DNA of 64,000 bases, from assembly GCF_000025005.1 (NCBI RefSeq), contig NC_013525.1, forward strand, positions 1,003,501 through 1,067,500, given 5' to 3'. Below, piece by piece: positions 1-64,000 of this stretch. The notes under the pieces are model-generated. The model saw only the letters and a program-made list of their open reading frames with translations. It had not been told where the DNA came from and searched no databases. Numbering within the stretch: position 1 is the first letter of the stretch; the number at the start of each line of letters is the position of its first letter. The position numbers and the translations under genes are program-made. The stretch comes from Thermobaculum terrenum ATCC BAA-798. Lineage in GTDB: Bacteria; Chloroflexota; Chloroflexia; Thermobaculales; Thermobaculaceae.

Positions 1-1
1 T

Positions 2-2428
2 GCAGACTGGGAACTAAGAGCGCTTTTTGCGGACTCTTTGCTAGCGCCCTGGAATCCTTCCAGACATGGCAAGGTCGATAAGCCTCTAATGATTAATCCT
101 CTGACGACATTGTCTTCGATAGGCTTACCTTACTATCGGGGAATAATTAATAACAGCTTGATTTCGCCAATAGCTTGGTTCTTTATCCTCGAGTTAATAG
201 GCTTGCTAGGATGGATTCTTCTTGCCCAGTTTGTATATGCAGCACAAGATAGTGGCTGGATGTTGTCTAAGCTTCTTTCTATCGTAATTATTGCCCTTGG
301 TGCCTGGTTGGGCACGTCTCTTGGACTACTAACATATCCAGCTAGCTTGTGGGTAATAACGATCGGCTTTATACTTTTCTCCCTCTCGTTTGCCCTTGTC
401 AACTCCAGATCCTTAGTAAATATCCTTAGATCCAGGATCAGTAGGATAGTGCTGCTAGAGGGATTATTCTTATTGCTTTTTATTGTCGGTCTGCTTATGA
501 GAATAGCTAATCCTGATCTGTGGCATCCCATATTCGGTGGTGAAAAGCCAATGGAGCTTTCATTTATCAACGCGATTCAAAGGAGCTCCAACTTACCCCC
601 TTATGATCCCTGGTTTTCTGGCGGGTACATTAACTACTACTATTTTGGCCAGTGGTTAGCTGCTGTTCTCATGAGACTGACGTTCGTGGGGCCGGCCTAT
701 GGCTTCAATATCGCGGTGGCATGGATCTTCGCCGTTACGGGTACCCTTGCCTTTACATTTGGTTATGAGATCTCCAGAAGGTTTTTTGGAGGGACTTTTG
801 CGCAAATCGTGGGCTTTTTGAGTACCTTGCTTATGGTTATAGTAGGTAACTTGGACGGCCTAGTGCAACTCATGCAGTCTTTTGCCAGCGGCAACTTGTC
901 CAACTTCCTGGGAAACTTTGACTTCTGGAGGTCTACTCGCATTACCGGTGGGAACATAATTCACGAGTTCCCATTCTTCACGTTTCTGTATGCTGATCTC
1001 CATGCACATATGGTAGCTATGCCTATGGCGCTAGGGCTTTTAATCCTGGCAGCGTATTATGTTTTCATTTCTGCGAGGAAGAGTAGGTTGATTGTGATTA
1101 TCCTGGCGTCGATGCTTGGTAGTGTCCTGATAATGACTAACCCCTGGGATTTCCCTACTTATAGTGGATTGTTCCTGCTAGCTGTATCTATACGAGCTCT
1201 AACCTCGTGTACGACCTTGCTTACTAAGCTACTTAGAGTCGCACACGATAGTTTGACCTTTATAATCCTATCAGTTGCTTTCTGTGTACCATTCTTCGTG
1301 CACTTTAAGAGTTTTTATTCCAGTTTTGGCCTGGTACATGAATCTGTCCCCGTTACTTTGATCCTGATACAGTTAGGTTTATTCTTTGCCATTGTTCTGT
1401 CTTATGCTCTGGTAACTTTACTCAGGGATACTCATCTCAGGTTCATATTATTAGTAGCTTTAGGTGCTGTGATAGTTGGCCTCTCTCTAAACAGGCTATC
1501 TTTAGGTCTTTTGCTAGCCTTGCTCATATGTTCAATCTCTTGCCTTTGGCAGAGTAGAAATAAACAGCCATTGGCTATTTGGCTTGGGTTGACGTCCGCT
1601 GGGTTAGCTATTTGGGTGCTTATAGAGATCTTCTACTTGAGAGACTTTTTGGATGGATCAACCGCGTATCGTATGAACACCATCTTCAAATTTGGGGTTC
1701 AGAGCTGGATCTTGCTGGCTCTGGGGTGTGCTGGATTGTTACCTGTTACTTATAGGAGTATCAGGAGAAGCAGTCTAAGAGCTAGTTACTTAGGAGTTTG
1801 CCTGTTCCTGGTCACCTCATCGCTCATATATACTGTCGCCGGCTCTTATTCTCGCTTGTCTCAGCGCTTTCCGGTGCCTCCAAGTAATGCAGGACTAAAT
1901 GGAGAAGCATTTCTTACTACCGCTACTTTGACGAATGTTTCAGGGCAGACGCTTAGCTTTAAATATGATTATGATGCTATACAGTGGCTTAGGAAGAATA
2001 TTGCTAAGCCTGATGTGTTGGTCGAGGCGAGTATTGGTCCGTATAGAGGATTTGGGTCCAGGATATCTATGTTCACTGGCTTGCCCGACGTAATGGGGTG
2101 GGATAATCATGAGAGTCAACAGCGATATCCAGATCAGGTCTTCAGTAGGAGTCGTGATGTTAGGAATCTCTATGATACATCAAGTATTAAGACCGCTCTG
2201 GAGCTTATATTGAGATATGACATAAAGTACATCTATTTAGGACCCGTCGAGAGGTTGCACGAGTTTGATACAGGCGAGAGGTATGCCTCACAACAGGGGC
2301 TTGAGAAGTTTGATCGAATGGTTGGTCCCTATTTGAAACTTATATATAGCAACAGGGCTGTAAAGATCTACGAAGTGAAGCCTTCCTGGCAATGGTCCGA
2401 GGAGAGCTTAAGTAAACTTGAACAATGA
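2..2428 (+). CDS. YYY/DUF2298-family polytopic membrane protein, 5' end cut by window
   Basis: Large integral membrane protein with many hydrophobic segments across its first ~600 codons and a soluble C-terminal tail of ~150 residues. The family signature, a Tyr run in NYYYFGQW, lies near 631-654, and a second conserved block, RMNTIFKFG, near 1670-1694. These match the Chloroflexi/archaea YYY (DUF2298) family, which resembles dolichyl-phosphate-mannose type glycosyltransferases of fold GT-C. The reaction is not known. The frame is open to the window edge, and the residues before the TTG at 38 (DWELRALFADSLLAPWNP) look coding, so I treat the gene as 5'-partial; the ATG at 89 is the fallback start. 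Its stop overlaps the next YYY gene by 11 bases, so the two are probably co-translated. A role in envelope glycan synthesis is inference. Confidence 0.82.
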   Translation, partial: ADWELRALFADSLLAPWNPSRHGKVDKPLMINPLTTLSSIGLPYYRGIINNSLISPIAWFFILELIGLLGWILLAQFVYAAQDSGWMLSKLLSIVIIALGAWLGTSLGLLTYPASLWVITIGFILFSLSFALVNSRSLVNILRSRISRIVLLEGLFLLLFIVGLLMRIANPDLWHPIFGGEKPMELSFINAIQRSSNLPPYDPWFSGGYINYYYFGQWLAAVLMRLTFVGPAYGFNIAVAWIFAVTGTLAFTFGYEISRRFFGGTFAQIVGFLSTLLMVIVGNLDGLVQLMQSFASGNLSNFLGNFDFWRSTRITGGNIIHEFPFFTFLYADLHAHMVAMPMALGLLILAAYYVFISARKSRLIVIILASMLGSVLIMTNPWDFPTYSGLFLLAVSIRALTSCTTLLTKLLRVAHDSLTFIILSVAFCVPFFVHFKSFYSSFGLVHESVPVTLILIQLGLFFAIVLSYALVTLLRDTHLRFILLVALGAVIVGLSLNRLSLGLLLALLICSISCLWQSRNKQPLAIWLGLTSAGLAIWVLIEIFYLRDFLDGSTAYRMNTIFKFGVQSWILLALGCAGLLPVTYRSIRRSSLRASYLGVCLFLVTSSLIYTVAGSYSRLSQRFPVPPSNAGLNGEAFLTTATLTNVSGQTLSFKYDYDAIQWLRKNIAKPDVLVEASIGPYRGFGSRISMFTGLPDVMGWDNHESQQRYPDQVFSRSRDVRNLYDTSSIKTALELILRYDIKYIYLGPVERLHEFDTGERYASQQGLEKFDRMVGPYLKLIYSNRAVKIYEVKPSWQWSEESLSKLEQ

Positions 2429-4649
2429 CTTAATTTACTGTCTCCAATGGTACGCGACTTTGTTGTTGCTAGGGCTTATCAGCATGCCCATAGCCTACGC
2501 TTTGTTTCGGTTCATGCCCGATCGCGGATATGCTCTGTCTAAGCTTGTTGGATGGCTATTCGTGTCTTGGTCTACATGGTACGGACTATACTTGGGGATT
2601 TGGGACAAGAATAAAGGTCTGATAATCTCTGTAGCAGCTTTATTTTTCATCTCCGTACTGGTAGCTATTGTGTTCTTTAGATCCTCATTCAATAGATCTC
2701 TCCTGTTTCAAGGGTGGAAATATTATTTATCCCTAGAGCTTATATTTGTCCTGGCTTTTTCTTATCTCGCAATCCTACGAGCCTTCGTGCCCGAGATCTC
2801 CCAGACCGAGAAACCTATGGATTTCATGTATCTACAAACTTCGTACCTTAGCGAGGTTATACCTCCTAGGGATATATGGTTTGCAGGATATGGAGTCAAC
2901 TATTACTACTTTGGTTATTACATGGTTTCGATCTTGTGTCGTCTCTCTGGAATTTCTCCTGCAGTGGGCTACAACCTGGGCCTTGCGACTATCTTTGCTG
3001 TCGTAGCAGTGATTACTTTCAGTATAGTCATCAATCTCATCAGGGCGGCTGGGCTCAGATCTATCTGGATTGCTGTGGCTGGAGCTATCATCTCTCTGCT
3101 GTTGCTTCTTTTTGCTGGCAACCCTGTAGCCTCTATCCTAGCGTGGGTAAATTTTAATACTCCCGGAAGCTTTGACTGGTTCTGGAAATCCACAAGGGTC
3201 ATTTTCGACTTTATTCCTGGCCGAAATGGCCCTCAACAAACTATAGATGAGTTTCCAGCTTTCACTTTCCTATTAGGAGATCTACATCCCCACCTGATGG
3301 CTATGCCCTTGCTTTTGGGTGTGCTCTATTGCTCGGTATCTAACCTCTACCGGCAGAATAAATCTACATTCCTAGTTTTACCTGTCCTCTTGCCCGGGAT
3401 CTTAATTGGGGCTCTGTATATGACTAATAGCTGGGATGTTCCGGTAGCAGTATTAGTTTTCCTTCTGTCTATAGTTACTATCGGCATGTACACACAAGTC
3501 CTACTGAGATCTGCTTTGAGCATTATTCTCTTGGCATTTACCTCTTTGGTAACGTCTTATCCCTTTGTAAGACATTTTGACCCGCCCGTAAGTAGCCAAA
3601 GCTTTATTCCCCCTCAAATAGAAGTGATCCCTGTGATCAACTTTATCGGTCATTACATAGGAGTGGTTTGGTGGGATCACACGGACCTGCTGGAGCTTTT
3701 GAAGGTCTGGGGTTGGCATATAGCCTTTAGTTTGTTCGTACTAGTTTGCTTTACTAACCTGTTTCATAGGGAGGACTTAAGAATTCTTGTCCCCCTACTG
3801 CTTGTGAGTTTTATAGGGGTGATCTTTGGTGTGCATGCAACGCTACTTCTTCCCTTAGTAGTAGCTACTCTGATCATAGGATTTAGGACTTCTTCTATAG
3901 GCTTTAGATATGCTTGTTTTCTATCTGTAGTCGGGTGGCTACTGGTGGTTTTGCCGGAGTTTTTCTATATCAGAGATGTTTTTGAGGATCGCATGAACAC
4001 GGTTTTCAAGTTTTACTATCAATCCTGGCAGATACAAAGTATATCTGTTGGATGCATGGCTATGTTTGCTCTCGATTCCTTACGATCATGTGTTCCCAGG
4101 GTAACGATCACGCGAGTTATAGTCCCTATAATGTGTGCTCTAGTTGTTTTATCTATGGGTTATTCCTTGACAACCTTCCGAGCTAGATCATTGGAAGGCA
4201 TGCATGGACTAGACGGTACCGCGTTTCTAAATAACGAAGATCCATATATGTATCGGGTAGTGGAATGGGTAAGGAATAACACTAACCCTTCTACAGTTGT
4301 TTTGGAAGCTACTGGTGGATCTTATACTAATTATTCCCGGGTCTCTACGTATGCAGGAAGACCGACTGTCTTAGGGTGGCAGGGGCATGAATTACAGTGG
4401 CGTCTTGGGCAACCAGACGCCTTGAGGGAGCTGTCAGAGAGGATGAGGGACGTAAGCAGGGCTTACTCCGGGTTAGATAGAGACGCTTTGCTCAAACTTT
4501 TGGAAAAGTATAGTGTTAGCTATGTTGTTTATGGTAGTTCAGAGCGTCAGATGCAAGCTGAGGAAGGTATAGATCCCAGAGATCCTTTCAAAGGAAAGCT
4601 CATCGCTGTTGCTCGATTCGGTGATTACATCATATATAAATCCCCGTGA
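2418..4649 (+). CDS. YYY/DUF2298-family polytopic membrane protein, second copy
   Basis: 743-residue paralogue of the upstream gene with the same layout: about 15 hydrophobic segments, the VNYYYFGYY motif near residue 160, a DLHPHLMAMP block, an RMNTVFKFYYQSW block, then a soluble C-terminal domain of ~150 residues beginning after YRVVEWVRNN. Such DUF2298 proteins are annotated as YYY membrane proteins and are thought to be GT-C-like transferases acting on lipid-linked sugars. No substrate can be read from the sequence. The chosen start is TTG at 2418, inside the upstream gene, about 13 bases after a GAGGAG element; the overlap suggests translational coupling. No terminator is visible before the tRNA promoter. 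Confidence 0.85.
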   Translation: MNNDLIYCLQWYATLLLLGLISMPIAYALFRFMPDRGYALSKLVGWLFVSWSTWYGLYLGIWDKNKGLIISVAALFFISVLVAIVFFRSSFNRSLLFQGWKYYLSLELIFVLAFSYLAILRAFVPEISQTEKPMDFMYLQTSYLSEVIPPRDIWFAGYGVNYYYFGYYMVSILCRLSGISPAVGYNLGLATIFAVVAVITFSIVINLIRAAGLRSIWIAVAGAIISLLLLLFAGNPVASILAWVNFNTPGSFDWFWKSTRVIFDFIPGRNGPQQTIDEFPAFTFLLGDLHPHLMAMPLLLGVLYCSVSNLYRQNKSTFLVLPVLLPGILIGALYMTNSWDVPVAVLVFLLSIVTIGMYTQVLLRSALSIILLAFTSLVTSYPFVRHFDPPVSSQSFIPPQIEVIPVINFIGHYIGVVWWDHTDLLELLKVWGWHIAFSLFVLVCFTNLFHREDLRILVPLLLVSFIGVIFGVHATLLLPLVVATLIIGFRTSSIGFRYACFLSVVGWLLVVLPEFFYIRDVFEDRMNTVFKFYYQSWQIQSISVGCMAMFALDSLRSCVPRVTITRVIVPIMCALVVLSMGYSLTTFRARSLEGMHGLDGTAFLNNEDPYMYRVVEWVRNNTNPSTVVLEATGGSYTNYSRVSTYAGRPTVLGWQGHELQWRLGQPDALRELSERMRDVSRAYSGLDRDALLKLLEKYSVSYVVYGSSERQMQAEEGIDPRDPFKGKLIAVARFGDYIIYKSP

Positions 4650-4678
4650 CAGGATTGGCTAGTAGAGCCGATGAACAC

Positions 4679-4707
4679 TTGACTAAGGGACAGCTATTTG
4701 CTAATTT
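4679..4707 (+). promoter_or_regulatory. promoter of the tRNA-Pro/tRNA-Gly pair
   Basis: TTGACT at 4679-4684 and TAATTT at 4702-4707 are 17 bases apart. A transcript would start about 4714, some 17 bases before tRNA-Pro. Assigned by pattern only. Confidence 0.45.
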
Positions 4708-4730
4708 GTATAGCGCGAGGTTCAAAGTGT

Positions 4731-4807
4731 CGGGGTGTGGCGCAGTTGGCTAGCGCGCGGCGTTTGGGACGCTGAGGTCGGAGGTTCAAGTCCTCTCACC
4801 CCGACCA
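4731..4807 (+). tRNA. tRNA-Pro (anticodon TGG)
   Basis: Complete cloverleaf. The 7-bp acceptor CGGGGTG/CACCCCG closes the molecule, the anticodon loop TTTGGGA at 4763-4769 carries TGG at 4765-4767, and the T-loop reads GGTTCAAGTCC. The discriminator is A and the CCA end is encoded (4805-4807). It shares a transcript with tRNA-Gly, 11 bases downstream. Confidence 0.96.
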
Positions 4808-4818
4808 GTATCGCAAGT

Positions 4819-4892
4819 GCGGGTGTGGTGAAGCGGTATCATAGCTGCCTTCCAAGCAGCTGGCACGGGTTCGACTCCCGTCACCCGCTCCA
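4819..4892 (+). tRNA. tRNA-Gly (anticodon TCC)
   Basis: Complete cloverleaf with acceptor GCGGGTG/CACCCGC. The anticodon loop CTTCCAA carries TCC at 4851-4853, the T-loop is GGTTCGACTCC, the discriminator is T, and CCA is encoded at 4890-4892. A rho-independent terminator follows at once. Confidence 0.96.
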
Positions 4893-4923
4893 AGACCTGC
4901 GAAACTCTTCGCAGGTCTTTTTG
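4893..4923 (+). terminator. rho-independent terminator of the tRNA pair
   Basis: A 10-bp stem AGACCTGCGA/TCGCAGGTCT with a short loop, followed by a T-rich run at 4918-4922. It ends the tRNA-Pro/tRNA-Gly transcript. Confidence 0.85.
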
Positions 4924-4948
4924 TTTACCATAAAATTCTTTGTAGACC

Positions 4949-4975
4949 TTGTTATATCTCATCATCTGTGATAAT
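4949..4975 (+). promoter_or_regulatory. candidate promoter of the 6S-like RNA
   Basis: TTGTTA at 4949-4954 and GATAAT at 4970-4975, with a TG just before the -10. The spacing is a short 15 bases. It predicts a start near 4982, which matches the 5' edge of the folded RNA that follows. Confidence 0.4.
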
Positions 4976-4981
4976 CTCCTA

Positions 4982-5190
4982 ATGTAGCCCCTTCAGGAGT
5001 GCCGTTGTCGCTAGGGATGTTCTGAACCAACACCCTAACTGAGGGAGCTGATCGCTCGAGAACGTGCGTAGGCGCGAGGAGCCATAAAAGGCTCGCCTAG
5101 CGGAAACGCTGAAAGTTCGAGAGGTAGGCACCCACCTGCGAGCTTGCAGGTTCAGGAACACGGTGGCGACGGCACTCGGGGTATTTTTTT
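4982..5190 (+). ncRNA. ssrS: structured RNA, probable 6S RNA
   Basis: About 208 nt with no believable reading frame that folds as one long rod. GAGTGCCGT at 4997-5005 pairs with ACGGCACTC at 5169-5177, CCCC near 4988-4991 can pair with GGGG at 5178-5181, and TGTTCTGAACC at 5018-5028 can pair with GGTTCAGGAACA at 5149-5160. The far end closes on an ATAAAA loop at 5084-5089 between GGAGCC and GGCTC. The 3' strand also holds a small alternative hairpin CCTGC/GCAGG at 5135-5150. A T run at 5184-5190 ends it. Length, rod shape with a central open region, and the small 3'-strand hairpin are what 6S RNA, the sigma-70 RNA polymerase mimic, looks like. SRP RNA, tmRNA and RNase P RNA motifs were not seen. 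The identity is inference; that it is a structured RNA is well supported. Confidence 0.62.
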
Positions 5191-5202
5191 GCCCAAGGTA
5201 AA

Positions 5203-6198
5203 ATGGTAGTTACTATTTGTGGGAACGACCATACTAAACTGAACGAACGACTTAGAGCTATCCTTTCCGAATTGGAAGAGGATACGGATGTAGTTGAACT
5301 GGAAGCCACAGGCTTATCCATCAGAGACCTCCGGGATTACTGCAATACTATGCCTCTTTTTGGAGGCAAAAGAGTTGTGATAGTCAAGGGAATAAGCAGC
5401 CTATCTTCCTCTGACGCTTCTAGCAGTACTGATCAAGAATATTCCGAACGAAAAACTCGAACCTCATCAAGTCAACTGGTTAAGGACTTGGAAGATTATC
5501 TACCGGAGGTGCCGGAGACTACTCTGCTGGTGTTTTTTGATAGGAATCCAATAGGTACTTCGGGCATAGGTCGTGTACTCCGCAAATACAGTTCTTTCGA
5601 GGAGTACCTCTTGCCGGAGCAAGCCGAGCTCCCCTTATATATACGGAAGGCTTTTGAATCTGATGGCTACAAGATAGATTCAGAATCTGCTGAGATATTA
5701 GCACAGGCTGTCAGCAATGATGTTTCCAGGCTTCAATCTGAGATGGATAAGCTCAAGATGTATTGTAAGGATAAACTCAGGATTGATCCTGAGGATATAT
5801 ACCTTCTGGTGGATATGCCGCCTGATGTTGCTGTTTGGGATATAACGGATGCTATCTATTCTAAGAATGCGGGGAAAGCTGTTCAGTCATTTCGTGCGCT
5901 GCTAGAAAAGGGTGTGGCTCCTCAGCAAATTATTGGCGCCATATCATCTCAGATACGTAACCTGGTTATAGCTGATAGCTGTAGGGATAAGGGAAGTTTG
6001 TATCTGCAGCAGGCTACTGGTATGAAGCCCTTTGTAGCCAGGAAGTTATCGACGGCGCTCAGCACTTTTAAACCTGGTCAGCCTAAGAAGCTTCTCGAGA
6101 TGCTATTACAGGTCGATCTAAGCTACAAAACAGGAAAGGCCGAGTTAGACTCGGCCCTTGAGCTATTTATACAGCAAGCTTGTGCGAGGCGTTTCTAA
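5203..6198 (+). CDS. holA: DNA polymerase III subunit delta
   Basis: 331 residues, the usual length for HolA, the clamp-loader delta subunit that opens the beta sliding clamp. The N-terminal part begins MVVTICGNDHTKLNERL and contains LEATGLSIRDLRDYCNTMPLF, the region that remodels the clamp. The middle has AEILAQAVSNDVSRLQSEMDK, and the C-terminal collar domain (from about 205) has AVQSFRALLEKGVAPQQIIG and ISSQIRNLV. The start is ATG 5203, behind a weak AAGG. The gene follows the 6S-like RNA and its T run. The last four bases overlap the convergent rpsT stop. The clamp itself (dnaN) lies at 55.3 kb in this window. Confidence 0.9.
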   Translation: MVVTICGNDHTKLNERLRAILSELEEDTDVVELEATGLSIRDLRDYCNTMPLFGGKRVVIVKGISSLSSSDASSSTDQEYSERKTRTSSSQLVKDLEDYLPEVPETTLLVFFDRNPIGTSGIGRVLRKYSSFEEYLLPEQAELPLYIRKAFESDGYKIDSESAEILAQAVSNDVSRLQSEMDKLKMYCKDKLRIDPEDIYLLVDMPPDVAVWDITDAIYSKNAGKAVQSFRALLEKGVAPQQIIGAISSQIRNLVIADSCRDKGSLYLQQATGMKPFVARKLSTALSTFKPGQPKKLLEMLLQVDLSYKTGKAELDSALELFIQQACARRF

Positions 6199-6497
6199 GA
6201 AGATGCAGAGCTGCGTGCGGCAGCTAGTGCCTTCATCAGTCTGCTCTTGCGCCTGGCAGCGTTATTCCTGTGAAGCACACCTTTAGAAACTGCCCTATCC
6301 AATGCGCTAATCGCAGCTGCTAGGTTCTGCTCAGCAGTTGCCACATCTCCTGCCAGCAAAGGCCTACGTACTTTGGATATCATAGTACGTACTCTGTTCT
6401 TTATGGACTTGTTTCGCAGCCTACGCTTCTCGGAAACCCTGTGAGCTTTCTCTGCTGATCTCTTGTTTGCAAGTGACCTCTGATGATGTCTGCTCAT
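6195..6497 (-). CDS. rpsT: 30S ribosomal protein S20
   Basis: 100 residues, very basic, with the S20 layout: MSRHHQRSLANKRSAEKAH at the N-terminus, then RRLRNKSIKNRVRTMI and a helical C-terminal half with GVLHRNNAARRKSRL. S20 binds 16S rRNA early in 30S assembly. It starts at ATG 6497 behind a strong SD (AAGGGAG, 3-4 bases upstream) and is driven by its own promoter, back to back with that of lepA. The reverse-strand pairing of rpsT with holA and lepA around it is a common bacterial arrangement. Confidence 0.95.
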   Translation of the reverse strand: MSRHHQRSLANKRSAEKAHRVSEKRRLRNKSIKNRVRTMISKVRRPLLAGDVATAEQNLAAAISALDRAVSKGVLHRNNAARRKSRLMKALAAARSSASS

Positions 6498-6563
6498 AAC
6501 TCCCTTTCACAATCAGTAAGATTTGTTTCTCGGAAGATAATTATGCCATGAACTAACCCTGCC

Positions 6564-6592
6564 AGTATACCAAACGAGCTCTCATTGCTCAA
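6564..6592 (-). promoter_or_regulatory. promoter of rpsT
   Basis: Reading the minus strand, TTGAGC (6592-6587) and TATACT (6569-6564) are exactly 17 bases apart. This leaves a leader of about 60 bases before the rpsT start. Confidence 0.55.
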
Positions 6593-6593
6593 C

Positions 6594-6623
6594 TTGACGC
6601 GATATACTTTTGACAGGTTGAAT
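6594..6623 (+). promoter_or_regulatory. promoter of lepA
   Basis: TTGACG at 6594-6599 and TTGAAT at 6618-6623, spaced 18. The -35 box sits one base from the rpsT -35 box on the other strand, so polymerase could not easily load in both directions at once. A start near 6630 fits the TTG at 6660 as the lepA start codon. Confidence 0.45.
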
Positions 6624-6659
6624 TAATAGTTGCCTACCAAGTGTTTCGGAGAACTCGCA

Positions 6660-8477
6660 TTGGACCAGCGCTTCATTAGGAACTTTTGCATTATAGCTCA
6701 TATTGATCACGGTAAATCTACCCTAGCTGATAGGTTGTTACAAGTTACTGGTACTATCAGCGAACGTGAGATGGTTGAGCAGGTTCTTGATACGATGGAC
6801 CTGGAGAGGGAAAAGGGAATTACGATCAAGGCTAGGGCTGTCAGGATGTATTACAACGCCAAGGATGGCAATAGGTATCAGCTGAACCTTATAGATACTC
6901 CGGGCCATGTGGATTTTTCCTATGAGGTAAGTCGAAGCTTGGCGGCCTGCGAGGGAGCAATCCTAGTAGTGGACGCAACCCAGGGTATCGAGGCCCAAAC
7001 CCTCGCAAACGTCTATATGGCCCTTGAGGCCGATCTTGAGATTATTGCCGTGGTCAATAAGATCGATCTCCCCAGCGCTAATGTCGAGGGTGTGATGGGT
7101 GAGATAGAGCAGCTTCTCGGCATACCACGGAGTGAGATACTTGCGGTATCCGCCAAGACTGGTTTAGGCGTGGAAGATTTGCTGGAAGCTATAGTGCACA
7201 GGTTCCCTCCTCCAGAGGGTAATCCCAATTCGCCCCTTAGAGCATTGATATTTGACTCACATTACGATCCTTACAAGGGTGTTGTGGCTTACGTCAGGAT
7301 TGTTGATGGGAAGGTATCCAAAGGTGATCAACTGCGATTGATGTCAACAGGAAAAGATACAGAGGCTCTTGAGCTTGGGTATTTCTCTCCGGATCTAACA
7401 GCCTCTCAATCTCTTGATACTGGGGAGGTAGGCTATATAGCTACGGGGCTTAAAGTTGTATCTGATTGTAGAGTAGGAGACACCATCACTTGGTCGCGTA
7501 ATGGTGCTACTGAGCCGCTACCTGGATACAAGCCTGTTAAGCCTATGGTATTTGCCGGTATATTCCCTGTAGAGGGGGAGGATTACTCAGAGCTTAGAGA
7601 TGCTTTAGACAAGCTAAAGTTGAATGATGCGTCTCTTACTTATGAACCCGTCAACTCTGCTGCTCTTGGGTTTGGATTTAGAGTTGGGTTTCTAGGTTTG
7701 CTTCATATGGAGATCGTTCAAGAGCGACTGGAGCGCGAGTATGGCCTGGATCTGCTAATAACCGCTCCAAGCGTAGAATATGAAGTGGAAACTACCGATG
7801 GGCAGGTATTGTCCATACGTAACCCCAACGAGATGCCTCCTGTGCAAAAGATAAAAGAGATAAGAGAGCCCTGGATGCAGATCACGGTGGTGACTCCTTC
7901 TGACTATATAGGTCCGGTTATGGATCTAATTACTCACCGACGTGGTGAGTTTAGGAACATGGAATACCTCGAAGAAAAACGTGTAATGCTTACTTATGAT
8001 CTTCCGCTAAGTGAGCTGGTTTCAGATCTATACGATCAACTCAAGTCTAGAACTCAAGGCTATGCCTCTTTGGATTATTCATTCGTGGGGTACAGACCAG
8101 CCGATCTAGTAAAACTAGATGTATTAGTGAACGGTCAGGTGGTAGATGCATTGTCATTGATAGTTCACAGGGATCAGGCCTATTCCAAGGGAAAAGCTCT
8201 TGTTGAGAAGTTGAAAGAGCTTATACCTAGACAACTGTTTGAGATACCGATACAAGCAGCTATAGGGAGTAGGGTTATAAGCAGAGAAACCATTAAAGCT
8301 ATGCGCAAAAATGTCCTTGCTAAGTGTTATGGTGGAGATGTAACTCGAAAACGCAAACTGCTGGAGAAGCAAAAAGAAGGTAAGGCTAGAATGAAGATGG
8401 TAGGGAGCGTACAGATCCCCCAAGAGGCCTTCATGGCAGTTTTGCGCCTGAATGATCAGGAGGAATCTCGTACATGA
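6660..8477 (+). CDS. lepA: elongation factor 4 (LepA), back-translocating GTPase
   Basis: About 605 residues, standard LepA length. The GTPase domain has AHIDHGKST (G1), an RAVR switch I segment, DTPGHVDF (G3) and NKIDLP (G4). These are followed by beta-barrel domain II, the two EF-G-like domains and the LepA-specific C-terminal domain ([21 protein letters not shown]). LepA binds stalled ribosomes and promotes back-translocation or initiation. The start chosen is TTG 6660, which has GGAGA at 6648-6652 and gives the family N-terminus [18 protein letters not shown]; a TTG at 6630 lies almost at the predicted transcript start and lacks an SD. The stop overlaps the next gene by four bases. Confidence 0.95.
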
Positions 8478-9985
8478 TTGCTGAAAAGAAGCTGGTAGTC
8501 GTGGGGTTAGGTCCGGGTGATCCTGGTATGTTGACTATAGCAGGTAAAAAGGCCTTGGAGGAGGCTGATGAAGTCTGGGTAAGAACTAGAAAACACCCCA
8601 CCTTGGACCACATCAACTTTGGAGATAAGCTTAAGAGCTTTGATGAAATCTACGACACTTTTGATTCTTTAGATGAAGTATACAGGGCTATAGCGGAACG
8701 ATTACGGGATCGCATACTTGCTGCAGATATTTCTTACCTGGCGTATGCTGTGCCTGGTAGTCCTAGCGCAGGAGAGAGGTCAGTCAAACTATTGCGTGAG
8801 AGTCTACGAGATACTCCTGTAAATCTTAAGATCCTACCTTCCGTATCTGCCTTAGAGGCTATTATGATTGAGTTGGGTCTGGATCCTATAGATGATGGTT
8901 TGCAGTTGGTCGACGCCTCGGAGCTCGAGTGGCTGTATGAACTATACCCTAGCGCTAAATCTCAATACTTAAATCCAACTATACCTCTCTTGGTGACAGG
9001 TGTTTGGAATCAGAGCCTTGCCTCAGTCACCAAGCTATTTCTCCTTTCTGTTTATCCTCCGGAGTGGCCTATTAAGGTGGTTCGTGCTTCTGTGGATAGC
9101 TCGCATCATGAGCTACAATTGGTAGATCTAGATAAATATGCTAAGGTAGATCATTTAGCATCTGTCTATGTACCTCCCCTGGCCCCTGACTCACCTGGAT
9201 CTCACTTCTACCAGCTCACGTATATAACTGCTAGACTAAGAGGGCCAGGCGGTTGCCCTTGGGATAGAGAACAGAACCATTACTCTATCAAGCGCTATCT
9301 ACTTGAAGAAGCTTATGAAGTGATAGATGCGTTGGATAAGCAAGATATAGACGCCTTAGAGGAGGAGTTGGGAGATCTCTTGTTGCAGATTTCCTTGCAT
9401 AGCGAGATAGCATACTCTGAGAGCGAGTTTGAGATTGGCGACGTTATCCGCTTTCTAACCAGCAAGCTTATTCGTCGGCACCCGCATGTATTCGGCGATA
9501 TTCAGGTAGAAAACGCTTCGCATGTAACTAGAAACTGGCAAATGATAAAGAAATCCGAGCGATCTCAAAAGGGAGAGGAAGAAGTCTCCGTTCTGGATGG
9601 AGTTCCTCGCGCGTTACCTGCATTAGCACGTGCTCAAAGCATCAGCGTCAGAGCTGCGAAAACGGGCTTTGAGTGGGATGATGCTAGACAGCTGTGGGAG
9701 AAGGTATTAGAGGAGCTCGAAGAAGTTAAGGACTCTGCAGCGGATGAATTGCCGATGGAGCTGGGGGATTTATTGTTTGTGCTCGTGAACTGGGCAAGGT
9801 TCCATGGTATAGATGCTGAGGAGTCCCTTAGGATAGCAACTGATAAGTTCGAACAGCGCTTTCGAGAGATGGAGAGGAGAGCTCGTTCCCAAGGCAAAGA
9901 GCTCGAACAACTATCTATCGATGAGATGGATGCCCTTTGGGAAGAGATCAAGGAACAAGAGAAAAATGTCAAGTTGGAGGCCTAA
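8474..9985 (+). CDS. tetrapyrrole methylase-like / MazG NTP pyrophosphohydrolase fusion
   Basis: 503 residues, two parts. Residues 1-~225 are a tetrapyrrole (SAM) methylase-type domain, with [14 protein letters not shown] at the N-terminus and [14 protein letters not shown]. Residues ~240-490 are MazG, with [41 protein letters not shown] and a second [16 protein letters not shown]-like helix in the C-terminal repeat. This is the YabN arrangement of Firmicutes and Chloroflexi. MazG hydrolyses (d)NTPs to NMP and PPi and is linked to house-cleaning and to lowering (p)ppGpp. What the methylase domain does in these fusions is not known. It is translationally coupled to lepA (four-base overlap) and ends directly at the aspS start. 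Confidence 0.9.
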
Positions 9986-11797
9986 TTGAGTAAGACTTGG
10001 ACGTGTGGTGAACTAAATACCAAACATATAGGACAAGAAGTCACACTCTACGGTTGGGTCAATAGCCGTAGAGATCATGGCGGAGTGATATTTATAGACA
10101 TACGAGATCGTTGGGGCATTACTCAGGTGGTGTTCAGCCCGGACAATCAGGATGCGTTTCGGCTAGCAGAGACCGTCAGAAGCGAGTGGGTGATCTCGGT
10201 AACTGGAACTGTCCGTAGGAGACCCCCAGGTACTGAGAATCCTCGTATGTCAACCGGAGAGATTGAATTGGCTGCATCTAGGTTAGAGGTGTTAAATAAG
10301 TCTGCACCTCTACCTTTCGATCTGGATGATGATAATTTGCCTGATGAGACTGTCAGGCTCCAGTATAGATATCTGGACTTGCGAAGACCTAAGATGCTTC
10401 GTAACCTCCAGTTGAGGCACAAGGTCACCAAGTTTATCCGAGATTACCTAACGGCCAGGGACTTCATTGAAATCGAGACTCCAATCCTTATCAAGAGCAC
10501 GCCAGAGGGGGCTAGAGACTATTTGGTCCCTAGTAGGTTATATCCAGGACACTTTTATGCACTGCCTCAGTCTCCCCAACAGTTGAAGCAATTGTTAATG
10601 GTTGCTGGTGTGGAGAGGTATTTCCAAATAGCTAGGTGTTTTCGTGATGAAGATCTGAGAGCAGACAGGCAGCCAGAGTTTACACAGCTTGACTTGGAAA
10701 TGTCCTTTGTAACGCAGGAAGATATACTTCAGCTTACCGAGGATCTCTTTACCAGCCTAACTGAGGAGCTCACAGATAAAAAGATCCTGTATAAGCCCTT
10801 CAAGCGCATATCCTACGAAGAGTCCTGGAATAAATATGGTACTGATAAGCCAGATATCAGATACGGCATGGAGATTTCGGATATTAGCGATATAGTTGCT
10901 AATACGGATTTCAGGGTTTTCAAGGATACTTTGGCTGCCGGAGGGACAGTACGAGGTTTCGCGGTCCCAGAAGCAGCCTCTTTTACTAGGAGACAGCTAG
11001 ATGATTTGACAAATCTTGCTAGGTCTTTTGGTGCGAAGGGACTAGTATGGTTTGCAATCGATGACCTGGCAAGAGGTGTTGAAGGCGTCCGTTCTCCCGT
11101 AACTAAATTCTTCTCTGATGATCAGGTAGTCGCTATTGCTCACAAGCTCGGGGCTAACAACGGCGATCTAATGCTTATCGTAGCTGATAAGACTTTACAA
11201 GCTCTCGACGTGCTTGGTAGGCTAAGGAGCCATATGGCCCACGAACTTGGCTTAGTGGATCAGGACGTTATAGCCTACGCGTTTATAGTTGACCCGCCTC
11301 TCTTCGAATGGAATGAAGATGAGGGAAGATGGGATCCAACCCATCACCCGTTTACTGCTCCCTATCCGGAAGATGAGCCTCTGCTTGATAGTGATCCAGG
11401 TAAAGTCAGGGCTATGGCTTATGACATTGTCTGTAACGGATACGAGCTAGGGAGTGGCAGCATTCGTATTCATAAGAGAGATCTACAGGCGAAAATCTTT
11501 GAGATTTTGAACTATACTCCAGAGGATATAGAGCAGAGATTCGGTCCTCTACTGAAGGCATTCGAGTATGGCGCTCCTCCTCATGGAGGTATCGCTCCTG
11601 GGATCGATAGGCTCGTGATGGTTCTCGCAGATGAGCCGAACATACGCGAGGTAATAGCCTTTCCTAAGAACCAGGCTGGAGTTGATCTCATGCTGAATGC
11701 CCCATCACCAGTAGATGAAGAACAACTTAGAGAGCTACATATAGAGGTAAGGCTTCCAGAGCCTGAAAGCTCTACAGCTGATAGCAAAGTTCAGTAA
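9986..11797 (+). CDS. aspS: aspartate--tRNA ligase
   Basis: 603 residues, bacterial-type AspRS with the GAD insert. The N-terminal OB fold carries [20 protein letters not shown], class II motif 1 lies near FIEIETPIL, motif 2 reads [14 protein letters not shown], and motif 3 is [11 protein letters not shown]. The TTG start at 9986 directly follows the previous stop and has GGAGG at 9976-9980. No gatCAB genes are in the window, so whether it also charges tRNA-Asn (non-discriminating form) cannot be decided here. It is the last gene of the lepA operon, and murE converges on it with only eight bases between, without an obvious terminator. Confidence 0.95.
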
Positions 11798-11805
11798 AGG
11801 GCTAG

Positions 11806-13332
11806 CTATTTGCCGGTGTAACCTAGATCCTTGAGTGCTTGCTTAGCTATCTCGGCTTCATCCCAGGGGATGAAGCCGTTTTTCGTCTCTATGGTTGTTT
11901 CATGACCCTTTCCCGCCAGCAATACTGTATCACCACTGCTTGCCCTGGATAGGGCTTCGTATATTGCAGCTTTTCTATCTGGTATACAGATGTAATCTCT
12001 GCCCTCGATAGCACCTACGCTCCGAGCTCCCTCAGCGATATCGAGCAGTATCTGCATTTCGTCTTCACCACGAGGGTCTTCATTGGTGAGAATCATGAAG
12101 TCCGCATATTTTGCTGCTACCTTTCCCATAGGGGCCCTCTTATATGGGTCCCTTTCTCCAGCGCTGCCAAATACGGCAAACAACCTTCCCCGGGTACGTT
12201 GCTTGAGTGTTATCAGTACTTTCTCTAGAGAATCCTCTGTATGAGCATAGTCGATCACAACCGTAAAGGGTTGGCCCATAGAGATCACTTGCATCCTGCC
12301 TGGTACTCCAGTGAATCTTTCCAGAGCAGACTTGCAGACATCTATTGGTATGTTTTGTGTGATAGCTACGCCGATTGCTGCAAGGGCGTTGTAGACGTTA
12401 TAGTCACCGGATATGGGTAGGTTTATCTCCGTGCTATTGCCCTTGTAATGGACTCTAAAAGTTACACCTTCTTCTGATCTTCGTATGATGTTTCCTATAA
12501 GGTCTGCATTCTCGTCTTGCTGAGAATAGGTAAACACTTTTCCTTTCGTTGAGTCTATGTACAACTGAGCGTTGGGGTCATCGAGGTTTATCACACCCCA
12601 TTTGCCACAACCTTTATCTGGATGATTGCCAAGGAGTTGAAATAGTCTGGCTTTATCCAGCCTATACTGCTCTACGGTCCCATGAAGCTCCAAATGTTCG
12701 CTGGTCACGTTAGTGAAGACTGCTACGTCGTATGCAACATCCTCCAACCTGTGCAGCTTCAGACCATGTGAAGAGCTTTCAATAACGGCATACTCTACCC
12801 CCGCCTGTAGCATCCTATATAACAGCTCATGTAGCCTGTCCGGTTGGGGAGTAGTGCTGTGCTCCTCATGCTTCCATTGGTGGTTGGCGATTTTGTAGTC
12901 CACAGTTGTAATAAAGCCTGTTGAGGCATCTGCTGATTCGAGCATTGAGCTAATCATGTAAGTGGTTGTGGTCTTACCGTTAGTTCCGGTAACACCTATG
13001 ACCTTCAGTTTGTGACTTGGATTGTCCCAAAATTCCGCCGCTAACCTGCTAAATGCGAGACGAGCGTTGTCTACTATAATTACTGGAACCTGCAGATCTG
13101 GCTGATAACTTCCTTCGACTACGACAGCCTTTGCTCCTTTTTCGATTGCATTAGGAATAAATTTTTTACCATCAACATGGAAGCCTGGCAGTGCTACGAA
13201 TATGCTGCCAGGCTTCATCTCTCTAGTATCTGCGCTTATTCCTGTTACAACTGTATCATCGCTATAATTACCGACAATATGAGCCTTAGGGAGGGCTTTA
13301 ACAAGCTTGTTTAATGGCACGGCCCTGTCCAT
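11806..13332 (-). CDS. murE: UDP-MurNAc-tripeptide synthetase (MurE)
   Basis: 508 residues. It adds the third amino acid to UDP-MurNAc-L-Ala-D-Glu in peptidoglycan synthesis. The N-terminal domain has GISADTREMKPGSIFVAL, the ATP site reads GVTGTNGKTTTTYM, the central domain has HSTTPQPD and ESSSHGL, and the C-terminal domain ends in LLAGKGHET. The specificity loop reads NEDPRGED (417-424), not the DNPRxE seen in typical meso-diaminopimelate enzymes, so the third residue (DAP, Lys or Orn) is open. The gene is the last of a four-gene minus-strand operon, four bases after the HEAT-repeat gene. The start is ATG 13332 with GAGG immediately upstream. Confidence 0.92.
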   Translation of the reverse strand: MDRAVPLNKLVKALPKAHIVGNYSDDTVVTGISADTREMKPGSIFVALPGFHVDGKKFIPNAIEKGAKAVVVEGSYQPDLQVPVIIVDNARLAFSRLAAEFWDNPSHKLKVIGVTGTNGKTTTTYMISSMLESADASTGFITTVDYKIANHQWKHEEHSTTPQPDRLHELLYRMLQAGVEYAVIESSSHGLKLHRLEDVAYDVAVFTNVTSEHLELHGTVEQYRLDKARLFQLLGNHPDKGCGKWGVINLDDPNAQLYIDSTKGKVFTYSQQDENADLIGNIIRRSEEGVTFRVHYKGNSTEINLPISGDYNVYNALAAIGVAITQNIPIDVCKSALERFTGVPGRMQVISMGQPFTVVIDYAHTEDSLEKVLITLKQRTRGRLFAVFGSAGERDPYKRAPMGKVAAKYADFMILTNEDPRGEDEMQILLDIAEGARSVGAIEGRDYICIPDRKAAIYEALSRASSGDTVLLAGKGHETTIETKNGFIPWDEAEIAKQALKDLGYTGK

Positions 13333-13336
13333 GCCT

Positions 13337-14245
13337 CTATATATCTCCTGAGTACATAGCTTCGTCCAAAGCTTCCTCTGCTGCTGATTGTAGATCCTTG
13401 TTGCTCGAGTTAGCTATATGTCGGAGCATTCTCTTTGCCTGTGGTGTTCCTATTTGCCCCAATGCCCATATAGCAGCATGGATGGCCTCTTTATCTGTGT
13501 CTTCTTGAGTGAGTCTTATAAGATCAGGGACCGATTCTCTTAGTGCCATCTCCCCAGCGGCTCTAGCTGCCTCCTTACGCAATTTGGGATGAGGGTTACC
13601 AAGCTCCTTTATTATCGTTGAGGACCATTTGGTATTCATGGACCTGCCCATAGCGATGAGAGCGCTAGCTTGCTCCTCGTACCCACCTTCCCAGTAGAGA
13701 CGTTCTATGTAATCATCCGCTATGGGGTCTTCCTCGAAGAAGGCTAGTGCCTCTAGGGCTTTTCTCTGGAGCTCGCTGCCATCATCAGCCTGTTGTACTA
13801 CCTCCTGCAATACTTCCTGCAGCCGGCTTGCATGTTCATCATCTAACTCCCCAACAGCTGACTTGTAAGCGTAATTACTCAGCACTCCTGCTGCTGAAAC
13901 CCTAACTTCCAAAGAGCTATCGTTTAGCAGGATGCCTTCTAATTTCTCGAGAATGAATGGGCTGTCCTCCTCCCATAGCCCTTCGACCGCTACTTTTCTG
14001 ACTGCCGGATGATGGTCCTCAAGGGCGAATAGAAATATTCGCTTGAAGTTGTATTGGACGTCATCGTTAGCCAGCTTCTGTAATTGTTTTATTAGTTGCA
14101 CCCGCCTTGAGGCAGGAGCTCCATACCAGATGGCTTCGAGCTCCTGCATCTGATCCCAGCTTAGATCCGATAGATATATCAGATCTTGCTGGTGCATTGG
14201 TCCTTCTACTGTTAGCAGTCTTTTGAGACTGTCTGTCAGCCCCAC
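13337..14245 (-). CDS. HEAT-repeat protein
   Basis: 302 residues, all-helical, with HEAT/PBS-lyase type repeats. Clear units lie around residues 75-125 (HHPAVRKVAVEGLWEED then SLEVRVSAAGVLSNYA) and 222-300 (HPKLRKEAARAAGEMALRES, then EAIHAAIWALGQIG, then DLQSAAEEALDEAMY). Such repeats form curved scaffolds for protein binding, and no catalytic motif is present. It is acidic and has no signal peptide, so it is probably cytoplasmic. The GTG start at 14245 has GAGG 11 bases upstream. It lies 21 bases after the 570-residue unknown gene and four before murE, so it may hold a complex of this operon together; that is inference. Confidence 0.8.
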   Translation of the reverse strand: MGLTDSLKRLLTVEGPMHQQDLIYLSDLSWDQMQELEAIWYGAPASRRVQLIKQLQKLANDDVQYNFKRIFLFALEDHHPAVRKVAVEGLWEEDSPFILEKLEGILLNDSSLEVRVSAAGVLSNYAYKSAVGELDDEHASRLQEVLQEVVQQADDGSELQRKALEALAFFEEDPIADDYIERLYWEGGYEEQASALIAMGRSMNTKWSSTIIKELGNPHPKLRKEAARAAGEMALRESVPDLIRLTQEDTDKEAIHAAIWALGQIGTPQAKRMLRHIANSSNKDLQSAAEEALDEAMYSGDI

Positions 14246-14266
14246 TTTACAAGATTCCTCCAGTTT

Positions 14267-15979
14267 CTAGGGGGTATAAGTTGCCAACCCCGATTCATCC
14301 TCTTTGAACTGAGGATACTGTGAGCTATTTATGATAGAACTCAGGTACTTTCTAGATATGGGTCGCTCGATGTTTACCACTGGCATGAGATCGTCGATTA
14401 GGGCGGTGTATTCACCATCTGCTTTCTCCCCGACGATCTCAAACGCCATAGCTACTATGACATCGAGCTTCTTACGATCAGAATCTGATAATCTCTTCTT
14501 TCCGTTGAGTGCTCCGACTCTGCTCTCTGATAGTAGCCAAGTATCGTCTACAGCACATTCGAATACTATTGGCGTAAATACCCACCTATCTCTACGTGAG
14601 TCGTACTGGAGTATCCTCTCCTCTCTTGCTGGTTGCCTCTCGTACTCTATTGTAAATGCATTACTGGATTCTCCCTGGACTAGATAGAAGATAGCTCCAG
14701 GGACCAACGTATTCTGGAAGAGCTCATCCAGTCCACCGATATATGTTCCTCTATTGCCACCACCTAACCTGAGTTCTGCTAGGTACTGTGCGTAACTCTG
14801 AGGATCCTGTATGCGCAGGACTATTACGTTTTGATCCTCAAGTAATGGCTTTGGCATTAGCTTCTCCATGGCCGGAGAGACGGGTAGTACGCCGTTCTCA
14901 TATTCATAGTAGGTCAGAACGTGCTTTACCTGAAGCCTTGGAGTGCCGTCTGAACCCTCAATTTCAGTTATATCTTCCTCATCTATTAGCTCAGGATCGG
15001 ACATGAACCGATAATCTTGGGCTATCTCGGAGGGCTTCCTGAATGGCTGACCTATAGGTGGTAGGTTAGTTACCGTCCATAGTCTATCGTCCTTTGTGCC
15101 CACGAACTTGAATTCTTTCTTTTCACGCAGAAGCCTGTAGTTGATAGTGAACCTTTGAAGGTTGTAGTCACCCTCCTGTAGTGATCTGCTAAGCGCATCC
15201 GAAAGAATTTCCTCATCAGATATAGGCTCGCCACGCTCCTGGATATACTCTCTGATATCTCTTAGCTGGCCCTTGCTTAGCCTCTCAAGTCTGTCTTCAA
15301 CGAAATACTCATCACCAAATATAGCGAACCTGAAGTCCTGTGCAAGATAGTCCTCCAGTTTGGCCTTAAAGGCGTCGTGATACTTAGCGATAATATCCTG
15401 CAGATCCTCATCGAGATCCACTAAGGTATCATCTATTCTCAAATACCTGATCCGCGAAGGTGCTTCCTCAACCTCGGCTTCTGGAGCGACTACTTGTTCC
15501 TGAGGCTCAACAGCAGGGGCCTCAGTTTCCACTTGAACCTGTTGAACAGGGGGAGTGGCTAGTATATCTTCGGGTATTTCCTTAGTCAGCCCTCTAATCT
15601 GCAGCTCCTCTTCTTCAGAGGGTTGTCGTGCACCTTCAAACAATCTGCTCCTAAATGTGTGGATTGTGTCTACAGATGCTGGCTTTGGAGGTCTACCTCT
15701 TTTAGTAGTGACTATATAGGTGCTAGAGTCTGAGGTCTCGACAGCAAATACATGAGAGTTAATGCTAACTGCCCTGAGCACCAATTCTCTAGCTTGTGAT
15801 TGATCCCCCTCTACGATCCTTTGGTTGACTAGATAATCCACCAGAGCATCAACATCCTGTCTTATGGGGGCATCCTCTGCGTAGAATCTCCCTTTGATTA
15901 GTAGCAGTTCAAAGATAGTGCTAGCTATCCTGGACTCCTGTTCCGCTCCCTGCCATTGTATGTCGGTTGTTATAGCCAT
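14267..15979 (-). CDS. unknown 570-residue protein with two winged-helix-like segments
   Basis: I do not recognise a named family. Residues 1-98 look like a helical unit ending in a beta wing (HVFAVETSDSSTYIVTTKRG), followed by an AT-hook-like GRPPKP at 95-100. Residues ~105-175 are a disordered Glu/Pro/Val-rich linker. Residues ~185-310 contain a second helical unit (SDEEILSDALSRSLQEGDYN) ending in a similar wing (KEFKFVGTKDDRLWTVTNLP). The C-terminal 260 residues are mixed alpha/beta and acidic, without a motif I can name. It resembles HARE-HTH or RNA polymerase delta style accessory proteins only in layout. The start is ATG 15979, four bases after the 49-residue gene; GGAGG is 13 bases upstream. 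It sits in an operon with the HEAT protein and murE. Confidence 0.72.
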   Translation of the reverse strand: MAITTDIQWQGAEQESRIASTIFELLLIKGRFYAEDAPIRQDVDALVDYLVNQRIVEGDQSQARELVLRAVSINSHVFAVETSDSSTYIVTTKRGRPPKPASVDTIHTFRSRLFEGARQPSEEEELQIRGLTKEIPEDILATPPVQQVQVETEAPAVEPQEQVVAPEAEVEEAPSRIRYLRIDDTLVDLDEDLQDIIAKYHDAFKAKLEDYLAQDFRFAIFGDEYFVEDRLERLSKGQLRDIREYIQERGEPISDEEILSDALSRSLQEGDYNLQRFTINYRLLREKKEFKFVGTKDDRLWTVTNLPPIGQPFRKPSEIAQDYRFMSDPELIDEEDITEIEGSDGTPRLQVKHVLTYYEYENGVLPVSPAMEKLMPKPLLEDQNVIVLRIQDPQSYAQYLAELRLGGGNRGTYIGGLDELFQNTLVPGAIFYLVQGESSNAFTIEYERQPAREERILQYDSRRDRWVFTPIVFECAVDDTWLLSESRVGALNGKKRLSDSDRKKLDVIVAMAFEIVGEKADGEYTALIDDLMPVVNIERPISRKYLSSIINSSQYPQFKEDESGLATYTP

Positions 15980-15983
15980 AGTG

Positions 15984-16133
15984 CTACTCAGACCTCCGCA
16001 GCCTTTCTATAACTATCTGTATATACCAGTCAGTAAGAGTGTCTATATTTTGTGGATTGCCCGATTCGGCCAATCTCTGGATCAATGTGCTTATGTCTTC
16101 CTCTTCAATTCGGAGATCTACAGTCTCCTCCAA
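15984..16133 (-). CDS. small acidic protein, 49 residues
   Basis: Short reading frame on the minus strand from TTG 16133 to TAG 15984. It is preceded by a near-perfect SD, AAGGAGGAA, with seven bases to the TTG. The product starts MEETVDLRIEEEDIS, is acidic at the N-terminus and amphipathic at the C-terminus (TDWYIQIVIERLRRSE), with no membrane segment. Its stop lies four bases before the start of the 570-residue gene, so it is the first gene of that operon. It is real on grounds of SD, spacing and neighbour; the function is unknown. A partner or regulator of the next protein is the obvious guess. Confidence 0.66.
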   Translation of the reverse strand: MEETVDLRIEEEDISTLIQRLAESGNPQNIDTLTDWYIQIVIERLRRSE

Positions 16134-16191
16134 GTTTAGGTTCCTCCTTAGAAGCTTTTAATCTTTATTTTACCTTTTTACGGAATTTATT

Positions 16192-17049
16192 TTACTTCTC
16201 CTGTTGTGTTTGCTGCAGGTTGTACTGCAGCTTCGCTACAAGTTGTGAATAGAAGTGCCTGGGCGGAGTTAGACGGATAAATTGGGCTGTCTCTGGACTG
16301 CCCGTAACTAGCAGGTGATCCCCATACTCAACGGGTGTATCTACCAGACCGTCTACGGATAGCAGCGCTTCCTGAGGTCTGGCTAACGTTAGGTCAATAT
16401 CTGAAGTGCTGGGAAGGATGATAGACCTTACAAAGCTTAGGTGAGCAGCTATAGGAGTAAGCAGTAGCTCGCTAAGCTCTGGTGAAAGTATGGGGCCTCC
16501 AGCTGCAAGAGAGTAAGCCGTAGAACCAGTTGCAGTAGCGGCGATAATACCATCTGCTACGTACTTTGCTAGGAGCACACCGTCAACGAACACTGTTATA
16601 GCCAAGGAACGGGGCTTGGTTCCCCTGGCCAGAACCGCATCGTTTAATGCTATATATCTGCCGATACAGCTATTATCTCGCATGTGAGAGATCTGAATAG
16701 TATGCCTGTGTTCTATTCGATATTCACCATTTACGACCTTCTTGAGGGCCTCTTCCAGCATTTGTGGTGGAACCTCGGCTAGAAAACCAAGTCTGCCAGC
16801 AGCGACTCCTAGAACCGGAATCCTATGCTTGAGTCCCAACCTCTGCGCACGTAGTACGGTACCATCGCCCCCTATAGCTATTACAAGTTGGGGTGGGTCG
16901 TAAGAATCAGGCTCAATTTCTCTAATATTGAGTATGTGTTGTACTTCAAGGCCGTAACTATGTAGTAACTGGATGGCCTTATTAGCTAGCTGCGAGGCGT
17001 CCTCGCTCATTGGGTGGCTTAATATAAGGACACGGTTAATCACTAACAT
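16192..17049 (-). CDS. nadK: NAD kinase
   Basis: 285 residues. It phosphorylates NAD to NADP using ATP or polyphosphate. The signature GGDGTVLRA is present near residue 60, followed by GVAAGRLGFLAEV, LNDAVLARGTKPRSL and GSTAYSLAAGGPI. The gene overlaps the tlyA stop by 14 bases; either ATG 17049 or GTG 17043 could start it. It ends the yebC-ruvC-tlyA-nadK series. The tlyA-nadK pairing is widespread in Gram-positive and Chloroflexi genomes. Confidence 0.94.
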   Translation of the reverse strand: MLVINRVLILSHPMSEDASQLANKAIQLLHSYGLEVQHILNIREIEPDSYDPPQLVIAIGGDGTVLRAQRLGLKHRIPVLGVAAGRLGFLAEVPPQMLEEALKKVVNGEYRIEHRHTIQISHMRDNSCIGRYIALNDAVLARGTKPRSLAITVFVDGVLLAKYVADGIIAATATGSTAYSLAAGGPILSPELSELLLTPIAAHLSFVRSIILPSTSDIDLTLARPQEALLSVDGLVDTPVEYGDHLLVTGSPETAQFIRLTPPRHFYSQLVAKLQYNLQQTQQEK

Positions 17050-17869
17050 GTTCCTTTGAGGTTTTTATCTTTTCAGACTCGGATATAGCGGCTTCTATCA
17101 TCATAGGTATGTTAGTAGAGTCCAGCTCATGCAATCTATTGAACCAAGCAATGAACTCCACATTTCCAGCAGGACCTAGTATCGGTGATGGTACAATTCC
17201 TTTCAAGGAAAGCCCTTCTGACTTAGCAGATTCAACTATTCTATGAAGTACCTCGTTATGTACTTTCGGGTCTTTCACTACACCTTTCTTTACTTGGTGC
17301 CTACCTGCTTCAAACTGCGGCTTTACAAGTAGTAGGTAATCCGCATGTTCTTTGGACAGTGATACTAGTTTGGGGATTACTAGAACCAGGGATATAAATG
17401 ACAGATCCGCCGTGACTATGTCTACTAACTCAGGTAGTGAGTCAAGAAATCGTATGTTAGTTCTCTCCAGATTTACCACTCTGGGGTCGTTACGCAGTTT
17501 CACATCTAATTGACCGTATCCCACGTCCACGGCATATACTTTCTTAGCTCCTCTTTGCAGGAGCACGTCGGTAAATCCACCAGTTGATGCTCCTGCATCT
17601 AGCGCTACCTTATCTTTAACGTCTATTTGGAATCTGTCTAATGCATAGGCCAGCTTATAACCGCCGCGACTTACATACGGGAGGGATTCCTTGACTATTA
17701 CCTTAGTTCCCCTCCTTACCCTTTGATCCGAGCTACGAGCTTTCTCCCCATTTACTGTCACTAATCCTGAGGAAATCAACGCTTGTGCTTTCTCCCTGCT
17801 GCTTGCTAGACCAAGCTCCACCATGAGTTTATCTAACCTGATGCTATCCTGATTGCTGGGTGTGCTCAA
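17036..17869 (-). CDS. tlyA: TlyA-family rRNA (cytidine-2'-O)-methyltransferase
   Basis: 277 residues. An N-terminal S4 RNA-binding domain (RLDKLMVELGLASSREKAQ to VNGEK) is followed by an FtsJ-like methyltransferase domain with DAGASTGGFTDVLLQRGA (SAM loop), VDVGYGQLD, and the catalytic-loop segment DIVTADLSFISL. TlyA proteins methylate C1409 of 16S and C1920 of 23S rRNA; many were first annotated as haemolysins. The TTG start overlaps the ruvC stop as TTGA. The last ~25 residues are charged and variable. Confidence 0.93.
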   Translation of the reverse strand: MSTPSNQDSIRLDKLMVELGLASSREKAQALISSGLVTVNGEKARSSDQRVRRGTKVIVKESLPYVSRGGYKLAYALDRFQIDVKDKVALDAGASTGGFTDVLLQRGAKKVYAVDVGYGQLDVKLRNDPRVVNLERTNIRFLDSLPELVDIVTADLSFISLVLVIPKLVSLSKEHADYLLLVKPQFEAGRHQVKKGVVKDPKVHNEVLHRIVESAKSEGLSLKGIVPSPILGPAGNVEFIAWFNRLHELDSTNIPMMIEAAISESEKIKTSKEHVSD

Positions 17870-18381
17870 TCGCTCACGACTCCCTGTGGTCGTATTAGGC
17901 TCTGCAGGCGATAGTTATTGCAGTGGCAGATAGCTATAGCAAGTGCATCAGCAGCGTCGTCCGGCTTTGGAATGGATTCTAATCTCAGCAGATTCTTGAT
18001 GAATTGCTGTATCTGCTTCTTTTCTGCTCCACCGTAACCTATGATTGCTTGCTTTACTTGCAGCGGTGTGTATTCAAATATAGGCAGGTTGTGCTCTGCT
18101 GCAGTGAGCAGTATCACACCCCTGGCATGCCCTACGGCTAGAGCTGTGGTCGTTGCTCTTGCAAAGAATACCTCCTCTACGGCCACATGCTCAGGCTTCA
18201 ACTCCTCTATCAGTTCGTCCAACTGCTCGTGGATCATTAGTAGCCTGTGTGGTAGGGGCGTCTTTGATGGGGTGCGTATTACCCCGTATTTTTCGGGCTG
18301 GTAACTCTGGCCATCAAAAATTACCAGCCCGAACCCTACTATAGCTGTTCCTGGATCTAACCCTAGTACTCTTATACTCAC
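17866..18381 (-). CDS. ruvC: Holliday junction resolvase RuvC
   Basis: 171 residues, normal RuvC length. The acidic active site is visible as GLDPGTAIVGFG (first Asp), VAVEEVFFA (Glu) and the C-terminal PDDAADALAIAICH (Asp pair). It cuts four-way junctions during recombination repair. ruvA and ruvB are not in the window. GTG start, three bases after the yebC stop; the yebC-ruvC order is common in bacteria. Confidence 0.95.
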   Translation of the reverse strand: MSIRVLGLDPGTAIVGFGLVIFDGQSYQPEKYGVIRTPSKTPLPHRLLMIHEQLDELIEELKPEHVAVEEVFFARATTTALAVGHARGVILLTAAEHNLPIFEYTPLQVKQAIIGYGGAEKKQIQQFIKNLLRLESIPKPDDAADALAIAICHCNNYRLQSLIRPQGVVSD

Positions 18382-18384
18382 GCT

Positions 18385-19143
18385 CTAACCCGTGGCGTTC
18401 ATGGCCACGTCCGCTTCGGTCTTCATGTTAGTATAGACCTCTTGAACATCATCTAGGTCTTCAAGCTTCTCTATGAACTTGAGTATGCTTTGGGCATCTG
18501 TATCCGAGGGTTCTACGTAGGTGTTAGGTATATATACCTTCTCGGCGGATGCTACTTTGAACCCCATCTGCTCCAGGGATTCCTCAACGGACTTCAAGTC
18601 CTGAAATTGAGTATATACCTCTACTGTTCCATCCTCTAAGGGTGTCACGTCCTCAGCGCCTGCCTCTATAGCAGCCAAAGCAATATCATCTGCAGTATGT
18701 TGGTTATCTGGTTCTACAACGATTAATCCCTTTTCATCGAATATCCAGGATACAGATCCGGATTCGCCTAGTCTGCCCCCTGACCTATTGAACACGTTTC
18801 TTATTTCGGATACCGTTCTGTTTCTGTTATCTGTAAGAGTCTCGACCAGAACCGCAACCCCTGCAGGACCGTACCCTTCGTAGGTTATTTCTTCGTAATT
18901 TGTAGCGTTGCTACCTTCTCCAGCTGCTCTCTCTATGGCTCTCTTTATGTTATCAGCAGGCATATTGATGCTTCGAGCCTTCTGTATGGCCAATCTCAGT
19001 CTGTAGTTGGCTTCAGGGTCGGGACCACCCTGTCTAACGGCTACTGCTATTTCTCTGGATATCTTGGTAAATATCTGCCCCTTGCGCGCATCCGTCGCTT
19101 CCTTCTTGCGCTTGATCTGGGCCCACTTTGAATGGCCCGCCAT
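18385..19143 (-). CDS. yebC: YebC/PmpR-family translation or transcription regulator
   Basis: 252 residues, with MAGHSKWAQIKRKKEATDARKG at the N-terminus, typical of the family, then GYGPAGVAVLVETLTDNRNR and an acidic C-terminal domain. YebC proteins act as DNA-binding regulators, and some relieve ribosome stalling at proline runs. The ATG at 19143 has GGAGGTGAAC upstream. It heads the minus-strand operon running through ruvC, tlyA and nadK. Confidence 0.94.
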   Translation of the reverse strand: MAGHSKWAQIKRKKEATDARKGQIFTKISREIAVAVRQGGPDPEANYRLRLAIQKARSINMPADNIKRAIERAAGEGSNATNYEEITYEGYGPAGVAVLVETLTDNRNRTVSEIRNVFNRSGGRLGESGSVSWIFDEKGLIVVEPDNQHTADDIALAAIEAGAEDVTPLEDGTVEVYTQFQDLKSVEESLEQMGFKVASAEKVYIPNTYVEPSDTDAQSILKFIEKLEDLDDVQEVYTNMKTEADVAMNATG

Positions 19144-19255
19144 ACACGTTCACCTCCCTGTTTTTGCATGTAAAGCACTACTACTAACTTTTCTCATTGT
19201 ATTCGAATAATAATTATATCAATAACCATCAATGGCCTTTTCTAGCTCGCATGCT

Positions 19256-19285
19256 TTGCGTCCATCAGCTCATGGATCATATAAT
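19256..19285 (+). promoter_or_regulatory. promoter of guaA-purD
   Basis: TTGCGT at 19256-19261 and a consensus TATAAT at 19280-19285, spaced 18. The leader to the guaA TTG start would be about 27 bases. Confidence 0.45.
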
Positions 19286-19317
19286 CATCTAATAAGCCTA
19301 TTAGTGAGGAAAAACTT

Positions 19318-20913
19318 TTGAGCGCTCACATCTCCGAGGAAAGACAACATTCCGTAGAAACCATGCTTTCTCAAGATGTTGGGAAAACTGTTGTTGTAGT
19401 AGATTTTGGCTCCCAGTATAGCCAGTTGATAGCTCGCAGGGTAAGAGAACTGAGGGTATATTCACACTTGGTACCCTACGATGCTACTTGGGAAACTGTT
19501 TCCAGCCTGAATCCAGGAGCTGTAATTCTGTCGGGCGGGCCAAGTAGTGTCTATGAGCCAAACGCTCCAAGATTGCCCAAGTGGGTGCTTGACTCTGGCT
19601 TGCCTGTGTTAGCTATCTGTTATGGACTTCAGCTGATTGCGCACGAGATGGGTGGCCAAGTAGCGCCAGCCAATGTCAAGGAGTATGGTCCGGCAGAGCT
19701 GCAGGTGGAAGACGAAAGTTCTCCTCTGTTTGATGGATTACCTAAATCCCAGCGAGTATGGATGAGTCATGGAGACTCAGTTATCTCTCTGCCAGAGGGC
19801 TTTTGGTGCATAGGCTCTACAGTCGCTTCCCCTTATAGCGTAGTGACTAATGGCAAGATATACGGCTTACAGTTCCATCCTGAAGTTGTTCATACTCATT
19901 ACGGTCGTGAAATAATATCTAATTTCCTTTTCAAAATAGCTGGACTAGAGCCTGTATGGACCCCATCTCATTTCATAGAGGAATCTATTCAAAGAATAAA
20001 AGATGAAGTGGGTCAAGCCAAAGTTATATGCGCTCTTAGTGGTGGAGTGGACTCATCTGTAGCTGCCACCTTGATTCACAAGGCAATAGGGGATCGCCTC
20101 GTATGTATATTCGTTAACAACGGCTTGCTCCGATTGAATGAAGCTGAGGAAGTTCTTGGTGTCCTGCGAGATCAGCAGCACTTGAACATTAGATATGTAG
20201 ATGCTACAGATAGGTTTCTGTCAGCACTACATGGGGTAATGGACCCCGAAGAGAAACGCAAAAGGATAGGGGAGTGCTTTATCAGGGTATTTGAGGAGGA
20301 AGCCTCTAAACTAGGAGAGATAGAGTTCTTGGCACAAGGTACCCTTTATCCGGATGTGATTGAGAGTGCTACCGCCGATACAAAGGCAGCTGCCAAGATT
20401 AAAACTCATCATAATGTTGGAGGATTGCCTCCAGATCTAAAGTTCAAGCTTCTGGAACCGCTGAAATATCTCTTCAAGGACGAAGTCAGGGAGGTAGGTA
20501 AGAACCTAGGACTACCAGATCACATAGTTTACCGGCATCCCTTCCCGGGTCCAGGTCTCGCTGTGCGTATTATAGGTGAGGTTACACCGGAGCGCCTTGA
20601 TATTGTCAGAAGGTGTGACGCCATAGTACGTCAAGAGATCGAAAAAGCTGGAATGTACAGGGAAATCTGGCAAGCCTTTGCTGTTCTAACCCCAATACGC
20701 ACAGTAGGGGTTATGGGAGATGCTCGTACTTATGGTTATTTGGTAGCAGTCAGAGCAGTTACTAGCGAGGATGCTATGACTGCGCACTGGGCAAGAATAC
20801 CTCATGAAGTGCTTGATAGCATAGGATCCAGGATAGTAAACGAGGTTCATGAGGTCACTCGCGTAGTGTACGACATAACTAATAAACCTCCGGGGACTAT
20901 AGAGTGGGAGTAA
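19318..20913 (+). CDS. guaA: GMP synthase (glutamine-hydrolysing)
   Basis: 531 residues. It converts XMP to GMP with ATP and glutamine. The class I amidotransferase domain has [11 protein letters not shown] (catalytic Cys) and [11 protein letters not shown] (His); the ATP pyrophosphatase domain has the P-loop [14 protein letters not shown]; the C-terminal dimerisation domain has [15 protein letters not shown] and ends [13 protein letters not shown] start at 19318 with GAGGA at 19306-19310. The first ~22 residues precede the usual family start, and ATG 19363 is a possible alternative. Its stop overlaps the purD start (TAATG). Confidence 0.95.
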
Positions 20914-22175
20914 TGAGTTCAAGTACTGAAAGAGTTTTGGTAGTAGGATCTGGCGGGAGAGAGCATGCCATAGTTGATGGCCTTATAAGAACACATCCAA
21001 CTCTAGAGGTATTTGTTTACCCAGGCAACCCAGGCATGTGGCAGCTAGCACAGAGAATCCGACCTGAGGATAACTCTATAGGGGCATTAGTCCGGGCCTC
21101 GGTAGAGAAGGGCATAGGCTTGGTAGTCGTTGGGCCAGAGGCTTACCTAGATCAGGGTATCGTTGATGCTTTCACTGCCGCAGGTATCCCATGTTTTGGC
21201 CCAACTAAGGCAGCCGCTAGACTCGAGACCAGCAAATCTTGGGCAAAGCAGGTTATGAGGCTTGCTGGAGTGCCTACAGCGGAGTACAGAGAATTCAGCG
21301 ATCCTTGGGAGATAAGATCATATATCAGTTCTCTTGGTAGGAGAGTGGCTGTAAAGGCTGATGGCCTAGCTGCTGGCAAAGGGGTTTTGGTTACGGATAA
21401 TCCTGTGGAGGCTGCTGAGTTTGCAGAATTGTATCTATCTTCACCAGGATCAAAAGTAATTGTTGAAGAGGCTCTTAGCGGTAAAGAGCTGAGCCTTTTT
21501 GCCTTAGTAAATGGGGATATGGTTGTTCCTTTCTCCCATGCCCAGGATTACAAACCCGCTTATGACGGCGACAAAGGACCAAACACCGGTGGTATGGGCG
21601 CTATATGTCCTGCTGACTCTCCATCTGCACTAACAGAGGAATTGACTGAAGAGATCATAACTCCTGTAGCTCGTCAGATGAAGACTATGGGTGTGCCGTT
21701 TTGTGGAGTGATATTCGCTGGATTAATGTTGACCGAAGATGGCCCGTACGTGCTGGAGTTCAATGCCAGGTTTGGCGACCCTGAGGCACAAGTAATGATA
21801 CCTCGCCTCGACGCGGATCTTTATGAGCTTATACAGTGCATAGTAAGCGGACAAGAACTATCAACTCCATTGGCTTTCAAGCGTCTTTTTGCTTGTGGCG
21901 TGACTATAGCTTCTGAGGGCTATCCAGTCTCTAGGGCGGAACCAGAACCTATTACCATAGGCAACTTGCCGGAAGGTACGTACTTATATCACGCTGGCAC
22001 TTCTATTGACAATAATGGTAAGCTGATAGCGATAGGTGGAAGGGTATTTACTGCTGTAGGTCTGGGCAATGATCTTGATGATGCAAGAGATAAAGCTTAC
22101 TCCCTGGCATCGAGAGTAAGCTTCAAGGGTGCTTGGTATAGGAGAGACATTGGAAGCAACTGGATTGACTTAGCT

Positions 22176-22205
<30 letters not shown>
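20913..22205 (+). CDS. purD: phosphoribosylamine--glycine ligase, 3' end overlaps tRNA-Cys
   Basis: About 430 residues, ATP-grasp enzyme that joins glycine to phosphoribosylamine in purine synthesis. The N-terminus has VLVVGSGGREHAIVDGL, then VGPEAYLDQGI, VKADGLAAGKGVLV, HAQDYKPAYDGDKGPNTGGM, and the metal-site segment LEFNARFGDPEAQ. ATG 20913 overlaps the guaA stop; GTG 20904 is an alternative. Family members end soon after YRRDIG. Here about 16 residues follow (SNWIDLAWRRRAESNR), of which the last ten are translated from the antisense of tRNA-Cys. Confidence 0.93.
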
Positions 22206-22249
<44 letters not shown>

Positions 22250-22262
22250 TTAGGCTATATGC

Positions 22263-22292
22263 AATTTAGCAAAGGTTTGGCTCTAGTGTCAA
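22263..22292 (-). promoter_or_regulatory. promoter of tRNA-Cys
   Basis: On the minus strand, consensus TTGACA (22292-22287) and TAAATT (22268-22263) are 18 bases apart, with the -10 ending 13 bases before the tRNA. Confidence 0.6.
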
Positions 22293-22324
22293 AGTAGGTT
22301 GCCAATATAAGGAGTGTCTATCAT

Positions 22325-22675
22325 ATGGCTAAAAAGAGCAAGAAAGGTGCGAGATCGCAGTCGAAGGCTAGGAGAACTAGATCTGGTTCTACAGCTTCTC
22401 CTAGACTTGGTAACGTGGGTTCAGCTTCAGCCGCTCCTGATGCGGTACAAAGCCCTGTAAGCGAACCTACACTACGACAACCTGTGTCTGAACAGTCGGA
22501 TTCCGTAAGGAGAGTTGTTCCCAGAAAACCAACAGCAGTGACCTCCTCTGTAAGCCAAGAACAGATAATGCAAGAGTTGAGCTACGTACGCTCAGACCTA
22601 AAGAGATTGCTGCTAACCATGATTGTGGTGTTGGCCTTTATGGTATTAGCAGGTGTGATTGTTTCCTACATGTAG
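22325..22675 (+). CDS. small basic protein with one C-terminal membrane helix
   Basis: 116 residues. The first ~25 are Lys/Arg/Ser-rich (MAKKSKKGARSQSKARR), residues 26-75 are low-complexity Ser/Pro/Val, residues 78-92 form a charged helix (SQEQIMQELSYVRSDLKR), and the last 22 are one hydrophobic helix (LLLTMIVVLAFMVLAGVIVS). With no signal peptide, it would be C-tail anchored with the basic part in the cytoplasm. GGAG lies 9-10 bases before the ATG. No family recognised; a membrane tether binding nucleic acid or ribosomes is only a guess. A strong terminator follows. Confidence 0.7.
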   Translation: MAKKSKKGARSQSKARRTRSGSTASPRLGNVGSASAAPDAVQSPVSEPTLRQPVSEQSDSVRRVVPRKPTAVTSSVSQEQIMQELSYVRSDLKRLLLTMIVVLAFMVLAGVIVSYM

Positions 22676-22700
22676 GATCCATGACGCTAGCATAAGCAAG

Positions 22701-22743
22701 ATCAAAGGCTGCATACCTAGTGATTAGGTATGCAGCCTTTGAT
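22701..22743. terminator. bidirectional terminator
   Basis: Near-perfect inverted repeat: ATCAAAGGCTGCATACCTA pairs with TAGGTATGCAGCCTTTGAT around a five-base loop. It lies between convergent genes (the small membrane protein and the TPR protein), with modest T-rich flanks on either strand. Confidence 0.75.
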
Positions 22744-22757
22744 TAAACTTAATTCAA

Positions 22758-23597
22758 TTATTCCTCTTCGATTTCGTCTAAGTCTTCGGCCTCTGCTATA
22801 GCTGATGTCGAGGTTATAGGAGTTTCCTCTTCCTCCAGCTCTTCTTCGAGTTCAAGCTCTTCAACTAGCTCCTCTTCTTCGACGATAGCGGCTCTACTTA
22901 CTGCACGAGTCTCGATTGCTGGCCTGGATGTCACAGGTGGGAATGGTAACTTACCATGTGTGTCGGGACTACGATAAGTTTCGCTAATAATAACCTGCAC
23001 GCTGTCTTGGCTGATGTGCATTACGGTCACAGAATATTTGTTGCCATGAGCCATCAGCTGTATCAGTCTGTTAGCTCTATCAGCCGGTACTACTCCCAGA
23101 TATTTGCCTGATATGGTAAATACCCTTAGGTAGGGACCATCTACTGACATCTGTAGAGGATCACCAGGCATTAGAGTAGCGAACTCTGTGAGATCTGGAG
23201 TATCTTCAAGAGTAACTACTCCAGACCTTCCGGGCTGCATAACAAATGTCCTAACGTTTACCGGGCCGTTATCAGTAGGTTCAATCTCTTCCTGCCCTAA
23301 AGCGTCGATACTTGCCTGGATACGCGCAGCATTCCTCTTGGCGATAGCATTAGCTGGGTCTATCTTTAAGGTTTCATTGTATGCTTGTAGGGCTTCCTTG
23401 AGCCTTCCCATCTCATTGTAAGCCCTACCTATCCTGTTATGAGCAGATACATCTCTAGGATCTATTTCCAGTATCTTCTGATTTACCTCAATAGCTTCCT
23501 GCCATTTGCCCTGCTCACTCAGGTCAATGGCTCTATCTGTCAATCTAGCCTTTTCTCTTCTCTGTTGTGGACTTAACGGCTCACTTTGAATGGTCAA
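22758..23597 (-). CDS. TPR-repeat protein with acidic tail
   Basis: About 279 residues. Two TPR units lie near residues 25-95 (ALSEQGKWQEAIEVNQKIL-like, then AHNRIGRAYNEMGRLKEALQ). A middle beta-rich domain of ~110 residues follows (GRSGVVTLEDTPDLTEFATL, then YLRVFTISGKYLGVVPAD), and the C-terminus is a run of Glu-rich, probably disordered sequence. The start chosen is TTG 23597, with AAGGAG eight bases upstream; the in-frame GTG at 23606 overlaps that SD and is unlikely. It begins 13 bases after the miaB stop and is co-transcribed with it. A function in protein contacts is inferred from TPRs alone. Confidence 0.82.
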   Translation of the reverse strand: MTIQSEPLSPQQRREKARLTDRAIDLSEQGKWQEAIEVNQKILEIDPRDVSAHNRIGRAYNEMGRLKEALQAYNETLKIDPANAIAKRNAARIQASIDALGQEEIEPTDNGPVNVRTFVMQPGRSGVVTLEDTPDLTEFATLMPGDPLQMSVDGPYLRVFTISGKYLGVVPADRANRLIQLMAHGNKYSVTVMHISQDSVQVIISETYRSPDTHGKLPFPPVTSRPAIETRAVSRAAIVEEEELVEELELEEELEEEETPITSTSAIAEAEDLDEIEEE

Positions 23598-23609
23598 TTC
23601 AGACACTCC

Positions 23610-24908
23610 TTACACAGCAATTTTCAAAGCTGGACTGTCTACGAGTTCAGCCTGCATGGACCAAGCGGTGGTATGAGTTATCCTTACTGGAAGTGTTTTC
23701 CCAGTTAGATCCTCTTCAGAATCTACGAATACTAGCTTGTTGGTTCTTGTTCGACCCTTCCACTTACCTTTTTGTTTTTCTTCAAATAGCACCTCTTGTA
23801 TGGTGCCTTCCAGTTGTTTGTTTATCTCTGCTGATATCCTCTCATGCTGCTCTTCTAGTATCCTGAATCTTCTCTGCTTCTCCTCAAGTGGGATGGGATC
23901 ACCCATCTCGTATGCCTTCGTGCCTGGTCTTGGTGAATAACATGCTATGTGTACCTGGTCTAGCCTCAACTGCTCCAGGACATCGTAAGTCTTTTGGAAT
24001 TTCTCTTCGGTCTCGTTTGGAAAGCCAACTATTATATCGGTGGCTATGCTTACCCCTGGAATGATAGATCTGACCCTATCAATAAGATCTATGTATTGTT
24101 CAATTGTGTATCCGCGTCTCATTGCGCGCAGCACGTCGTTATCACCAGCCTGGAAGGGTATGTTGATATGTTCACATACCTTTGGCAAGTCAGCAACAGC
24201 GTGAAGAATCTTGTCCGTCATAGTCCGGGGATAAGAGGTTAGGAATCTTATACGCTCTATGCCAGGAACCTCATGGACTGCATAAAGCAGATCAGCTAGA
24301 TCTGGCCTGTTAGGTAGATCTTTGCCATAGTGATTAATTGTTTGCCCTAACAAGGTTACTTCCTTCACGCCTCTGTCTGCAAGAAACCGGACCTCTTCCA
24401 CCACATCGGGTATAGGGATTGACCTCTCCCTGCCTCTTCTGTAAGGGACCACACAGAACGTACAAAACTTATTGCAACCCATTATCACAGGGACAAACGC
24501 AGTTACCCCTGAAGCGGAGGAGAGATCATACAGCTGTGTTCCCCATTCGTCTTCTACGGGAGGTATTGAAGCTAGTAGTTCATCTATATCTCCTGCAGGT
24601 ACGAAGTGATCTACTAGCGGGAACTGTCTATGCAATAGGGCTGTATCGGAGTGCACCATGCACCCCATCATCACGATAATAGTATCTGGTCTCTGCCTCT
24701 TTAATTGGCTTAGTGCCCCGAGTTTGCCCCAGGTTCTTCTCTCGGCGCTCTCTCTCACGCTACATGTGTTAAGAATTATGACGTCGGCTTCGCTAGGTTT
24801 ATTTGTTTCTTTGTAACCAGAATGCTTTAGAGCGTCTGCTGCTCTGCGGCTATCTGCAACATTCATCTGGCAGCCGACGGTCCATATATAGAAGGTGTTT
24901 CCTGGCAT
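23610..24908 (-). CDS. miaB: tRNA-2-methylthio-N6-dimethylallyladenosine synthase MiaB
   Basis: 432 residues. Radical-SAM enzyme that adds the methylthio group to i6A37 of tRNAs. The N-terminal UPF0004 domain has WTVGCQMN, LNTCSVRESAE and MMGCMV (three Cys for the auxiliary cluster). The radical SAM motif is GCNKFCTFCVVPYRRGRERS (CxxxCxxC), and the C-terminal TRAM domain has GRTRTNKLVFV. ATG 24908, with GAGG six bases upstream. It heads a two-gene operon with the TPR protein. Confidence 0.94.
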   Translation of the reverse strand: MPGNTFYIWTVGCQMNVADSRRAADALKHSGYKETNKPSEADVIILNTCSVRESAERRTWGKLGALSQLKRQRPDTIIVMMGCMVHSDTALLHRQFPLVDHFVPAGDIDELLASIPPVEDEWGTQLYDLSSASGVTAFVPVIMGCNKFCTFCVVPYRRGRERSIPIPDVVEEVRFLADRGVKEVTLLGQTINHYGKDLPNRPDLADLLYAVHEVPGIERIRFLTSYPRTMTDKILHAVADLPKVCEHINIPFQAGDNDVLRAMRRGYTIEQYIDLIDRVRSIIPGVSIATDIIVGFPNETEEKFQKTYDVLEQLRLDQVHIACYSPRPGTKAYEMGDPIPLEEKQRRFRILEEQHERISAEINKQLEGTIQEVLFEEKQKGKWKGRTRTNKLVFVDSEEDLTGKTLPVRITHTTAWSMQAELVDSPALKIAV

Positions 24909-24958
24909 AGCTAACCTCTATTCTCGCCTGATAGATTATGAAATCTCAACAGATGAAG

Positions 24959-24988
24959 ATTATATCCCAGTCAAGTTTAGGGGATCAA
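24959..24988 (-). promoter_or_regulatory. promoter of miaB
   Basis: On the minus strand, TTGATC (24988-24983) and consensus TATAAT (24964-24959) are 18 bases apart. The leader to the ATG is about 45 bases. Confidence 0.5.
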
Positions 24989-25027
24989 ACAATATAGATC
25001 TGCTTTACTATAATAGCAAAAACTGGG

Positions 25028-26266
25028 CTAGTTGATTCTTATCTGTATGAAGGGAACTAGCATCTCCTCTGGAGTTAGTCCCCCATGCTTACCTTTATGG
25101 TTGGGATTTCTGTTATTTGGATCATGCTCGTAGCGCAAGACTCTTTTCCCCTTGGGGATCAACAGGTAAGTCCCCATCCTGTCTACTATGCTCGCATTTT
25201 CCGACATGCTTCCGTATAGTCCTAGTTCGAGAACTTCCCGAGTATTGAGTATGAATGTATCTTGTCCAAAATGCTCTTCAAGGAAAGCTTGTAGCTCTAC
25301 CTCTCTATTAGGCCTGGAATAGAGAAGCACCGCTCTGTCGAGGCCAGCAGGAGGAGCTGCGAGCATGTTGGTTAGGTCTGGATAATCGTTGAGCCATCTC
25401 CAGGAGTTGAAGTCTATATCACACTGACCATGGTCAGCGGTTATGATTAGTAGCACCTTCTTTCGCGTTATTTGGGGTAAGAGAATATTAGTGAGAGCCC
25501 AATCTAGCAGTTCTATCTCGAAATCATGTTGTTTGCTAGACGTACCATAAAAGTGACTGATTGTATCGACCCCTGGCCAGTATGCTTGCACAGTACCCTT
25601 ATCGTTAATACTGTTAATGGCTTCTACGAGGTTGTAGAAGAAGTCAGAGATTGAGAAGTAAGGGACATAATAAGCGCCTCTATTGTTCATGCGGGATAGG
25701 GGACTCTTCATGAACTGCCAGTGATTCAGTAGGATAGCATTTATGCCATGCTGAGTTAATAGCTCGAATACTGTTGGATATTCTATGAGGGCCTCGGGTT
25801 GTACCCCAGCTAGCTCTAAGCTTGAGTTAGTAGGAGATGCTGTGAAATATAGAAGATCAATAATTGTCCCCAGCCTATGCTCAAAGAACCTTTGAGATAT
25901 TATCCCGTGTGCTGACGGGGCTAAAGCAAAACCTAAGGTTGTGAGAGCAGTCACCGTTGTGGATGGGAAGGTAGATGTTAGTTGGTTTAGAACAGCTCTA
26001 CCGTCTCTAATCATAGAGCTTATTCCAGGAGCTGAACTGTTAGCGATTGCTCTCTCTAGTTGATGGTAGCCTAGGGCGTCTATGAGTAGAGTAACTATTA
26101 CATCAGCTTGATCCCAGTAATGTGCATTTATCACTGATTCATCTAGAGGCGGAGTACTGATTTCTATATCAAAGTGCCTCAGTATGCTTGCAGGGATGTT
26201 GGTTATCCCTCTGCCACTGTAATTTGGAAGTATGGTGTCTTGGTCTGTAGAGATTGCTTCGTTCAA
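25028..26266 (-). CDS. alkaline phosphatase superfamily protein (nucleotide pyrophosphatase/phosphodiesterase type)
   Basis: 412 residues with the AlkP/NPP metal-site order: VTLLIDALGYHQLE (first Asp), TSTFPSTTVTALTTLGFA (nucleophilic Thr), GVDTISHFYG (Asp and His), ITADHGQCDID (Asp-His) and KHGGLTPEEMLVPF (last His). This predicts a two-zinc phosphodiesterase or phosphatase; the substrate cannot be read. No signal peptide is visible, so it may act in the cytoplasm, unusual for secreted NPPs but common for this Chloroflexi/Firmicutes subgroup. The TTG start at 26266 lacks a good SD, so the true start is uncertain by a few codons. Confidence 0.85.
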   Translation of the reverse strand: MNEAISTDQDTILPNYSGRGITNIPASILRHFDIEISTPPLDESVINAHYWDQADVIVTLLIDALGYHQLERAIANSSAPGISSMIRDGRAVLNQLTSTFPSTTVTALTTLGFALAPSAHGIISQRFFEHRLGTIIDLLYFTASPTNSSLELAGVQPEALIEYPTVFELLTQHGINAILLNHWQFMKSPLSRMNNRGAYYVPYFSISDFFYNLVEAINSINDKGTVQAYWPGVDTISHFYGTSSKQHDFEIELLDWALTNILLPQITRKKVLLIITADHGQCDIDFNSWRWLNDYPDLTNMLAAPPAGLDRAVLLYSRPNREVELQAFLEEHFGQDTFILNTREVLELGLYGSMSENASIVDRMGTYLLIPKGKRVLRYEHDPNNRNPNHKGKHGGLTPEEMLVPFIQIRIN

Positions 26267-26335
26267 TTTCTAAACTAGTAAATCAATCAATAGGGCCTGC
26301 GATTTCGATTTTTGTCTATCTATATAAATTCTATC

Positions 26336-26647
26336 CTAACTCGCTAGAGCTTTTTCCTTAGGTATCTCTATGGTTACGGTCTCCATCCAAGCGCTGGCAG
26401 GTATGTTAGGTCTTTCCTGAGATGCCTTTCTGAGGCTGTGTATTTCGTCCGAGGTCATGTCCATTATCATGTGCTTCAGGGCTAGCCTAGCTGTGCTGAC
26501 CGCAGTACTACGAGTACCAGACACAAAAAGCTCACCCGGGACTCCTGGTACGCTTATCTTATATAGGTTAGGCACGTCAGGCTCACTCTCTACTATTACT
26601 ATGAAGGAGATCGTTTGCTCTGCAAAAAAGTTCTCTCTCGTGCTCAT
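26336..26647 (-). CDS. HicB-like domain protein, solo
   Basis: 103 residues. The segment FIVIVESEPDVPNLYKISVP, then GELFVSGTRSTAVSTARLAL and KHMIMDM, has the beta-beta-beta-alpha pattern of the HicB antitoxin partial RNase H fold. No HicA toxin (about 60 residues with a GSH motif) lies next to it on either strand, and the C-terminus has no ribbon-helix-helix. It is therefore probably not a working toxin-antitoxin pair. The start at ATG 26647 has no clear SD. It lies 70 bases before the AlkP gene and downstream of fabL on the same strand. Confidence 0.6.
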   Translation of the reverse strand: MSTRENFFAEQTISFIVIVESEPDVPNLYKISVPGVPGELFVSGTRSTAVSTARLALKHMIMDMTSDEIHSLRKASQERPNIPASAWMETVTIEIPKEKALAS

Positions 26648-26732
26648 GCTTAGATGCTAATTGTAATGTTGACATGATGCTAGATCACGCACGAGAGAGA
26701 ACTAGATCTTTGATCTTTTTTTGATACAAAGA

Positions 26733-27488
26733 CTAGAAGACTAGAGAAAGCCCTCCATCCACGATGATGGTTTGGCCTACTATCATCTCCGCCTCTGGGG
26801 TACACAAATATTTTATTACGTTAGCTATATCTTCAGGAGTAACCATTCTTCCTGCTGGAGTTCTCTCTCTGCCAGCAGTCAGCATCTGTTCTGCAGATGC
26901 AAAGTACTTTAGAGCCTCGGTTTCCACAACGCTACCTGATACACAGTTCACTATTATCTTCTTTGGGGCCAGCTCAACTGCTAGGTATCTAGTCAAAGCT
27001 TCGAGCGCTGCTTTAGAGACGCCCACGCTGGCATAGTCGGGCAATACTCTGAAGGATCCCAGGCTACTGATGCTGATGATCCGACCCCCTCCACGCTCGA
27101 GCATATGAGGAACTGTTTCCTGGGCTAGGAACAATAAAGCTCTGGTGTTGATGTTCATAGTCCAGTCCCAACCACTCTCTTCTAGCTGGAGGATAGGTTT
27201 ATTGGACCCAGATGCAGCATTACTTATTACAAAATCTATGCCTCCTAGCTCATCTAGTACTTGTTGGACCATGCCCTTGATCTTCTCACGGTCTCTAACA
27301 TCCGCTTTTATGGCTATAGCTTCTGCTCCTAGAGCCTTAAGCTCTTCCAACGTCTCATCAGCCGGACCCCTACGTCTGAGGTAGTTGACTGCTACTTTCG
27401 CCCCCTCCTGGGCAAACATCTTTGCTATCGCTTTGCCAATACCTCTGGTCCCTCCGGTGACCAATGCTACTTTGCCTTCAAAAAGCAT
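26733..27488 (-). CDS. fabL: enoyl-ACP reductase, FabL type (SDR)
   Basis: 251 residues, SDR fold with GGTRGIGKAIA (NAD(P) loop), SNAASGSNKPILQLEES, WDWTMNINTRALLF, SISSLGSF, and YASVGVSKAALEALTRYLA. The AASG and WDWTMNIN blocks and YLAVELAPKKIIVN match Bacillus FabL closely, rather than FabG or FabI. FabL reduces trans-2-enoyl-ACP in the last step of fatty-acid elongation with NADPH and is little affected by triclosan. Strong SD GGGAGGT upstream of ATG 27488 and a good promoter further up. It is monocistronic or leads into the HicB-like gene. Confidence 0.85.
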   Translation of the reverse strand: MLFEGKVALVTGGTRGIGKAIAKMFAQEGAKVAVNYLRRRGPADETLEELKALGAEAIAIKADVRDREKIKGMVQQVLDELGGIDFVISNAASGSNKPILQLEESGWDWTMNINTRALLFLAQETVPHMLERGGGRIISISSLGSFRVLPDYASVGVSKAALEALTRYLAVELAPKKIIVNCVSGSVVETEALKYFASAEQMLTAGRERTPAGRMVTPEDIANVIKYLCTPEAEMIVGQTIIVDGGLSLVF

Positions 27489-27539
27489 TATCTGACTCTA
27501 CCTCCCAAAACTTTGATAGGATCCCAATAACTTCTGCGG

Positions 27540-27569
27540 ATTGTAGTGGTAGGGCTTATCTCAGGTCAA
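27540..27569 (-). promoter_or_regulatory. promoter of fabL
   Basis: On the minus strand, TTGACC (27569-27564) and TACAAT (27545-27540) are spaced 18, leaving a leader of about 45 bases. I see no FapR/FadR-like palindrome overlapping it. Confidence 0.5.
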
Positions 27570-27635
27570 GTGCTATTCTTTTATAGATGTTATCACATTG
27601 GGTAAAAGCTTAGTTCTATGAAAGGAAGATGTTTT

Positions 27636-28793
27636 ATGAGTCAAGTACCTAGCTACACCAAACTCTACGCCTTTTATCAGGATGGACTGCAAGAATATCT
27701 GAGAGATCTGCAAATGTTGGTAAATCAAGATAGCGGTACAGAGTATAAAGAAGGCGTAGATAGGGTAGCTGATATGTGCATTGATAAGCTGGCATCCTTT
27801 GGGTGTAGTATCGAGAGGATACCAAGTGAGGTATATGGGGATGCAATTATAGCTAAGGTAGAAGCCTCTTCCAAGCGCAAAGTGATTTTGATAGGACATA
27901 TGGATACAGTCTATCCAAAGGGAACAGCTGAGTTACGTCCATTTACTATAAAAGGTGAATATGCTTACGGTCCCGGCGTAGCTGACATGAAATCTGGGCT
28001 TCTCCTAGGAATTTATACTCTGAGATTGTGTAAGCACATAGTGAAGAAACTGGATAGAGAAGTAGTAATGGTGCTCAATAGTGATGAAGAGGTGGGCTCT
28101 CCCTTTTCTGCAGAGATAATTCGAAATGAAGCCAAGGGCGCTACAGCTGCCTTCGTCTTAGAACCCGGTAGACCTAGGTCCTCTGTAGTGGTAGCTCGTA
28201 AAGGCGTCTATAACTATGAGCTTATAGCTAAAGGTAGGAGTGCGCACGCAGGTGCAAACCCTCGCGATGGTCGCAATGCTATTGTGGCTCTAGCCAAGGC
28301 TATCACTGAAATAGCTCAATGGGATAAATATCCCAAGGGTGTAACTATTAATGCTGGGACGATTAGTGGAGGTACAAAGCCAAACGTAGTACCCGATTTT
28401 GCGAGTGCCTATCTGGATGTAAGGGTCCGTCGGACTGCCGATCTTGAAGCAGTAGAAGAGCACTTTGCCCAGATTTCTGAAAGACTCTCCAAGGATGGTG
28501 TAAATGTGCAATTCCATAGAGTCGGATCGTGCTTCCCTCCAATGGAGCCATCTGAAGGCAATCGTTGGCTTTATGAGCTAGCTAAGGATTTAGCTCAAGA
28601 GATTGGATTTGAGCTTGGTGCTGTTGAGACCGGGGGAGCTTCTGACGCCAATAACATAGCTATGATGGGAGTTCCAGTCCTAGACGGATTGGGCCCGGTA
28701 GGAGAAAAAGCTCACAGCCCTGAGGAGAGGATGTTTATACCAAGTATAGCTGAAAGAGGTGCGTTGCTTTCGTCGCTTATCTTAAGGGTCTGA
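27636..28793 (+). CDS. M20-family metallopeptidase (carboxypeptidase G2-like)
   Basis: 385 residues. The two-zinc peptidase site is complete: LIGHMDTVYPKG (His, Asp), GPGVADMKSGLLL (bridging Asp), LNSDEEVGS (catalytic Glu and Glu ligand), LEPGRP, and EKAHSPEERMFI near the end (last His). The dimerisation domain is seen at GRSAHAGANPRDGRNA. This is the CPG2/ArgE-DapE group; substrates range from folyl-glutamate to dipeptides and cannot be told apart here. The start is ATG 27636, seven bases after AAAGGAAG; an upstream ATG at 27618 lacks an SD. The stop lies inside the stem of the following hairpin. Confidence 0.9.
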   Translation: MSQVPSYTKLYAFYQDGLQEYLRDLQMLVNQDSGTEYKEGVDRVADMCIDKLASFGCSIERIPSEVYGDAIIAKVEASSKRKVILIGHMDTVYPKGTAELRPFTIKGEYAYGPGVADMKSGLLLGIYTLRLCKHIVKKLDREVVMVLNSDEEVGSPFSAEIIRNEAKGATAAFVLEPGRPRSSVVVARKGVYNYELIAKGRSAHAGANPRDGRNAIVALAKAITEIAQWDKYPKGVTINAGTISGGTKPNVVPDFASAYLDVRVRRTADLEAVEEHFAQISERLSKDGVNVQFHRVGSCFPPMEPSEGNRWLYELAKDLAQEIGFELGAVETGGASDANNIAMMGVPVLDGLGPVGEKAHSPEERMFIPSIAERGALLSSLILRV

Positions 28794-28830
28794 GTCATGA
28801 GGAAGATATTGTATCTTCCTCATGACTCAG
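28790..28830. terminator. 19-bp perfect hairpin between convergent genes
   Basis: CTGAGTCATGAGGAAGATA (28790-28808) pairs perfectly with 28812-28830 around a three-base TTG loop. No T-tract follows on either strand, so it may act as a barrier or mRNA-stabilising hairpin rather than a classic terminator. It overlaps the stop codon of the M20 gene. Confidence 0.65.
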
Positions 28831-28838
28831 TTGCCGTC

Positions 28839-29954
28839 CTACCTATTTGGGGTTAGCGGAATGAAAGATTTCCCAGCTATCGATGAGGAGTTCTTAAGGT
28901 TGAGAACGCTGATTTTGGCGGCTACCTTGTAAGCTATGTTCCTGATGGCCTCTGCCTGGGGGGAATCAGGAGCAGTTACCAGAATAGGCTGCCCTGAGTC
29001 TCCTCCCATTCTGATGGCTGGATGCAGAGGCACTTCTCCCAAGAAATCTAGCTTGAGTCTCTTTGCAGTCTCCTCGCCGCCATGCCCAAAAATGTCGGTT
29101 CTCTCGTTGCAGTGAGGGCATATGAAGTAACTCATGTTCTCTATAAGTCCCAGGATTGGTACGTTGAGCTTCTTGAACATAGCTATGCCTCGTCCTACAT
29201 CTGCGAGGGCTACATCCTGGGGAGTCGTCACGATTACAGCTCCTGAGAGGGGCACAGATTGAGCCAAAGTTAGAGATGCATCGCCAGTGCCTGGTGGAAG
29301 GTCGACTATCAGGTAGTCTAGTTCTCCCCAATCGACTCTCATCAGGAGCTCCTGGATCATCTTGCCTACCATAGGGCCTCTCCAGATAGCTGGAGTATCG
29401 GCTTGCATGAAGAAAGCTGTACTTATGAGTTTTACTCCATGGCTTTCGGCAGGGATTAGACGTTCGCCTTCCTGTGCTGGAGGTACCTCTACTCCGAGCA
29501 TGATGGGAATATTAGGACCATGTATATCTGCATCCAACAGCCCTACTCTAGCACCACTCTGTTGTAGCGCTACTGCTAAGCCAACGCTCATAGTGCTTTT
29601 GCCTACTCCCCCCTTAGCGGAAGCGACTGCGATAGTATGAGCTACACCTGGGAGTAACTGCGTCATGGGGCCAAATCTTCTAGGAGTAACTCTCGAGTTG
29701 AAATCTATCTTGACTTCCTTTAGGCCATCAAGCCTAGATAGTGCTTGCCTAATATCGGACTCGATGCGGGATTTCAAAGGACATGCAGGTGTAGTAAGCG
29801 TGATCTTGAGATATAGCCTGTCTCCCTCTAGCTTGAGAGTATCTACCATCTTCAGAGAGACTATATCTCTCCCTAATTCAGGATCTTGCACGTTAGATAA
29901 CACTTCCAATATATTCTTTTCATCTAGGTGGGTACTATTGTTGCCGCCAAACAT
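28839..29954 (-). CDS. mrp: Mrp/NBP35-family iron-sulfur carrier ATPase
   Basis: About 371 residues. The N-terminal MIP18/DUF59 domain (~10-95) has NVQDPELGRDIVSLKMVD and TTPACPLKSRIESD. The P-loop NTPase has the deviant Walker A ASAKGGVGKSTMSV, then LLDADIHGPNIPIMLG and DYLIVDLPPGTGDASLT. The scaffold CxxC is FICPHCNERTDIFG. It holds and hands over Fe-S clusters. I set the start at the second Met (ATG 29954), six bases after GGAG; the first ATG at 29960 abuts the SD. It is transcribed divergently from csaA. Confidence 0.93.
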   Translation of the reverse strand: MFGGNNSTHLDEKNILEVLSNVQDPELGRDIVSLKMVDTLKLEGDRLYLKITLTTPACPLKSRIESDIRQALSRLDGLKEVKIDFNSRVTPRRFGPMTQLLPGVAHTIAVASAKGGVGKSTMSVGLAVALQQSGARVGLLDADIHGPNIPIMLGVEVPPAQEGERLIPAESHGVKLISTAFFMQADTPAIWRGPMVGKMIQELLMRVDWGELDYLIVDLPPGTGDASLTLAQSVPLSGAVIVTTPQDVALADVGRGIAMFKKLNVPILGLIENMSYFICPHCNERTDIFGHGGEETAKRLKLDFLGEVPLHPAIRMGGDSGQPILVTAPDSPQAEAIRNIAYKVAAKISVLNLKNSSSIAGKSFIPLTPNR

Positions 29955-30067
29955 ATACATCTCCTAAGACCGTTCGAAAGACAAAATTGTATTTTCGGTC
30001 CAAGCTATTCTATATGGCTGTTCATACTGCGGCAAGCATAGTAACCTTATAAACGGAGGTAAGTTGC

Positions 30068-30406
30068 ATGAGTTATATTGATTTTGAGCAATTTTCTGAA
30101 GTTGACATAAGGGTAGGGAGGATCATAAGCGTTGAGGCTTTCCCCGAGGCTAGAAAGCCTGCCTACAAGTTGACAATAGACTTTGGTTCTTCGATAGGAA
30201 CTAAAAGATCTAGCGCGCAGATAACTGACAACTACTCACCAGATGATCTGGTGGGTAAGTTGGTGTTAGCAGTTTGCAATCTACGACCCAAAAGGATAGC
30301 TGGTTTTGTCTCAGAAGTACTGGTACTTGGAGTGCCAGATGAGAACAACAATGTGGTGCTTGTGTCTCCTGATAAGGAAGTCCCGATAGGAGGAAAGCTA
30401 TACTAG
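30068..30406 (+). CDS. csaA: CsaA-type tRNA-binding protein
   Basis: 112 residues, a single tRNA-binding OB fold: FEQFSEVDIRVGRIISVEAF, ARKPAYKLTIDFG, KRSSAQITDNY, AVCNLRPKRIAGFVSEVLVLG. This is the CsaA family, a homodimer with chaperone-like and tRNA-binding activity linked to protein export in Bacillus. CGGAGG lies about eight bases before the ATG. It is the first of three same-strand genes with gaps of 22 and 3 bases. Confidence 0.9.
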   Translation: MSYIDFEQFSEVDIRVGRIISVEAFPEARKPAYKLTIDFGSSIGTKRSSAQITDNYSPDDLVGKLVLAVCNLRPKRIAGFVSEVLVLGVPDENNNVVLVSPDKEVPIGGKLY

Positions 30407-30428
30407 CAACTAGCATTGGAGGATTCTT

Positions 30429-31547
30429 GTGAGGATTCTAGCCATAGATGTAGGTACTGGCACTCAAGACATACTCCTGTTTGACACCGAACAGACGGTT
30501 GAAAATGCCTTAAAGATGGTCATGCCCTCGCCAACTTTAATGGTCTCTAGGAGGATCAGGCAAGCTACCTCAAGACGGCTCTCGATACTTTTCTGTGGTT
30601 ACCAGATGGGAGGGGGACCATCAGCTTGGGCTCTTAGGGATCACGCGTTAGCAGGACTTCCAGCTTTTGCAACTCCTGAAGCTGCACAGACACTAGATGA
30701 TGATCTTTCGAAGGTTGAGTCTCTGGGCATAAAGATAGTCAGCGATGATGAGGTGAAGAACCTGAAGGTGGATGTAGTTATTAGGTCGGGCGATGTTATG
30801 CTGGAGCAAATCTTGAGCGCTTATGCTTTCTTTGGTGTAGATGCCAAATTTGATGTGATCGCTGTCGCAGTATTTGATCACGGGAAAGCTCCGCCCGATA
30901 TCAGTGACAGGAAATTCAGGTTCGATTACATTCGCAAAGTTATAGCTAATGGGGAAGGTCTGGCTGGTTTTGCGTATCGTAGAGATGATGTACCACAAAG
31001 TATGTCAAGGCTTGCAGCAGTTGCTGCTCAACTAGGAGGATACACCGACGCGATAGTGATGGACACTGCTCCGGCAGCAATCCTTGGTGCTCTTGAAGAT
31101 CCGGCCAGCTGGCCGGATGATCAGTATTCATCGGTAGTAGTGAATGTTGGTAACTTTCACTCCTTAGCTTTTCATATAGATGAGCAAGGGGTCTTGGGTT
31201 TATTCGAGCATCACACAGGAGAGATTAGCCCTGGATTCCTCGAGGAACTGCTGGTAGAGCTAGCTTCTGGTCAGCTTACCAATCAGAAAGTTTTTGATTC
31301 TATGGGCCATGGTGCTGAGATCTTTAGGATTCCTGATTCGGGATCTGCGAAGTATGTGGTAGTAGGCCCACAACGGAATGTATTGTATGGCTCTGATCTC
31401 AAGCCATATTTCGCCGCTCCTTATGGGGATCAAATGCTCGTAGGATGTTACGGGTTATTGAGAGCAGTAGCGTATAGGTTTCCTAATTATCGTGAAGAGA
31501 TAGTAACTAGCCTTGAGCGCAAGGAAGTTATCCAACCTGATTGGTGA
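30429..31547 (+). CDS. DUF1786-family protein, ASKHA-like
   Basis: 372 residues. The N-terminal ILAIDVGTGTQDILLFDT is an actin-like/sugar-kinase phosphate-1 motif, and later FCGYQMGGGPSAWALRDHA and VVVNVGNFHSLAFHID (phosphate-2-like) follow. This matches DUF1786, sometimes annotated as a pyruvate formate-lyase activating enzyme relative, though there is no radical SAM motif here. Function unknown; an ATPase fold is probable. GTG start 30429 with GGAGG upstream. It sits between csaA and an RNA methyltransferase-like gene. Confidence 0.78.
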   Translation: MRILAIDVGTGTQDILLFDTEQTVENALKMVMPSPTLMVSRRIRQATSRRLSILFCGYQMGGGPSAWALRDHALAGLPAFATPEAAQTLDDDLSKVESLGIKIVSDDEVKNLKVDVVIRSGDVMLEQILSAYAFFGVDAKFDVIAVAVFDHGKAPPDISDRKFRFDYIRKVIANGEGLAGFAYRRDDVPQSMSRLAAVAAQLGGYTDAIVMDTAPAAILGALEDPASWPDDQYSSVVVNVGNFHSLAFHIDEQGVLGLFEHHTGEISPGFLEELLVELASGQLTNQKVFDSMGHGAEIFRIPDSGSAKYVVVGPQRNVLYGSDLKPYFAAPYGDQMLVGCYGLLRAVAYRFPNYREEIVTSLERKEVIQPDW

Positions 31548-31550
31548 AGT

Positions 31551-32708
31551 ATGGATCTGCAGACTCTCGAGTTCCTGCTTTCCAATGATGGACAGGATCT
31601 AATCGCGGAACTTAAAACTCTCATGTCCGATGGTATCAGTGAGCTGCGATCTCAAGAGATTCTAAGAGCGAAGTATCCTGCCCGGTCGGTGAGTGCCGCT
31701 GTAGAGCTTCTGCTTTTAAGACACAGAGCAAGGGATAAATTCAGCCGAGCGGACAGCATGTTCTTTACCAGGATAGGGTTAGAGCAATCTTCTTCTGAGG
31801 TGGTATCCAGATATAGGGCTCAACGTTACAAACCGTTTGAGAATGTTGCTGATCTCTGTACAGGTATAGGGGGAGATTTGATCGCTCTTGCTGAGGGGAG
31901 ATCTTGTACTGCAGTTGATATTGACCCTGTACATCTTAAGATGGCAGAGGTGAATGCTAACGTCTACGAAGCTCGACCATCAGATACTGTGCTGGCAGAT
32001 GTCAAAGATTTAGCATTCGAAGATTTTGAAGCTGTATTTATAGACCCCTCCAGGAGGTCACAGGATAAGAGGATACTAGACCCTAGATTTGGAGAACCTC
32101 CACTTGATTGGTGTCTTTCGATATCGAGTAGAATCAAGAACATCGGTATAAAGACTTCTCCGGGGCTTGACAAGGCCATAATCCCTGAGGGCTGGGAGAT
32201 TGAGTTTATATCCCTTAGAGGGGATCTAAAAGAGGCTGTCTTATGGTCGCCTAGCATGTCTACCGCGAAAAGAAGAGCTACTTTATTACCGGGAGAATAC
32301 ACATTGGCGGCATTAAGTGTTGCGCCAGTAGTTGTGGATAACCCAGGTAGATATATTTTAGATCCAGATCCAGCTGTTACGCGTGCAGGTTTAGTCTCAA
32401 ACCTTGCCCAGGAGATAGATGCCTGGATGATCGATGAGAATTTAGCTTTCCTGTCTTCTAATAGATACCTTGCTACACCTTTTGCCAAGACTTGGGAGGT
32501 CTTGTACTCGGGAAGGTGGGGATTAAGGCATCTTAAACAAGCTTTGATAGATCTTGACGCCGGATCTGTGGATATAAGGAAGCGTAGATCTCCTATAGAT
32601 GTTGAACAGCTTCGTAGAAAGCTTGATCCTGTGCTCAAAGGGACTAGTAGATATATGGTTTTCCTAACTGAGCTTAGTGGTAATCCCTGGATGTTTATCT
32701 GCAGTTAG
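31551..32708 (+). CDS. SAM-dependent methyltransferase with THUMP-like C-terminus
   Basis: 385 residues. The N-terminal helical part (~1-95) has FTRIGLEQSSSEVVSRYRA. The Rossmann methyltransferase domain has VADLCTGIGGDLIALAEG (motif I), AVDIDPVHLKMAEVNA, and VFIDPSRRSQDKRI (motif IV). The C-terminal ~90 residues (from YLATPFAKTWEV) fit the THUMP-like domain that follows in this family. The DPSRR motif and THUMP-like part suggest an RNA or tRNA substrate. It starts three bases after the DUF1786 stop. Confidence 0.84.
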   Translation: MDLQTLEFLLSNDGQDLIAELKTLMSDGISELRSQEILRAKYPARSVSAAVELLLLRHRARDKFSRADSMFFTRIGLEQSSSEVVSRYRAQRYKPFENVADLCTGIGGDLIALAEGRSCTAVDIDPVHLKMAEVNANVYEARPSDTVLADVKDLAFEDFEAVFIDPSRRSQDKRILDPRFGEPPLDWCLSISSRIKNIGIKTSPGLDKAIIPEGWEIEFISLRGDLKEAVLWSPSMSTAKRRATLLPGEYTLAALSVAPVVVDNPGRYILDPDPAVTRAGLVSNLAQEIDAWMIDENLAFLSSNRYLATPFAKTWEVLYSGRWGLRHLKQALIDLDAGSVDIRKRRSPIDVEQLRRKLDPVLKGTSRYMVFLTELSGNPWMFICS

Positions 32709-32716
32709 GGTTGGGC

Positions 32717-33664
32717 TTAACCTGATCTCTTTTGAAGAATGATTGCTATCCAATCGGATTCTTGTATTAGATCTACTGGTTTAAGGCCATTGGCTGTAAG
32801 TGATAACGCAACCTCATAGTACCTTTCCTCGAGAATGCCGGATACCACCAGATAACCCTCATCTGACATGATCTCCTGAAATCTAGGAGAAAGCTCTATT
32901 ATCACGCTTGCTATGATGTTGGCAGCTATGAAGTCGTATTGAGCAGTTGCTTTCTCTATAGAACCTTCCAGAACCTGTACCTTATCAGAGATACCATTCC
33001 TCTCGACTGTAGATTTAGCTGCAGATACTGCTACCGGGTCTATATCAACCGCGAGTACCTGCTTGGCTCCCAGTTTAGCCATGGCAGCGGCTAGGATTCC
33101 TGATCCGGTTCCTAGGTCAAGGCAAACAGATTCCTCATGCATATATCTCTCAATCGCATCCAGGCATAGACGAGTAGTTGGATGAAGTCCTGTACCGAAC
33201 GCCATTCCAGGATCCAGCTCTATGACTATCTCGTTATTTTGCGGACTATAAGCAAGCCATGCAGGCTTGATTACCAATCTCTCGCCCGCATGGATTATTG
33301 GGTAGTGAGCCTTCCATGCTTCCATCCAATCTTCTGGAGATATTTCTCTTATTTGTGGAACGCCTACAGGTCTGATCTGATTCAGATGCCATAACGACTT
33401 CGTAATTTCGTCGATTGCCTGCTGAGAATAATGATCTTCTGCTACGTAGGCCGAAATTATAACAGGCTTCGTAGTATCAATTACATAATTCCCCCAGCTT
33501 AACTCGTCAACTATTGGTTCCTGTATAACCACTGTGTGCTGGTAGCCATATCTAGAGAATATCTCTATTACCGAGTCAACGGCTTCTCGGTCAGCCTCTA
33601 CCTTGATCTCTATCCAATTGATGTTATTACCTTTATTGTCTTGCTTTGTTTCTTCTATTCCCAA
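32717..33664 (-). CDS. prmA: ribosomal protein L11 methyltransferase
   Basis: About 315 residues. The N-terminal L11-binding domain starts NINWIEIKVEADREAVDSV. The methyltransferase domain has PGMAFGTGLHPTTRLCLDAIE, then CLDLGTGSGILAAAMAKLGA, AVDIDPVAVSAA and IAANIIASVIIELSP (NxxxxP-like). PrmA trimethylates L11 of the 50S subunit. Start TTG 33664 is six bases after GGAG; the TTG at 33670 abuts the SD. It converges on the methyltransferase gene with eight bases between. Confidence 0.92.
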   Translation of the reverse strand: MGIEETKQDNKGNNINWIEIKVEADREAVDSVIEIFSRYGYQHTVVIQEPIVDELSWGNYVIDTTKPVIISAYVAEDHYSQQAIDEITKSLWHLNQIRPVGVPQIREISPEDWMEAWKAHYPIIHAGERLVIKPAWLAYSPQNNEIVIELDPGMAFGTGLHPTTRLCLDAIERYMHEESVCLDLGTGSGILAAAMAKLGAKQVLAVDIDPVAVSAAKSTVERNGISDKVQVLEGSIEKATAQYDFIAANIIASVIIELSPRFQEIMSDEGYLVVSGILEERYYEVALSLTANGLKPVDLIQESDWIAIILQKRSG

Positions 33665-33700
33665 GAACAACTCCTATTTGTTGTCGCGTATGTTCTAAAC

Positions 33701-33729
33701 CAAGAGAGCGCCAAATAGGCGCTCTCTTG
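33701..33729 (-). terminator. terminator of the MalK-type ATPase gene
   Basis: Twelve-bp stem CAAGAGAGCGCC/GGCGCTCTCTTG around a five-base loop, 30 bases past the stop of the ATPase gene. The trailing T run is short (TTGGTTT). It also insulates prmA. Confidence 0.7.
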
Positions 33730-33759
33730 ATGATAGCAGTACTAATTTTACTAGCTTTC

Positions 33760-34854
33760 TTATGACAGCAGGCTCTGCTCGGTTTCCTTATCAAACACGT
33801 GGATCTTGTTAGTGTCGAACTTGACAGCCACGGTCTGACCCGGCTGGAAGTGCATATCCGGGTGTACCCTGGCGACAAATAGCTCGTCGCCTGCCAAGAG
33901 GTGCAGTATCGTCTCATTACCTAGAGGCTCAACGACGTCGACCTTAATGTTCGCCGTATCCTCGCTTGGGGCTTCCGGATAGACCTCGATATTCTCGGGT
34001 CTTATGCCTAGGACGATTTCCCTATTGTTGTAACGACCAACTGCATCCTTCATCCTTGCAGGTACTTCAACAGTGAAGGCATCATGATTCAGGAATACAC
34101 GATCACCTTCCATGGATACTCGTACATCAAAGAAGTTCATTGCTGGGCTCCCTATGAAACCAGCCACGAACATGTTAGCAGGTCTGTCGTAAAGCACTTC
34201 TGGTGTGTCTATCTGCTGAAGTACTCCATCTCTCAGAACCGCGATGCGATCACCCATGGTCATAGCTTCCGTTTGGTCGTGAGTAACGTAAATAGTAGTT
34301 GTCTGCACTCTTTGGTGAAGCTTGGAGATCTCAGCTCTTGTCTGAACTCTTAGCTTGGCATCAAGGTTTGACAGAGGCTCGTCCATGAGGAAGACCTGCG
34401 GTTCACGCACTATAGCTCTGCCGAGTGCTACTCTCTGCCTCTGACCGCCGGATAGAGCTTTGGGCTTTCTATCCAGCAGGTGTTGTATACCGAGCATACG
34501 AGCTGCCTCTTTGACGCGCCTATCAATCTCAGCCTTCGGTGTCTTTCTCAACTTTAGTCCGAACGCCATGTTGTCATAGACGCTCATGTGCGGATACAGA
34601 GCATAGCTCTGGAACACCATTGCTATGTCCCTGTCCTTGGGAGGGACATCGTTCACTCTACGGTCACCTATATACAGGTCACCAGAGGTGACGTCCTCAA
34701 GTCCTGCTATTAACCTAAGAGCTGTGCTCTTACCACACCCCGAGGGCCCTACCAAAACCAGGAACTCTCTGTCCCTTACCTCGAGAGTTAGGTCGTTTAC
34801 CGCTGTGACATTACCGAACTGTTTAGTTACATGGTCGAATACGACTCCAGCCAC
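33760..34854 (-). CDS. sugar ABC transporter ATP-binding protein, UgpC/MalK family
   Basis: 364 residues. The ATPase domain has VGPSGCGKSTALRLIAG (Walker A), MVFQSYALYPHM (Q-loop), LSGGQRQRVALGRAI (signature), VFLMDEPLSNLDAKLR (Walker B) and VTHDQTEAMTM (switch His). The C-terminal ~130 residues carry the OB/TOBE domain with VVLGIRPENIEVYP. This is the class that energises importers for maltose, glycerol-3-phosphate and other glycosides. No permease or binding protein lies nearby, so it is probably a shared ATPase serving several sugar importers, as MsmX does in Bacillus. Strong AGGAGG upstream of the ATG; good promoter and terminator around it. Confidence 0.9.
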   Translation of the reverse strand: MAGVVFDHVTKQFGNVTAVNDLTLEVRDREFLVLVGPSGCGKSTALRLIAGLEDVTSGDLYIGDRRVNDVPPKDRDIAMVFQSYALYPHMSVYDNMAFGLKLRKTPKAEIDRRVKEAARMLGIQHLLDRKPKALSGGQRQRVALGRAIVREPQVFLMDEPLSNLDAKLRVQTRAEISKLHQRVQTTTIYVTHDQTEAMTMGDRIAVLRDGVLQQIDTPEVLYDRPANMFVAGFIGSPAMNFFDVRVSMEGDRVFLNHDAFTVEVPARMKDAVGRYNNREIVLGIRPENIEVYPEAPSEDTANIKVDVVEPLGNETILHLLAGDELFVARVHPDMHFQPGQTVAVKFDTNKIHVFDKETEQSLLS

Positions 34855-34935
34855 CCTAATCCTCCTTAGACAAGGTTGTATTGTAGATACCGGTTATATA
34901 GATCATATATAATTTTGAGCCCCTTTGCGGAAAAG

Positions 34936-34962
34936 AATATACCTAGTTTGGGAATCTGTCAA
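34936..34962 (-). promoter_or_regulatory. promoter of the MalK-type ATPase gene
   Basis: On the minus strand, consensus TTGACA (34962-34957) and TATATT (34941-34936), spaced 15. Leader of about 75 bases. Nothing else is seen in the rest of the ~195-base gap up to the CDF gene. Confidence 0.45.
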
Positions 34963-35051
34963 GTGTTAAGCGCTGTTTAGTTGTTATGATGATGCGGAAC
35001 GGAATATAACTACCTCTATTTTGCTGTGGGATTAGAAAAGGCAGAAGATCA

Positions 35052-36452
35052 ATGGCTTTGCTCACAAGAGACGAGAAGAAGCGTGCTGCGATAGTATCTG
35101 TAAGTGCGGCTATAATACTGACTCTAGCTAAATTGCTAGTAGGTCTAGCTACCGGTAGCCTTGGCATGTTGTCAGAGGCTGCTCACTCTGGATTGGATCT
35201 AATCGCTTCCCTGATAACCTTTTTGTCTGTTAGGATAGCCGAAGCTCCCGCAGATAGTGAACATCCTTATGGTCATGGAAGGTTTGAGAATCTTTCTGCA
35301 GTTGTTCAGTCCATTCTTCTCACCTTTACAGCACTCTTTATCATTTATGAGTCAATCCAGCGCATATTCATAAATGAAGCCTTAGTAGAGCCTAACGCCC
35401 TAGCTTTTATTGTCATGGGACTTAGCGTAGCAATCGACTACTGGCGCTCTGGAATGCTCGCTCGAGTGGCTAAGAAGTATCATAGCCAAGCTCTTGAAGC
35501 TGATGCACTGAACTTCAGAGCTGATATGTTCAGCTCGTTAGTCGTGATATTAGGCTTGGCTATAACATCTTATGCTCAGACCTACGTGGGTGTGAACTCT
35601 TTCCTTTACAAAGCTGATGCGGTAGCCGCCGCTATAGTTGCGTTGTTCATAATGTTTATGAGTGTCAGACTTGGACTGAAGGGTATAAAGGTGCTGCTGG
35701 ATACTGTTCCCTCTGACCTGCAAACTCGTATGACTGAAGCTGCTGCATCTGTACCTGGAGTTTTGCGTTCTCAACCAGTCAGGTTAAGAGAATCTGGAGA
35801 TAGATTATTTGCAGATGTGGTAGTGACTGTGCCTAGAACTATAACTCTGTCTGAGGCTCATGACATAACTGAGAGAGTCGAGGAGTCTCTTCGTCAGGTA
35901 GAACCTAGAACGGAGGCTGTGGTTCATGTGGAACCAGGTGCTACTGATCAAGAGACTGTGCTGGATAATATAAGGGCTATTGCTCAGCAGATGGGTATTA
36001 GGACTCACCATGAAGAGGTGCATCAAGTAGATGGGGGGCTGGAGGCATCCTTACATATAGAGGTCCCTCCTGATCTTACTTTACGAGATGCTCATTCCCT
36101 CGCACACAGGCTAGTGTCAGCTTTGCGCCAGGAAACACCCAGCCTTTTGAGGGTAGATACGCATATCGAGGTAATATCCGAATCTCCTGGGGAGAGAGTC
36201 GAGATAAAGCAATCAGATATGGATCTCAAGAGAAAGCTAAAGCTACTAGCTGAAAATGCCGTCCCAGGATGCCTTTGTAAGGAAGTGAGAGTGTACAGAT
36301 CTGGTGAAGGTTTGCAGGTAGTTTTGCACTGCCAGTTTCCTGGTGATCTCTCCATATCGAACGTGCACCTAGACACAGAGAAGATCGAGCATGTAGTTAG
36401 AGACGAGATCGGAGAGGCCGCGAAAGTCATAGTACATGCCGAGCCCGATTAG
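35052..36452 (+). CDS. cation diffusion facilitator with three tandem cytoplasmic domains
   Basis: 466 residues. Residues 1-~205 are the six-helix CDF membrane domain: TM2 has SEAAHSGLDLIAS (His45, Asp49) and TM5 has EADALNFRADMFSS (Asn154, Asp158). The usual Zn site is HxxxD or DxxxD in both; here TM5 has Asn in the first position, so metal choice may differ (Mn or Fe is possible). After TM6 come three ferredoxin-like dimerisation domains in a row, near 213-295, 300-380 and 395-466, where most CDFs have one. ATG 35052 follows AGAAGATC, a weak SD. Confidence 0.88.
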   Translation: MALLTRDEKKRAAIVSVSAAIILTLAKLLVGLATGSLGMLSEAAHSGLDLIASLITFLSVRIAEAPADSEHPYGHGRFENLSAVVQSILLTFTALFIIYESIQRIFINEALVEPNALAFIVMGLSVAIDYWRSGMLARVAKKYHSQALEADALNFRADMFSSLVVILGLAITSYAQTYVGVNSFLYKADAVAAAIVALFIMFMSVRLGLKGIKVLLDTVPSDLQTRMTEAAASVPGVLRSQPVRLRESGDRLFADVVVTVPRTITLSEAHDITERVEESLRQVEPRTEAVVHVEPGATDQETVLDNIRAIAQQMGIRTHHEEVHQVDGGLEASLHIEVPPDLTLRDAHSLAHRLVSALRQETPSLLRVDTHIEVISESPGERVEIKQSDMDLKRKLKLLAENAVPGCLCKEVRVYRSGEGLQVVLHCQFPGDLSISNVHLDTEKIEHVVRDEIGEAAKVIVHAEPD

Positions 36453-36544
36453 CCTCTAGACTCTCTTATTCTCGCAATTAACAGAGTCAAAACGAATATT
36501 AGTAATGCGATCACCAATGTCCGAATTAAATCATCCCATGGCAT
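36449..36544 (-). CDS. 31-residue single-helix membrane protein
   Basis: Minus-strand frame from ATG 36544 to TAA 36449. AGGAG lies seven bases before the ATG. The product has a short acidic start (MPWDDLIRT), about 17 hydrophobic residues (LVIALLIFVLTLLIA) and a basic end (RIRESRG), which fits one membrane helix with the C-terminus inside. Its stop overlaps the last four bases of the convergent CDF gene. Function unknown; the position suggests a transporter-linked small protein, but it is transcribed in the opposite direction. Confidence 0.55.
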   Translation of the reverse strand: MPWDDLIRTLVIALLIFVLTLLIARIRESRG

Positions 36545-36605
36545 ACTTATACTCCTAGTTACTAGAGCAAGTTCATTCTATACTGAACATATGGATGAGG
36601 ACAAC

Positions 36606-37877
36606 ATGATGCTACCGGGTATGGAAAACTCTAGCGAGCAAGAGGATATACACTCTCAACCCTTAGCTGCTCGAATGAGGCCCAGAAATATTGATGAGAT
36701 AGTGGGGCAGGAACATCTGCTTGGTCCAGGTAAACCACTGAGAGCAGCAATAGAGCGAGATTCCATACCGTCCATCATACTGTGGGGGCCTCCTGGTACT
36801 GGAAAGACTTCTCTTGCTATGGCTATAGCTGAGACAACATCCTCGAATTTCGTGCATCTAAGTGCTGTTAGCGTAGGAGTTCCAGAGCTGCGTCGCGTAA
36901 TAGAATCCGCAATTAGACTGAAACGCAACCTGAGAAAGAGGACGATTGTATTTCTAGATGAGATACATAGATTTAATAAAGCTCAGCAAGATGCAGTACT
37001 ACCTCACGTTGAAAATGGAAGTATTACCCTGATTGGAGCTACTACTGAGAATCCTAGTTTTGAAGTAAACTCTGCTTTGTTATCAAGGTGTAGAGTGTAT
37101 GTACTCAACCCTCTGAGCGAGGAGCATATCAAGCTGATCCTGAAGAGAGCGATAGAGGATAAGGAGAGAGGTCTGGGTTCATACGCTCTACAGGTGGACG
37201 ACGTTGCCTTAGAATTTCTGGCAGATCTTGCTAATGGTGATGCTAGGATAGCTCTGACTGCTCTAGAAATGGCTGCACGTGTTGCTAATGATGGTCATAT
37301 AGACGTGGACCTGATCAGAGAAGTCGTCCAACGCAAGGTGCTCCTCTATGATAAATCTGGTGACCAGCACTATGATCTTATTAGTGCCCTTCACAAGAGC
37401 ATAAGAGATTCAGATCCTGATGGTTCACTTTATTGGTTAGGTAGGATGTTGGAGGCAGGAGAGGACCCTCTATATATAGCTCGAAGGCTTATCCGGATAG
37501 CCACTGAAGATGTCGGTATGGCCGATCCGAATGCTCTTGTTGTTGCCGTAGCAGCACAACAGGCTGTGCATTTTGTGGGTATGCCCGAAGGCAATCTGGC
37601 ACTTGCTGAGGCTGTTGTATATCTTTGTAAGGCTCCTAAGAGCAATGCCCTCTATCGTGCTTATGAGAAGGTCAAAGAGGATATCGAGACTACGAGAAAC
37701 GAGCCTGTGCCATTGCACCTAAGGAATGCTCCCACGTCTCTTATGAAGGCTCTAGGATACGGCATGGATTATAAGTATGCTCATGATTTTCCTAATGCCA
37801 AGGTAGATCAGGAACACTTACCAGAATCATTGAGAGGCAGGAAGTACTATACACCTGACGATAGTTCTAGTTCCTAG
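36606..37877 (+). CDS. rarA: replication-associated recombination protein A
   Basis: About 423 residues of the RarA/MgsA/WRNIP1 AAA+ family, acting at stalled forks with the clamp and SSB. The sequence has LAARMRPRNIDEIVGQEHLL, Walker A WGPPGTGKTSLA, Walker B VFLDEIHRFNKAQQDA, sensor 1 IGATTENPSFEV, Arg finger NSALLSRCRV, and the C-terminal tetramer region SIRDSDPDGSLYWL and ALGYGMDYKYAHDF. I choose ATG 36606, five bases after GAGG; ATG 36591 has no SD. A -10-like TATACT is at 36579-36584. Confidence 0.93.
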   Translation: MMLPGMENSSEQEDIHSQPLAARMRPRNIDEIVGQEHLLGPGKPLRAAIERDSIPSIILWGPPGTGKTSLAMAIAETTSSNFVHLSAVSVGVPELRRVIESAIRLKRNLRKRTIVFLDEIHRFNKAQQDAVLPHVENGSITLIGATTENPSFEVNSALLSRCRVYVLNPLSEEHIKLILKRAIEDKERGLGSYALQVDDVALEFLADLANGDARIALTALEMAARVANDGHIDVDLIREVVQRKVLLYDKSGDQHYDLISALHKSIRDSDPDGSLYWLGRMLEAGEDPLYIARRLIRIATEDVGMADPNALVVAVAAQQAVHFVGMPEGNLALAEAVVYLCKAPKSNALYRAYEKVKEDIETTRNEPVPLHLRNAPTSLMKALGYGMDYKYAHDFPNAKVDQEHLPESLRGRKYYTPDDSSSS

Positions 37878-37886
37878 AAGCTGATT

Positions 37887-37922
37887 CATGGAGCGGGCCC
37901 TGCTTTAAATGCCCGCTCCATG
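37887..37922. terminator. hairpin between rarA and ileS
   Basis: Twelve-bp stem CATGGAGCGGGC/GCCCGCTCCATG with a 12-base loop between the convergent stops of rarA and ileS. There is no strong T-tract; it probably ends both transcripts. Confidence 0.65.
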
Positions 37923-37930
37923 ACATACTT

Positions 37931-40900
37931 CTAACTTACCTTTACAATCCCGACCAGCACTTCTTGATCGTTTATCTCCAGCTTCTCCTGATATGCGCCG
38001 TCTGGACTACCTTGTGTATTGATAGATTCAGCTAAAGTTTCGTTTCTAATATAGTCTGCATACTTGTCAATCGCTCTCAGAACGTCATCTCCCCCTTGTA
38101 GATAGATGCGTATGCGATCCTCTATCTCTAGGCCAGCAGACTTGCGCATACTTTGTACATGTCTGACTACATCACGAGCTATTCCTTCATGCAGGAGGTC
38201 CTCAGTGATTTCAGTATCAAGAGCTACTACATAACCGTTGGCACTCGCACTTGCCAAGCCGGGGCGATTGTTTTCACGAACTAAAATCTCTTCAGGCTGG
38301 AGTTCTATCTTTTGTCCTTCTACATCGATTGATACCGCTTCACCAGATGCTACTTTTTGAGCTACAGAGGATGCATCCATAATTGATAGGGCTTGACGGA
38401 TCTTAGGTACTAGTTTGCCGTACTTGGGCCCTAGAACTGGTAGATTAGGTAGTATTGTGTATTCGACTAGGTCCCCAGCCGAAGCAACAAGCTTCATCTC
38501 TTTGATATTGAGCTCATCCAATATCTGATCCTGAAGCCTTTTCACATACTCAGCTGACTGCGCATCAGGTGTTTTGACCAGGATGCGCCTGAGAGGTTGC
38601 CTTACTTTGATATTCGATTCATTTCTGGCTGCCCTGCCTAGCTCCACTACCTGAAGTACTGCTTCCATAGATCTTTCCAGCTCCGCATCTAACATCTCAG
38701 GGTTGGATACTGGGAAGTCACAAAGGTGGACGCTCTCTGGAGAAGCAGGATTATGTGTTCTAACAAGGTTCTGATACATCTCTTCGGCGATGAATGGGAT
38801 GAACGGAGCTACTAGCTTGCTCAAAGTCACCATGCAGTTATAGAGTGTGTAATAAGCTGCCTGCTTATCGGCATCGTTTATACTCTTCCAGAAACGCCTC
38901 CTGTTACGCCTTATGTACCAGTTAGAGAGTTCGTCTATGACAAATCTCTCTATCTTCTTGGTGGCGTTCATCATGTCGTATTGATCCATGAAATACCTGA
39001 CATCATTTATGAGAGTATTGAGTCTGGAGAGTATCCATCTATCCAGCAACGTTAGGTGATTTTTGTCAAATTCTGTAGTGGGAGTGTAGTTGTCTAATCT
39101 AGCGTAGGTTACAAAGAAGCTGTAGGAGTTCCACAGTGGAAGGATAAATCTTCTTCTTACTTCATCACCTATACGGTAACCAAAATTAAGATTCTGCGCT
39201 GGATTATGACTACAGAACAACCAGCGCATTACATCCACACCCATCTTATCTGCGGCGTCATCGAACCATATAGCGTTGCCTTTGCTCTTGTGCATCTCTT
39301 CGCCCTTTTCATCTCTCATTAGGGCGTACCCTAGCACAGTCTTGAACGGGGGTTTGCCTTCAAGGGTGGCACTCATCGTAAGTAGTGAATAGAACCAGTT
39401 GCGAAATTGCCCTGGGAAGCTTTCAGTTATGAAATCCGCAGGGAACCATTCTTCCCAGTATTTACGGTCATGGCGATAGCACAAAGTTGAGAAGGGTACG
39501 ATGCCAGCGTCTAACCATGGATTCCCAACGTCTGGAATGCGGCTAACTTTTTCTCCGCAGTTTTTGCATGCTATCTTGACTGCATCAACCCAAGGTCTAT
39601 GTGGGCTATGGCCTTCGAATTGTTCCCATCCTTCGACAGCCCTTTCCTTGAGCTCAGTTTCGGATCCTATGACCTCGAATGTGCCACATTTCTGACATTC
39701 ATAGATTGGAAGAGCCAGACCCCAATATCGCTTTTTGCTGATCATCCAGTCTTCCATGTTTCTCAACCAGTCCAGCTCTCTATCCTTACCGAAGGATGGG
39801 ATCCAATTTATCTGCTCCGTTATATCCATAAGCAGCGGGCGCAGCTCATCCATTGAGATGAACCATTCATCCACCAACCTGAAAACAAGCTCTGTGCCAC
39901 AACGCCAGCAGACTGGATATCTATGCAGGTAGTTTTGAGTTCTATAGAGTATACCCTTTGCCCTGAGGTTATCTGCTATGTCCTTAGCCACATCATGCAC
40001 GTACTTGCCAGTAAGCTGGCCGAAGCCTTCCAAAAACACTCCTGATTCATCGATTGGAGCTATTACCGGCAGGTCGAACTCTTTGGAAAGGGCGAAGTCC
40101 TCTTGACCGCAACCAGGAGCTATATGGACTATTCCTGTACCTTCCTCTGGACTAACCTCGTCCCAGGCTATTACTCTATGTTCTTGTACCTGTGCAGGAA
40201 GTTCATCGAAAGGACCTTTATACTTCCAACCGAGTAAATCTGCTCCCTTGAGCCTGGTTACTTCTTCGTAATCTCCCTTAATGGCATTCTTTACAGCGTC
40301 AGCGGCAAGATAATAAATCTCATCCCCTTGTCTGATTTTTACATAGTCTAGATCCGGGTTAACAGCTGCAGCCACATTCGAGGTCAGCGTCCAAGGAGTT
40401 GTGGTCCACACGAGCAGATGCTCGTTATCTCGTTCTAGCAGAGGGAATTTTACGAACAGGCTGAGGTGCTGAATCTCCCTGTATCCCTCAGTAACTATCT
40501 CATGTTGAGAGATACCTGTGCCGCATCGAGGGCACCAAGGCATAACATCATGCCCCTTGTAGATCCAGCCTTTTTCGTAGCACTTCTTGAGGAATCCCCA
40601 TATGGTGTAATTGTTCTCATCCGACATAGTAAAGTAGGAGTTGTCCCAATCCATCCACTCAGCTAAGCGAATGGATTGCCTGGTTATAACGTCAGCAAAG
40701 TGTAGTACCCTTTTCTTGCATTCCTCTACGAACCTGTCTATGCCGAACTTCTCGATATCTCGCTTGGTCTTAAGTCCGAGCTCTTTTTCAACCTCAACTT
40801 CGACCCATAACCCCTGGCAATCAAATCCATTCTGATATCTCTGACGATGACCAAGCATTGTATGATATCTCTGTACCACATCTTTATAGGTCCTACCCCA

Positions 40901-41080
40901 AGCATGGTGTACACCCATAGGGTTATTGGCTGTTATTGGTCCATCTAGGAAAGAGAATCTTTCTGGAGAGTTATCATTCTTATGTAGGTATTTCTCTAGT
41001 ATTTGATTTTGATTCCACCAGTTTTGTACTTCATGCTCTAGCTTGACAAAGTCAGATTTATTCTCTACTTCTTTGAACAT
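37931..41080 (-). CDS. ileS: isoleucine--tRNA ligase with altered HIGH motif (GVHH)
   Basis: 1049 residues, the long IleRS2 form. Class I blocks seen: FLDGPITANNPMGVHHAWGR near 44-63, GFDCQGLWVEVEVEKELG, the zinc-like MPWCPRCGTGISQHE, editing-domain VWTTTPWTLTSNVAAAVNPD and AWDEVSPEEGTGIVHIAPG, a second zinc pair YECQKCGTF and ACKNCGEKV, then EMHKS at 595-599 in place of KMSKS, and the anticodon-binding C-terminus. HIGH reads GVHH (56-59): first and third residues are swapped. Such a GXHH site has been tied to very high mupirocin resistance in some IleRS2. It is controlled by the upstream Ile T-box. Confidence 0.93.
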   Translation of the reverse strand: MFKEVENKSDFVKLEHEVQNWWNQNQILEKYLHKNDNSPERFSFLDGPITANNPMGVHHAWGRTYKDVVQRYHTMLGHRQRYQNGFDCQGLWVEVEVEKELGLKTKRDIEKFGIDRFVEECKKRVLHFADVITRQSIRLAEWMDWDNSYFTMSDENNYTIWGFLKKCYEKGWIYKGHDVMPWCPRCGTGISQHEIVTEGYREIQHLSLFVKFPLLERDNEHLLVWTTTPWTLTSNVAAAVNPDLDYVKIRQGDEIYYLAADAVKNAIKGDYEEVTRLKGADLLGWKYKGPFDELPAQVQEHRVIAWDEVSPEEGTGIVHIAPGCGQEDFALSKEFDLPVIAPIDESGVFLEGFGQLTGKYVHDVAKDIADNLRAKGILYRTQNYLHRYPVCWRCGTELVFRLVDEWFISMDELRPLLMDITEQINWIPSFGKDRELDWLRNMEDWMISKKRYWGLALPIYECQKCGTFEVIGSETELKERAVEGWEQFEGHSPHRPWVDAVKIACKNCGEKVSRIPDVGNPWLDAGIVPFSTLCYRHDRKYWEEWFPADFITESFPGQFRNWFYSLLTMSATLEGKPPFKTVLGYALMRDEKGEEMHKSKGNAIWFDDAADKMGVDVMRWLFCSHNPAQNLNFGYRIGDEVRRRFILPLWNSYSFFVTYARLDNYTPTTEFDKNHLTLLDRWILSRLNTLINDVRYFMDQYDMMNATKKIERFVIDELSNWYIRRNRRRFWKSINDADKQAAYYTLYNCMVTLSKLVAPFIPFIAEEMYQNLVRTHNPASPESVHLCDFPVSNPEMLDAELERSMEAVLQVVELGRAARNESNIKVRQPLRRILVKTPDAQSAEYVKRLQDQILDELNIKEMKLVASAGDLVEYTILPNLPVLGPKYGKLVPKIRQALSIMDASSVAQKVASGEAVSIDVEGQKIELQPEEILVRENNRPGLASASANGYVVALDTEITEDLLHEGIARDVVRHVQSMRKSAGLEIEDRIRIYLQGGDDVLRAIDKYADYIRNETLAESINTQGSPDGAYQEKLEINDQEVLVGIVKVS

Positions 41081-41110
41081 AGTAAAACCTCCCTATTACG
41101 GAGTACTCGT

Positions 41111-41375
41111 TAAATTCAAATGGCTCGTCCTCAGCTGAGGACGAGCCGATCATTACCAGCCCGCGGTACCACCTCTATTAGCGTTGCCGCTCTCTCAGTG
41201 GATGCGATATCACATCCTGCCACTGATAACGGGTGGCAAATCCGTCCGCGTCTACTGCGCTTTCGCGGTTCGGGCGGAGGCTCTGGAATGATCTTCAGCT
41301 CGCCCCACGGCATCTGGCTCTCACCTTACCCAGACTCTCTGTGCCGCGCAACTCGAGCCTACTAGGTTTCCTTCA
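41111..41375 (-). promoter_or_regulatory. T-box leader of ileS, Ile specifier
   Basis: Minus-strand leader with all T-box parts in order. The conserved AGAGAG...GG..GGTG stretch of stem I is near 41343-41318. The specifier loop GAAGATCATTCC has the Ile codon ATC at 41292-41290, CCCGTTATC lies near 41236-41228, and the T-box itself, AGGTGGTACCGCGG, is at 41174-41161. A 13-bp terminator stem GGCTCGTCCTCAG/CTGAGGACGAGCC at 41147-41122 is followed by an AT-rich tail. Uncharged tRNA-Ile should pair with ATC and the TGGT bulge, block the terminator and switch ileS on. Confidence 0.92.
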
Positions 41376-41503
41376 CAGCCTTTAAACGATTCTACTTTTG
41401 CTAAAAAGCATATCAGGAACCTCGCTTCCTGGGCAAGATGTAAACATGGTCGGGACGTGTGATATGATTTTAAGTGAAATAGTGTAACCTGAGAGTTGAA
41501 TCC

Positions 41504-42016
41504 TTGGAACCGCTAGTTCTTGTACTTAATTACAACTATGAACCCCTAAACGTCTGTAATGCTAAGCGTGCCCTCGTGATGGTCTATAACGGTAAGGCCG
41601 AAGTTTTGGAGCTCAATGGACACATCATCCATACTCCATCTAGCAGTTACAGGTGTCCTTCGGTAATTAGGCTATCTCACCTGGTGAAGCGCCCAAGGCC
41701 AAGACTTCGACTTACTAGGAAAGAGGTGTTTGCGCGCGATAATTACACGTGCCAATATTGCGGTAAGCACACCAGGGATTTAACTTTGGATCATGTTATA
41801 CCTAGATCTAGAGGTGGAAGGCATACCTGGACTAACTTGGTAAGTGCTTGCAGAGCCTGCAATCATCGTAAGGGTGGTAAGAGCCCCGAGGAGGCTAGAA
41901 TGAGGCTTCTGAACGAGCCAAAAGAGCCTCGTGTTAGCCCTTACTATATACTCCTACAGAAAATACAGCATAGTGTAAACGAAGAGTGGCTTAAGTACCT
42001 ACCTTCAGGTTGGTAG
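41504..42016 (+). CDS. HNH endonuclease domain protein
   Basis: 170 residues. Residues 1-65 are the N-terminal beta-rich part common to this family (VLVLNYNYEPLNVCNAKRAL). Residues ~78-125 are an HNH domain with zinc Cys pairs, CQYCGKHTRDLTLDHVIPRS then NLVSACRACNHRKGGK. The HNH core is DHVIPRSRGG / N / H. These short stand-alone HNH proteins are widespread in Chloroflexi, Actinobacteria and cyanobacteria, often next to housekeeping genes; their biological role is not settled. TTG start at 41504. No phage or restriction genes lie nearby. Confidence 0.85.
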   Translation: MEPLVLVLNYNYEPLNVCNAKRALVMVYNGKAEVLELNGHIIHTPSSSYRCPSVIRLSHLVKRPRPRLRLTRKEVFARDNYTCQYCGKHTRDLTLDHVIPRSRGGRHTWTNLVSACRACNHRKGGKSPEEARMRLLNEPKEPRVSPYYILLQKIQHSVNEEWLKYLPSGW

Positions 42017-42098
42017 TACTGATATCCTTATTGATTAGGTTCTTCTCCTTTGCTTGCCAAATCTCTAAGAGATTCTTTTTGCTTGTGAGGTGATATTG

Positions 42099-43367
42099 GT
42101 GCTGGATCTTAGACTTATAAGAGAGCATCCGGATATAGTCAAGGCGGGTCTCAAGCGTAGAGGCTCAGATGCTCCTATCGATGAGGTGATTGCTCTTGAC
42201 TCCAGAAGGAGGAAAATACTTACAGAGGTTGAGGGACTTAGATCCGAACGCAACAAGGTATCGAAGCAAATCCCTAGGATAAGTGATAAGACCGAGAGAG
42301 AATCTCTTATATCTCGGATGCGTCAGGTAGGAAATCAAATTGAGTCTCTGGAAAGTGAGCTGCGTGAGGTCGAGTCCAAGCTACATACATTGTTACTACA
42401 GATACCCAACATTCCCGATCCTGAAGTCCCCGACGGTAAGGATGAAAGCGATAACGTAGTCGTACGTCAGCACGGGGAGCCTAGGGAGCTACCATTTGAT
42501 GCTAGGCCTCATTGGGAGATAGGCGAGAGGCTTGGGATCATAGATTTTGCTCAGGGGCAGAAGATCAGTGGATCACGTTTCTATGTACTTCATGGAGACG
42601 GAGCCAGGTTACAAAGGGCTCTCATAACTTGGATGTTGGATCTGCGTAGGCAAGAGGGATACAAGGAGGTTTATCCTCCCGCAATAGTAAAAGAAGAGAC
42701 TTTATGGGCATCGGCTCACTTACCTGATTTCGAGGATACGATGTATCATGACGTCGAAGACGACGTGTGGTTTATTCCTACTGCAGAAGCTCCTCTGACC
42801 GGGATCCACATGAACGAGATAATACCGGTAGAGTCTCTCCCCATTAGGTATGCTGCTTACACACCCTGCTTCAGAAGGGAGAAGATGAGCGCAGGCAAGG
42901 ACGTGAGGGGTATCAAGAGAGGGCACCAGTTTGACAAGGTGGAGATGTACCACTATACCCTCCCTGAGGACTCTCCAAAACACTTGGAAGAGCTTGTGAA
43001 GCATGCCGAGGATACTGCCATCAAGCTCGGGCTTACCTGTAGGGTCGTAGAGCTCTGTACTGGAGACCTAGGATTTAAGTCGCGCAGGACTTTTGATATA
43101 GAGGTTTGGTCACCTGGTGTAAGGGAGTGGCTTGAGGTTAGCTCTTGCTCCAATGTAGGGGATTTTCAGGCTAGAAGGGCGGGTATTCGCTTCAAGAGGA
43201 CTCCTAAGTCTGAGACAGAATACGTGCATACACTGAATGGGTCTGGGCTAGCACTTCCAAGAGTGATGATCGCCATTCTCGAGAACTATCAGCAGCCGGA
43301 TGGATCAGTGGTTATACCTGAAGTTCTAAGGCCATACATGGGAGGACAAGAGGTCATTAAGAGCTGA
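42099..43367 (+). CDS. serS: serine--tRNA ligase
   Basis: About 422 residues. The N-terminal coiled-coil arm (~30-105) begins LDLRLIREHPDIVKAGLKRRG. The class II core has TAEAPLTGIHMNEII (the TxE serine loop), FRREKMSAGKDVRGIKRGHQF (motif 2) and GSGLALPRVMIAILENYQ (motif 3). I take GTG 42099 as the start, giving the family N-terminus MLDLRLI, with GAGG at 42087-42090; GTG 42090 overlaps that SD. Two tRNA-Ser genes follow directly, so enzyme and substrates are linked on the map. Confidence 0.94.
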   Translation: MLDLRLIREHPDIVKAGLKRRGSDAPIDEVIALDSRRRKILTEVEGLRSERNKVSKQIPRISDKTERESLISRMRQVGNQIESLESELREVESKLHTLLLQIPNIPDPEVPDGKDESDNVVVRQHGEPRELPFDARPHWEIGERLGIIDFAQGQKISGSRFYVLHGDGARLQRALITWMLDLRRQEGYKEVYPPAIVKEETLWASAHLPDFEDTMYHDVEDDVWFIPTAEAPLTGIHMNEIIPVESLPIRYAAYTPCFRREKMSAGKDVRGIKRGHQFDKVEMYHYTLPEDSPKHLEELVKHAEDTAIKLGLTCRVVELCTGDLGFKSRRTFDIEVWSPGVREWLEVSSCSNVGDFQARRAGIRFKRTPKSETEYVHTLNGSGLALPRVMIAILENYQQPDGSVVIPEVLRPYMGGQEVIKS

Positions 43368-43413
43368 CCTACCTCCACATTTAGCGTGTGGTTTTGTTAA
43401 GATTATTGGGTGT

Positions 43414-43500
43414 GGAGAGGTGGCAGAGTGGTTTAATGCGGCTGTCTTGAAAACAGCTGGGCGATGAGCCCCGGGGGTTCGAATCCCTCCCTCTCCGCCA
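43414..43500 (+). tRNA. tRNA-Ser (anticodon TGA)
   Basis: 87 nt with a long variable arm. Acceptor GGAGAGG/CCTCTCC, anticodon loop CTTGAAA with TGA at 43448-43450, T-arm GGGGGTTCGAATCCCTC, discriminator G and encoded CCA at 43498-43500. Confidence 0.96.
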
Positions 43501-43549
43501 AAGTACCTTTGACTGATCTGTATCAAGTTTGTTAGCATATAAGCTGTGT

Positions 43550-43640
43550 GGAGGAGTCGCATAGTGGTCTAGTGCGGCCGCCTGCTAAGCGGTTTCGGGG
43601 GTTGATGCCTCCGACGAGGGTTCGAATCCCTCCTCCTCCG
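43550..43640 (+). tRNA. tRNA-Ser (anticodon GCT)
   Basis: 91 nt with a long variable arm. Acceptor GGAGGAG/CTCCTCC, anticodon loop CTGCTAA with GCT at 43584-43586, T-arm GAGGGTTCGAATCCCTC and discriminator G. CCA is not encoded (CCT follows), unlike the other four tRNAs here. A TTGACT at 43509-43514 may be its -35 box. The 3' part of the tRNA is antisense to the end of the GT4 gene. Confidence 0.95.
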
Positions 43641-44925
43641 CCTTATTAGCGTCCGAAGCCATTTCGGACGCTATTTTTTGCTCATCAACATCTTCTTCTC
43701 TGACTAATCTGAATGGATCTCCAGTAAGGTAAGTCGGGTTCTTGCCCTCTACAACCCTTCGAAGCAAGATCGCGAAATCTCTACCTACCTTAGGCCATGC
43801 CATCTCCTTGCCATACTCGTAGGCTCTTCTCTCTAATTCTGCCTTTTCTTCAGGATGGTCAAGTATATAGTTGATTGCGTTGGCCAGACTTTCTGCACTT
43901 CTGAATTCCGCTAGTATACCTCTATGTTCTGCAAGGGCCTCTGTAGCATGTATATAGGGGGTACTTACTATGGCCTTTCCAGATCCTAATGCGTAGGTAA
44001 GTGTGCCGCTTGTTATCTGGTTTCTATCTAGATACGGAGTGACATAGACATCCGCAGCCAGTAGATAGTCTACGATTTCCTTCTGCTCGAGATAGTGGTT
44101 GACGAAAGCGACGTGTTTGGACACACCAAGATCTTCTGCTAGCTTTTGCAACTGATTACGATAGCTTTCACCTAGAGTTCTTCTAAGATCTGGGTGAGTT
44201 TCTCCCACTATTAGATAAAGGACGTCAGGATGCTTCTTTATTATCATTGGAAGTGCTTGGATAACGTATTCAAGTCCTTTGCCTGGACTGAGCAGGCCGA
44301 AAGTTAGTATGATGGTTCTGTCCGATACGCCTAGCTGAGCCTTGAGCCTACGCCTGCCTGAAGGCTGTATCTCCGGCATACCATGTGGTATATAGACTAT
44401 CTTCTCAGCTGGGACTCCGTAGTCCTCGACCAGCATGAGTGCTCCGACCTTGACCATAGCTACTACTGCTTGGCTCTTATCGGCAGCATTTCGAATAGCA
44501 GCTCTTACTGATGGATGTGGATGAGGCAGTATGGTGTGCAGTGTAGTTACTACTGGCTTCCTGATGTGATCTAAAAATAATGCTAGATAATCTTCACGTA
44601 GGTATTGGTCCCACACGCCAAATCGACCAAATTCGTGCTGTACACTGACAACATCTATCTGCTGTTTGTTGAGAAACTCAGCAGCTTCAGCATAAGTCTC
44701 TGGTCGGCCTTGATCTATACGGAATATCACCTCTCTCGGGTACCGGTGCAGTCCTCCAGGCTCGTTTATAGCTACTACCTTGAAGTCCTTTATGCCTGGA
44801 GCCTTACATACAGCCTGGGCAAGGTCCCTGGTGAAAGTAGCTATCCCACATTGTCTTGGGGGATAACTGCTTACAAAGGCGACGGTGATATCTTTCTCCC
44901 TTGTTTTAGTGTTCCCAGATCTCAT
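43585..44925 (-). CDS. GT4-family glycosyltransferase, 3' end antisense to tRNA-Ser
   Basis: 446 residues, GT-B fold. The N-terminal domain has VAFVSSYPPRQCGIATFTRD and VSVQHEFGRFGVWDQY. The C-terminal nucleotide-sugar domain has ILTFGLLSPGKGLEYVIQAL, AADVYVTPYLDRNQITSGTL (the ExxxxxxxE region, with Gln/Thr in place of the usual first Glu) and GSGKAIVSTPYIHATEAL. Donor and acceptor are unknown; it is a cytoplasmic-face enzyme with no signal peptide. GAGG precedes ATG 44925. The last ~30 residues (from about DVDEQKIASEMASDANK, then EEEGFEPSSEASTPETA) come from the antisense of the tRNA terminator and tRNA-Ser itself. Confidence 0.88.
   Translation of the reverse strand: MRSGNTKTREKDITVAFVSSYPPRQCGIATFTRDLAQAVCKAPGIKDFKVVAINEPGGLHRYPREVIFRIDQGRPETYAEAAEFLNKQQIDVVSVQHEFGRFGVWDQYLREDYLALFLDHIRKPVVTTLHTILPHPHPSVRAAIRNAADKSQAVVAMVKVGALMLVEDYGVPAEKIVYIPHGMPEIQPSGRRRLKAQLGVSDRTIILTFGLLSPGKGLEYVIQALPMIIKKHPDVLYLIVGETHPDLRRTLGESYRNQLQKLAEDLGVSKHVAFVNHYLEQKEIVDYLLAADVYVTPYLDRNQITSGTLTYALGSGKAIVSTPYIHATEALAEHRGILAEFRSAESLANAINYILDHPEEKAELERRAYEYGKEMAWPKVGRDFAILLRRVVEGKNPTYLTGDPFRLVREEDVDEQKIASEMASDANKAEEEGFEPSSEASTPETA
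43647..43679 (+). terminator. rho-independent terminator of tRNA-Ser(GCT)
   Basis: Eleven-bp stem TAGCGTCCGAA/TTCGGACGCTA with a five-base loop, followed by six T at 43674-43679. It lies wholly inside the reading frame of the GT4 gene on the other strand. Confidence 0.88.
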
Positions 44926-45095
44926 GTTGACCTCTTACTCTCTAGGAGTGAAATAAGTGATGCTCGATAACGTAGAAGTCTTATAGCATCATATTGGATT
45001 ACGTTCAATGTAGATACAAATGGGCTTCTGTCTACATGATAGTAAAAACCATAAAATTCAGGGACATCTAAACCGACCAGCAGCACACTCTGATT

Positions 45096-45138
45096 GGAGT
45101 TGCCCCTAACCGAAAAGTTTCGGGTTAGGGGCAACTCC
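45096..45138. terminator. long hairpin downstream of the LLM gene
   Basis: Sixteen-bp perfect stem GGAGTTGCCCCTAACC/GGTTAGGGGCAACTCC, which can extend into CGAAA/TTTCG near the loop. It lies six bases past the stop of the LLM oxidoreductase. There is no T-tract. The remaining ~170 bases to the GT4 start show no gene. Confidence 0.65.
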
Positions 45139-45144
45139 GCAACA

Positions 45145-46143
45145 TTAGGCTCGACTAGCTTCCAACTGAAACCTGGGTAGTATCTCTTCTGAGAACTCAA
45201 TCAATCTCTCTATCTCATAAGCTACCCTAGGAATATAGATAATGAAGTAGTTTATGCCTGCGTCTATGAGCTCCTGAGCCCTTTCTACGAACTGTTCTGG
45301 AGTGACTACCCAGAAGCTCTTAGCATACTCTTCTAAGGGTTGATCTCCTCTAGCCTTAGCTGTTGCGGCCTCTGCGTCCTTTTCACTTTCAATTAGATGT
45401 ACGTTAACACTTGTGGACTTGATGATCTCGTCGTAGTTCCTACCCAGTTCCTCACAGTGCTGCTTGAGAACCTCCAGCTTCTGACGGACTACATCCACGT
45501 TACCGCCACCTACATTGCAGGCGTTGCCGTACTGGGCCACCAGGCGGAGGGTGACCTTCTCTCCTCCACCTCCTATCCAGAAGGAGGGATGGGGCTTGCG
45601 CACTCCCTTGGGCTCGTTGATGGGACGATCTATCTGGTAGTACTTACCCTCAAACTGGGGGTAGTCCTGGGTCCACATGGCATGGATGATGGCACAAGCC
45701 TCCCTGAACATGCCCATTCTGACCCTGGTTTCAGGGAAGCCATAGCCATAGGCCCGCCACTCATGCTCGTACCAGCCAGCTCCCAGGCCGAAGTAGAGTC
45801 TGCCATGGGAGGCGACATCGACGGTGGAGGCCATCTTGGCCAGGAGTGCAGGGTTGCGGTAGCCGTTGCAGGTGACCATCTGGCCTATGTTGACTCGGTG
45901 GGTGTCCCTGGCCAGGGCAGCAGTGATGGTCCAGCACTCAAAGGTGGTGTTGAGGGTGGGGGAGGGGACGGTGTGGAAGTGGTCGTAGACCCAGATGGAG
46001 TCCCAGCCTGGGATGGAGTCGGCTGTTTTGGCTACGTTGGTCATGGCTTCGTACTGCTCTATAGGGTCTCTTATCTCCACCAGGTCCATCCTCCATCCCT
46101 GCGGCACAAATACCCCAAATTTTATTCCTCCGTTCTCAGGCAT
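45145..46143 (-). CDS. LLM-class F420-dependent oxidoreductase
   Basis: 332 residues, bacterial luciferase-like TIM barrel. GGIKFGVFVPQGWRM leads, then WDSIWVYDHFHTVPSP, VNIGQMVTCNGYRNPALLAK, GRLYFGLGAGWYEHEWRAYG, and KPHPSFWIGGGGEKVTLRLVA. Members bind coenzyme F420 (some FMN) and carry out hydride transfers on varied substrates; the substrate is unknown. No F420 biosynthesis gene is in the window. SD GGAGG 11 bases before ATG 46143. Base composition is odd: about 45480-46020 has near 61% G+C by line counts, against 43-53% just outside and mid-40s in neighbours. Confidence 0.88.
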   Translation of the reverse strand: MPENGGIKFGVFVPQGWRMDLVEIRDPIEQYEAMTNVAKTADSIPGWDSIWVYDHFHTVPSPTLNTTFECWTITAALARDTHRVNIGQMVTCNGYRNPALLAKMASTVDVASHGRLYFGLGAGWYEHEWRAYGYGFPETRVRMGMFREACAIIHAMWTQDYPQFEGKYYQIDRPINEPKGVRKPHPSFWIGGGGEKVTLRLVAQYGNACNVGGGNVDVVRQKLEVLKQHCEELGRNYDEIIKSTSVNVHLIESEKDAEAATAKARGDQPLEEYAKSFWVVTPEQFVERAQELIDAGINYFIIYIPRVAYEIERLIEFSEEILPRFQLEASRA

Positions 46144-46204
46144 TCTGTCTAGATCCTCCTTTCGTTTCTCAATCTAGATAGCAATTATTGAACCAGTACA
46201 TATA

Positions 46205-46840
46205 TCATTTTTCAGGTGGCAGCTTTTCTTTACTCCTATTACGCCATAATAGTATGGAACCTATGTATTCATCCACATATTCTCGAGTCAATAACACAGC
46301 TAGGATCTCCGCGGAGGCTACGAGTTGTGCGATTACTGTTGCGTAGAACAATGTTTTACTATATTCCGGAAAAAGAAAGGTGTGTATCAGGAATATATAG
46401 CCTATGACTACAGCCGCCCTTGTCGAGTAAAGGTGTAAGTTACCTATTCTCCTGAATCTTATCCATCCTACTGAAATTACAATGAGATAAACAACTATCA
46501 CTAATATATAAAGCAAAGTGTTATCCCTAAATACCTGGGGTTTGAGAATTAGAAGCCATATAACCGTTGAGGTAAGTAGTAAATTATCAGATAAAGAGTC
46601 TATTCTTGCGCCCTCTTTTGTAACCTGGTTCAGACGTCTGGCTAACTGTCCATCGAGAGCATCCGTCAGGCCAGCTAATATAAGACCCAACGCAACGAGT
46701 TTTGAGTATCCTAATAGAGCTATTATCCACAGGATAGGTACCAGCAGTAGTCGGAAAAGAGCTAATAAGTTGGGAACGGTGGCATAATATTTTTCTATAT
46801 GTTTCATAAAACTAGATTTACTAGATGTCTTCGAGCTCAT
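46205..46840 (-). CDS. CDP-alcohol phosphatidyltransferase family protein
   Basis: 211 residues, about six membrane helices. The catalytic motif DGxxARxxxxxxxxGxxxDxxxD is complete (DGQLARRLNQVTKEGARIDS followed by LSD), near residues 62-84. It joins a CDP-diacylglycerol to an alcohol such as glycerol-3-phosphate or inositol phosphate; which one is not evident. The C-terminal tail is basic. It lies next to a PAP2 phosphatase on the same strand (48-base gap), so the pair may act together in phospholipid synthesis, for example synthase and phosphatase of phosphatidylglycerol; this is inference. Confidence 0.88.
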   Translation of the reverse strand: MSSKTSSKSSFMKHIEKYYATVPNLLALFRLLLVPILWIIALLGYSKLVALGLILAGLTDALDGQLARRLNQVTKEGARIDSLSDNLLLTSTVIWLLILKPQVFRDNTLLYILVIVVYLIVISVGWIRFRRIGNLHLYSTRAAVVIGYIFLIHTFLFPEYSKTLFYATVIAQLVASAEILAVLLTREYVDEYIGSILLWRNRSKEKLPPEK

Positions 46841-46888
46841 TATACTTTTTGGCCTTTGGTAATTGGTTAGTACTTTTTTATTTACCGG

Positions 46889-47572
46889 TCATTTTATTCC
46901 CAGGAGATTAGCTAATTTCTCCGAAAGCCTGCTGAGTATTATGCCAGTGCCTGCTCCTATAAGGACATCACTTGGGTAGTGAAACCCTAGGTATATTCTT
47001 GAAAAGCCTACCAATGCAGCAAATCCATAGAAAAGTTTTCTGAACTTTTTGTGCTTCCTTGCAAATAAATCTGCCCCTACAAAGGCTAAGGTTGAGTGAC
47101 CACTGGGAAATGACCAGCTGTTGGGTTTACGACCTACCACCATAGCTCTAATAAGTTTTATATAGGGCCTACGCCTCCTGAACCTTTTCTTGATTATCTG
47201 CTCTACTAGGAGGTCTGTGGAAGCTATGGTTGCTAATACTCGCACAGAGAATTTATAGTCTTTTGTTCTCCTGAATGTGATTACATCTGCTACGACCCAA
47301 CATAAACCGTGCTGACAGAAGGTTGAAATCATAGACATGATTTTTCTGGACATATAGGTATGTGGTAGGTGATTAATGGCTATGAAGAGGATTGTGTCAA
47401 ATGTTTGCCAAGGCTTAAGTTTCTTGGAAAGAGACTTAATTATGCCTATGGTTTCCTCTGTCGAGACAGGGTACGTATGGATCTCTTTCGAAGAATAAGC
47501 ATAATCTCTGTTTTCGTACAATAGTAGTCTCTCTCCTAGAAGGATCATGTTAAGAGGTTTGAAATAATCCAA
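46889..47572 (-). CDS. PAP2-family membrane phosphatase
   Basis: 227 residues with the three PAP2 phosphatase motifs: KKRFRRRRP (KxxxxxxRP) near 130-138, SFPSGHST near 154-161, and SRIYLGFHYPSD near 196-207. The His in motif 2 and His in motif 3 are the nucleophile and acid. Four or so membrane segments follow an N-terminal soluble stretch of ~50 residues. Candidate substrates are phosphatidylglycerol phosphate or undecaprenyl diphosphate. The TTG start at 47572 has only a weak SD, so the N-terminus is uncertain. It is divergent from trxA. Confidence 0.85.
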   Translation of the reverse strand: MDYFKPLNMILLGERLLLYENRDYAYSSKEIHTYPVSTEETIGIIKSLSKKLKPWQTFDTILFIAINHLPHTYMSRKIMSMISTFCQHGLCWVVADVITFRRTKDYKFSVRVLATIASTDLLVEQIIKKRFRRRRPYIKLIRAMVVGRKPNSWSFPSGHSTLAFVGADLFARKHKKFRKLFYGFAALVGFSRIYLGFHYPSDVLIGAGTGIILSRLSEKLANLLGIK

Positions 47573-47647
47573 CCAATCTCAATGTTATAATGATTGGCAA
47601 GAGAAATGCTAACTATCTCAAGGTCAATTGTAAACGGAGGTTGTATT

Positions 47648-47980
47648 TTGGCTACTCAAGTTCATCCAATAGAAGTGACGGACGAGAATTTTGAGGAGAA
47701 GATCCTGAAGTCTGAGATCCCAGCCATTGTTGACTTCTGGGCTCCTTGGTGTGGTCCATGCCGCATGATGGCTCCTATTTTTGAAGAGTTGGCTGGCCAG
47801 TATGCAGGCAGAGTGCTCTTCGCAAAGCTTAATGTGGATGACAATATGCAGACGCCGAGCGCTTTTGGTACCTACAGCATCCCTACCCTCATTATCTTCA
47901 AGGAAGGGCAGGAAGTACAACGGCTGGTTGGATTTACGACTAAAGATAAGCTGTCTGCTGTCATCGACTCGGTGCTATAG
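47648..47980 (+). CDS. trxA: thioredoxin
   Basis: 110 residues with the WCGPC active site (AIVDFWAPWCGPCRMMAP), a cis-Pro segment YSIPTLIIFKEGQEV and GFTTKDKL. It is a general cytoplasmic dithiol reductant. Start TTG 47648 is seven bases after GGAGG (47636-47640) and gives the normal N-terminus; an upstream in-frame ATG would add 18 residues with no family match. A TATAAT at 47586-47591 may be the -10 box, but no -35 is well placed. Confidence 0.95.
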   Translation: MATQVHPIEVTDENFEEKILKSEIPAIVDFWAPWCGPCRMMAPIFEELAGQYAGRVLFAKLNVDDNMQTPSAFGTYSIPTLIIFKEGQEVQRLVGFTTKDKLSAVIDSVL

Positions 47981-47999
47981 TGTAATAGCTAGTAGCTTA

Positions 48000-48026
48000 T
48001 GTATGGCCGGGCTATTGCCTGGCCAT
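48000..48026 (+). terminator. hairpin after trxA
   Basis: Eleven-bp stem TATGGCCGGGC/GCCTGGCCATA with one G-T pair and a four-base loop, 20 bases past the trxA stop. The T-tract is weak (TTCTGCTT), so read-through into the CoA-binding gene 30 bases on is likely. Confidence 0.5.
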
Positions 48027-48055
48027 ATTCTGCTTAACATCAGGAGGATGCAGAC

Positions 48056-48514
48056 ATGATAGCTCGCGATGAGTTCGCAAAACAGGAAGACATAGAAGCA
48101 ATCTTGAAGTATCACACGATGGCTATAGTAGGGCTATCTCCTGATCCTTTCAGGCCTAGTCATGTGGTAGCTTCGTACCTGAAGAGGCATGGATATAGAA
48201 TAGTGCCTGTAAACCCCTACGTAGAAATGGTCTTGGGGGAAAAGGCATATCCGGACCTCGCTAGCATTCCATTTCCGGTCGATGTGGTAGTTATATTCCG
48301 CAGGTCAGATGCTGCAGGTAAGGTTGTGGATGAGGCTATTCAGAAGGGAGTAAAAGCTGTCTGGATGCAAGAGGGAGTTATAGATGACCTAGCCGCACTA
48401 AGAGCTCGTAGAGCTGGCATACGGGTTGTAATGGATAGGTGCATACTAAAGGAGCATGCCTATCTGGCTCATCAGCCTATACCTGTGTCTTATGAGTCAT
48501 CTTCAGAGGATTAG
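48056..48514 (+). CDS. CoA-binding protein, YccU type
   Basis: 152 residues, Rossmann-like CoA-binding domain. MAIVGLSPDPFRPSHVVASY binds the nucleotide, then HGYRIVPVNPYVEMVLGEKA, VDVVVIFRRSD and AVWMQEGVIDD. Such small proteins are thought to bind CoA or act as protein deacylation or redox accessory factors; no clear role is established. GGAGGATG lies eight bases before the ATG. It follows trxA on the same strand and converges on the lipoprotein gene, with a three-base gap. Confidence 0.88.
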   Translation: MIARDEFAKQEDIEAILKYHTMAIVGLSPDPFRPSHVVASYLKRHGYRIVPVNPYVEMVLGEKAYPDLASIPFPVDVVVIFRRSDAAGKVVDEAIQKGVKAVWMQEGVIDDLAALRARRAGIRVVMDRCILKEHAYLAHQPIPVSYESSSED

Positions 48515-48517
48515 TTC

Positions 48518-48982
48518 TTAGGGAACAGCTATCTCGACTATCCGTCCGTCTGTCGTGCTGCAGTTCACTAACTGCAGCTTATCTCCTCTGACCACTAGCT
48601 TTTCGCAAGTGTAATCTGTCTTTATGTAGGATTTACTGTTATTGACCGGTGTCTCTATGCTTACTTTGAGTATCCTGGGTGAGTCGTCGAAATAAATCCT
48701 CTCTCTCACTTCTTTGTTATCGTATCCTGGGAATATTCTTGTCCAACAAGATGCTTTGCCCTGCTCATATGCTGAGATAAATCTTTGCTTAGCCTCTTGG
48801 TCTGTATTTACCCCTGGCATTGTGTTAGTAATGCCCGCATCCGGTAATCCCATGTCTTTGCAGCTTGCCATGCCATTGCTATCCCTACTAGTAAACGGTA
48901 AACTGCACGCGGCTACCAACATAATAATAAGCGTTGCGGTTACAACTTTTGATGCTAATACAACTATTGACTTGGACAGCAT
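48518..48982 (-). CDS. putative lipoprotein of unknown function
   Basis: About 154 residues. The N-terminus has a hydrophobic signal (SIVVLASKVVTATLIIML) ending in the lipobox LVAAC, so the Cys would be lipidated and the ~130-residue mature domain displayed outside. The mature part has several Cys (SCKDMG, SCWTRIF, YTCEKL, VNCSTTD) and a beta-rich C-terminus. No family recognised. I choose ATG 48982 as it gives a usual signal-peptide length; ATG 49015 is an alternative, while anything longer would run into the promoter of xylA. Confidence 0.65.
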   Translation of the reverse strand: MLSKSIVVLASKVVTATLIIMLVAACSLPFTSRDSNGMASCKDMGLPDAGITNTMPGVNTDQEAKQRFISAYEQGKASCWTRIFPGYDNKEVRERIYFDDSPRILKVSIETPVNNSKSYIKTDYTCEKLVVRGDKLQLVNCSTTDGRIVEIAVP

Positions 48983-49094
48983 TTTGGGAACAAATCCTTT
49001 CCATTCTCCAGCCATTTTCAAATTTTCACTTCTCCATGGAGCTATCTTTGATGTTATGATACCGAGTGTTAGAACATGAGCAAGGAGTGGTCGC

Positions 49095-50267
49095 ATGGCA
49101 GATTATACCCCTAAGAAGAGCGATAAATTTACCTTTGGGCTATGGACCGTAGGTAATATAGGGCGAGATCCCTTTGGTGATCCTGTAAGAACGCCCATGA
49201 CCCCGGAGCATATAGTACATAAGCTCAGTGAGCTCGGGGCATATGGCGTGAACTTTCATGATAACGACCTAGTGCCGTTTGGAGCGTCGGCACAGGAGAG
49301 AGATAGGATAGTCAAAAGCTTCAAGAAGGCCTTGGAAGATACCGGTATGGTGGTTCCTATGGCTACCACCAATCTTTTCACGCACCCTATATTCAAAGAT
49401 GGTGCTTTTACTTCTTCAGATGCCAAGGTCAGAGCATTTGCTCTACAAAAGACCATGCAGGCTATAGATCTAGGAGCCGAGCTAGGGGCGACTACTTATG
49501 TCTTCTGGGGAGGAAGAGAAGGATCCGAGACCGATGCCTACAGAAACCCTGTAGATGCTATCAAGCGGTTTAGAGAGGCTATTAACTATTTGTGTGACTA
49601 TGTGATCGATCAGGGCTATAACATGCGTTTTGCACTGGAACCTAAACCTAATGAACCCAGAGGAGATATTTATTTCCCCACAGTAGGACATATGCTACAT
49701 TTTATCTCCACTTTGGATCATCCCGAGATGGTCGGTCTAAACCCAGAGTTTGCTCATGAGACCATGGCTGGTTTGAACTTCGTACATGCAGTGGCTGAAG
49801 CTATAGAGGCTGGTAAGCTATTTCACATAGATCTGAATGATCAAATAATTGGGAGATATGATCAAGATTTCAGATTCGCCTCTGAAAATCCCAAGCGAGC
49901 ATTCTTCTTGGTGAAGCTACTTGAGGACAGCGGTTACGATGGCCCCAGACACTTTGACGCCCACGCCTACAGGACCGAGGATGAAGAAGGTGTTTGGGCT
50001 TTTGCCAGGGGATGCATGCGGTCTTATCTGATATTGAAGGAGAAGGCGCAGAAGTTCAACAAAGATGCCGAAATTCAAGGACTGCTAGCTGAGATCAGAG
50101 CTGAAGATGAAAACTATCAGGGGCCAAGTGCTTCAGACGGCTACTCTAGGGAGCATGCGCAGCAGGTAAAGGATTATAAATTTGACGTCACTGCACTATC
50201 GCAGCGTGGAAGGAAATATGAGGAGCTGGATCAGCTAGTAATGGAGCTGTTGCTCGGAGTAAGATAA
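49095..50267 (+). CDS. xylA: xylose isomerase, class I
   Basis: 390 residues, TIM barrel converting D-xylose to D-xylulose (and glucose to fructose). Metal and substrate residues are visible at [11 protein letters not shown] (His), [31 protein letters not shown] (Glu), [13 protein letters not shown], and LFHIDLNDQ (Asp). The length and missing N-terminal insert mark class I, as in actinobacteria and Thermus. AAGGAG lies nine bases before the ATG. No xylulose kinase or sugar transporter adjoins it. A good terminator follows. Confidence 0.95.
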
Positions 50268-50281
50268 CACTTGCGTGGTTC

Positions 50282-50315
50282 CCTTTCTGGGCGTAGTTCT
50301 CTACGCCCAGAAAGG
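50282..50315. terminator. bidirectional terminator after xylA
   Basis: Fifteen-bp perfect stem CCTTTCTGGGCGTAG/CTACGCCCAGAAAGG around a TTCT loop, with an ATTATTT tail on the plus side. It separates the convergent xylA and nucleotidyltransferase genes. Confidence 0.8.
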
Positions 50316-50316
50316 A

Positions 50317-51141
50317 TTATTTGACTACTGTTATCCCAAGGTCATCTATACCCTGCAGCAAGTATCTTTCTACAGTTCCGTTGTATATGTATTCTGGTAT
50401 ATATGGTTGCCCTATTAGTTCAGAGAACTCTAATGCCTTATCCTTTATCATCTTGATAGCTCCCAAGGCCAACCTAAGCAAGGCTTCCATGATCTTGCGT
50501 GTATCATCTACGGGTATTAGCCCAAGGCATATCATCATATCGTTCTGATAATTTTCAGGAGTAACTGGCAGGCTTAGGGCGAGTTTCAGCGCATCCATTT
50601 TGTTCTTAGCTGCTATTTCAGGATTGAGAGGTTTAAGTATACCCGGTAGGTACTTAGCTGCCTCCATAGCCGACCATCTGACGCCTATGTCGTCTCGATG
50701 CAACCAGGCGTTCTTGGCTTTGCTGACGTACTCAAGGAAGTCTTCTACTTCCATACCGGGAGCAGGATGATTGATCTTTCCATAGTAGAAAAGGTATTCA
50801 TAGTTGGGCCTTACCCATAGCACTCTGTAGTGCTCTTCTGCAGGAAGGAACATGCTCCAATCTGCAGGCTGTTCGTGCTCCATCTGCCAGTCCTGTAGGC
50901 TTTGAGCTCCCATGGATATGTGCGTGAGCTGATTATGATCGTTTTCCAGGAAAAGAGTCCGGTAGGAGCATTTAGGAGTTTGGATTGTAACAGTGGTTAT
51001 ATCTACATCGCTGAAGTTCTGAGCTTCCCCTCTGGCCCTGCTACCTGCTAATAGCACTGCGACAGCTTCTGGCTCTTCATCAAGTGCCCAACTAACTACC
51101 ACTTGTAACATATTTTCTTCCGATTCAGTCCTGTGAATCAT
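50317..51141 (-). CDS. nucleotidyltransferase-domain protein
   Basis: 274 residues. The pol-beta-type nucleotidyltransferase core is LLAGSRARGEAQNFSDVDIT (GSRARGE...SDVD) near residues 31-50. A ~200-residue helical C-terminal part follows, with FLEYVSKAKNAWLHRDD. The layout resembles aminoglycoside-type or lincosamide-type nucleotidyltransferases as well as MNT-like proteins; the substrate is unknown. No HEPN partner lies adjacent. AAGGAG is seven bases before ATG 51141. Confidence 0.75.
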   Translation of the reverse strand: MIHRTESEENMLQVVVSWALDEEPEAVAVLLAGSRARGEAQNFSDVDITTVTIQTPKCSYRTLFLENDHNQLTHISMGAQSLQDWQMEHEQPADWSMFLPAEEHYRVLWVRPNYEYLFYYGKINHPAPGMEVEDFLEYVSKAKNAWLHRDDIGVRWSAMEAAKYLPGILKPLNPEIAAKNKMDALKLALSLPVTPENYQNDMMICLGLIPVDDTRKIMEALLRLALGAIKMIKDKALEFSELIGQPYIPEYIYNGTVERYLLQGIDDLGITVVK

Positions 51142-51217
51142 AAATTCTCCTTCTATTCAGTAGCCAATATGTATAAGCATGTTTGATGTACAATAGCTCT
51201 CGGTAGGAGGTCGCATT

Positions 51218-52018
51218 ATGGTCAATTACTACAAGTATATGGCAGGCCAAGGTGTTATCGAGGATGCCAAGGCAGTTCCAGTAGAGGTTCCGCTTACTTT
51301 CTACATAAATGGAAACCAGTGGGTGACTCTTATGGCCACCCCAACCAAGCTAAATTTTCTGGCCATAGGCTTCCTCTATACATCTGGAATCATAGGTAGC
51401 CTTGACGACCTTTTGTACCTTAGAGTGTGCGAAGAAGATAGTGTCATAGAAGTAATGCTCACTATTCCCGAACAAGACCTAGTCCAACTGTTGTCTAAGC
51501 CTAGATCTATCACCTCTGGCTGTGGAGGCGGGGTATCCTTTGCTATCCTCGATGAGTACAGTATGCCAATAAGTCAAAGTAAATTGAGGCCAGAAGATGT
51601 AATTAGTGTAATGCATAATCTACATCTCGCTTCGGAAAATTATCGTGAGACAGGAGGTATACATACTTGTGCCCTGTCTCAGAAAGATGACTTGCTAGTA
51701 GTTGCTGAGGATGTTGGCAGACATAACGCTGTTGACAAGATAGTCGGTGAAGCCTTGTGGAAAGGGATTGATGTGAGGGATAAATGGCTTATCTCAAGTG
51801 GGAGGATCTCATCCGAGATGGCTCTCAAAGCGGCTCGATTGGGATGTCCTGTTATTATATCTCACACATCGCCGACTTCTCTGGCTATAGAAGTGTGTAA
51901 CAGGATAGGCATAACCCTGATAGGTTATGCTAGAGGTAATAAGTTCAATATATATTCCGGTTTCGATAATCTAATTTTGGAAGAAAAGTACTTGGAGAAG
52001 AGAGGGGCAGTTGGTTAG
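51218..52018 (+). CDS. fdhD: FdhD-family sulfurtransferase, single-Cys variant
   Basis: 266 residues. FdhD moves sulfur from IscS to the molybdenum cofactor of formate dehydrogenase. Family blocks seen: FLAIGFLYTSGIIG, ITSGCGGGVSF, GGIHTCALSQKD, EDVGRHNAVDKIVGEA, SSGRISSEMALKAA and YARGNKFNIYSG. The redox loop CxxC is C102-GG-G105 here, so the second Cys is missing while the key first Cys remains. No formate dehydrogenase or molybdopterin gene is in the window, so its client lies elsewhere or is a different Mo/W enzyme. GTAGGAGG lies before the ATG. It heads a tight operon: the next gene overlaps it by eight bases. Confidence 0.88.
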   Translation: MVNYYKYMAGQGVIEDAKAVPVEVPLTFYINGNQWVTLMATPTKLNFLAIGFLYTSGIIGSLDDLLYLRVCEEDSVIEVMLTIPEQDLVQLLSKPRSITSGCGGGVSFAILDEYSMPISQSKLRPEDVISVMHNLHLASENYRETGGIHTCALSQKDDLLVVAEDVGRHNAVDKIVGEALWKGIDVRDKWLISSGRISSEMALKAARLGCPVIISHTSPTSLAIEVCNRIGITLIGYARGNKFNIYSGFDNLILEEKYLEKRGAVG

Positions 52019-52799
52019 ATACACACGCGAAGAAGTTGAGAATATCTTAGTGAAGCATAAATTAGCTGGGGCTGGACTAGCCCATTCGCGCGAGAATAAT
52101 ATCGATCATATATATAAGCTTGTGAAAGGTGACCCAGGGGTTACCTTAGGGATAGAACTGATACATCAGGCTATAGATAAAGGAAAGCTGAAGCCTCAGG
52201 ATGTATTGGATACAATAGCTTCATGGACCGGTTGCCCAACGAATATAGAGCATTTATCTGGCCAAGGGTATATAGCTCCCTCTTCTACATACAAGGCTCT
52301 GCTGTCTGCAAGCACGGTCATAAGGCGAGCTATTGAGATGAGGTCTACTTTCATATTTGCTACCGGGCATCCGGCCAATATGCTGAGTCTCTATTCGAAG
52401 CTTGCTGACTACGTGAGCCGGCGGGGTTGTAGGATCATTGATTTCATCCCCGAGAATATATCCTATGAGGGGCTGAAATTATCATTACATGATAGAGTTT
52501 ATGTTGCCTCCGTGAATGGTAATCCTGTACATACTCATGACTATCACCTAATGGAAGAGCTCTTATCTAAGGTAGATATTCCGGACATAGCGATCGCCGA
52601 TCATGGATTCGCTGGTGCAGCAGTTAACCACGGTATAGAGACTATATGTGTAATGGATACCAATGATCCAGGAGTTGCGGTAGCAGAAAAACTGGGAGCA
52701 CCGATGATAGTTGTGCCTTTCAATGATAGCGCTCCATCTGCTGATGTTGACGCTGTTTTCCCAATAATAATCAGCATGGTAGAAGCCTCGGAGCAGTGA
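52011..52799 (+). CDS. phosphatase-like protein (PF15698-type)
   Basis: 262 residues. The order ENNIDHIYKLVKGDPGVTLG, ASWTGCPTNIEHLSGQGYI, FATGHPANMLSLYSKLADYV and ADHGFAGAAVNHGIETICVMD resembles the 'phosphatase' family seen mostly in Actinobacteria. ATGHPANML could be an active-site loop. Its substrate is not known to me. TTG start at 52011, five bases after GAGG, overlapping fdhD by eight bases; its stop overlaps the upstream start region of the kinase gene. The linkage to a Ser/Thr kinase invites the idea of an opposed pair, but this is not a known PP2C-type protein phosphatase. Confidence 0.68.
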   Translation: MVRYTREEVENILVKHKLAGAGLAHSRENNIDHIYKLVKGDPGVTLGIELIHQAIDKGKLKPQDVLDTIASWTGCPTNIEHLSGQGYIAPSSTYKALLSASTVIRRAIEMRSTFIFATGHPANMLSLYSKLADYVSRRGCRIIDFIPENISYEGLKLSLHDRVYVASVNGNPVHTHDYHLMEELLSKVDIPDIAIADHGFAGAAVNHGIETICVMDTNDPGVAVAEKLGAPMIVVPFNDSAPSADVDAVFPIIISMVEASEQ

Positions 52800-52801
52800 C
52801 A

Positions 52802-54457
52802 TTGTCTACAAGATATGGACGATACGAAGTCAAGCGTAAGATAGGGACGGGGGGAGTAGCTACCGTCTATCTTGCTACAGATACATTGCTGGGCCGCTCT
52901 GTCGCTATCAAGGTTTTAAATCCTGATGTGGATCCTGGTCTCAAGCGCAGATTCTTAAGTGAAGCTCGCGCTGTGGCTGTGCTGAACCATCCCAACATAG
53001 TTGATGTCTACGATGTGGGCGAAGAAGATGGTACACCTTTCATTGTTATGGAATATGTTGATGGTCAAAGCTTAAAGGAGTTTATAAAGAACCAGGGGAG
53101 ACTGCCCTTAGAAAGAGCGAAAGCTATAGTTTCGCAGGTTGCTGATGCCCTTTCCTATGCGCACAAGAATAAGATAATACACTGTGATGTTAAGCCTCAG
53201 AACATACTCATTAGCAAAGATGGAAGGGCTAAGCTAGTCGACTTTGGCATCGCTCAGGCTCAGATAGATAGTACTCAGACCAGTTCAGGCAGGGCGTATG
53301 GTACCCCGCTGTATATGGCACCTGAACAGCTACTTGGAGACAAGGTTGACGAGCGTACTGATATATACAGTCTGGGGCTTGTGCTTTGGGAATGTATTAC
53401 GGGTACTCCTCCTCAGAGATCACAGGTTTGGGAGCCTGTTCGATTAGATCAGGGCAAAGTTAGGTTGCCTCCTGAGGTTTTAAGAATAATCAAGAAGGCT
53501 ACATCGCAGTTACCAGAAGATAGATATCAGAGTGTAGATGCGTTTCTTAGGGATCTACAGAATCTGTCTCCTCGATCGGCGGCAGCTTTCTCACAGGAGA
53601 GCACTGTAACGATTCCAACAGGCTTTGTACCAAAGAATGGAATCACTAATAGACGAAGACGGAGAATACGCGCTCTTCCCATTGCATTGTTGTTGGTAAT
53701 GCTAATAATAGCGGTTACTTTGTGGAGATGGCCTGATGTCTACTCCCTAGGGAGAGGATTAAGCTCTGGAGCATTAACCTCATCAGATGTGAAAGTAACT
53801 GTCCCCTCATTCGTGGGAATGAGTCTGAGATCCGCAAGGCAGCTTGCACAACGGAGTGATATTCAATTACGCGTCAGGTACGAAGATGGAAGAGCAGGAT
53901 CGGTAGTTGTATCTCAGTCACCCCCTCCAGGCGAAAAAGTCGACAAAGGTAGCTATGTTACGGTGGTTCTCTCATCCCAGAAAGGCACTAGCGAAAATGC
54001 TCCATCTGGGAGCCCCACGCCTAATATAGAACCTGTGCCCGGTAAGATATTCGGACAACTACTAGCCACAAACAACGTTCATGTTAAGACGACAGTCGAT
54101 GGGGATACAAATGAGTTTGATTTACTCCCCGGTGAGTATCGGCAGCTAGAGGCCAATACATATCTTAGGATAGAAGCTAATCCTGCTCGAGACTTGATGG
54201 TTACTATTACCACTGCTTCAGGGAAGCGAAGTGGTAATTTACTTGATTTAGCCTCCCAGCTAAGTGGGGAGTCTATAGCTGGGCCATCGGCATGGATCTC
54301 CTTTGGTTCTGAAAACGACACTAATAATGAACAATCAATTAGCCCCTCGAAACAGAGCCCTATTGTGCAAGTTGAACAGAAAGGGAGTAAAAATTCTAAA
54401 GATTTGCCCAAACCCCCGAAGCCACCTAAGCCAGAAAAAGAGGGGCCAAAGAGATAG
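52802..54457 (+). CDS. Ser/Thr protein kinase with PASTA domain, non-RD type
   Basis: About 551 residues. Kinase domain 1-~265: glycine loop IGTGGVATVYLATD, VAIK lysine, catalytic loop IIHCDVKPQN, DFGIAQ, then GTPLYMAPEQL. The catalytic loop reads HCD, not HRD. One membrane helix near 295-315 (ALPIALLLVMLIIAVTLW) is followed by one PASTA repeat (VTVPSFVGMSLRSARQLA to VTVVLSS). Next is an extracellular beta domain like the RodZ C-terminal DUF4115 (VKTTVDGDTNEFDLLPGEYR), and a Pro/Lys-rich tail. Such kinases sense wall precursors. Start TTG 52802 is eight bases after GGAG; the GTG at 52796 is too close. Confidence 0.87.
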   Translation: MSTRYGRYEVKRKIGTGGVATVYLATDTLLGRSVAIKVLNPDVDPGLKRRFLSEARAVAVLNHPNIVDVYDVGEEDGTPFIVMEYVDGQSLKEFIKNQGRLPLERAKAIVSQVADALSYAHKNKIIHCDVKPQNILISKDGRAKLVDFGIAQAQIDSTQTSSGRAYGTPLYMAPEQLLGDKVDERTDIYSLGLVLWECITGTPPQRSQVWEPVRLDQGKVRLPPEVLRIIKKATSQLPEDRYQSVDAFLRDLQNLSPRSAAAFSQESTVTIPTGFVPKNGITNRRRRRIRALPIALLLVMLIIAVTLWRWPDVYSLGRGLSSGALTSSDVKVTVPSFVGMSLRSARQLAQRSDIQLRVRYEDGRAGSVVVSQSPPPGEKVDKGSYVTVVLSSQKGTSENAPSGSPTPNIEPVPGKIFGQLLATNNVHVKTTVDGDTNEFDLLPGEYRQLEANTYLRIEANPARDLMVTITTASGKRSGNLLDLASQLSGESIAGPSAWISFGSENDTNNEQSISPSKQSPIVQVEQKGSKNSKDLPKPPKPPKPEKEGPKR

Positions 54458-54490
54458 AATCTAGTGACAAATCCTAAGGAGGATACAAAT

Positions 54491-55231
54491 ATGGATTATA
54501 GATCTTTAGCGGATGACATAGCGACCTGGATAAAATCTAAGGTCGATGAGGCAGGGGCTAAGGGTATAGCACTTAATCTATCAGGGGGTATAGATTCTGC
54601 AACCGTAGCAGGTCTAGCCGTCAAGGCTGTTGGTCCCGATAAAGTACACACGCTAATTCTGCCTATACATAGTAACCCTCAGGATGAGGAGCACGCTCGC
54701 CTGGTTGCTGAAAAGTTTGGACTTACTCCTCAGAAAATAGATCTATCCCCAGTCTTTGACCTGCTTATACAGACTTTGCCTGAAGGATCTGATTTGGCAA
54801 AGGCGAATTTGAAGCCAAGGTTGAGAATGATAACTATATACTACATTGCTAATACTAATAACCTCTTGGTAGTTGGTACTGGCAACAAGACCGAGATAAT
54901 GGTGGGTTATTACACTAAATATGGTGATGGTGGCGTAGATATACTCCCCATAGGAGGGCTTTACAAGAAGGATGTTCGAGAATTGGCTAAGGTGCTCGGG
55001 GTTCCCGAGGAGATAATAGCCAAACCTCCTAGCGCAGGTCTTTGGCCCGGGCAGACGGATGAAGGGGAAATGGGGATTACCTATGAGCAGTTAGATAGAG
55101 CTTTAGAGGCCCTGGAGAAAGGAGAGAGAGACGGTATTCCTGAGGATGTGTTCTCGATGGTGCAGTCTATGGTGCGCAGGTCGTCTCACAAGAGAGAGCT
55201 TCCTGCTATCTACTCTCCGGTAACATCTTAG
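54491..55231 (+). CDS. nadE: NAD synthetase, ammonia-dependent
   Basis: About 246 residues, lacking a glutaminase domain, so ammonia (or a separate amidase) supplies nitrogen. The PP-loop LNLSGGIDSATVAGL lies at 28-42; then KPRLRMITIYYIANTNN, VGTGNKTEIMVGYYTKYGDG, LPIGGLYKKDVRELAKVLG and PSAGLWPGQTDEGEMG. It forms NAD from nicotinate adenine dinucleotide. ATG 54491 follows AAGGAGGAT with about eight bases of spacing, the strongest SD of this operon; an upstream GTG at 54464 is rejected. nadK lies at 16.2 kb. Confidence 0.94.
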   Translation: MDYRSLADDIATWIKSKVDEAGAKGIALNLSGGIDSATVAGLAVKAVGPDKVHTLILPIHSNPQDEEHARLVAEKFGLTPQKIDLSPVFDLLIQTLPEGSDLAKANLKPRLRMITIYYIANTNNLLVVGTGNKTEIMVGYYTKYGDGGVDILPIGGLYKKDVRELAKVLGVPEEIIAKPPSAGLWPGQTDEGEMGITYEQLDRALEALEKGERDGIPEDVFSMVQSMVRRSSHKRELPAIYSPVTS

Positions 55232-55306
55232 TTGCAAACAGTACCTAGGAGCCTTATAATCCGTGAACGCAGATGGTTATTTGATGGAGGTCCTAGGGAG
55301 AGATAT

Positions 55307-56437
55307 ATGAAGCTTTGGTGTCTACAAGAGAACTTAAGTAGAGGACTGTCAGTTGTAAGTAGAGCAGTTAGCCCTCGTGCTACTCTCCCCATACTAGGTA
55401 ACATACTTTTGGCCACCGAAGGCGGTAGGCTGAAGCTCCAGGCAACCAACCTAGAGCTTGTCATAACTACTTGGGTAGGGGCAGATATAGAGAGAGAAGG
55501 TGTAACGACCGTCCCCGCTAGGCTGTTCACCGAATTTATATCTAGCCTCCCTAATGAGAAGGTTCTTCTTGAACTAAATGAAGGGCACAAGCTACATGTA
55601 GCTGCTGGACACTCTGCTGCTGATATCCATGGTATGGACCCTGAAGATTTTCCAACGGTACCTTCGGCATCTGAAGAGCCTACTTTGAGGATAGATGCTG
55701 AAGTGCTTAAGGGCATGATAGAGCAGGTGGTTTTTGCTGCAGCCACTGACGATAGTCGTCCTGTGTTAGCGGGAGTCTTATTCAAGATCGATGGGGATAA
55801 GCTTACTCTAGCAGCAGCTGATGGATTTCGTCTTTCTGTTAAGGAGCAGAGCATAAATAGCTCCGCTGAGAGCGTGAACGTGATAGTCCCTGCTAAGGCT
55901 TTGGATGCACTATCTCGACTTATTGGAGATCACGAAGAGCAAGTAGAGATCACTATTAACCCGAATAAATCACAAATAGTTTTTCAGGCCGAGAATATAA
56001 ATGTCATATCTAGATTGATAGATGGTAATTTCCCTAACTACTCGCAGATAATTCCTAAGCAGTATGTTACCCGGACAGTAGTACACACCAAGGAGTTTAG
56101 GGAAGCCATAACCAGAGCTCTTATCTTCGGAAGAGATAGCTCTAATGCTGTCAAACTTACCATATCTCCTGGGGATGAGGGTGATACCGGAAAGATAGTC
56201 GTAAGTGCTACTGCGGCCGAGGTGGGATCGGGTAGCGATTCGCTAGAGGCAACTGTCGAAGGTGAGGGCGGACAGATCGCATTCAATGGCAGATACTTGA
56301 CCGATGTATTGTCTGTGATCGAGTCGGATCAAGTCGCGCTGGAAACACAATCTCCAAACTCACCTGGGGTTATTCGTCCAGTGGGCAATGGTAGCTATAC
56401 TCATGTCATCATGCCGATGCATCTGGTCGGAAGGTAA
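55307..56437 (+). CDS. dnaN: DNA polymerase III subunit beta (sliding clamp)
   Basis: 376 residues from ATG 55307 (GGGAGAG upstream), the usual length. Three clamp domains are visible: MKLWCLQENLSRGLSVVSRA leads domain 1, EVLKGMIEQVVFAAATDDSR leads domain 2, and FREAITRALIFGRDS leads domain 3, ending with HVIMPMHLVGR in place of the common MPMR. The frame is open for 25 codons upstream of the start, but these do not look like DnaN. There is no dnaA, recF, gyrB or DnaA-box cluster nearby, so this dnaN is away from the usual origin cluster; a second copy may exist elsewhere. Confidence 0.92.
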   Translation: MKLWCLQENLSRGLSVVSRAVSPRATLPILGNILLATEGGRLKLQATNLELVITTWVGADIEREGVTTVPARLFTEFISSLPNEKVLLELNEGHKLHVAAGHSAADIHGMDPEDFPTVPSASEEPTLRIDAEVLKGMIEQVVFAAATDDSRPVLAGVLFKIDGDKLTLAAADGFRLSVKEQSINSSAESVNVIVPAKALDALSRLIGDHEEQVEITINPNKSQIVFQAENINVISRLIDGNFPNYSQIIPKQYVTRTVVHTKEFREAITRALIFGRDSSNAVKLTISPGDEGDTGKIVVSATAAEVGSGSDSLEATVEGEGGQIAFNGRYLTDVLSVIESDQVALETQSPNSPGVIRPVGNGSYTHVIMPMHLVGR

Positions 56438-56441
56438 TAGG

Positions 56442-56470
56442 GAGTAGGAGGTATCATTAACCTCCTACTC
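56442..56470. terminator. bidirectional terminator after dnaN
   Basis: Eleven-bp stem GAGTAGGAGGT/ACCTCCTACTC with a seven-base loop between convergent dnaN and the SCO1664-family gene, whose stop is two bases away. Confidence 0.65.
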
Positions 56471-56471
56471 T

Positions 56472-57281
56472 CTACATGAATCCGTACGGTATATTCCTTC
56501 TTGGATCCAAGATAGGGTAGGTGCGGCTTTTGAGTATTGATTCTACTCTATGCCAGAAAGCCTCTATCTCCAGGGGAGTCAAAAGTTCCTTTAGCTGCTC
56601 ATTGAGTTCTTCTACTTTAGATTTGTCCGATGCCTTCGATTCAAGCTCGGTAAGGATATCCTCTGGTATAGGTTCGCCACAGAACTCCCATATAACTGTC
56701 CTCAATTTTGGCCTGGGATGAAAGGTAAGACCGTGATCAATTGCCCAGACATTATGGTTTTTGCCCCGGAAAACGTGAGCAGGCTTTCTATCGGCATTGT
56801 TGACTATAATGTCAAACAAAACCAACCTTTGTAATTGTGGGATATCCTCAGCTCTTAAGCTATAGATGTGCGGCTCAGTCTCTGGTTCCACGTATATCTG
56901 CAGCGTGCCAATGCCCTTTGGACCGGTACGAATCACCGTCTGTGGGATAAGGTTCCAGCCTAGCCATCTGCTCGTGATGTAAGAAGCGTACTCTCGCAGA
57001 TAAAGAGTACCGTCCGGGAAGTCGATAAGTGGGGCTTCTCCAATTCTTGGCTTATATACCGCTCTATGTTTCAGGCTTCCCAGGGATACTTGGACGAAGT
57101 AGGTGTAATTGGAGCCCCAAGGAGCTAGAGCTCCTCCCTTAATCTCTCCGTGCTTCAGTAGTTGTTCTATCTCTGCTTCTGTTAGCTGGGAGTCTTCAGA
57201 GCGCTCTCTTTCCATAGACCTCTCCCATGGATGCGCTCTATGTGCTCTTCTTCTATACCTGGTGAAAAATTCATGGTCCAT
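56472..57281 (-). CDS. SCO1664-family protein (PI3/4-kinase-like fold)
   Basis: 269 residues. The blocks SNYTYFVQVSLGSLKHRAVY, KPRIGEAPLIDFPDGTLYLR, ASYITSRWLGWNLIPQTVIR, RLVLFDIIVNNADRKPAHV, and NVWAIDHGLTFHPRPKLRTV match the SCO1664 family, distant relatives of phosphatidylinositol 3-/4-kinases and HipA. Lys of AVYKP and the NNADRK/DHG motifs would be the ATP and metal residues, so a kinase reaction is plausible. The substrate is unknown. Start ATG 57281 has GGAG further upstream. It is alone, with YprB on the same strand 90 bases before it. Confidence 0.8.
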   Translation of the reverse strand: MDHEFFTRYRRRAHRAHPWERSMERERSEDSQLTEAEIEQLLKHGEIKGGALAPWGSNYTYFVQVSLGSLKHRAVYKPRIGEAPLIDFPDGTLYLREYASYITSRWLGWNLIPQTVIRTGPKGIGTLQIYVEPETEPHIYSLRAEDIPQLQRLVLFDIIVNNADRKPAHVFRGKNHNVWAIDHGLTFHPRPKLRTVIWEFCGEPIPEDILTELESKASDKSKVEELNEQLKELLTPLEIEAFWHRVESILKSRTYPILDPRRNIPYGFM

Positions 57282-57371
57282 TTGGAGCTCCGTGTTGGAG
57301 TATACCCGTAGGTTAATACGCGATCAAGTTGAAAGATATTCCTGTTATAGCTCTCAATCGGCCTTAAATTA

Positions 57372-58529
57372 CTAGTGAGGAGTTATATGAAGCCCGTCTA
57401 TTTTGCTTTGCAGCCTGTTTAGCCTCTTTCGTAATCTTCGGAGATTAGTATGCAGGCAACAATCGGAGGCAGCTATAGTTATGGCTGTTTGTACCATTTC
57501 TAGCGCTTTATAGTAGTTTCTCTCTTCGTGCTCGTAGTGCTTGGCCAGCTCCTCTAATATCAGTGCTGATTTGTTGTCAGAATGCAAAGCAATGTTGTGG
57601 AGTGCCACTATCAAGTCACTCTTTTGCGCCATGCCTCTTATGATAGAGCTGAGCCTTCGGCAGATATCCAGCTGTATGTGCCTGGGCAGTGTATAAGATA
57701 GGGAGTAGTTATATACAATCAGGGCTTTTTCATATTCGCCGTTAGATTCATATATTTTCCCTAAGCTGTATGCATCCAAAGGATACAAGGATTGAAGCTT
57801 ATAACCGTTGTTGTATAACTGACATGCTAATAAAGTGATACCAGTTAGTGCCAAGAGGTCGTACTTATTATGATCTAATATCAAGTCGATAATCTCAGGG
57901 TTTCCTTGTAGTAGATAGAGGGCATACATTTCCGGAATCAGCTTGCTAGGCAGATCATCTACCCTCACGACTCCTAAAAGTTCTCTCTCTAAGTTGGCTA
58001 GCCTGCAACTAATTAACCTCTCCTTCCATAACCTTCTAGCTGGGTAAAGCATATCTGCGTGCCTATGTATGCTTACAGCTATAGCCTTCCAATCTAAGGC
58101 CAACTCAGAACACCTGAACTCTAGCATTGGTAAATCGAACATCTTGCCATTGAAAGACAGTATCGTTGAAAAATTGGTCATAGAATTTAGCAGATAAGCT
58201 AACATGTCCCTTTCATAATCAGGATGCTCGATAGATAACTGCTGCACGATTATATTTCCGTCTCGAAAGTGGGCACTACCAACTGCAATAATGTAGGTCT
58301 CGGACGAATGGTAGAGCCCGGTTGTTTCCAAGTCTAGGAGCAAGAGGTCATCTAGAGAGGTGTTGAATAGCGATTGGTCGCTGCAGAGCGCACCTAGCGA
58401 GCTTAGGTCGGTGTTGAATAGCTCACTAAGGTCGCTTGATCCGTATGGACAAGGTGCTGAGTAAACAGTAGACCTTAGGTAAACACCTTCCCCAAGAATT
58501 TGTATCTTCTCCTCTTTGGGAGACAACAT
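57372..58529 (-). CDS. YprB-type ribonuclease H-like (DEDD) exonuclease domain protein
   Basis: 385 residues. The RNase H-like core has LLLLDLETTGLYHSSETYII (DxE) near 64-83, FSTILSFNGKMFDLPMLEFR (Asp of motif II) and LILDHNKYDLLALTGITLLA (final Asp, YDxxA). This matches the RNase_H_2 domain of YprB and relatives. The C-terminal third (~240-385) has helical TPR-like repeats (GEYEKALIVYNYSLSY, ALEMVQTAITIAASD). It is predicted to trim DNA or RNA 3' ends; biological role open. ATG 58529, with AAAGGA about ten bases before it. Confidence 0.85.
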   Translation of the reverse strand: MLSPKEEKIQILGEGVYLRSTVYSAPCPYGSSDLSELFNTDLSSLGALCSDQSLFNTSLDDLLLLDLETTGLYHSSETYIIAVGSAHFRDGNIIVQQLSIEHPDYERDMLAYLLNSMTNFSTILSFNGKMFDLPMLEFRCSELALDWKAIAVSIHRHADMLYPARRLWKERLISCRLANLERELLGVVRVDDLPSKLIPEMYALYLLQGNPEIIDLILDHNKYDLLALTGITLLACQLYNNGYKLQSLYPLDAYSLGKIYESNGEYEKALIVYNYSLSYTLPRHIQLDICRRLSSIIRGMAQKSDLIVALHNIALHSDNKSALILEELAKHYEHEERNYYKALEMVQTAITIAASDCCLHTNLRRLRKRLNRLQSKIDGLHITPH

Positions 58530-58668
58530 ACTAGTTGTCCTTTCAACCTGACAAGATAAGAATTTCTCAAGAATTAATTCTTCCTTCTGGATAGTGCCTA
58601 GTGGGAAGAATTATACTGTATCCTTAGTGTAATACTCTATTACTTCTTATTGATAAAGATAAGTGATC

Positions 58669-59394
58669 ATGTTGCAAGTATATCCTTGTCTAAGAGAATG
58701 TAGACTGACTGACGTATATACAGACTTATGGCTGCCTATTGATGAGCCATATGTCTACATGAATATGGTAACGACAGTTGATGGCAGAGCCACCATAGAC
58801 GGTAAAGCATATCCTATCGGTGATGATGCTGATCATTATCTGATGCGTAGACTAAGGTCGTTTGCAGACGCTGTAATAGTCGGAGCTGGGACGGCTCGCA
58901 ACGAACGTGTATCTGTAGATATACCTGAAGATATGCAGCATGAGAGGGTAGCTGCGGGCAAATCTGCTAATCCACGCCTTGTTATAGTCTCCGGCCAGGG
59001 CGAGGTAAAGCTATATAAATCTCTCATGGAGTTGGGCAAAGAAAATCTTATCATCTTTGGAAGCAATAAGTCGCTGCTGGATCTTTCTGATTATGCTTCT
59101 GTACACGTTAGTAGTCATCCATATCCTAAGCCTGAAGAGGTGATATCCACCCTACGGAACCAGTACGGACTTACCAGGCTGCTTTTGGAAGGGGGGCCCA
59201 AGCTCAATGCGGCTTTTATTGAATCTGGCTCTGTAAATGAGCTCTTCTGGACCATAGCTCCAAAGGTTATAGGCAAAGAAGGACTTCCGATGGTTATGCC
59301 GACTTCCAACTTGCCAGTTAAGACTCAACTGCAATTGGTTAGCCTTTATGTTAGTGATAGCGAGATCTTTACTAGGTATAAATTTGTTGAATGA
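58669..59394 (+). CDS. RibD C-terminal-domain reductase
   Basis: About 241 residues, DHFR-like fold. YVYMNMVTTVDGRATIDGK is the family N-terminus, then RLRSFADAVIVGAGTARNER, NPRLVIVSGQGEV and TRLLLEGGPKLNAAFIES (GGP NADPH loop), ending IFTRYKFVE. It has no deaminase domain, so it is either a stand-alone pyrimidine reductase or a reductase of another substrate; other riboflavin genes are not nearby. The start is ATG 58669 (a GTG lies six bases earlier); the SD is weak. Nothing else is seen in the 140-base gaps on each side. Confidence 0.86.
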   Translation: MLQVYPCLRECRLTDVYTDLWLPIDEPYVYMNMVTTVDGRATIDGKAYPIGDDADHYLMRRLRSFADAVIVGAGTARNERVSVDIPEDMQHERVAAGKSANPRLVIVSGQGEVKLYKSLMELGKENLIIFGSNKSLLDLSDYASVHVSSHPYPKPEEVISTLRNQYGLTRLLLEGGPKLNAAFIESGSVNELFWTIAPKVIGKEGLPMVMPTSNLPVKTQLQLVSLYVSDSEIFTRYKFVE

Positions 59395-59537
59395 TTTGAT
59401 CATGTTATTTTATGTAACGAAGTTGATGTATAAACGTTCTTAATCATAGGTGAGATAGAAAGTTGTATTTTTCTGTAAACTAGTTTTGTCTCCTACAGTG
59501 CAAGGGGATGTGTAGATCATACTAGGGGTTTTGCCGT

Positions 59538-60590
59538 ATGGAAAATAAAGCGATTAATCAGGCTTACATGCAACCCAAGGTGGTTGTAATAGGTGGTGGT
59601 ACAGGTGTATATGTGGCCCTAATGGGGCTCAAGCATTATACTCAAAACCTTACTGCTATCGTAACTATGGCCGATAGTGGGGGAAGCACTGGCAGACTTA
59701 GAGACGAGTTCGGTCACCTCCCTCCGGGAGATCTTAGAAAGGCATTAGTTGCCTTGGCAGCGGACGATGAAGCAACGCTGATGCTTCGTCGATTATTTGA
59801 GTATAGATTTGAAAAAGGCAATGGTTTAAGTGGCCATACGTTCGGTAATCTGTTCTTGACAGCTCTTACTGAGATCACTGGCAGTACCGACAGAGCTGTT
59901 GAAGAAGCAGCCAATATTCTAAACGTCAGGGGAAAGGTTGTACCTGTTACATTAACAGATACCCATCTGGTGGCAGTCACAGCGAGCGGTAATGTGATCA
60001 AGGGCGAAACAAATATAGATATAAGGAGGGATGACCCAGAGGATCCTATAGATAAGGTATATTTGGATCCGCCTGCAGAAGCCAATCAGAAAGCGATTCA
60101 AGCAATAGAGGACGCTGATGTTATAGTCATAGGACCTGGAGATTTGTTCTCCTCGGTTATACCAAACCTATTGGTTGATGGTATTCCTGAGGCAATTGGG
60201 AGAAGCAGAGCGATCAAGATATTTGTAGTCAACATAATGACTAAGCATGGTGAAACCGATGGCTACAAAGCCTCTGATTTCATAAGACAGGTTCTAAGAT
60301 ATCTCAGAGGGCATTCTGGTCTAGACTACGCGATAATCAACTATCATGAGCACATACCCTCAGATGTGCTTCAGAGGTATGCAGAGCAGAAGTCTGTGCC
60401 CGTAAGTATAGACCTTGCAGAGTGCCATCAGCTAGTGCCCAAACTTATTGTAAGACCTCTTACTAAGACAGGCGCTTACGTAAGGCATGATCCTCAGCTT
60501 TTGGCTGAGGCTGTGATGGATGTATATGCTCAAGTGTCTTCTCCAACGTCTTCTGAAGTTGATAAGCAGTCAGTGACCGTTAGTCAGTAA
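59538..60590 (+). CDS. yvcK: gluconeogenesis factor YvcK / CofD-like protein
   Basis: 350 residues. KVVVIGGGTGVYVALMGLKH, MADSGGSTGRLRDEFGHLPP, GDLRKALVALA, NGLSGHTFGNLFLTALTEI, IGPGDLFSSVIPNLLVDGI and FVVNIMTKHGETDGY mark the YvcK branch of the CofD family, rather than the F420 enzyme CofD itself. YvcK binds UDP-sugars and is needed for growth on gluconeogenic carbon and for wall integrity; in Bacillus it is phosphorylated by the PASTA kinase PrkC. A PASTA kinase is encoded 5 kb upstream here. AGGGG is about ten bases before the ATG. Confidence 0.92.
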   Translation: MENKAINQAYMQPKVVVIGGGTGVYVALMGLKHYTQNLTAIVTMADSGGSTGRLRDEFGHLPPGDLRKALVALAADDEATLMLRRLFEYRFEKGNGLSGHTFGNLFLTALTEITGSTDRAVEEAANILNVRGKVVPVTLTDTHLVAVTASGNVIKGETNIDIRRDDPEDPIDKVYLDPPAEANQKAIQAIEDADVIVIGPGDLFSSVIPNLLVDGIPEAIGRSRAIKIFVVNIMTKHGETDGYKASDFIRQVLRYLRGHSGLDYAIINYHEHIPSDVLQRYAEQKSVPVSIDLAECHQLVPKLIVRPLTKTGAYVRHDPQLLAEAVMDVYAQVSSPTSSEVDKQSVTVSQ

Positions 60591-60606
60591 CTACCTGTCG
60601 TCTCAT

Positions 60607-60649
60607 AAAAAACCCGGCTCAGCAGATGAATGCCCGAGCCGGGGTTTTT
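60607..60649 (+). terminator. rho-independent terminator of yvcK
   Basis: AAAAACCCGGCTC pairs with GAGCCGGGGTTTTT, followed by T residues at 60645-60649. The symmetrical A/T flanks mean it could also act on the other strand. Confidence 0.88.
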
Positions 60650-60701
60650 ATTGAAATCTGATACCCAGATATATTGTTTCTAAAGTAGAAGGACTTATTA
60701 C

Positions 60702-60735
60702 CTGATTGACAATCAATCAGTGCATTCAAGATAAT
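60702..60735 (+). promoter_or_regulatory. promoter of rel with an operator-like inverted repeat
   Basis: Consensus TTGACA at 60706-60711 and GATAAT at 60730-60735, spaced 18. A perfect inverted repeat CTGATTG-N5-CAATCAG covers 60702-60720 and so overlaps the whole -35 box. A dimeric repressor bound there would block polymerase. The repeat is seen directly; the regulator is unknown. Confidence 0.6.
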
Positions 60736-60779
60736 GATACACTATTCGCGGACAGCCCTTAATAAGTGAGGTCTGTAAT

Positions 60780-62945
60780 ATGGGCTACTGGGAAACTCTT
60801 GACAAAGGAACAAATTATCTATCTTCCTTAGATAAGGATCTCATACGCCGTGCCTATGAGGTTGCCGATAAGGCCCATGAGGGAGAGTATCGTAAATCTG
60901 GGGAGCCTTTTATCTCGCACCCTGTTAACGTAGCCCTGATACTTGCAGACCTCAAGCAGGATGCTCAAGCTATAGCATCCGCATTGCTCCATGATACGGT
61001 CGAAGATACCAATCTCACTCTAGATGACATAGAGACTATTTTTGGACCTGAAGTATCTCGTCTTGTTGATGGGCTAACCAAGCTCAATAAGATACGGCTC
61101 AGTCCTGATGATGAGAAAGACCCCAAGGAGCAGCAAGCTCAGGCCGAGAACTTAAGAAAGATGTTCTTGGCTATGGTCGAAGACCCCAGGGTGGTCCTTA
61201 TAAAGCTTGCTGATCGTCTGCATAACATGCGCACTATCGAGCATCTCCCGCGCGACAAGCAATTATCGAAGGCTAGAGAGACGCTGGAGATATATGCTCC
61301 CTTAGCTGGGAGATTGGGTATATTCAAGTTCAGAAGCGAGCTTGAGGATCTTAGCTTCAAGGTTCTTTACCCGGATAAATATAGAGAGATAGCTGCACAG
61401 GTAGAAAGGTCGGGAGTTACTAGAGGCAAGTATATAGAGCAGGCTATAGATGTTCTCAAGAAGGCCTTGGATGCTGAGGGAATACCTGCAGAGATTACTG
61501 GAAGGCGCAAGCATCTGTATAGCATATATCGCAAGATGGAGCAAAAACAGCGCTCTTTTGATCAGATCTTTGACGTCCTTGGGTTGCGTGTGATCACCGA
61601 TGAGGTGATGCAGTGTTATGCGGCATTGGGGGTGATCCATAGTATTTGGAGACCAATCCCGGGGGAGTTCGATGATTATATAGCTATGCCCAAGGAAAGC
61701 ATGTACCAGTCACTGCATACTGCTGTGGTAGGACTGGATGGTAAACCCCTGGAGATACAGATACGTACCCGAGATATGCACGAGGTTGCAGAGTACGGTA
61801 TAGCTGCACACTGGAGATACAAAGAGGGTAAGAAGGCTAACGAGGCTGCTGAACATAGGATTACATGGCTTAGACAGCTCTTGGAATGGCGAGATGAGGT
61901 CGCCGATGCACAAGAGTTTGTCGAGTCTATGAAGAGCGATCTGCTCCAAGAGCACATTTATGTTTTTACACCTAATGGGGATGTGGTTGAACTTCCCAGG
62001 GGGGCTACGCCGATTGATTTCGCATATAGAATCCATACTGAGATAGGTCATCATTGTGTGGGAGCTACTGTCAATGGCAGGCTTGTCTCTCTAGATTACG
62101 TCCTTCAGAATGGCGATGTGGTAAAGATACGTACTAGCAAGACTAAGCAAGGGCCAAGCAGGGATTGGCTAAATCCTGCTTATGGTTACGTGCGTACGGC
62201 CTCTGCCAGGGAGAAGATCAGGCAGTGGTTCAGGAAGCAGGAGAGAACAGAAAATATCGCTCAGGGCCGAGAGATGGTTGAAAGGGAGCTAAGGAGGCTT
62301 GGCCTTGAGCATCTAAAGCTAGAAGAGGTTGCTGCTCATTTCCCAAACTATCAGAAGTTGGATGACTTCTTAGCAGCTGTAGGTTATGGGGCTATCAACA
62401 CCTCTCAAATAGCTGGCAAGCTGGTGGTCCAAGAACAGAAAACCATTATGTCTGAAACCCTGCCCAAAGCCGTTGCAGCTGCTACAGATGTCAAGGTAAT
62501 GGGTGTTGGAGACCTGCTGACTACCTTGGCGAGGTGTTGTTCTCCAATGTTGGGTGATGAGATACTGGGGTATGTTACCAGGGGGCGTGGTGTTTCCATC
62601 CATAGAGCTGACTGCCCAAATATCCAGAAGGCTGACCCTGAGAGGATCATACAGGTAAGCTGGGATGGTACTCAGAAGCAGCTTTATTCTGTGGTTCTAC
62701 AAGTAGTGGCCATAGATAGGGTTGGTCTGCTCCGAGATGTGAGCACTGTGGTATCAAATGAGAAGATCAACATGAGGGATGTGCAGACCTTTGATCATAA
62801 GGACCATACGGTGACTATACAGTTTGCTGTAGAAGTTGCTGACGGTGCTGAGCTGAGTAGACTGCTTCTCAAGCTGGAGAGGCTGCCAGATGTTATAGAG
62901 GTCAGACGTAGAACTCCTTCTGCTTCTGCTGCAAAGACGGCCTAG
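60780..62945 (+). CDS. rel: bifunctional (p)ppGpp synthetase/hydrolase Rel
   Basis: 721 residues with the full RelA/SpoT layout. The hydrolase HD domain (~25-185) has FISHPVNVALILADL, ASALLHDTVEDTNL and LIKLADRLHNMRT, with the His and Asp metal ligands intact. The synthetase domain (~230-350) has TGRRKHLYSIYRKMEQ and GLRVITDEV. The TGS domain (~390-450) has VFTPNGDVVELPRGATPIDF. A zinc-finger-like CCSPMLGDEILGYVTRGRG is followed by the C-terminal ACT domain. Both activities should work, making this the main stringent-response enzyme. GAGG lies about nine bases before the ATG; see the promoter above. Confidence 0.95.
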   Translation: MGYWETLDKGTNYLSSLDKDLIRRAYEVADKAHEGEYRKSGEPFISHPVNVALILADLKQDAQAIASALLHDTVEDTNLTLDDIETIFGPEVSRLVDGLTKLNKIRLSPDDEKDPKEQQAQAENLRKMFLAMVEDPRVVLIKLADRLHNMRTIEHLPRDKQLSKARETLEIYAPLAGRLGIFKFRSELEDLSFKVLYPDKYREIAAQVERSGVTRGKYIEQAIDVLKKALDAEGIPAEITGRRKHLYSIYRKMEQKQRSFDQIFDVLGLRVITDEVMQCYAALGVIHSIWRPIPGEFDDYIAMPKESMYQSLHTAVVGLDGKPLEIQIRTRDMHEVAEYGIAAHWRYKEGKKANEAAEHRITWLRQLLEWRDEVADAQEFVESMKSDLLQEHIYVFTPNGDVVELPRGATPIDFAYRIHTEIGHHCVGATVNGRLVSLDYVLQNGDVVKIRTSKTKQGPSRDWLNPAYGYVRTASAREKIRQWFRKQERTENIAQGREMVERELRRLGLEHLKLEEVAAHFPNYQKLDDFLAAVGYGAINTSQIAGKLVVQEQKTIMSETLPKAVAAATDVKVMGVGDLLTTLARCCSPMLGDEILGYVTRGRGVSIHRADCPNIQKADPERIIQVSWDGTQKQLYSVVLQVVAIDRVGLLRDVSTVVSNEKINMRDVQTFDHKDHTVTIQFAVEVADGAELSRLLLKLERLPDVIEVRRRTPSASAAKTA

Positions 62946-63057
62946 ACCTGCGATTTTCACATAAGTTGTAAACAGACATCACAACCCTCTATTATTGATC
63001 TGTCTTATTGCGATGACTAATGTCTCATAACATCCGGAAAGGGGGATAGATCCCTGA

Positions 63058-63930
63058 GTGCCAACCTACTACGCGCTCAAGATAGCTCTTTTTATTGCTC
63101 CTAGAGTCCCTCATGATGTTGGTTACTTTATATGTAGTCTTGTTGGACTTATCTTCTGGGTATTCAATCGCCCTGCTAGGAAAGCTATAACCAATAACAT
63201 AACTCATGTGCTGGGTCCTACTGCTTCAAGGTCAATCGTCAATAAGTATGTAAGACAGGTCTTTGTCAACATAGCTAAGGATTATTATGACTTGGTTCTG
63301 CTGTCGACCAAAAGGCGTGGCGCCATGTTAGACAGGCTTAGTGTGGAGGGGGTAGAGAACGCAGAGAGGGCTCTATCACAGGGGAAAGGTTTGATAATAG
63401 CTTTCGTTCATATGGCTGGATTCAATCTTGCCTTTGAGTTGGCAACCGTACTCGGATTTCCTGTCTGGGTGGTCGTTGAACCTCTCAAACCCATCAAGGT
63501 AGGTAGGTTAGTAACGTCTCTGCGGAGCTCACCGGGTGTGAACATAATTGAGGCCGATTCATCTGTAGTTAGGAACATACTGCGTGTGCTTCGAGCAAAC
63601 GGTACGGTGGTGTTAGCCATTGATAGAAGTGTGTCTAACAAGGGCGTGGAGGTGACATTCTGTAATTACAAGACTTTGCTCCCGGCTGGTGCTGCGACAT
63701 TAGCGTTACGAACAGGCGCAGCTTTATGCCCTCTTCTAATAACTAGGCTGCATGGGAACAGAGTGCACCTTAAGCTGTACGAGGAGCTGGAGAAGCCCTC
63801 TACGGGAGATTTTGAGCAAGATGTAAGGATACTTACGCAGAGGCTTGCAGATATATTTAGTCAGCATATCCAGAGACATCCTGGACAGTGGGTAATGGCA
63901 CGCGATGTTTGGTCTGAGACTGCGAATTAA
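63058..63930 (+). CDS. lysophospholipid acyltransferase (LpxL/PatA type) with altered catalytic motif
   Basis: 290 residues. N-terminal hydrophobic anchor, then RKAITNNITHVLG (the RNL region), GKGLIIAFVHMAGFNLAFEL at ~109-128, VVVEPLKPIKVGRLV, and AIDRSVSNKGVEVTF. Family members transfer acyl chains to glycolipid or phosphatidylinositol mannosides using His-x4-Asp/Glu. Here the sixth position of HMAGFN is Asn, so the catalytic acid is missing or moved. GTG start at 63058, with GGGGG about 12 bases upstream. It follows rel by 112 bases in which I see nothing. Confidence 0.82.
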   Translation: MPTYYALKIALFIAPRVPHDVGYFICSLVGLIFWVFNRPARKAITNNITHVLGPTASRSIVNKYVRQVFVNIAKDYYDLVLLSTKRRGAMLDRLSVEGVENAERALSQGKGLIIAFVHMAGFNLAFELATVLGFPVWVVVEPLKPIKVGRLVTSLRSSPGVNIIEADSSVVRNILRVLRANGTVVLAIDRSVSNKGVEVTFCNYKTLLPAGAATLALRTGAALCPLLITRLHGNRVHLKLYEELEKPSTGDFEQDVRILTQRLADIFSQHIQRHPGQWVMARDVWSETAN

Positions 63931-63938
63931 TTTGCGAA

Positions 63939-64000
63939 TTAATTCCTTTTGCCTTTATCTAGATCCCTTAACTTCCTGAATAGCTCCAGTTCCTCATTGC
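63939..64000 (-). CDS. 3' end of a gene that runs out of the window
   Basis: On the minus strand, 20 codons are open from the window edge to a TAA at 63941-63939, reading NEELELFRKLRDLDKGKRN, charged and helical. It converges on the acyltransferase gene, nine bases away. Too short to name; it could be chance, but codon use and position look like a real C-terminus. Confidence 0.4.
   Translation of the reverse strand, partial: NEELELFRKLRDLDKGKRN

Follow-up and report, generated by a model that had tools for sequence, protein, structure and literature searches.

The window, a stretch of 64,000 nucleotides from Thermobaculum terrenum ATCC BAA-798, contains a same-direction run of genes comprising RuvC, an FtsJ/S4 methyltransferase, NAD kinase, a small open reading frame (ORF), a large ORF, a HEAT-repeat gene and a Mur ligase. 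The features considered here are the following:

13337..14245, minus strand: HEAT-repeat protein of 302 amino acids, the next downstream gene
14267..15979, minus strand: large ORF of 570 amino acids (P0003), without a Pfam or NCBIfam family, a probable multi-domain DNA-binding protein
14546..14950, minus strand: residues 344-478 of the large protein, a B3-like DNA-binding pseudobarrel (fold match only)
15062..15280, minus strand: residues 234-306 of the large protein, its second winged-helix-like domain (a Z of about 7, which is within background)
15692..15949, minus strand: residues 11-96 of the large protein, its first winged-helix-like domain (best matched to 8as8_C, Wadjet JetABC)
15984..16133, minus strand: small ORF encoding a helical hairpin protein of 49 amino acids (P0002), with a TTG start
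16134..16191, minus strand: 58 bases from the NAD kinase stop to the small ORF, in which no promoter- or terminator-like site was seen
16141..16149, minus strand: Shine-Dalgarno-like box AAGGAGGAA, with the TTG 7 bases further on
16192..17049, minus strand: NAD kinase, the upstream neighbour

The small ORF spans 49 codons on the minus strand, from the TTG at 16133-16131 to a TAG stop at 15986-15984, and within its open frame this TTG is the sole start codon that would yield a product of 36-62 residues. Only four bases (15983-15980) separate its stop from the ATG of the 570-residue ORF. The frame, its TTG, the box seven bases ahead and the four-base gap are all as an earlier note on this DNA had described them, the strand being minus. 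The same note had placed the ORF at the head of an operon, a position that is unproven, since the ORF begins 58 bases past the NAD kinase stop in a same-direction run and a scan of positions 15900-16700 showed no promoter-like or terminator-like site. The upstream neighbour varies by family: NAD kinase occupies this place in the window, a gene of the same cluster does so in five other loci, and a ROK-like protein, named by eye, is found there in 25 class loci. According to the part of the source consulted (PMC3035366), the genes of the T. terrenum genome were called with Prodigal and GenePRIMP.

The genome contains one perfect match to TGGATCACCTCCTTT, a putative 3′ end of 16S rRNA. In the window, AAGGAGG occurs 11 times against 11.8 expected, and the combination AGGAGG-N5-9-TTG occurs 8 times against 3.7 expected, a number reached by one of 100 shuffles. 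Because the box itself is present at chance frequency and the box-plus-TTG arrangement is enriched about twofold, the ribosome site alone is weak evidence, and we rejected it as proof of a gene.

It is the conservation of the frame in relatives on which we judge the ORF to be real. The large gene was located at one locus in 60 of the 61 relatives searched, the single miss (G007) being a genome that is 51% complete, and a small-family profile, iterated on the same loci that it later scored, identified, in each of the 60 same-class genomes that carry the large gene, a homologous small frame directly upstream of it; in one of these, G022, the small frame lies on the contig piece bearing the N-terminus of the large gene. 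Run against 16,409 six-frame ORFs from the 60 fetched stretches, this profile returned 59 family rows, the worst at E 0.0029, and 15 others, the best at E 0.32. The 49 residues used alone as a query hit the expected position in 27 of the 61 genomes, comprising all seven of the window's own family (E ≤3.6e-7, directly upstream of the large gene) and 20 genomes of other families, where the right spot was matched at weak E-values of 0.0016-0.40. A small frame was likewise present at each of the 19 further class and near-class loci checked, namely at all 16 examined of 17 additional class genomes matched by the large-family profile (the 17th being G406) and at three of three near-class loci, which belong to two families outside the class and have the split layout; at L195 the small ORF was matched at E 3e-17 in a wider scan.

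Selection on the small gene points in the same direction. By the Nei-Gojobori method, dN/dS lies between 0.02 and 0.29 in 10 of 11 groups, computed on pooled ungapped pairs at least 45% identical (four pairs, for example, in the window's own family), with synonymous sites saturated in the eleventh group, and third-position changes are the most frequent in each of the ten. The products of the family are 37-56 residues long when start codons in the relatives are picked by a Shine-Dalgarno rule; in G054, no start codon yields at least 36 residues. The earlier note had proposed that the ORF is an overlooked gene and that the idea would fall if the frame were missing from relatives that keep the 570-residue gene; this was examined, and every one of the 60 class genomes with the large gene has the frame, which is under purifying selection. 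On these sequence comparisons, the 49-residue ORF is a genuine protein-coding gene.

The spacing of the two genes was compared across the class, with a locus counted as overlapping if any of the first three candidate starts of the large gene overlapped the small frame, so that the distances depend on the chosen starts. By this measure, the stop of the small gene and the start of the large gene share 1 or 4 bases at 23 of the 60 class loci, 0-50 bases lie between them in 21 and 51-160 bases in 14, while two loci were not scored, G053 having no start ahead of the match in the frame used and G022 being interrupted by a contig break. Thus, given the 14 loci with longer gaps, tight translational coupling is not universal. 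By tblastn, 49 of the 60 class loci have a HEAT gene downstream of the large gene, two of the 11 misses lying at contig ends; the small gene accompanies the large one at every one of the 60 loci, the 11 with no downstream HEAT match among them.

The model of P0002 consists of two helices, at residues 11-24 and 30-48, with a mean pLDDT of 89.7. The protein had been described as acidic and amphipathic, and for P0002 itself its net charge of -7 and its first helix, whose hydrophobic moment is matched by 212 of 10,000 permutations, agree with this; the second helix is not convincingly amphipathic (2,838 of 10,000 permutations), and acidity as a trait of the family was rejected, as charge is not conserved and 22 of 60 members have a net charge of 0 or above. 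What the family does share, in the numbering of the window's protein, is a core of Leu17, Leu21, Pro27 and Leu33, each kept in 44 to 49 of 51 aligned members, together with Arg at position 22 in 41 and Gly at position 25 in 33 of the 51.

Searches with P0002 gave no Pfam or NCBIfam row above cut-off, and PADLOC and PHROGs returned no row for it. The top rows in Pfam and NCBIfam, DUF2555 and IsiD (ssl0461), are of similar length and reach E 0.02 and 0.023, but their scores of 15.2 and 14.7 bits compare with curated cut-offs of 25 and 90, and DUF2555 appears in just two of the 51 aligned members, so that this identification was rejected. In a tally by E-value, without cut-offs, the best Pfam rows over the same 51 members are weak and scattered, including DUF4777 in eight members (best E 0.00043) and HTH_20 in four (best E 0.002). 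A fold search with the P0002 model (best Foldseek E 2.0, best Z 4.5) was uninformative for a two-helix hairpin. A winged helix comprises three helices and a beta wing; the P0002 model, unlike winged-helix proteins, has two helices and no wing, and is too small for a complete domain of this kind, such that a docking or completing piece fits the predicted structure better than a stand-alone DNA reader.

The large protein, too, is poor in recognizable families. P0003 gave no Pfam or NCBIfam row at E 1, with no nuclease or restriction-enzyme family found on it there, and no PHROG; 48 members of its family searched against Pfam gave single-member rows only, at E 0.024 or worse, and PADLOC returned for P0003 one weak row, also at E 0.024. 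No row fell below E 0.09 in a sequence search of solved structures or below E 0.001 in a viral structure library, and the single 570-residue protein used as a query against the genome contigs matched no relative. Its model, with a mean pLDDT of 89.3, is more informative. Residues 344-478 superpose on 4ldw_A with Z 10.0 and an rmsd of 2.3 over 102 residues, and the 18 top VIA rows for this segment are B3-fold chains at Z 8.6-10.0, among them the plant proteins ARF1, VAL1, FUS3 and LEC2 together with the N-terminal domain of LlaJI.R1, a restriction protein; three of the 18 (1yel, 6c5d and 4i1k) we take to be B3-fold. Foldseek agrees, with ARF2 at E 3.9e-4. The segment thus shares the fold of the B3 domains of plant ARF, ABI3/VAL, RAV and REM factors and of restriction enzymes such as UbaLAI and LlaJI.R1, but P0003 differs from these proteins in having no sequence-level B3 match and no nuclease family. 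Since the Pfam B3 family (PF02362) was over cut-off in 0 of 81 genomes, with none of its 12 weak rows lying within the large gene, the assignment is a statement about fold.

Residues 11-96 of P0003 resemble winged-helix proteins such as the Wadjet JetABC winged-helix chain, Cdt1 and Orc2, the match to 8as8_C having Z 8.0 and an rmsd of 2.8 over 83 residues; this Z is near background, no value is higher, and no sequence match accompanies it. In the large protein and its relatives, a low-confidence, poorly conserved linker rich in Pro, Glu and Ala (residues 131-178), very variable in length, separates the two winged-helix parts. Taken together, the modelled winged-helix and B3-like domains suggest that the large protein likely binds DNA. 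In a scan of named genomes, the large gene was also seen in Chloroflexus, Roseiflexus, Herpetosiphon and Oscillochloris records, and two further records, L236 (Candidatus Gracilibacteria) and L255 (Singulisphaera), hold relatives of it at 64% and 40% identity, respectively; it seems likely that both are mis-binned Chloroflexota contigs.

The evidence that most directly links the two proteins comes from outside the class. A large-family profile run over 400 genomes of the phylum matched 101, of which 47 lie outside the class; all 47 were examined, and three show the split layout and 44 a fused type. In the 44 fused-type loci, no separate small ORF was detected at E ≤0.1 within 500 nt upstream, and in every one of them the large protein itself starts with a hairpin segment that aligns to the small protein, typically a W followed by D, L, P and L at set distances; in L178, L182 and L184, which fall outside this motif pattern, the hairpin was confirmed by reading. 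These fused-type proteins (L144-L187) are single chains of about 520-610 amino acids whose body and N-terminal hairpin are both homologous to the split pair, and they too lack an assigned family, with no Pfam match in the five searched and no NCBIfam match in the three searched at better than E 0.05.

Profile-profile alignment with hhalign related the hairpin to the fused N-terminus over 41 ungapped columns, with E 7.6e-6, a probability of 84% and 17% identity. The score of this match, 39.2, compares with at most 18.8 among 33 natural decoy families and at most 18.1 among 200 column shuffles, with 12.6 for the reversed profile and with 15.2 for the rest of the fused protein; in plain hmmsearch, only 12 of the 44 fused N-termini were matched by the small profile at E <0.1. 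The split and fused bodies are homologous over 351 columns (E 4.9e-27), and in the reciprocal search 52 of 61 relatives were matched; all rows fell on the large gene, and in none did the match begin before model position 131. What follows the hairpin also differs, being beta-rich by eye in the fused form and a winged helix in the split form. The fused protein is thus not simply the small protein plus the large one, given this differing domain and a match confined to positions from 131 on.

An unrooted tree of the shared body, built by a quick method without bootstrap and with the truncated L085 and L102 left out, places a single branch (SH-aLRT 100) between 74 split and 44 fused rows, and the tool flagged long branches that meet. 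No locus among those examined carries both forms, so that the two forms exclude each other and, on this quick tree, make up coherent groups. As the tree is unrooted, both fission and fusion are possible. No HEAT match was found among the called ORFs of 17 fused loci, by an ORF calling that merged the large and HEAT families into a single cluster and recovered HEAT in 41 of 60 class loci compared with 49 by tblastn. Right after the fused gene, 12 of the 17 loci (L145, L147-L150, L152-L157 and L160) have a family of about 140-150 residues without a Pfam match in the one member tested, in the place where the split class mostly has the HEAT-repeat gene.

Several other accounts of the small ORF have to be weighed against these data. 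The simplest, a chance frame behind a ribosome-site-like box, draws on the chance frequency of AAGGAGG in the window, but conservation in 60 of 60 relatives and purifying selection rule it out, and we give it practically no weight. Nor does a leader ORF, in which translation would matter through coupling or attenuation and the peptide would not, agree with amino acids conserved far above synonymous sites, with a confidently modelled pair of helices (mean pLDDT 89.7) or with homology to a segment of a longer protein; the frame is indeed short, and its stop overlaps or lies within 50 bases of the following start in 44 of 60 loci, but purifying selection on the amino acids disfavours a mere leader peptide, which is very improbable.

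The likeness to the fused N-terminus might instead be that of any helix-turn-helix hairpin, the small gene having arisen separately. Only about 40 residues are involved, at 17% identity, the small profile weakly resembles helices of the second winged-helix-like domain (E 0.0074, probability 5), and for most fused proteins plain hmmsearch gives a weak match or none. Such a generic resemblance would, however, have to account for a score of 39.2 where 33 natural families, the 200 shuffles and the rest of the fused protein give no more than 18.8, 18.1 and 15.2, for a hairpin that keeps the same order relative to a homologous body, and for the absence of any examined locus with both forms, and we consider it improbable. 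Somewhat less so, though still unlikely in our judgement, is a small protein that is real and independent, its gene travelling with the large gene and its product serving the same process without binding the large protein. The 51-160 bases that separate the genes in 14 of 60 loci would suit such a protein, as would the different domain beside the hairpin in the split and fused forms; what speaks against it is that a homologous hairpin lies in the same chain as the same body in 44 of 44 fused loci, and that none of the 60 class loci, not even the 11 where no HEAT gene was seen downstream, lacks the small gene next to the large one.

The reading that we prefer, with a probability of roughly 0.6, takes the 49-residue protein for a subunit, translated on its own, of a DNA-binding complex in Chloroflexota, where both the association of small with large and the binding of DNA are what we infer. 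By the usual reasoning on fused genes, the occurrence of the same module fused to the large body elsewhere indicates that the two products work together and are probably bound, the pair probably being a single machine made in two parts. By the sequence comparisons, the small gene encodes part of a protein that occurs in several classes of the phylum, a part for which one lineage has a gene of its own. In this split lineage, the hairpin would be made as its own polypeptide, its synthesis tied to that of the large protein through abutting or overlapping frames in most loci, and it would rejoin the large protein as a subunit of the putative complex, in which the large protein may hold DNA through its winged-helix and B3-like domains, as their folds suggest. 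One locus per genome and presence throughout the class favour a chromosomal role, making a chromosomal regulator or architectural protein more likely than a mobile defence or toxin element.

A more specific version, which we offer tentatively and regard as doubtful when all its parts are taken jointly, is that of a lineage-specific Chloroflexota complex, in two pieces or fused, that reads DNA via a B3-type domain outside restriction systems, with the hairpin split off or joined once, on a deep branch; its B3-type large protein, though bacterial, would be related in fold to plant hormone transcription factors. Within the open-licence library searched, we found no published work on the small/large pair, nor papers on a B3 domain in Chloroflexi or on small proteins detected by ribosome profiling in Chloroflexota. 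For the plant B3 domain, the part of the source consulted (PMC2688026) suggests an origin in a horizontally transferred gene of the EcoRII type.

A gene of about 37-56 residues kept throughout a class represents a protein family that annotation may miss across that class, and it offers a handle on a large protein family without an assigned domain. The natural occurrence of split and fused forms, in turn, provides a ready test of how the small subunit acts. If the B3-like fold of the large protein does bind DNA, it would also bear on where the plant B3 factors came from.
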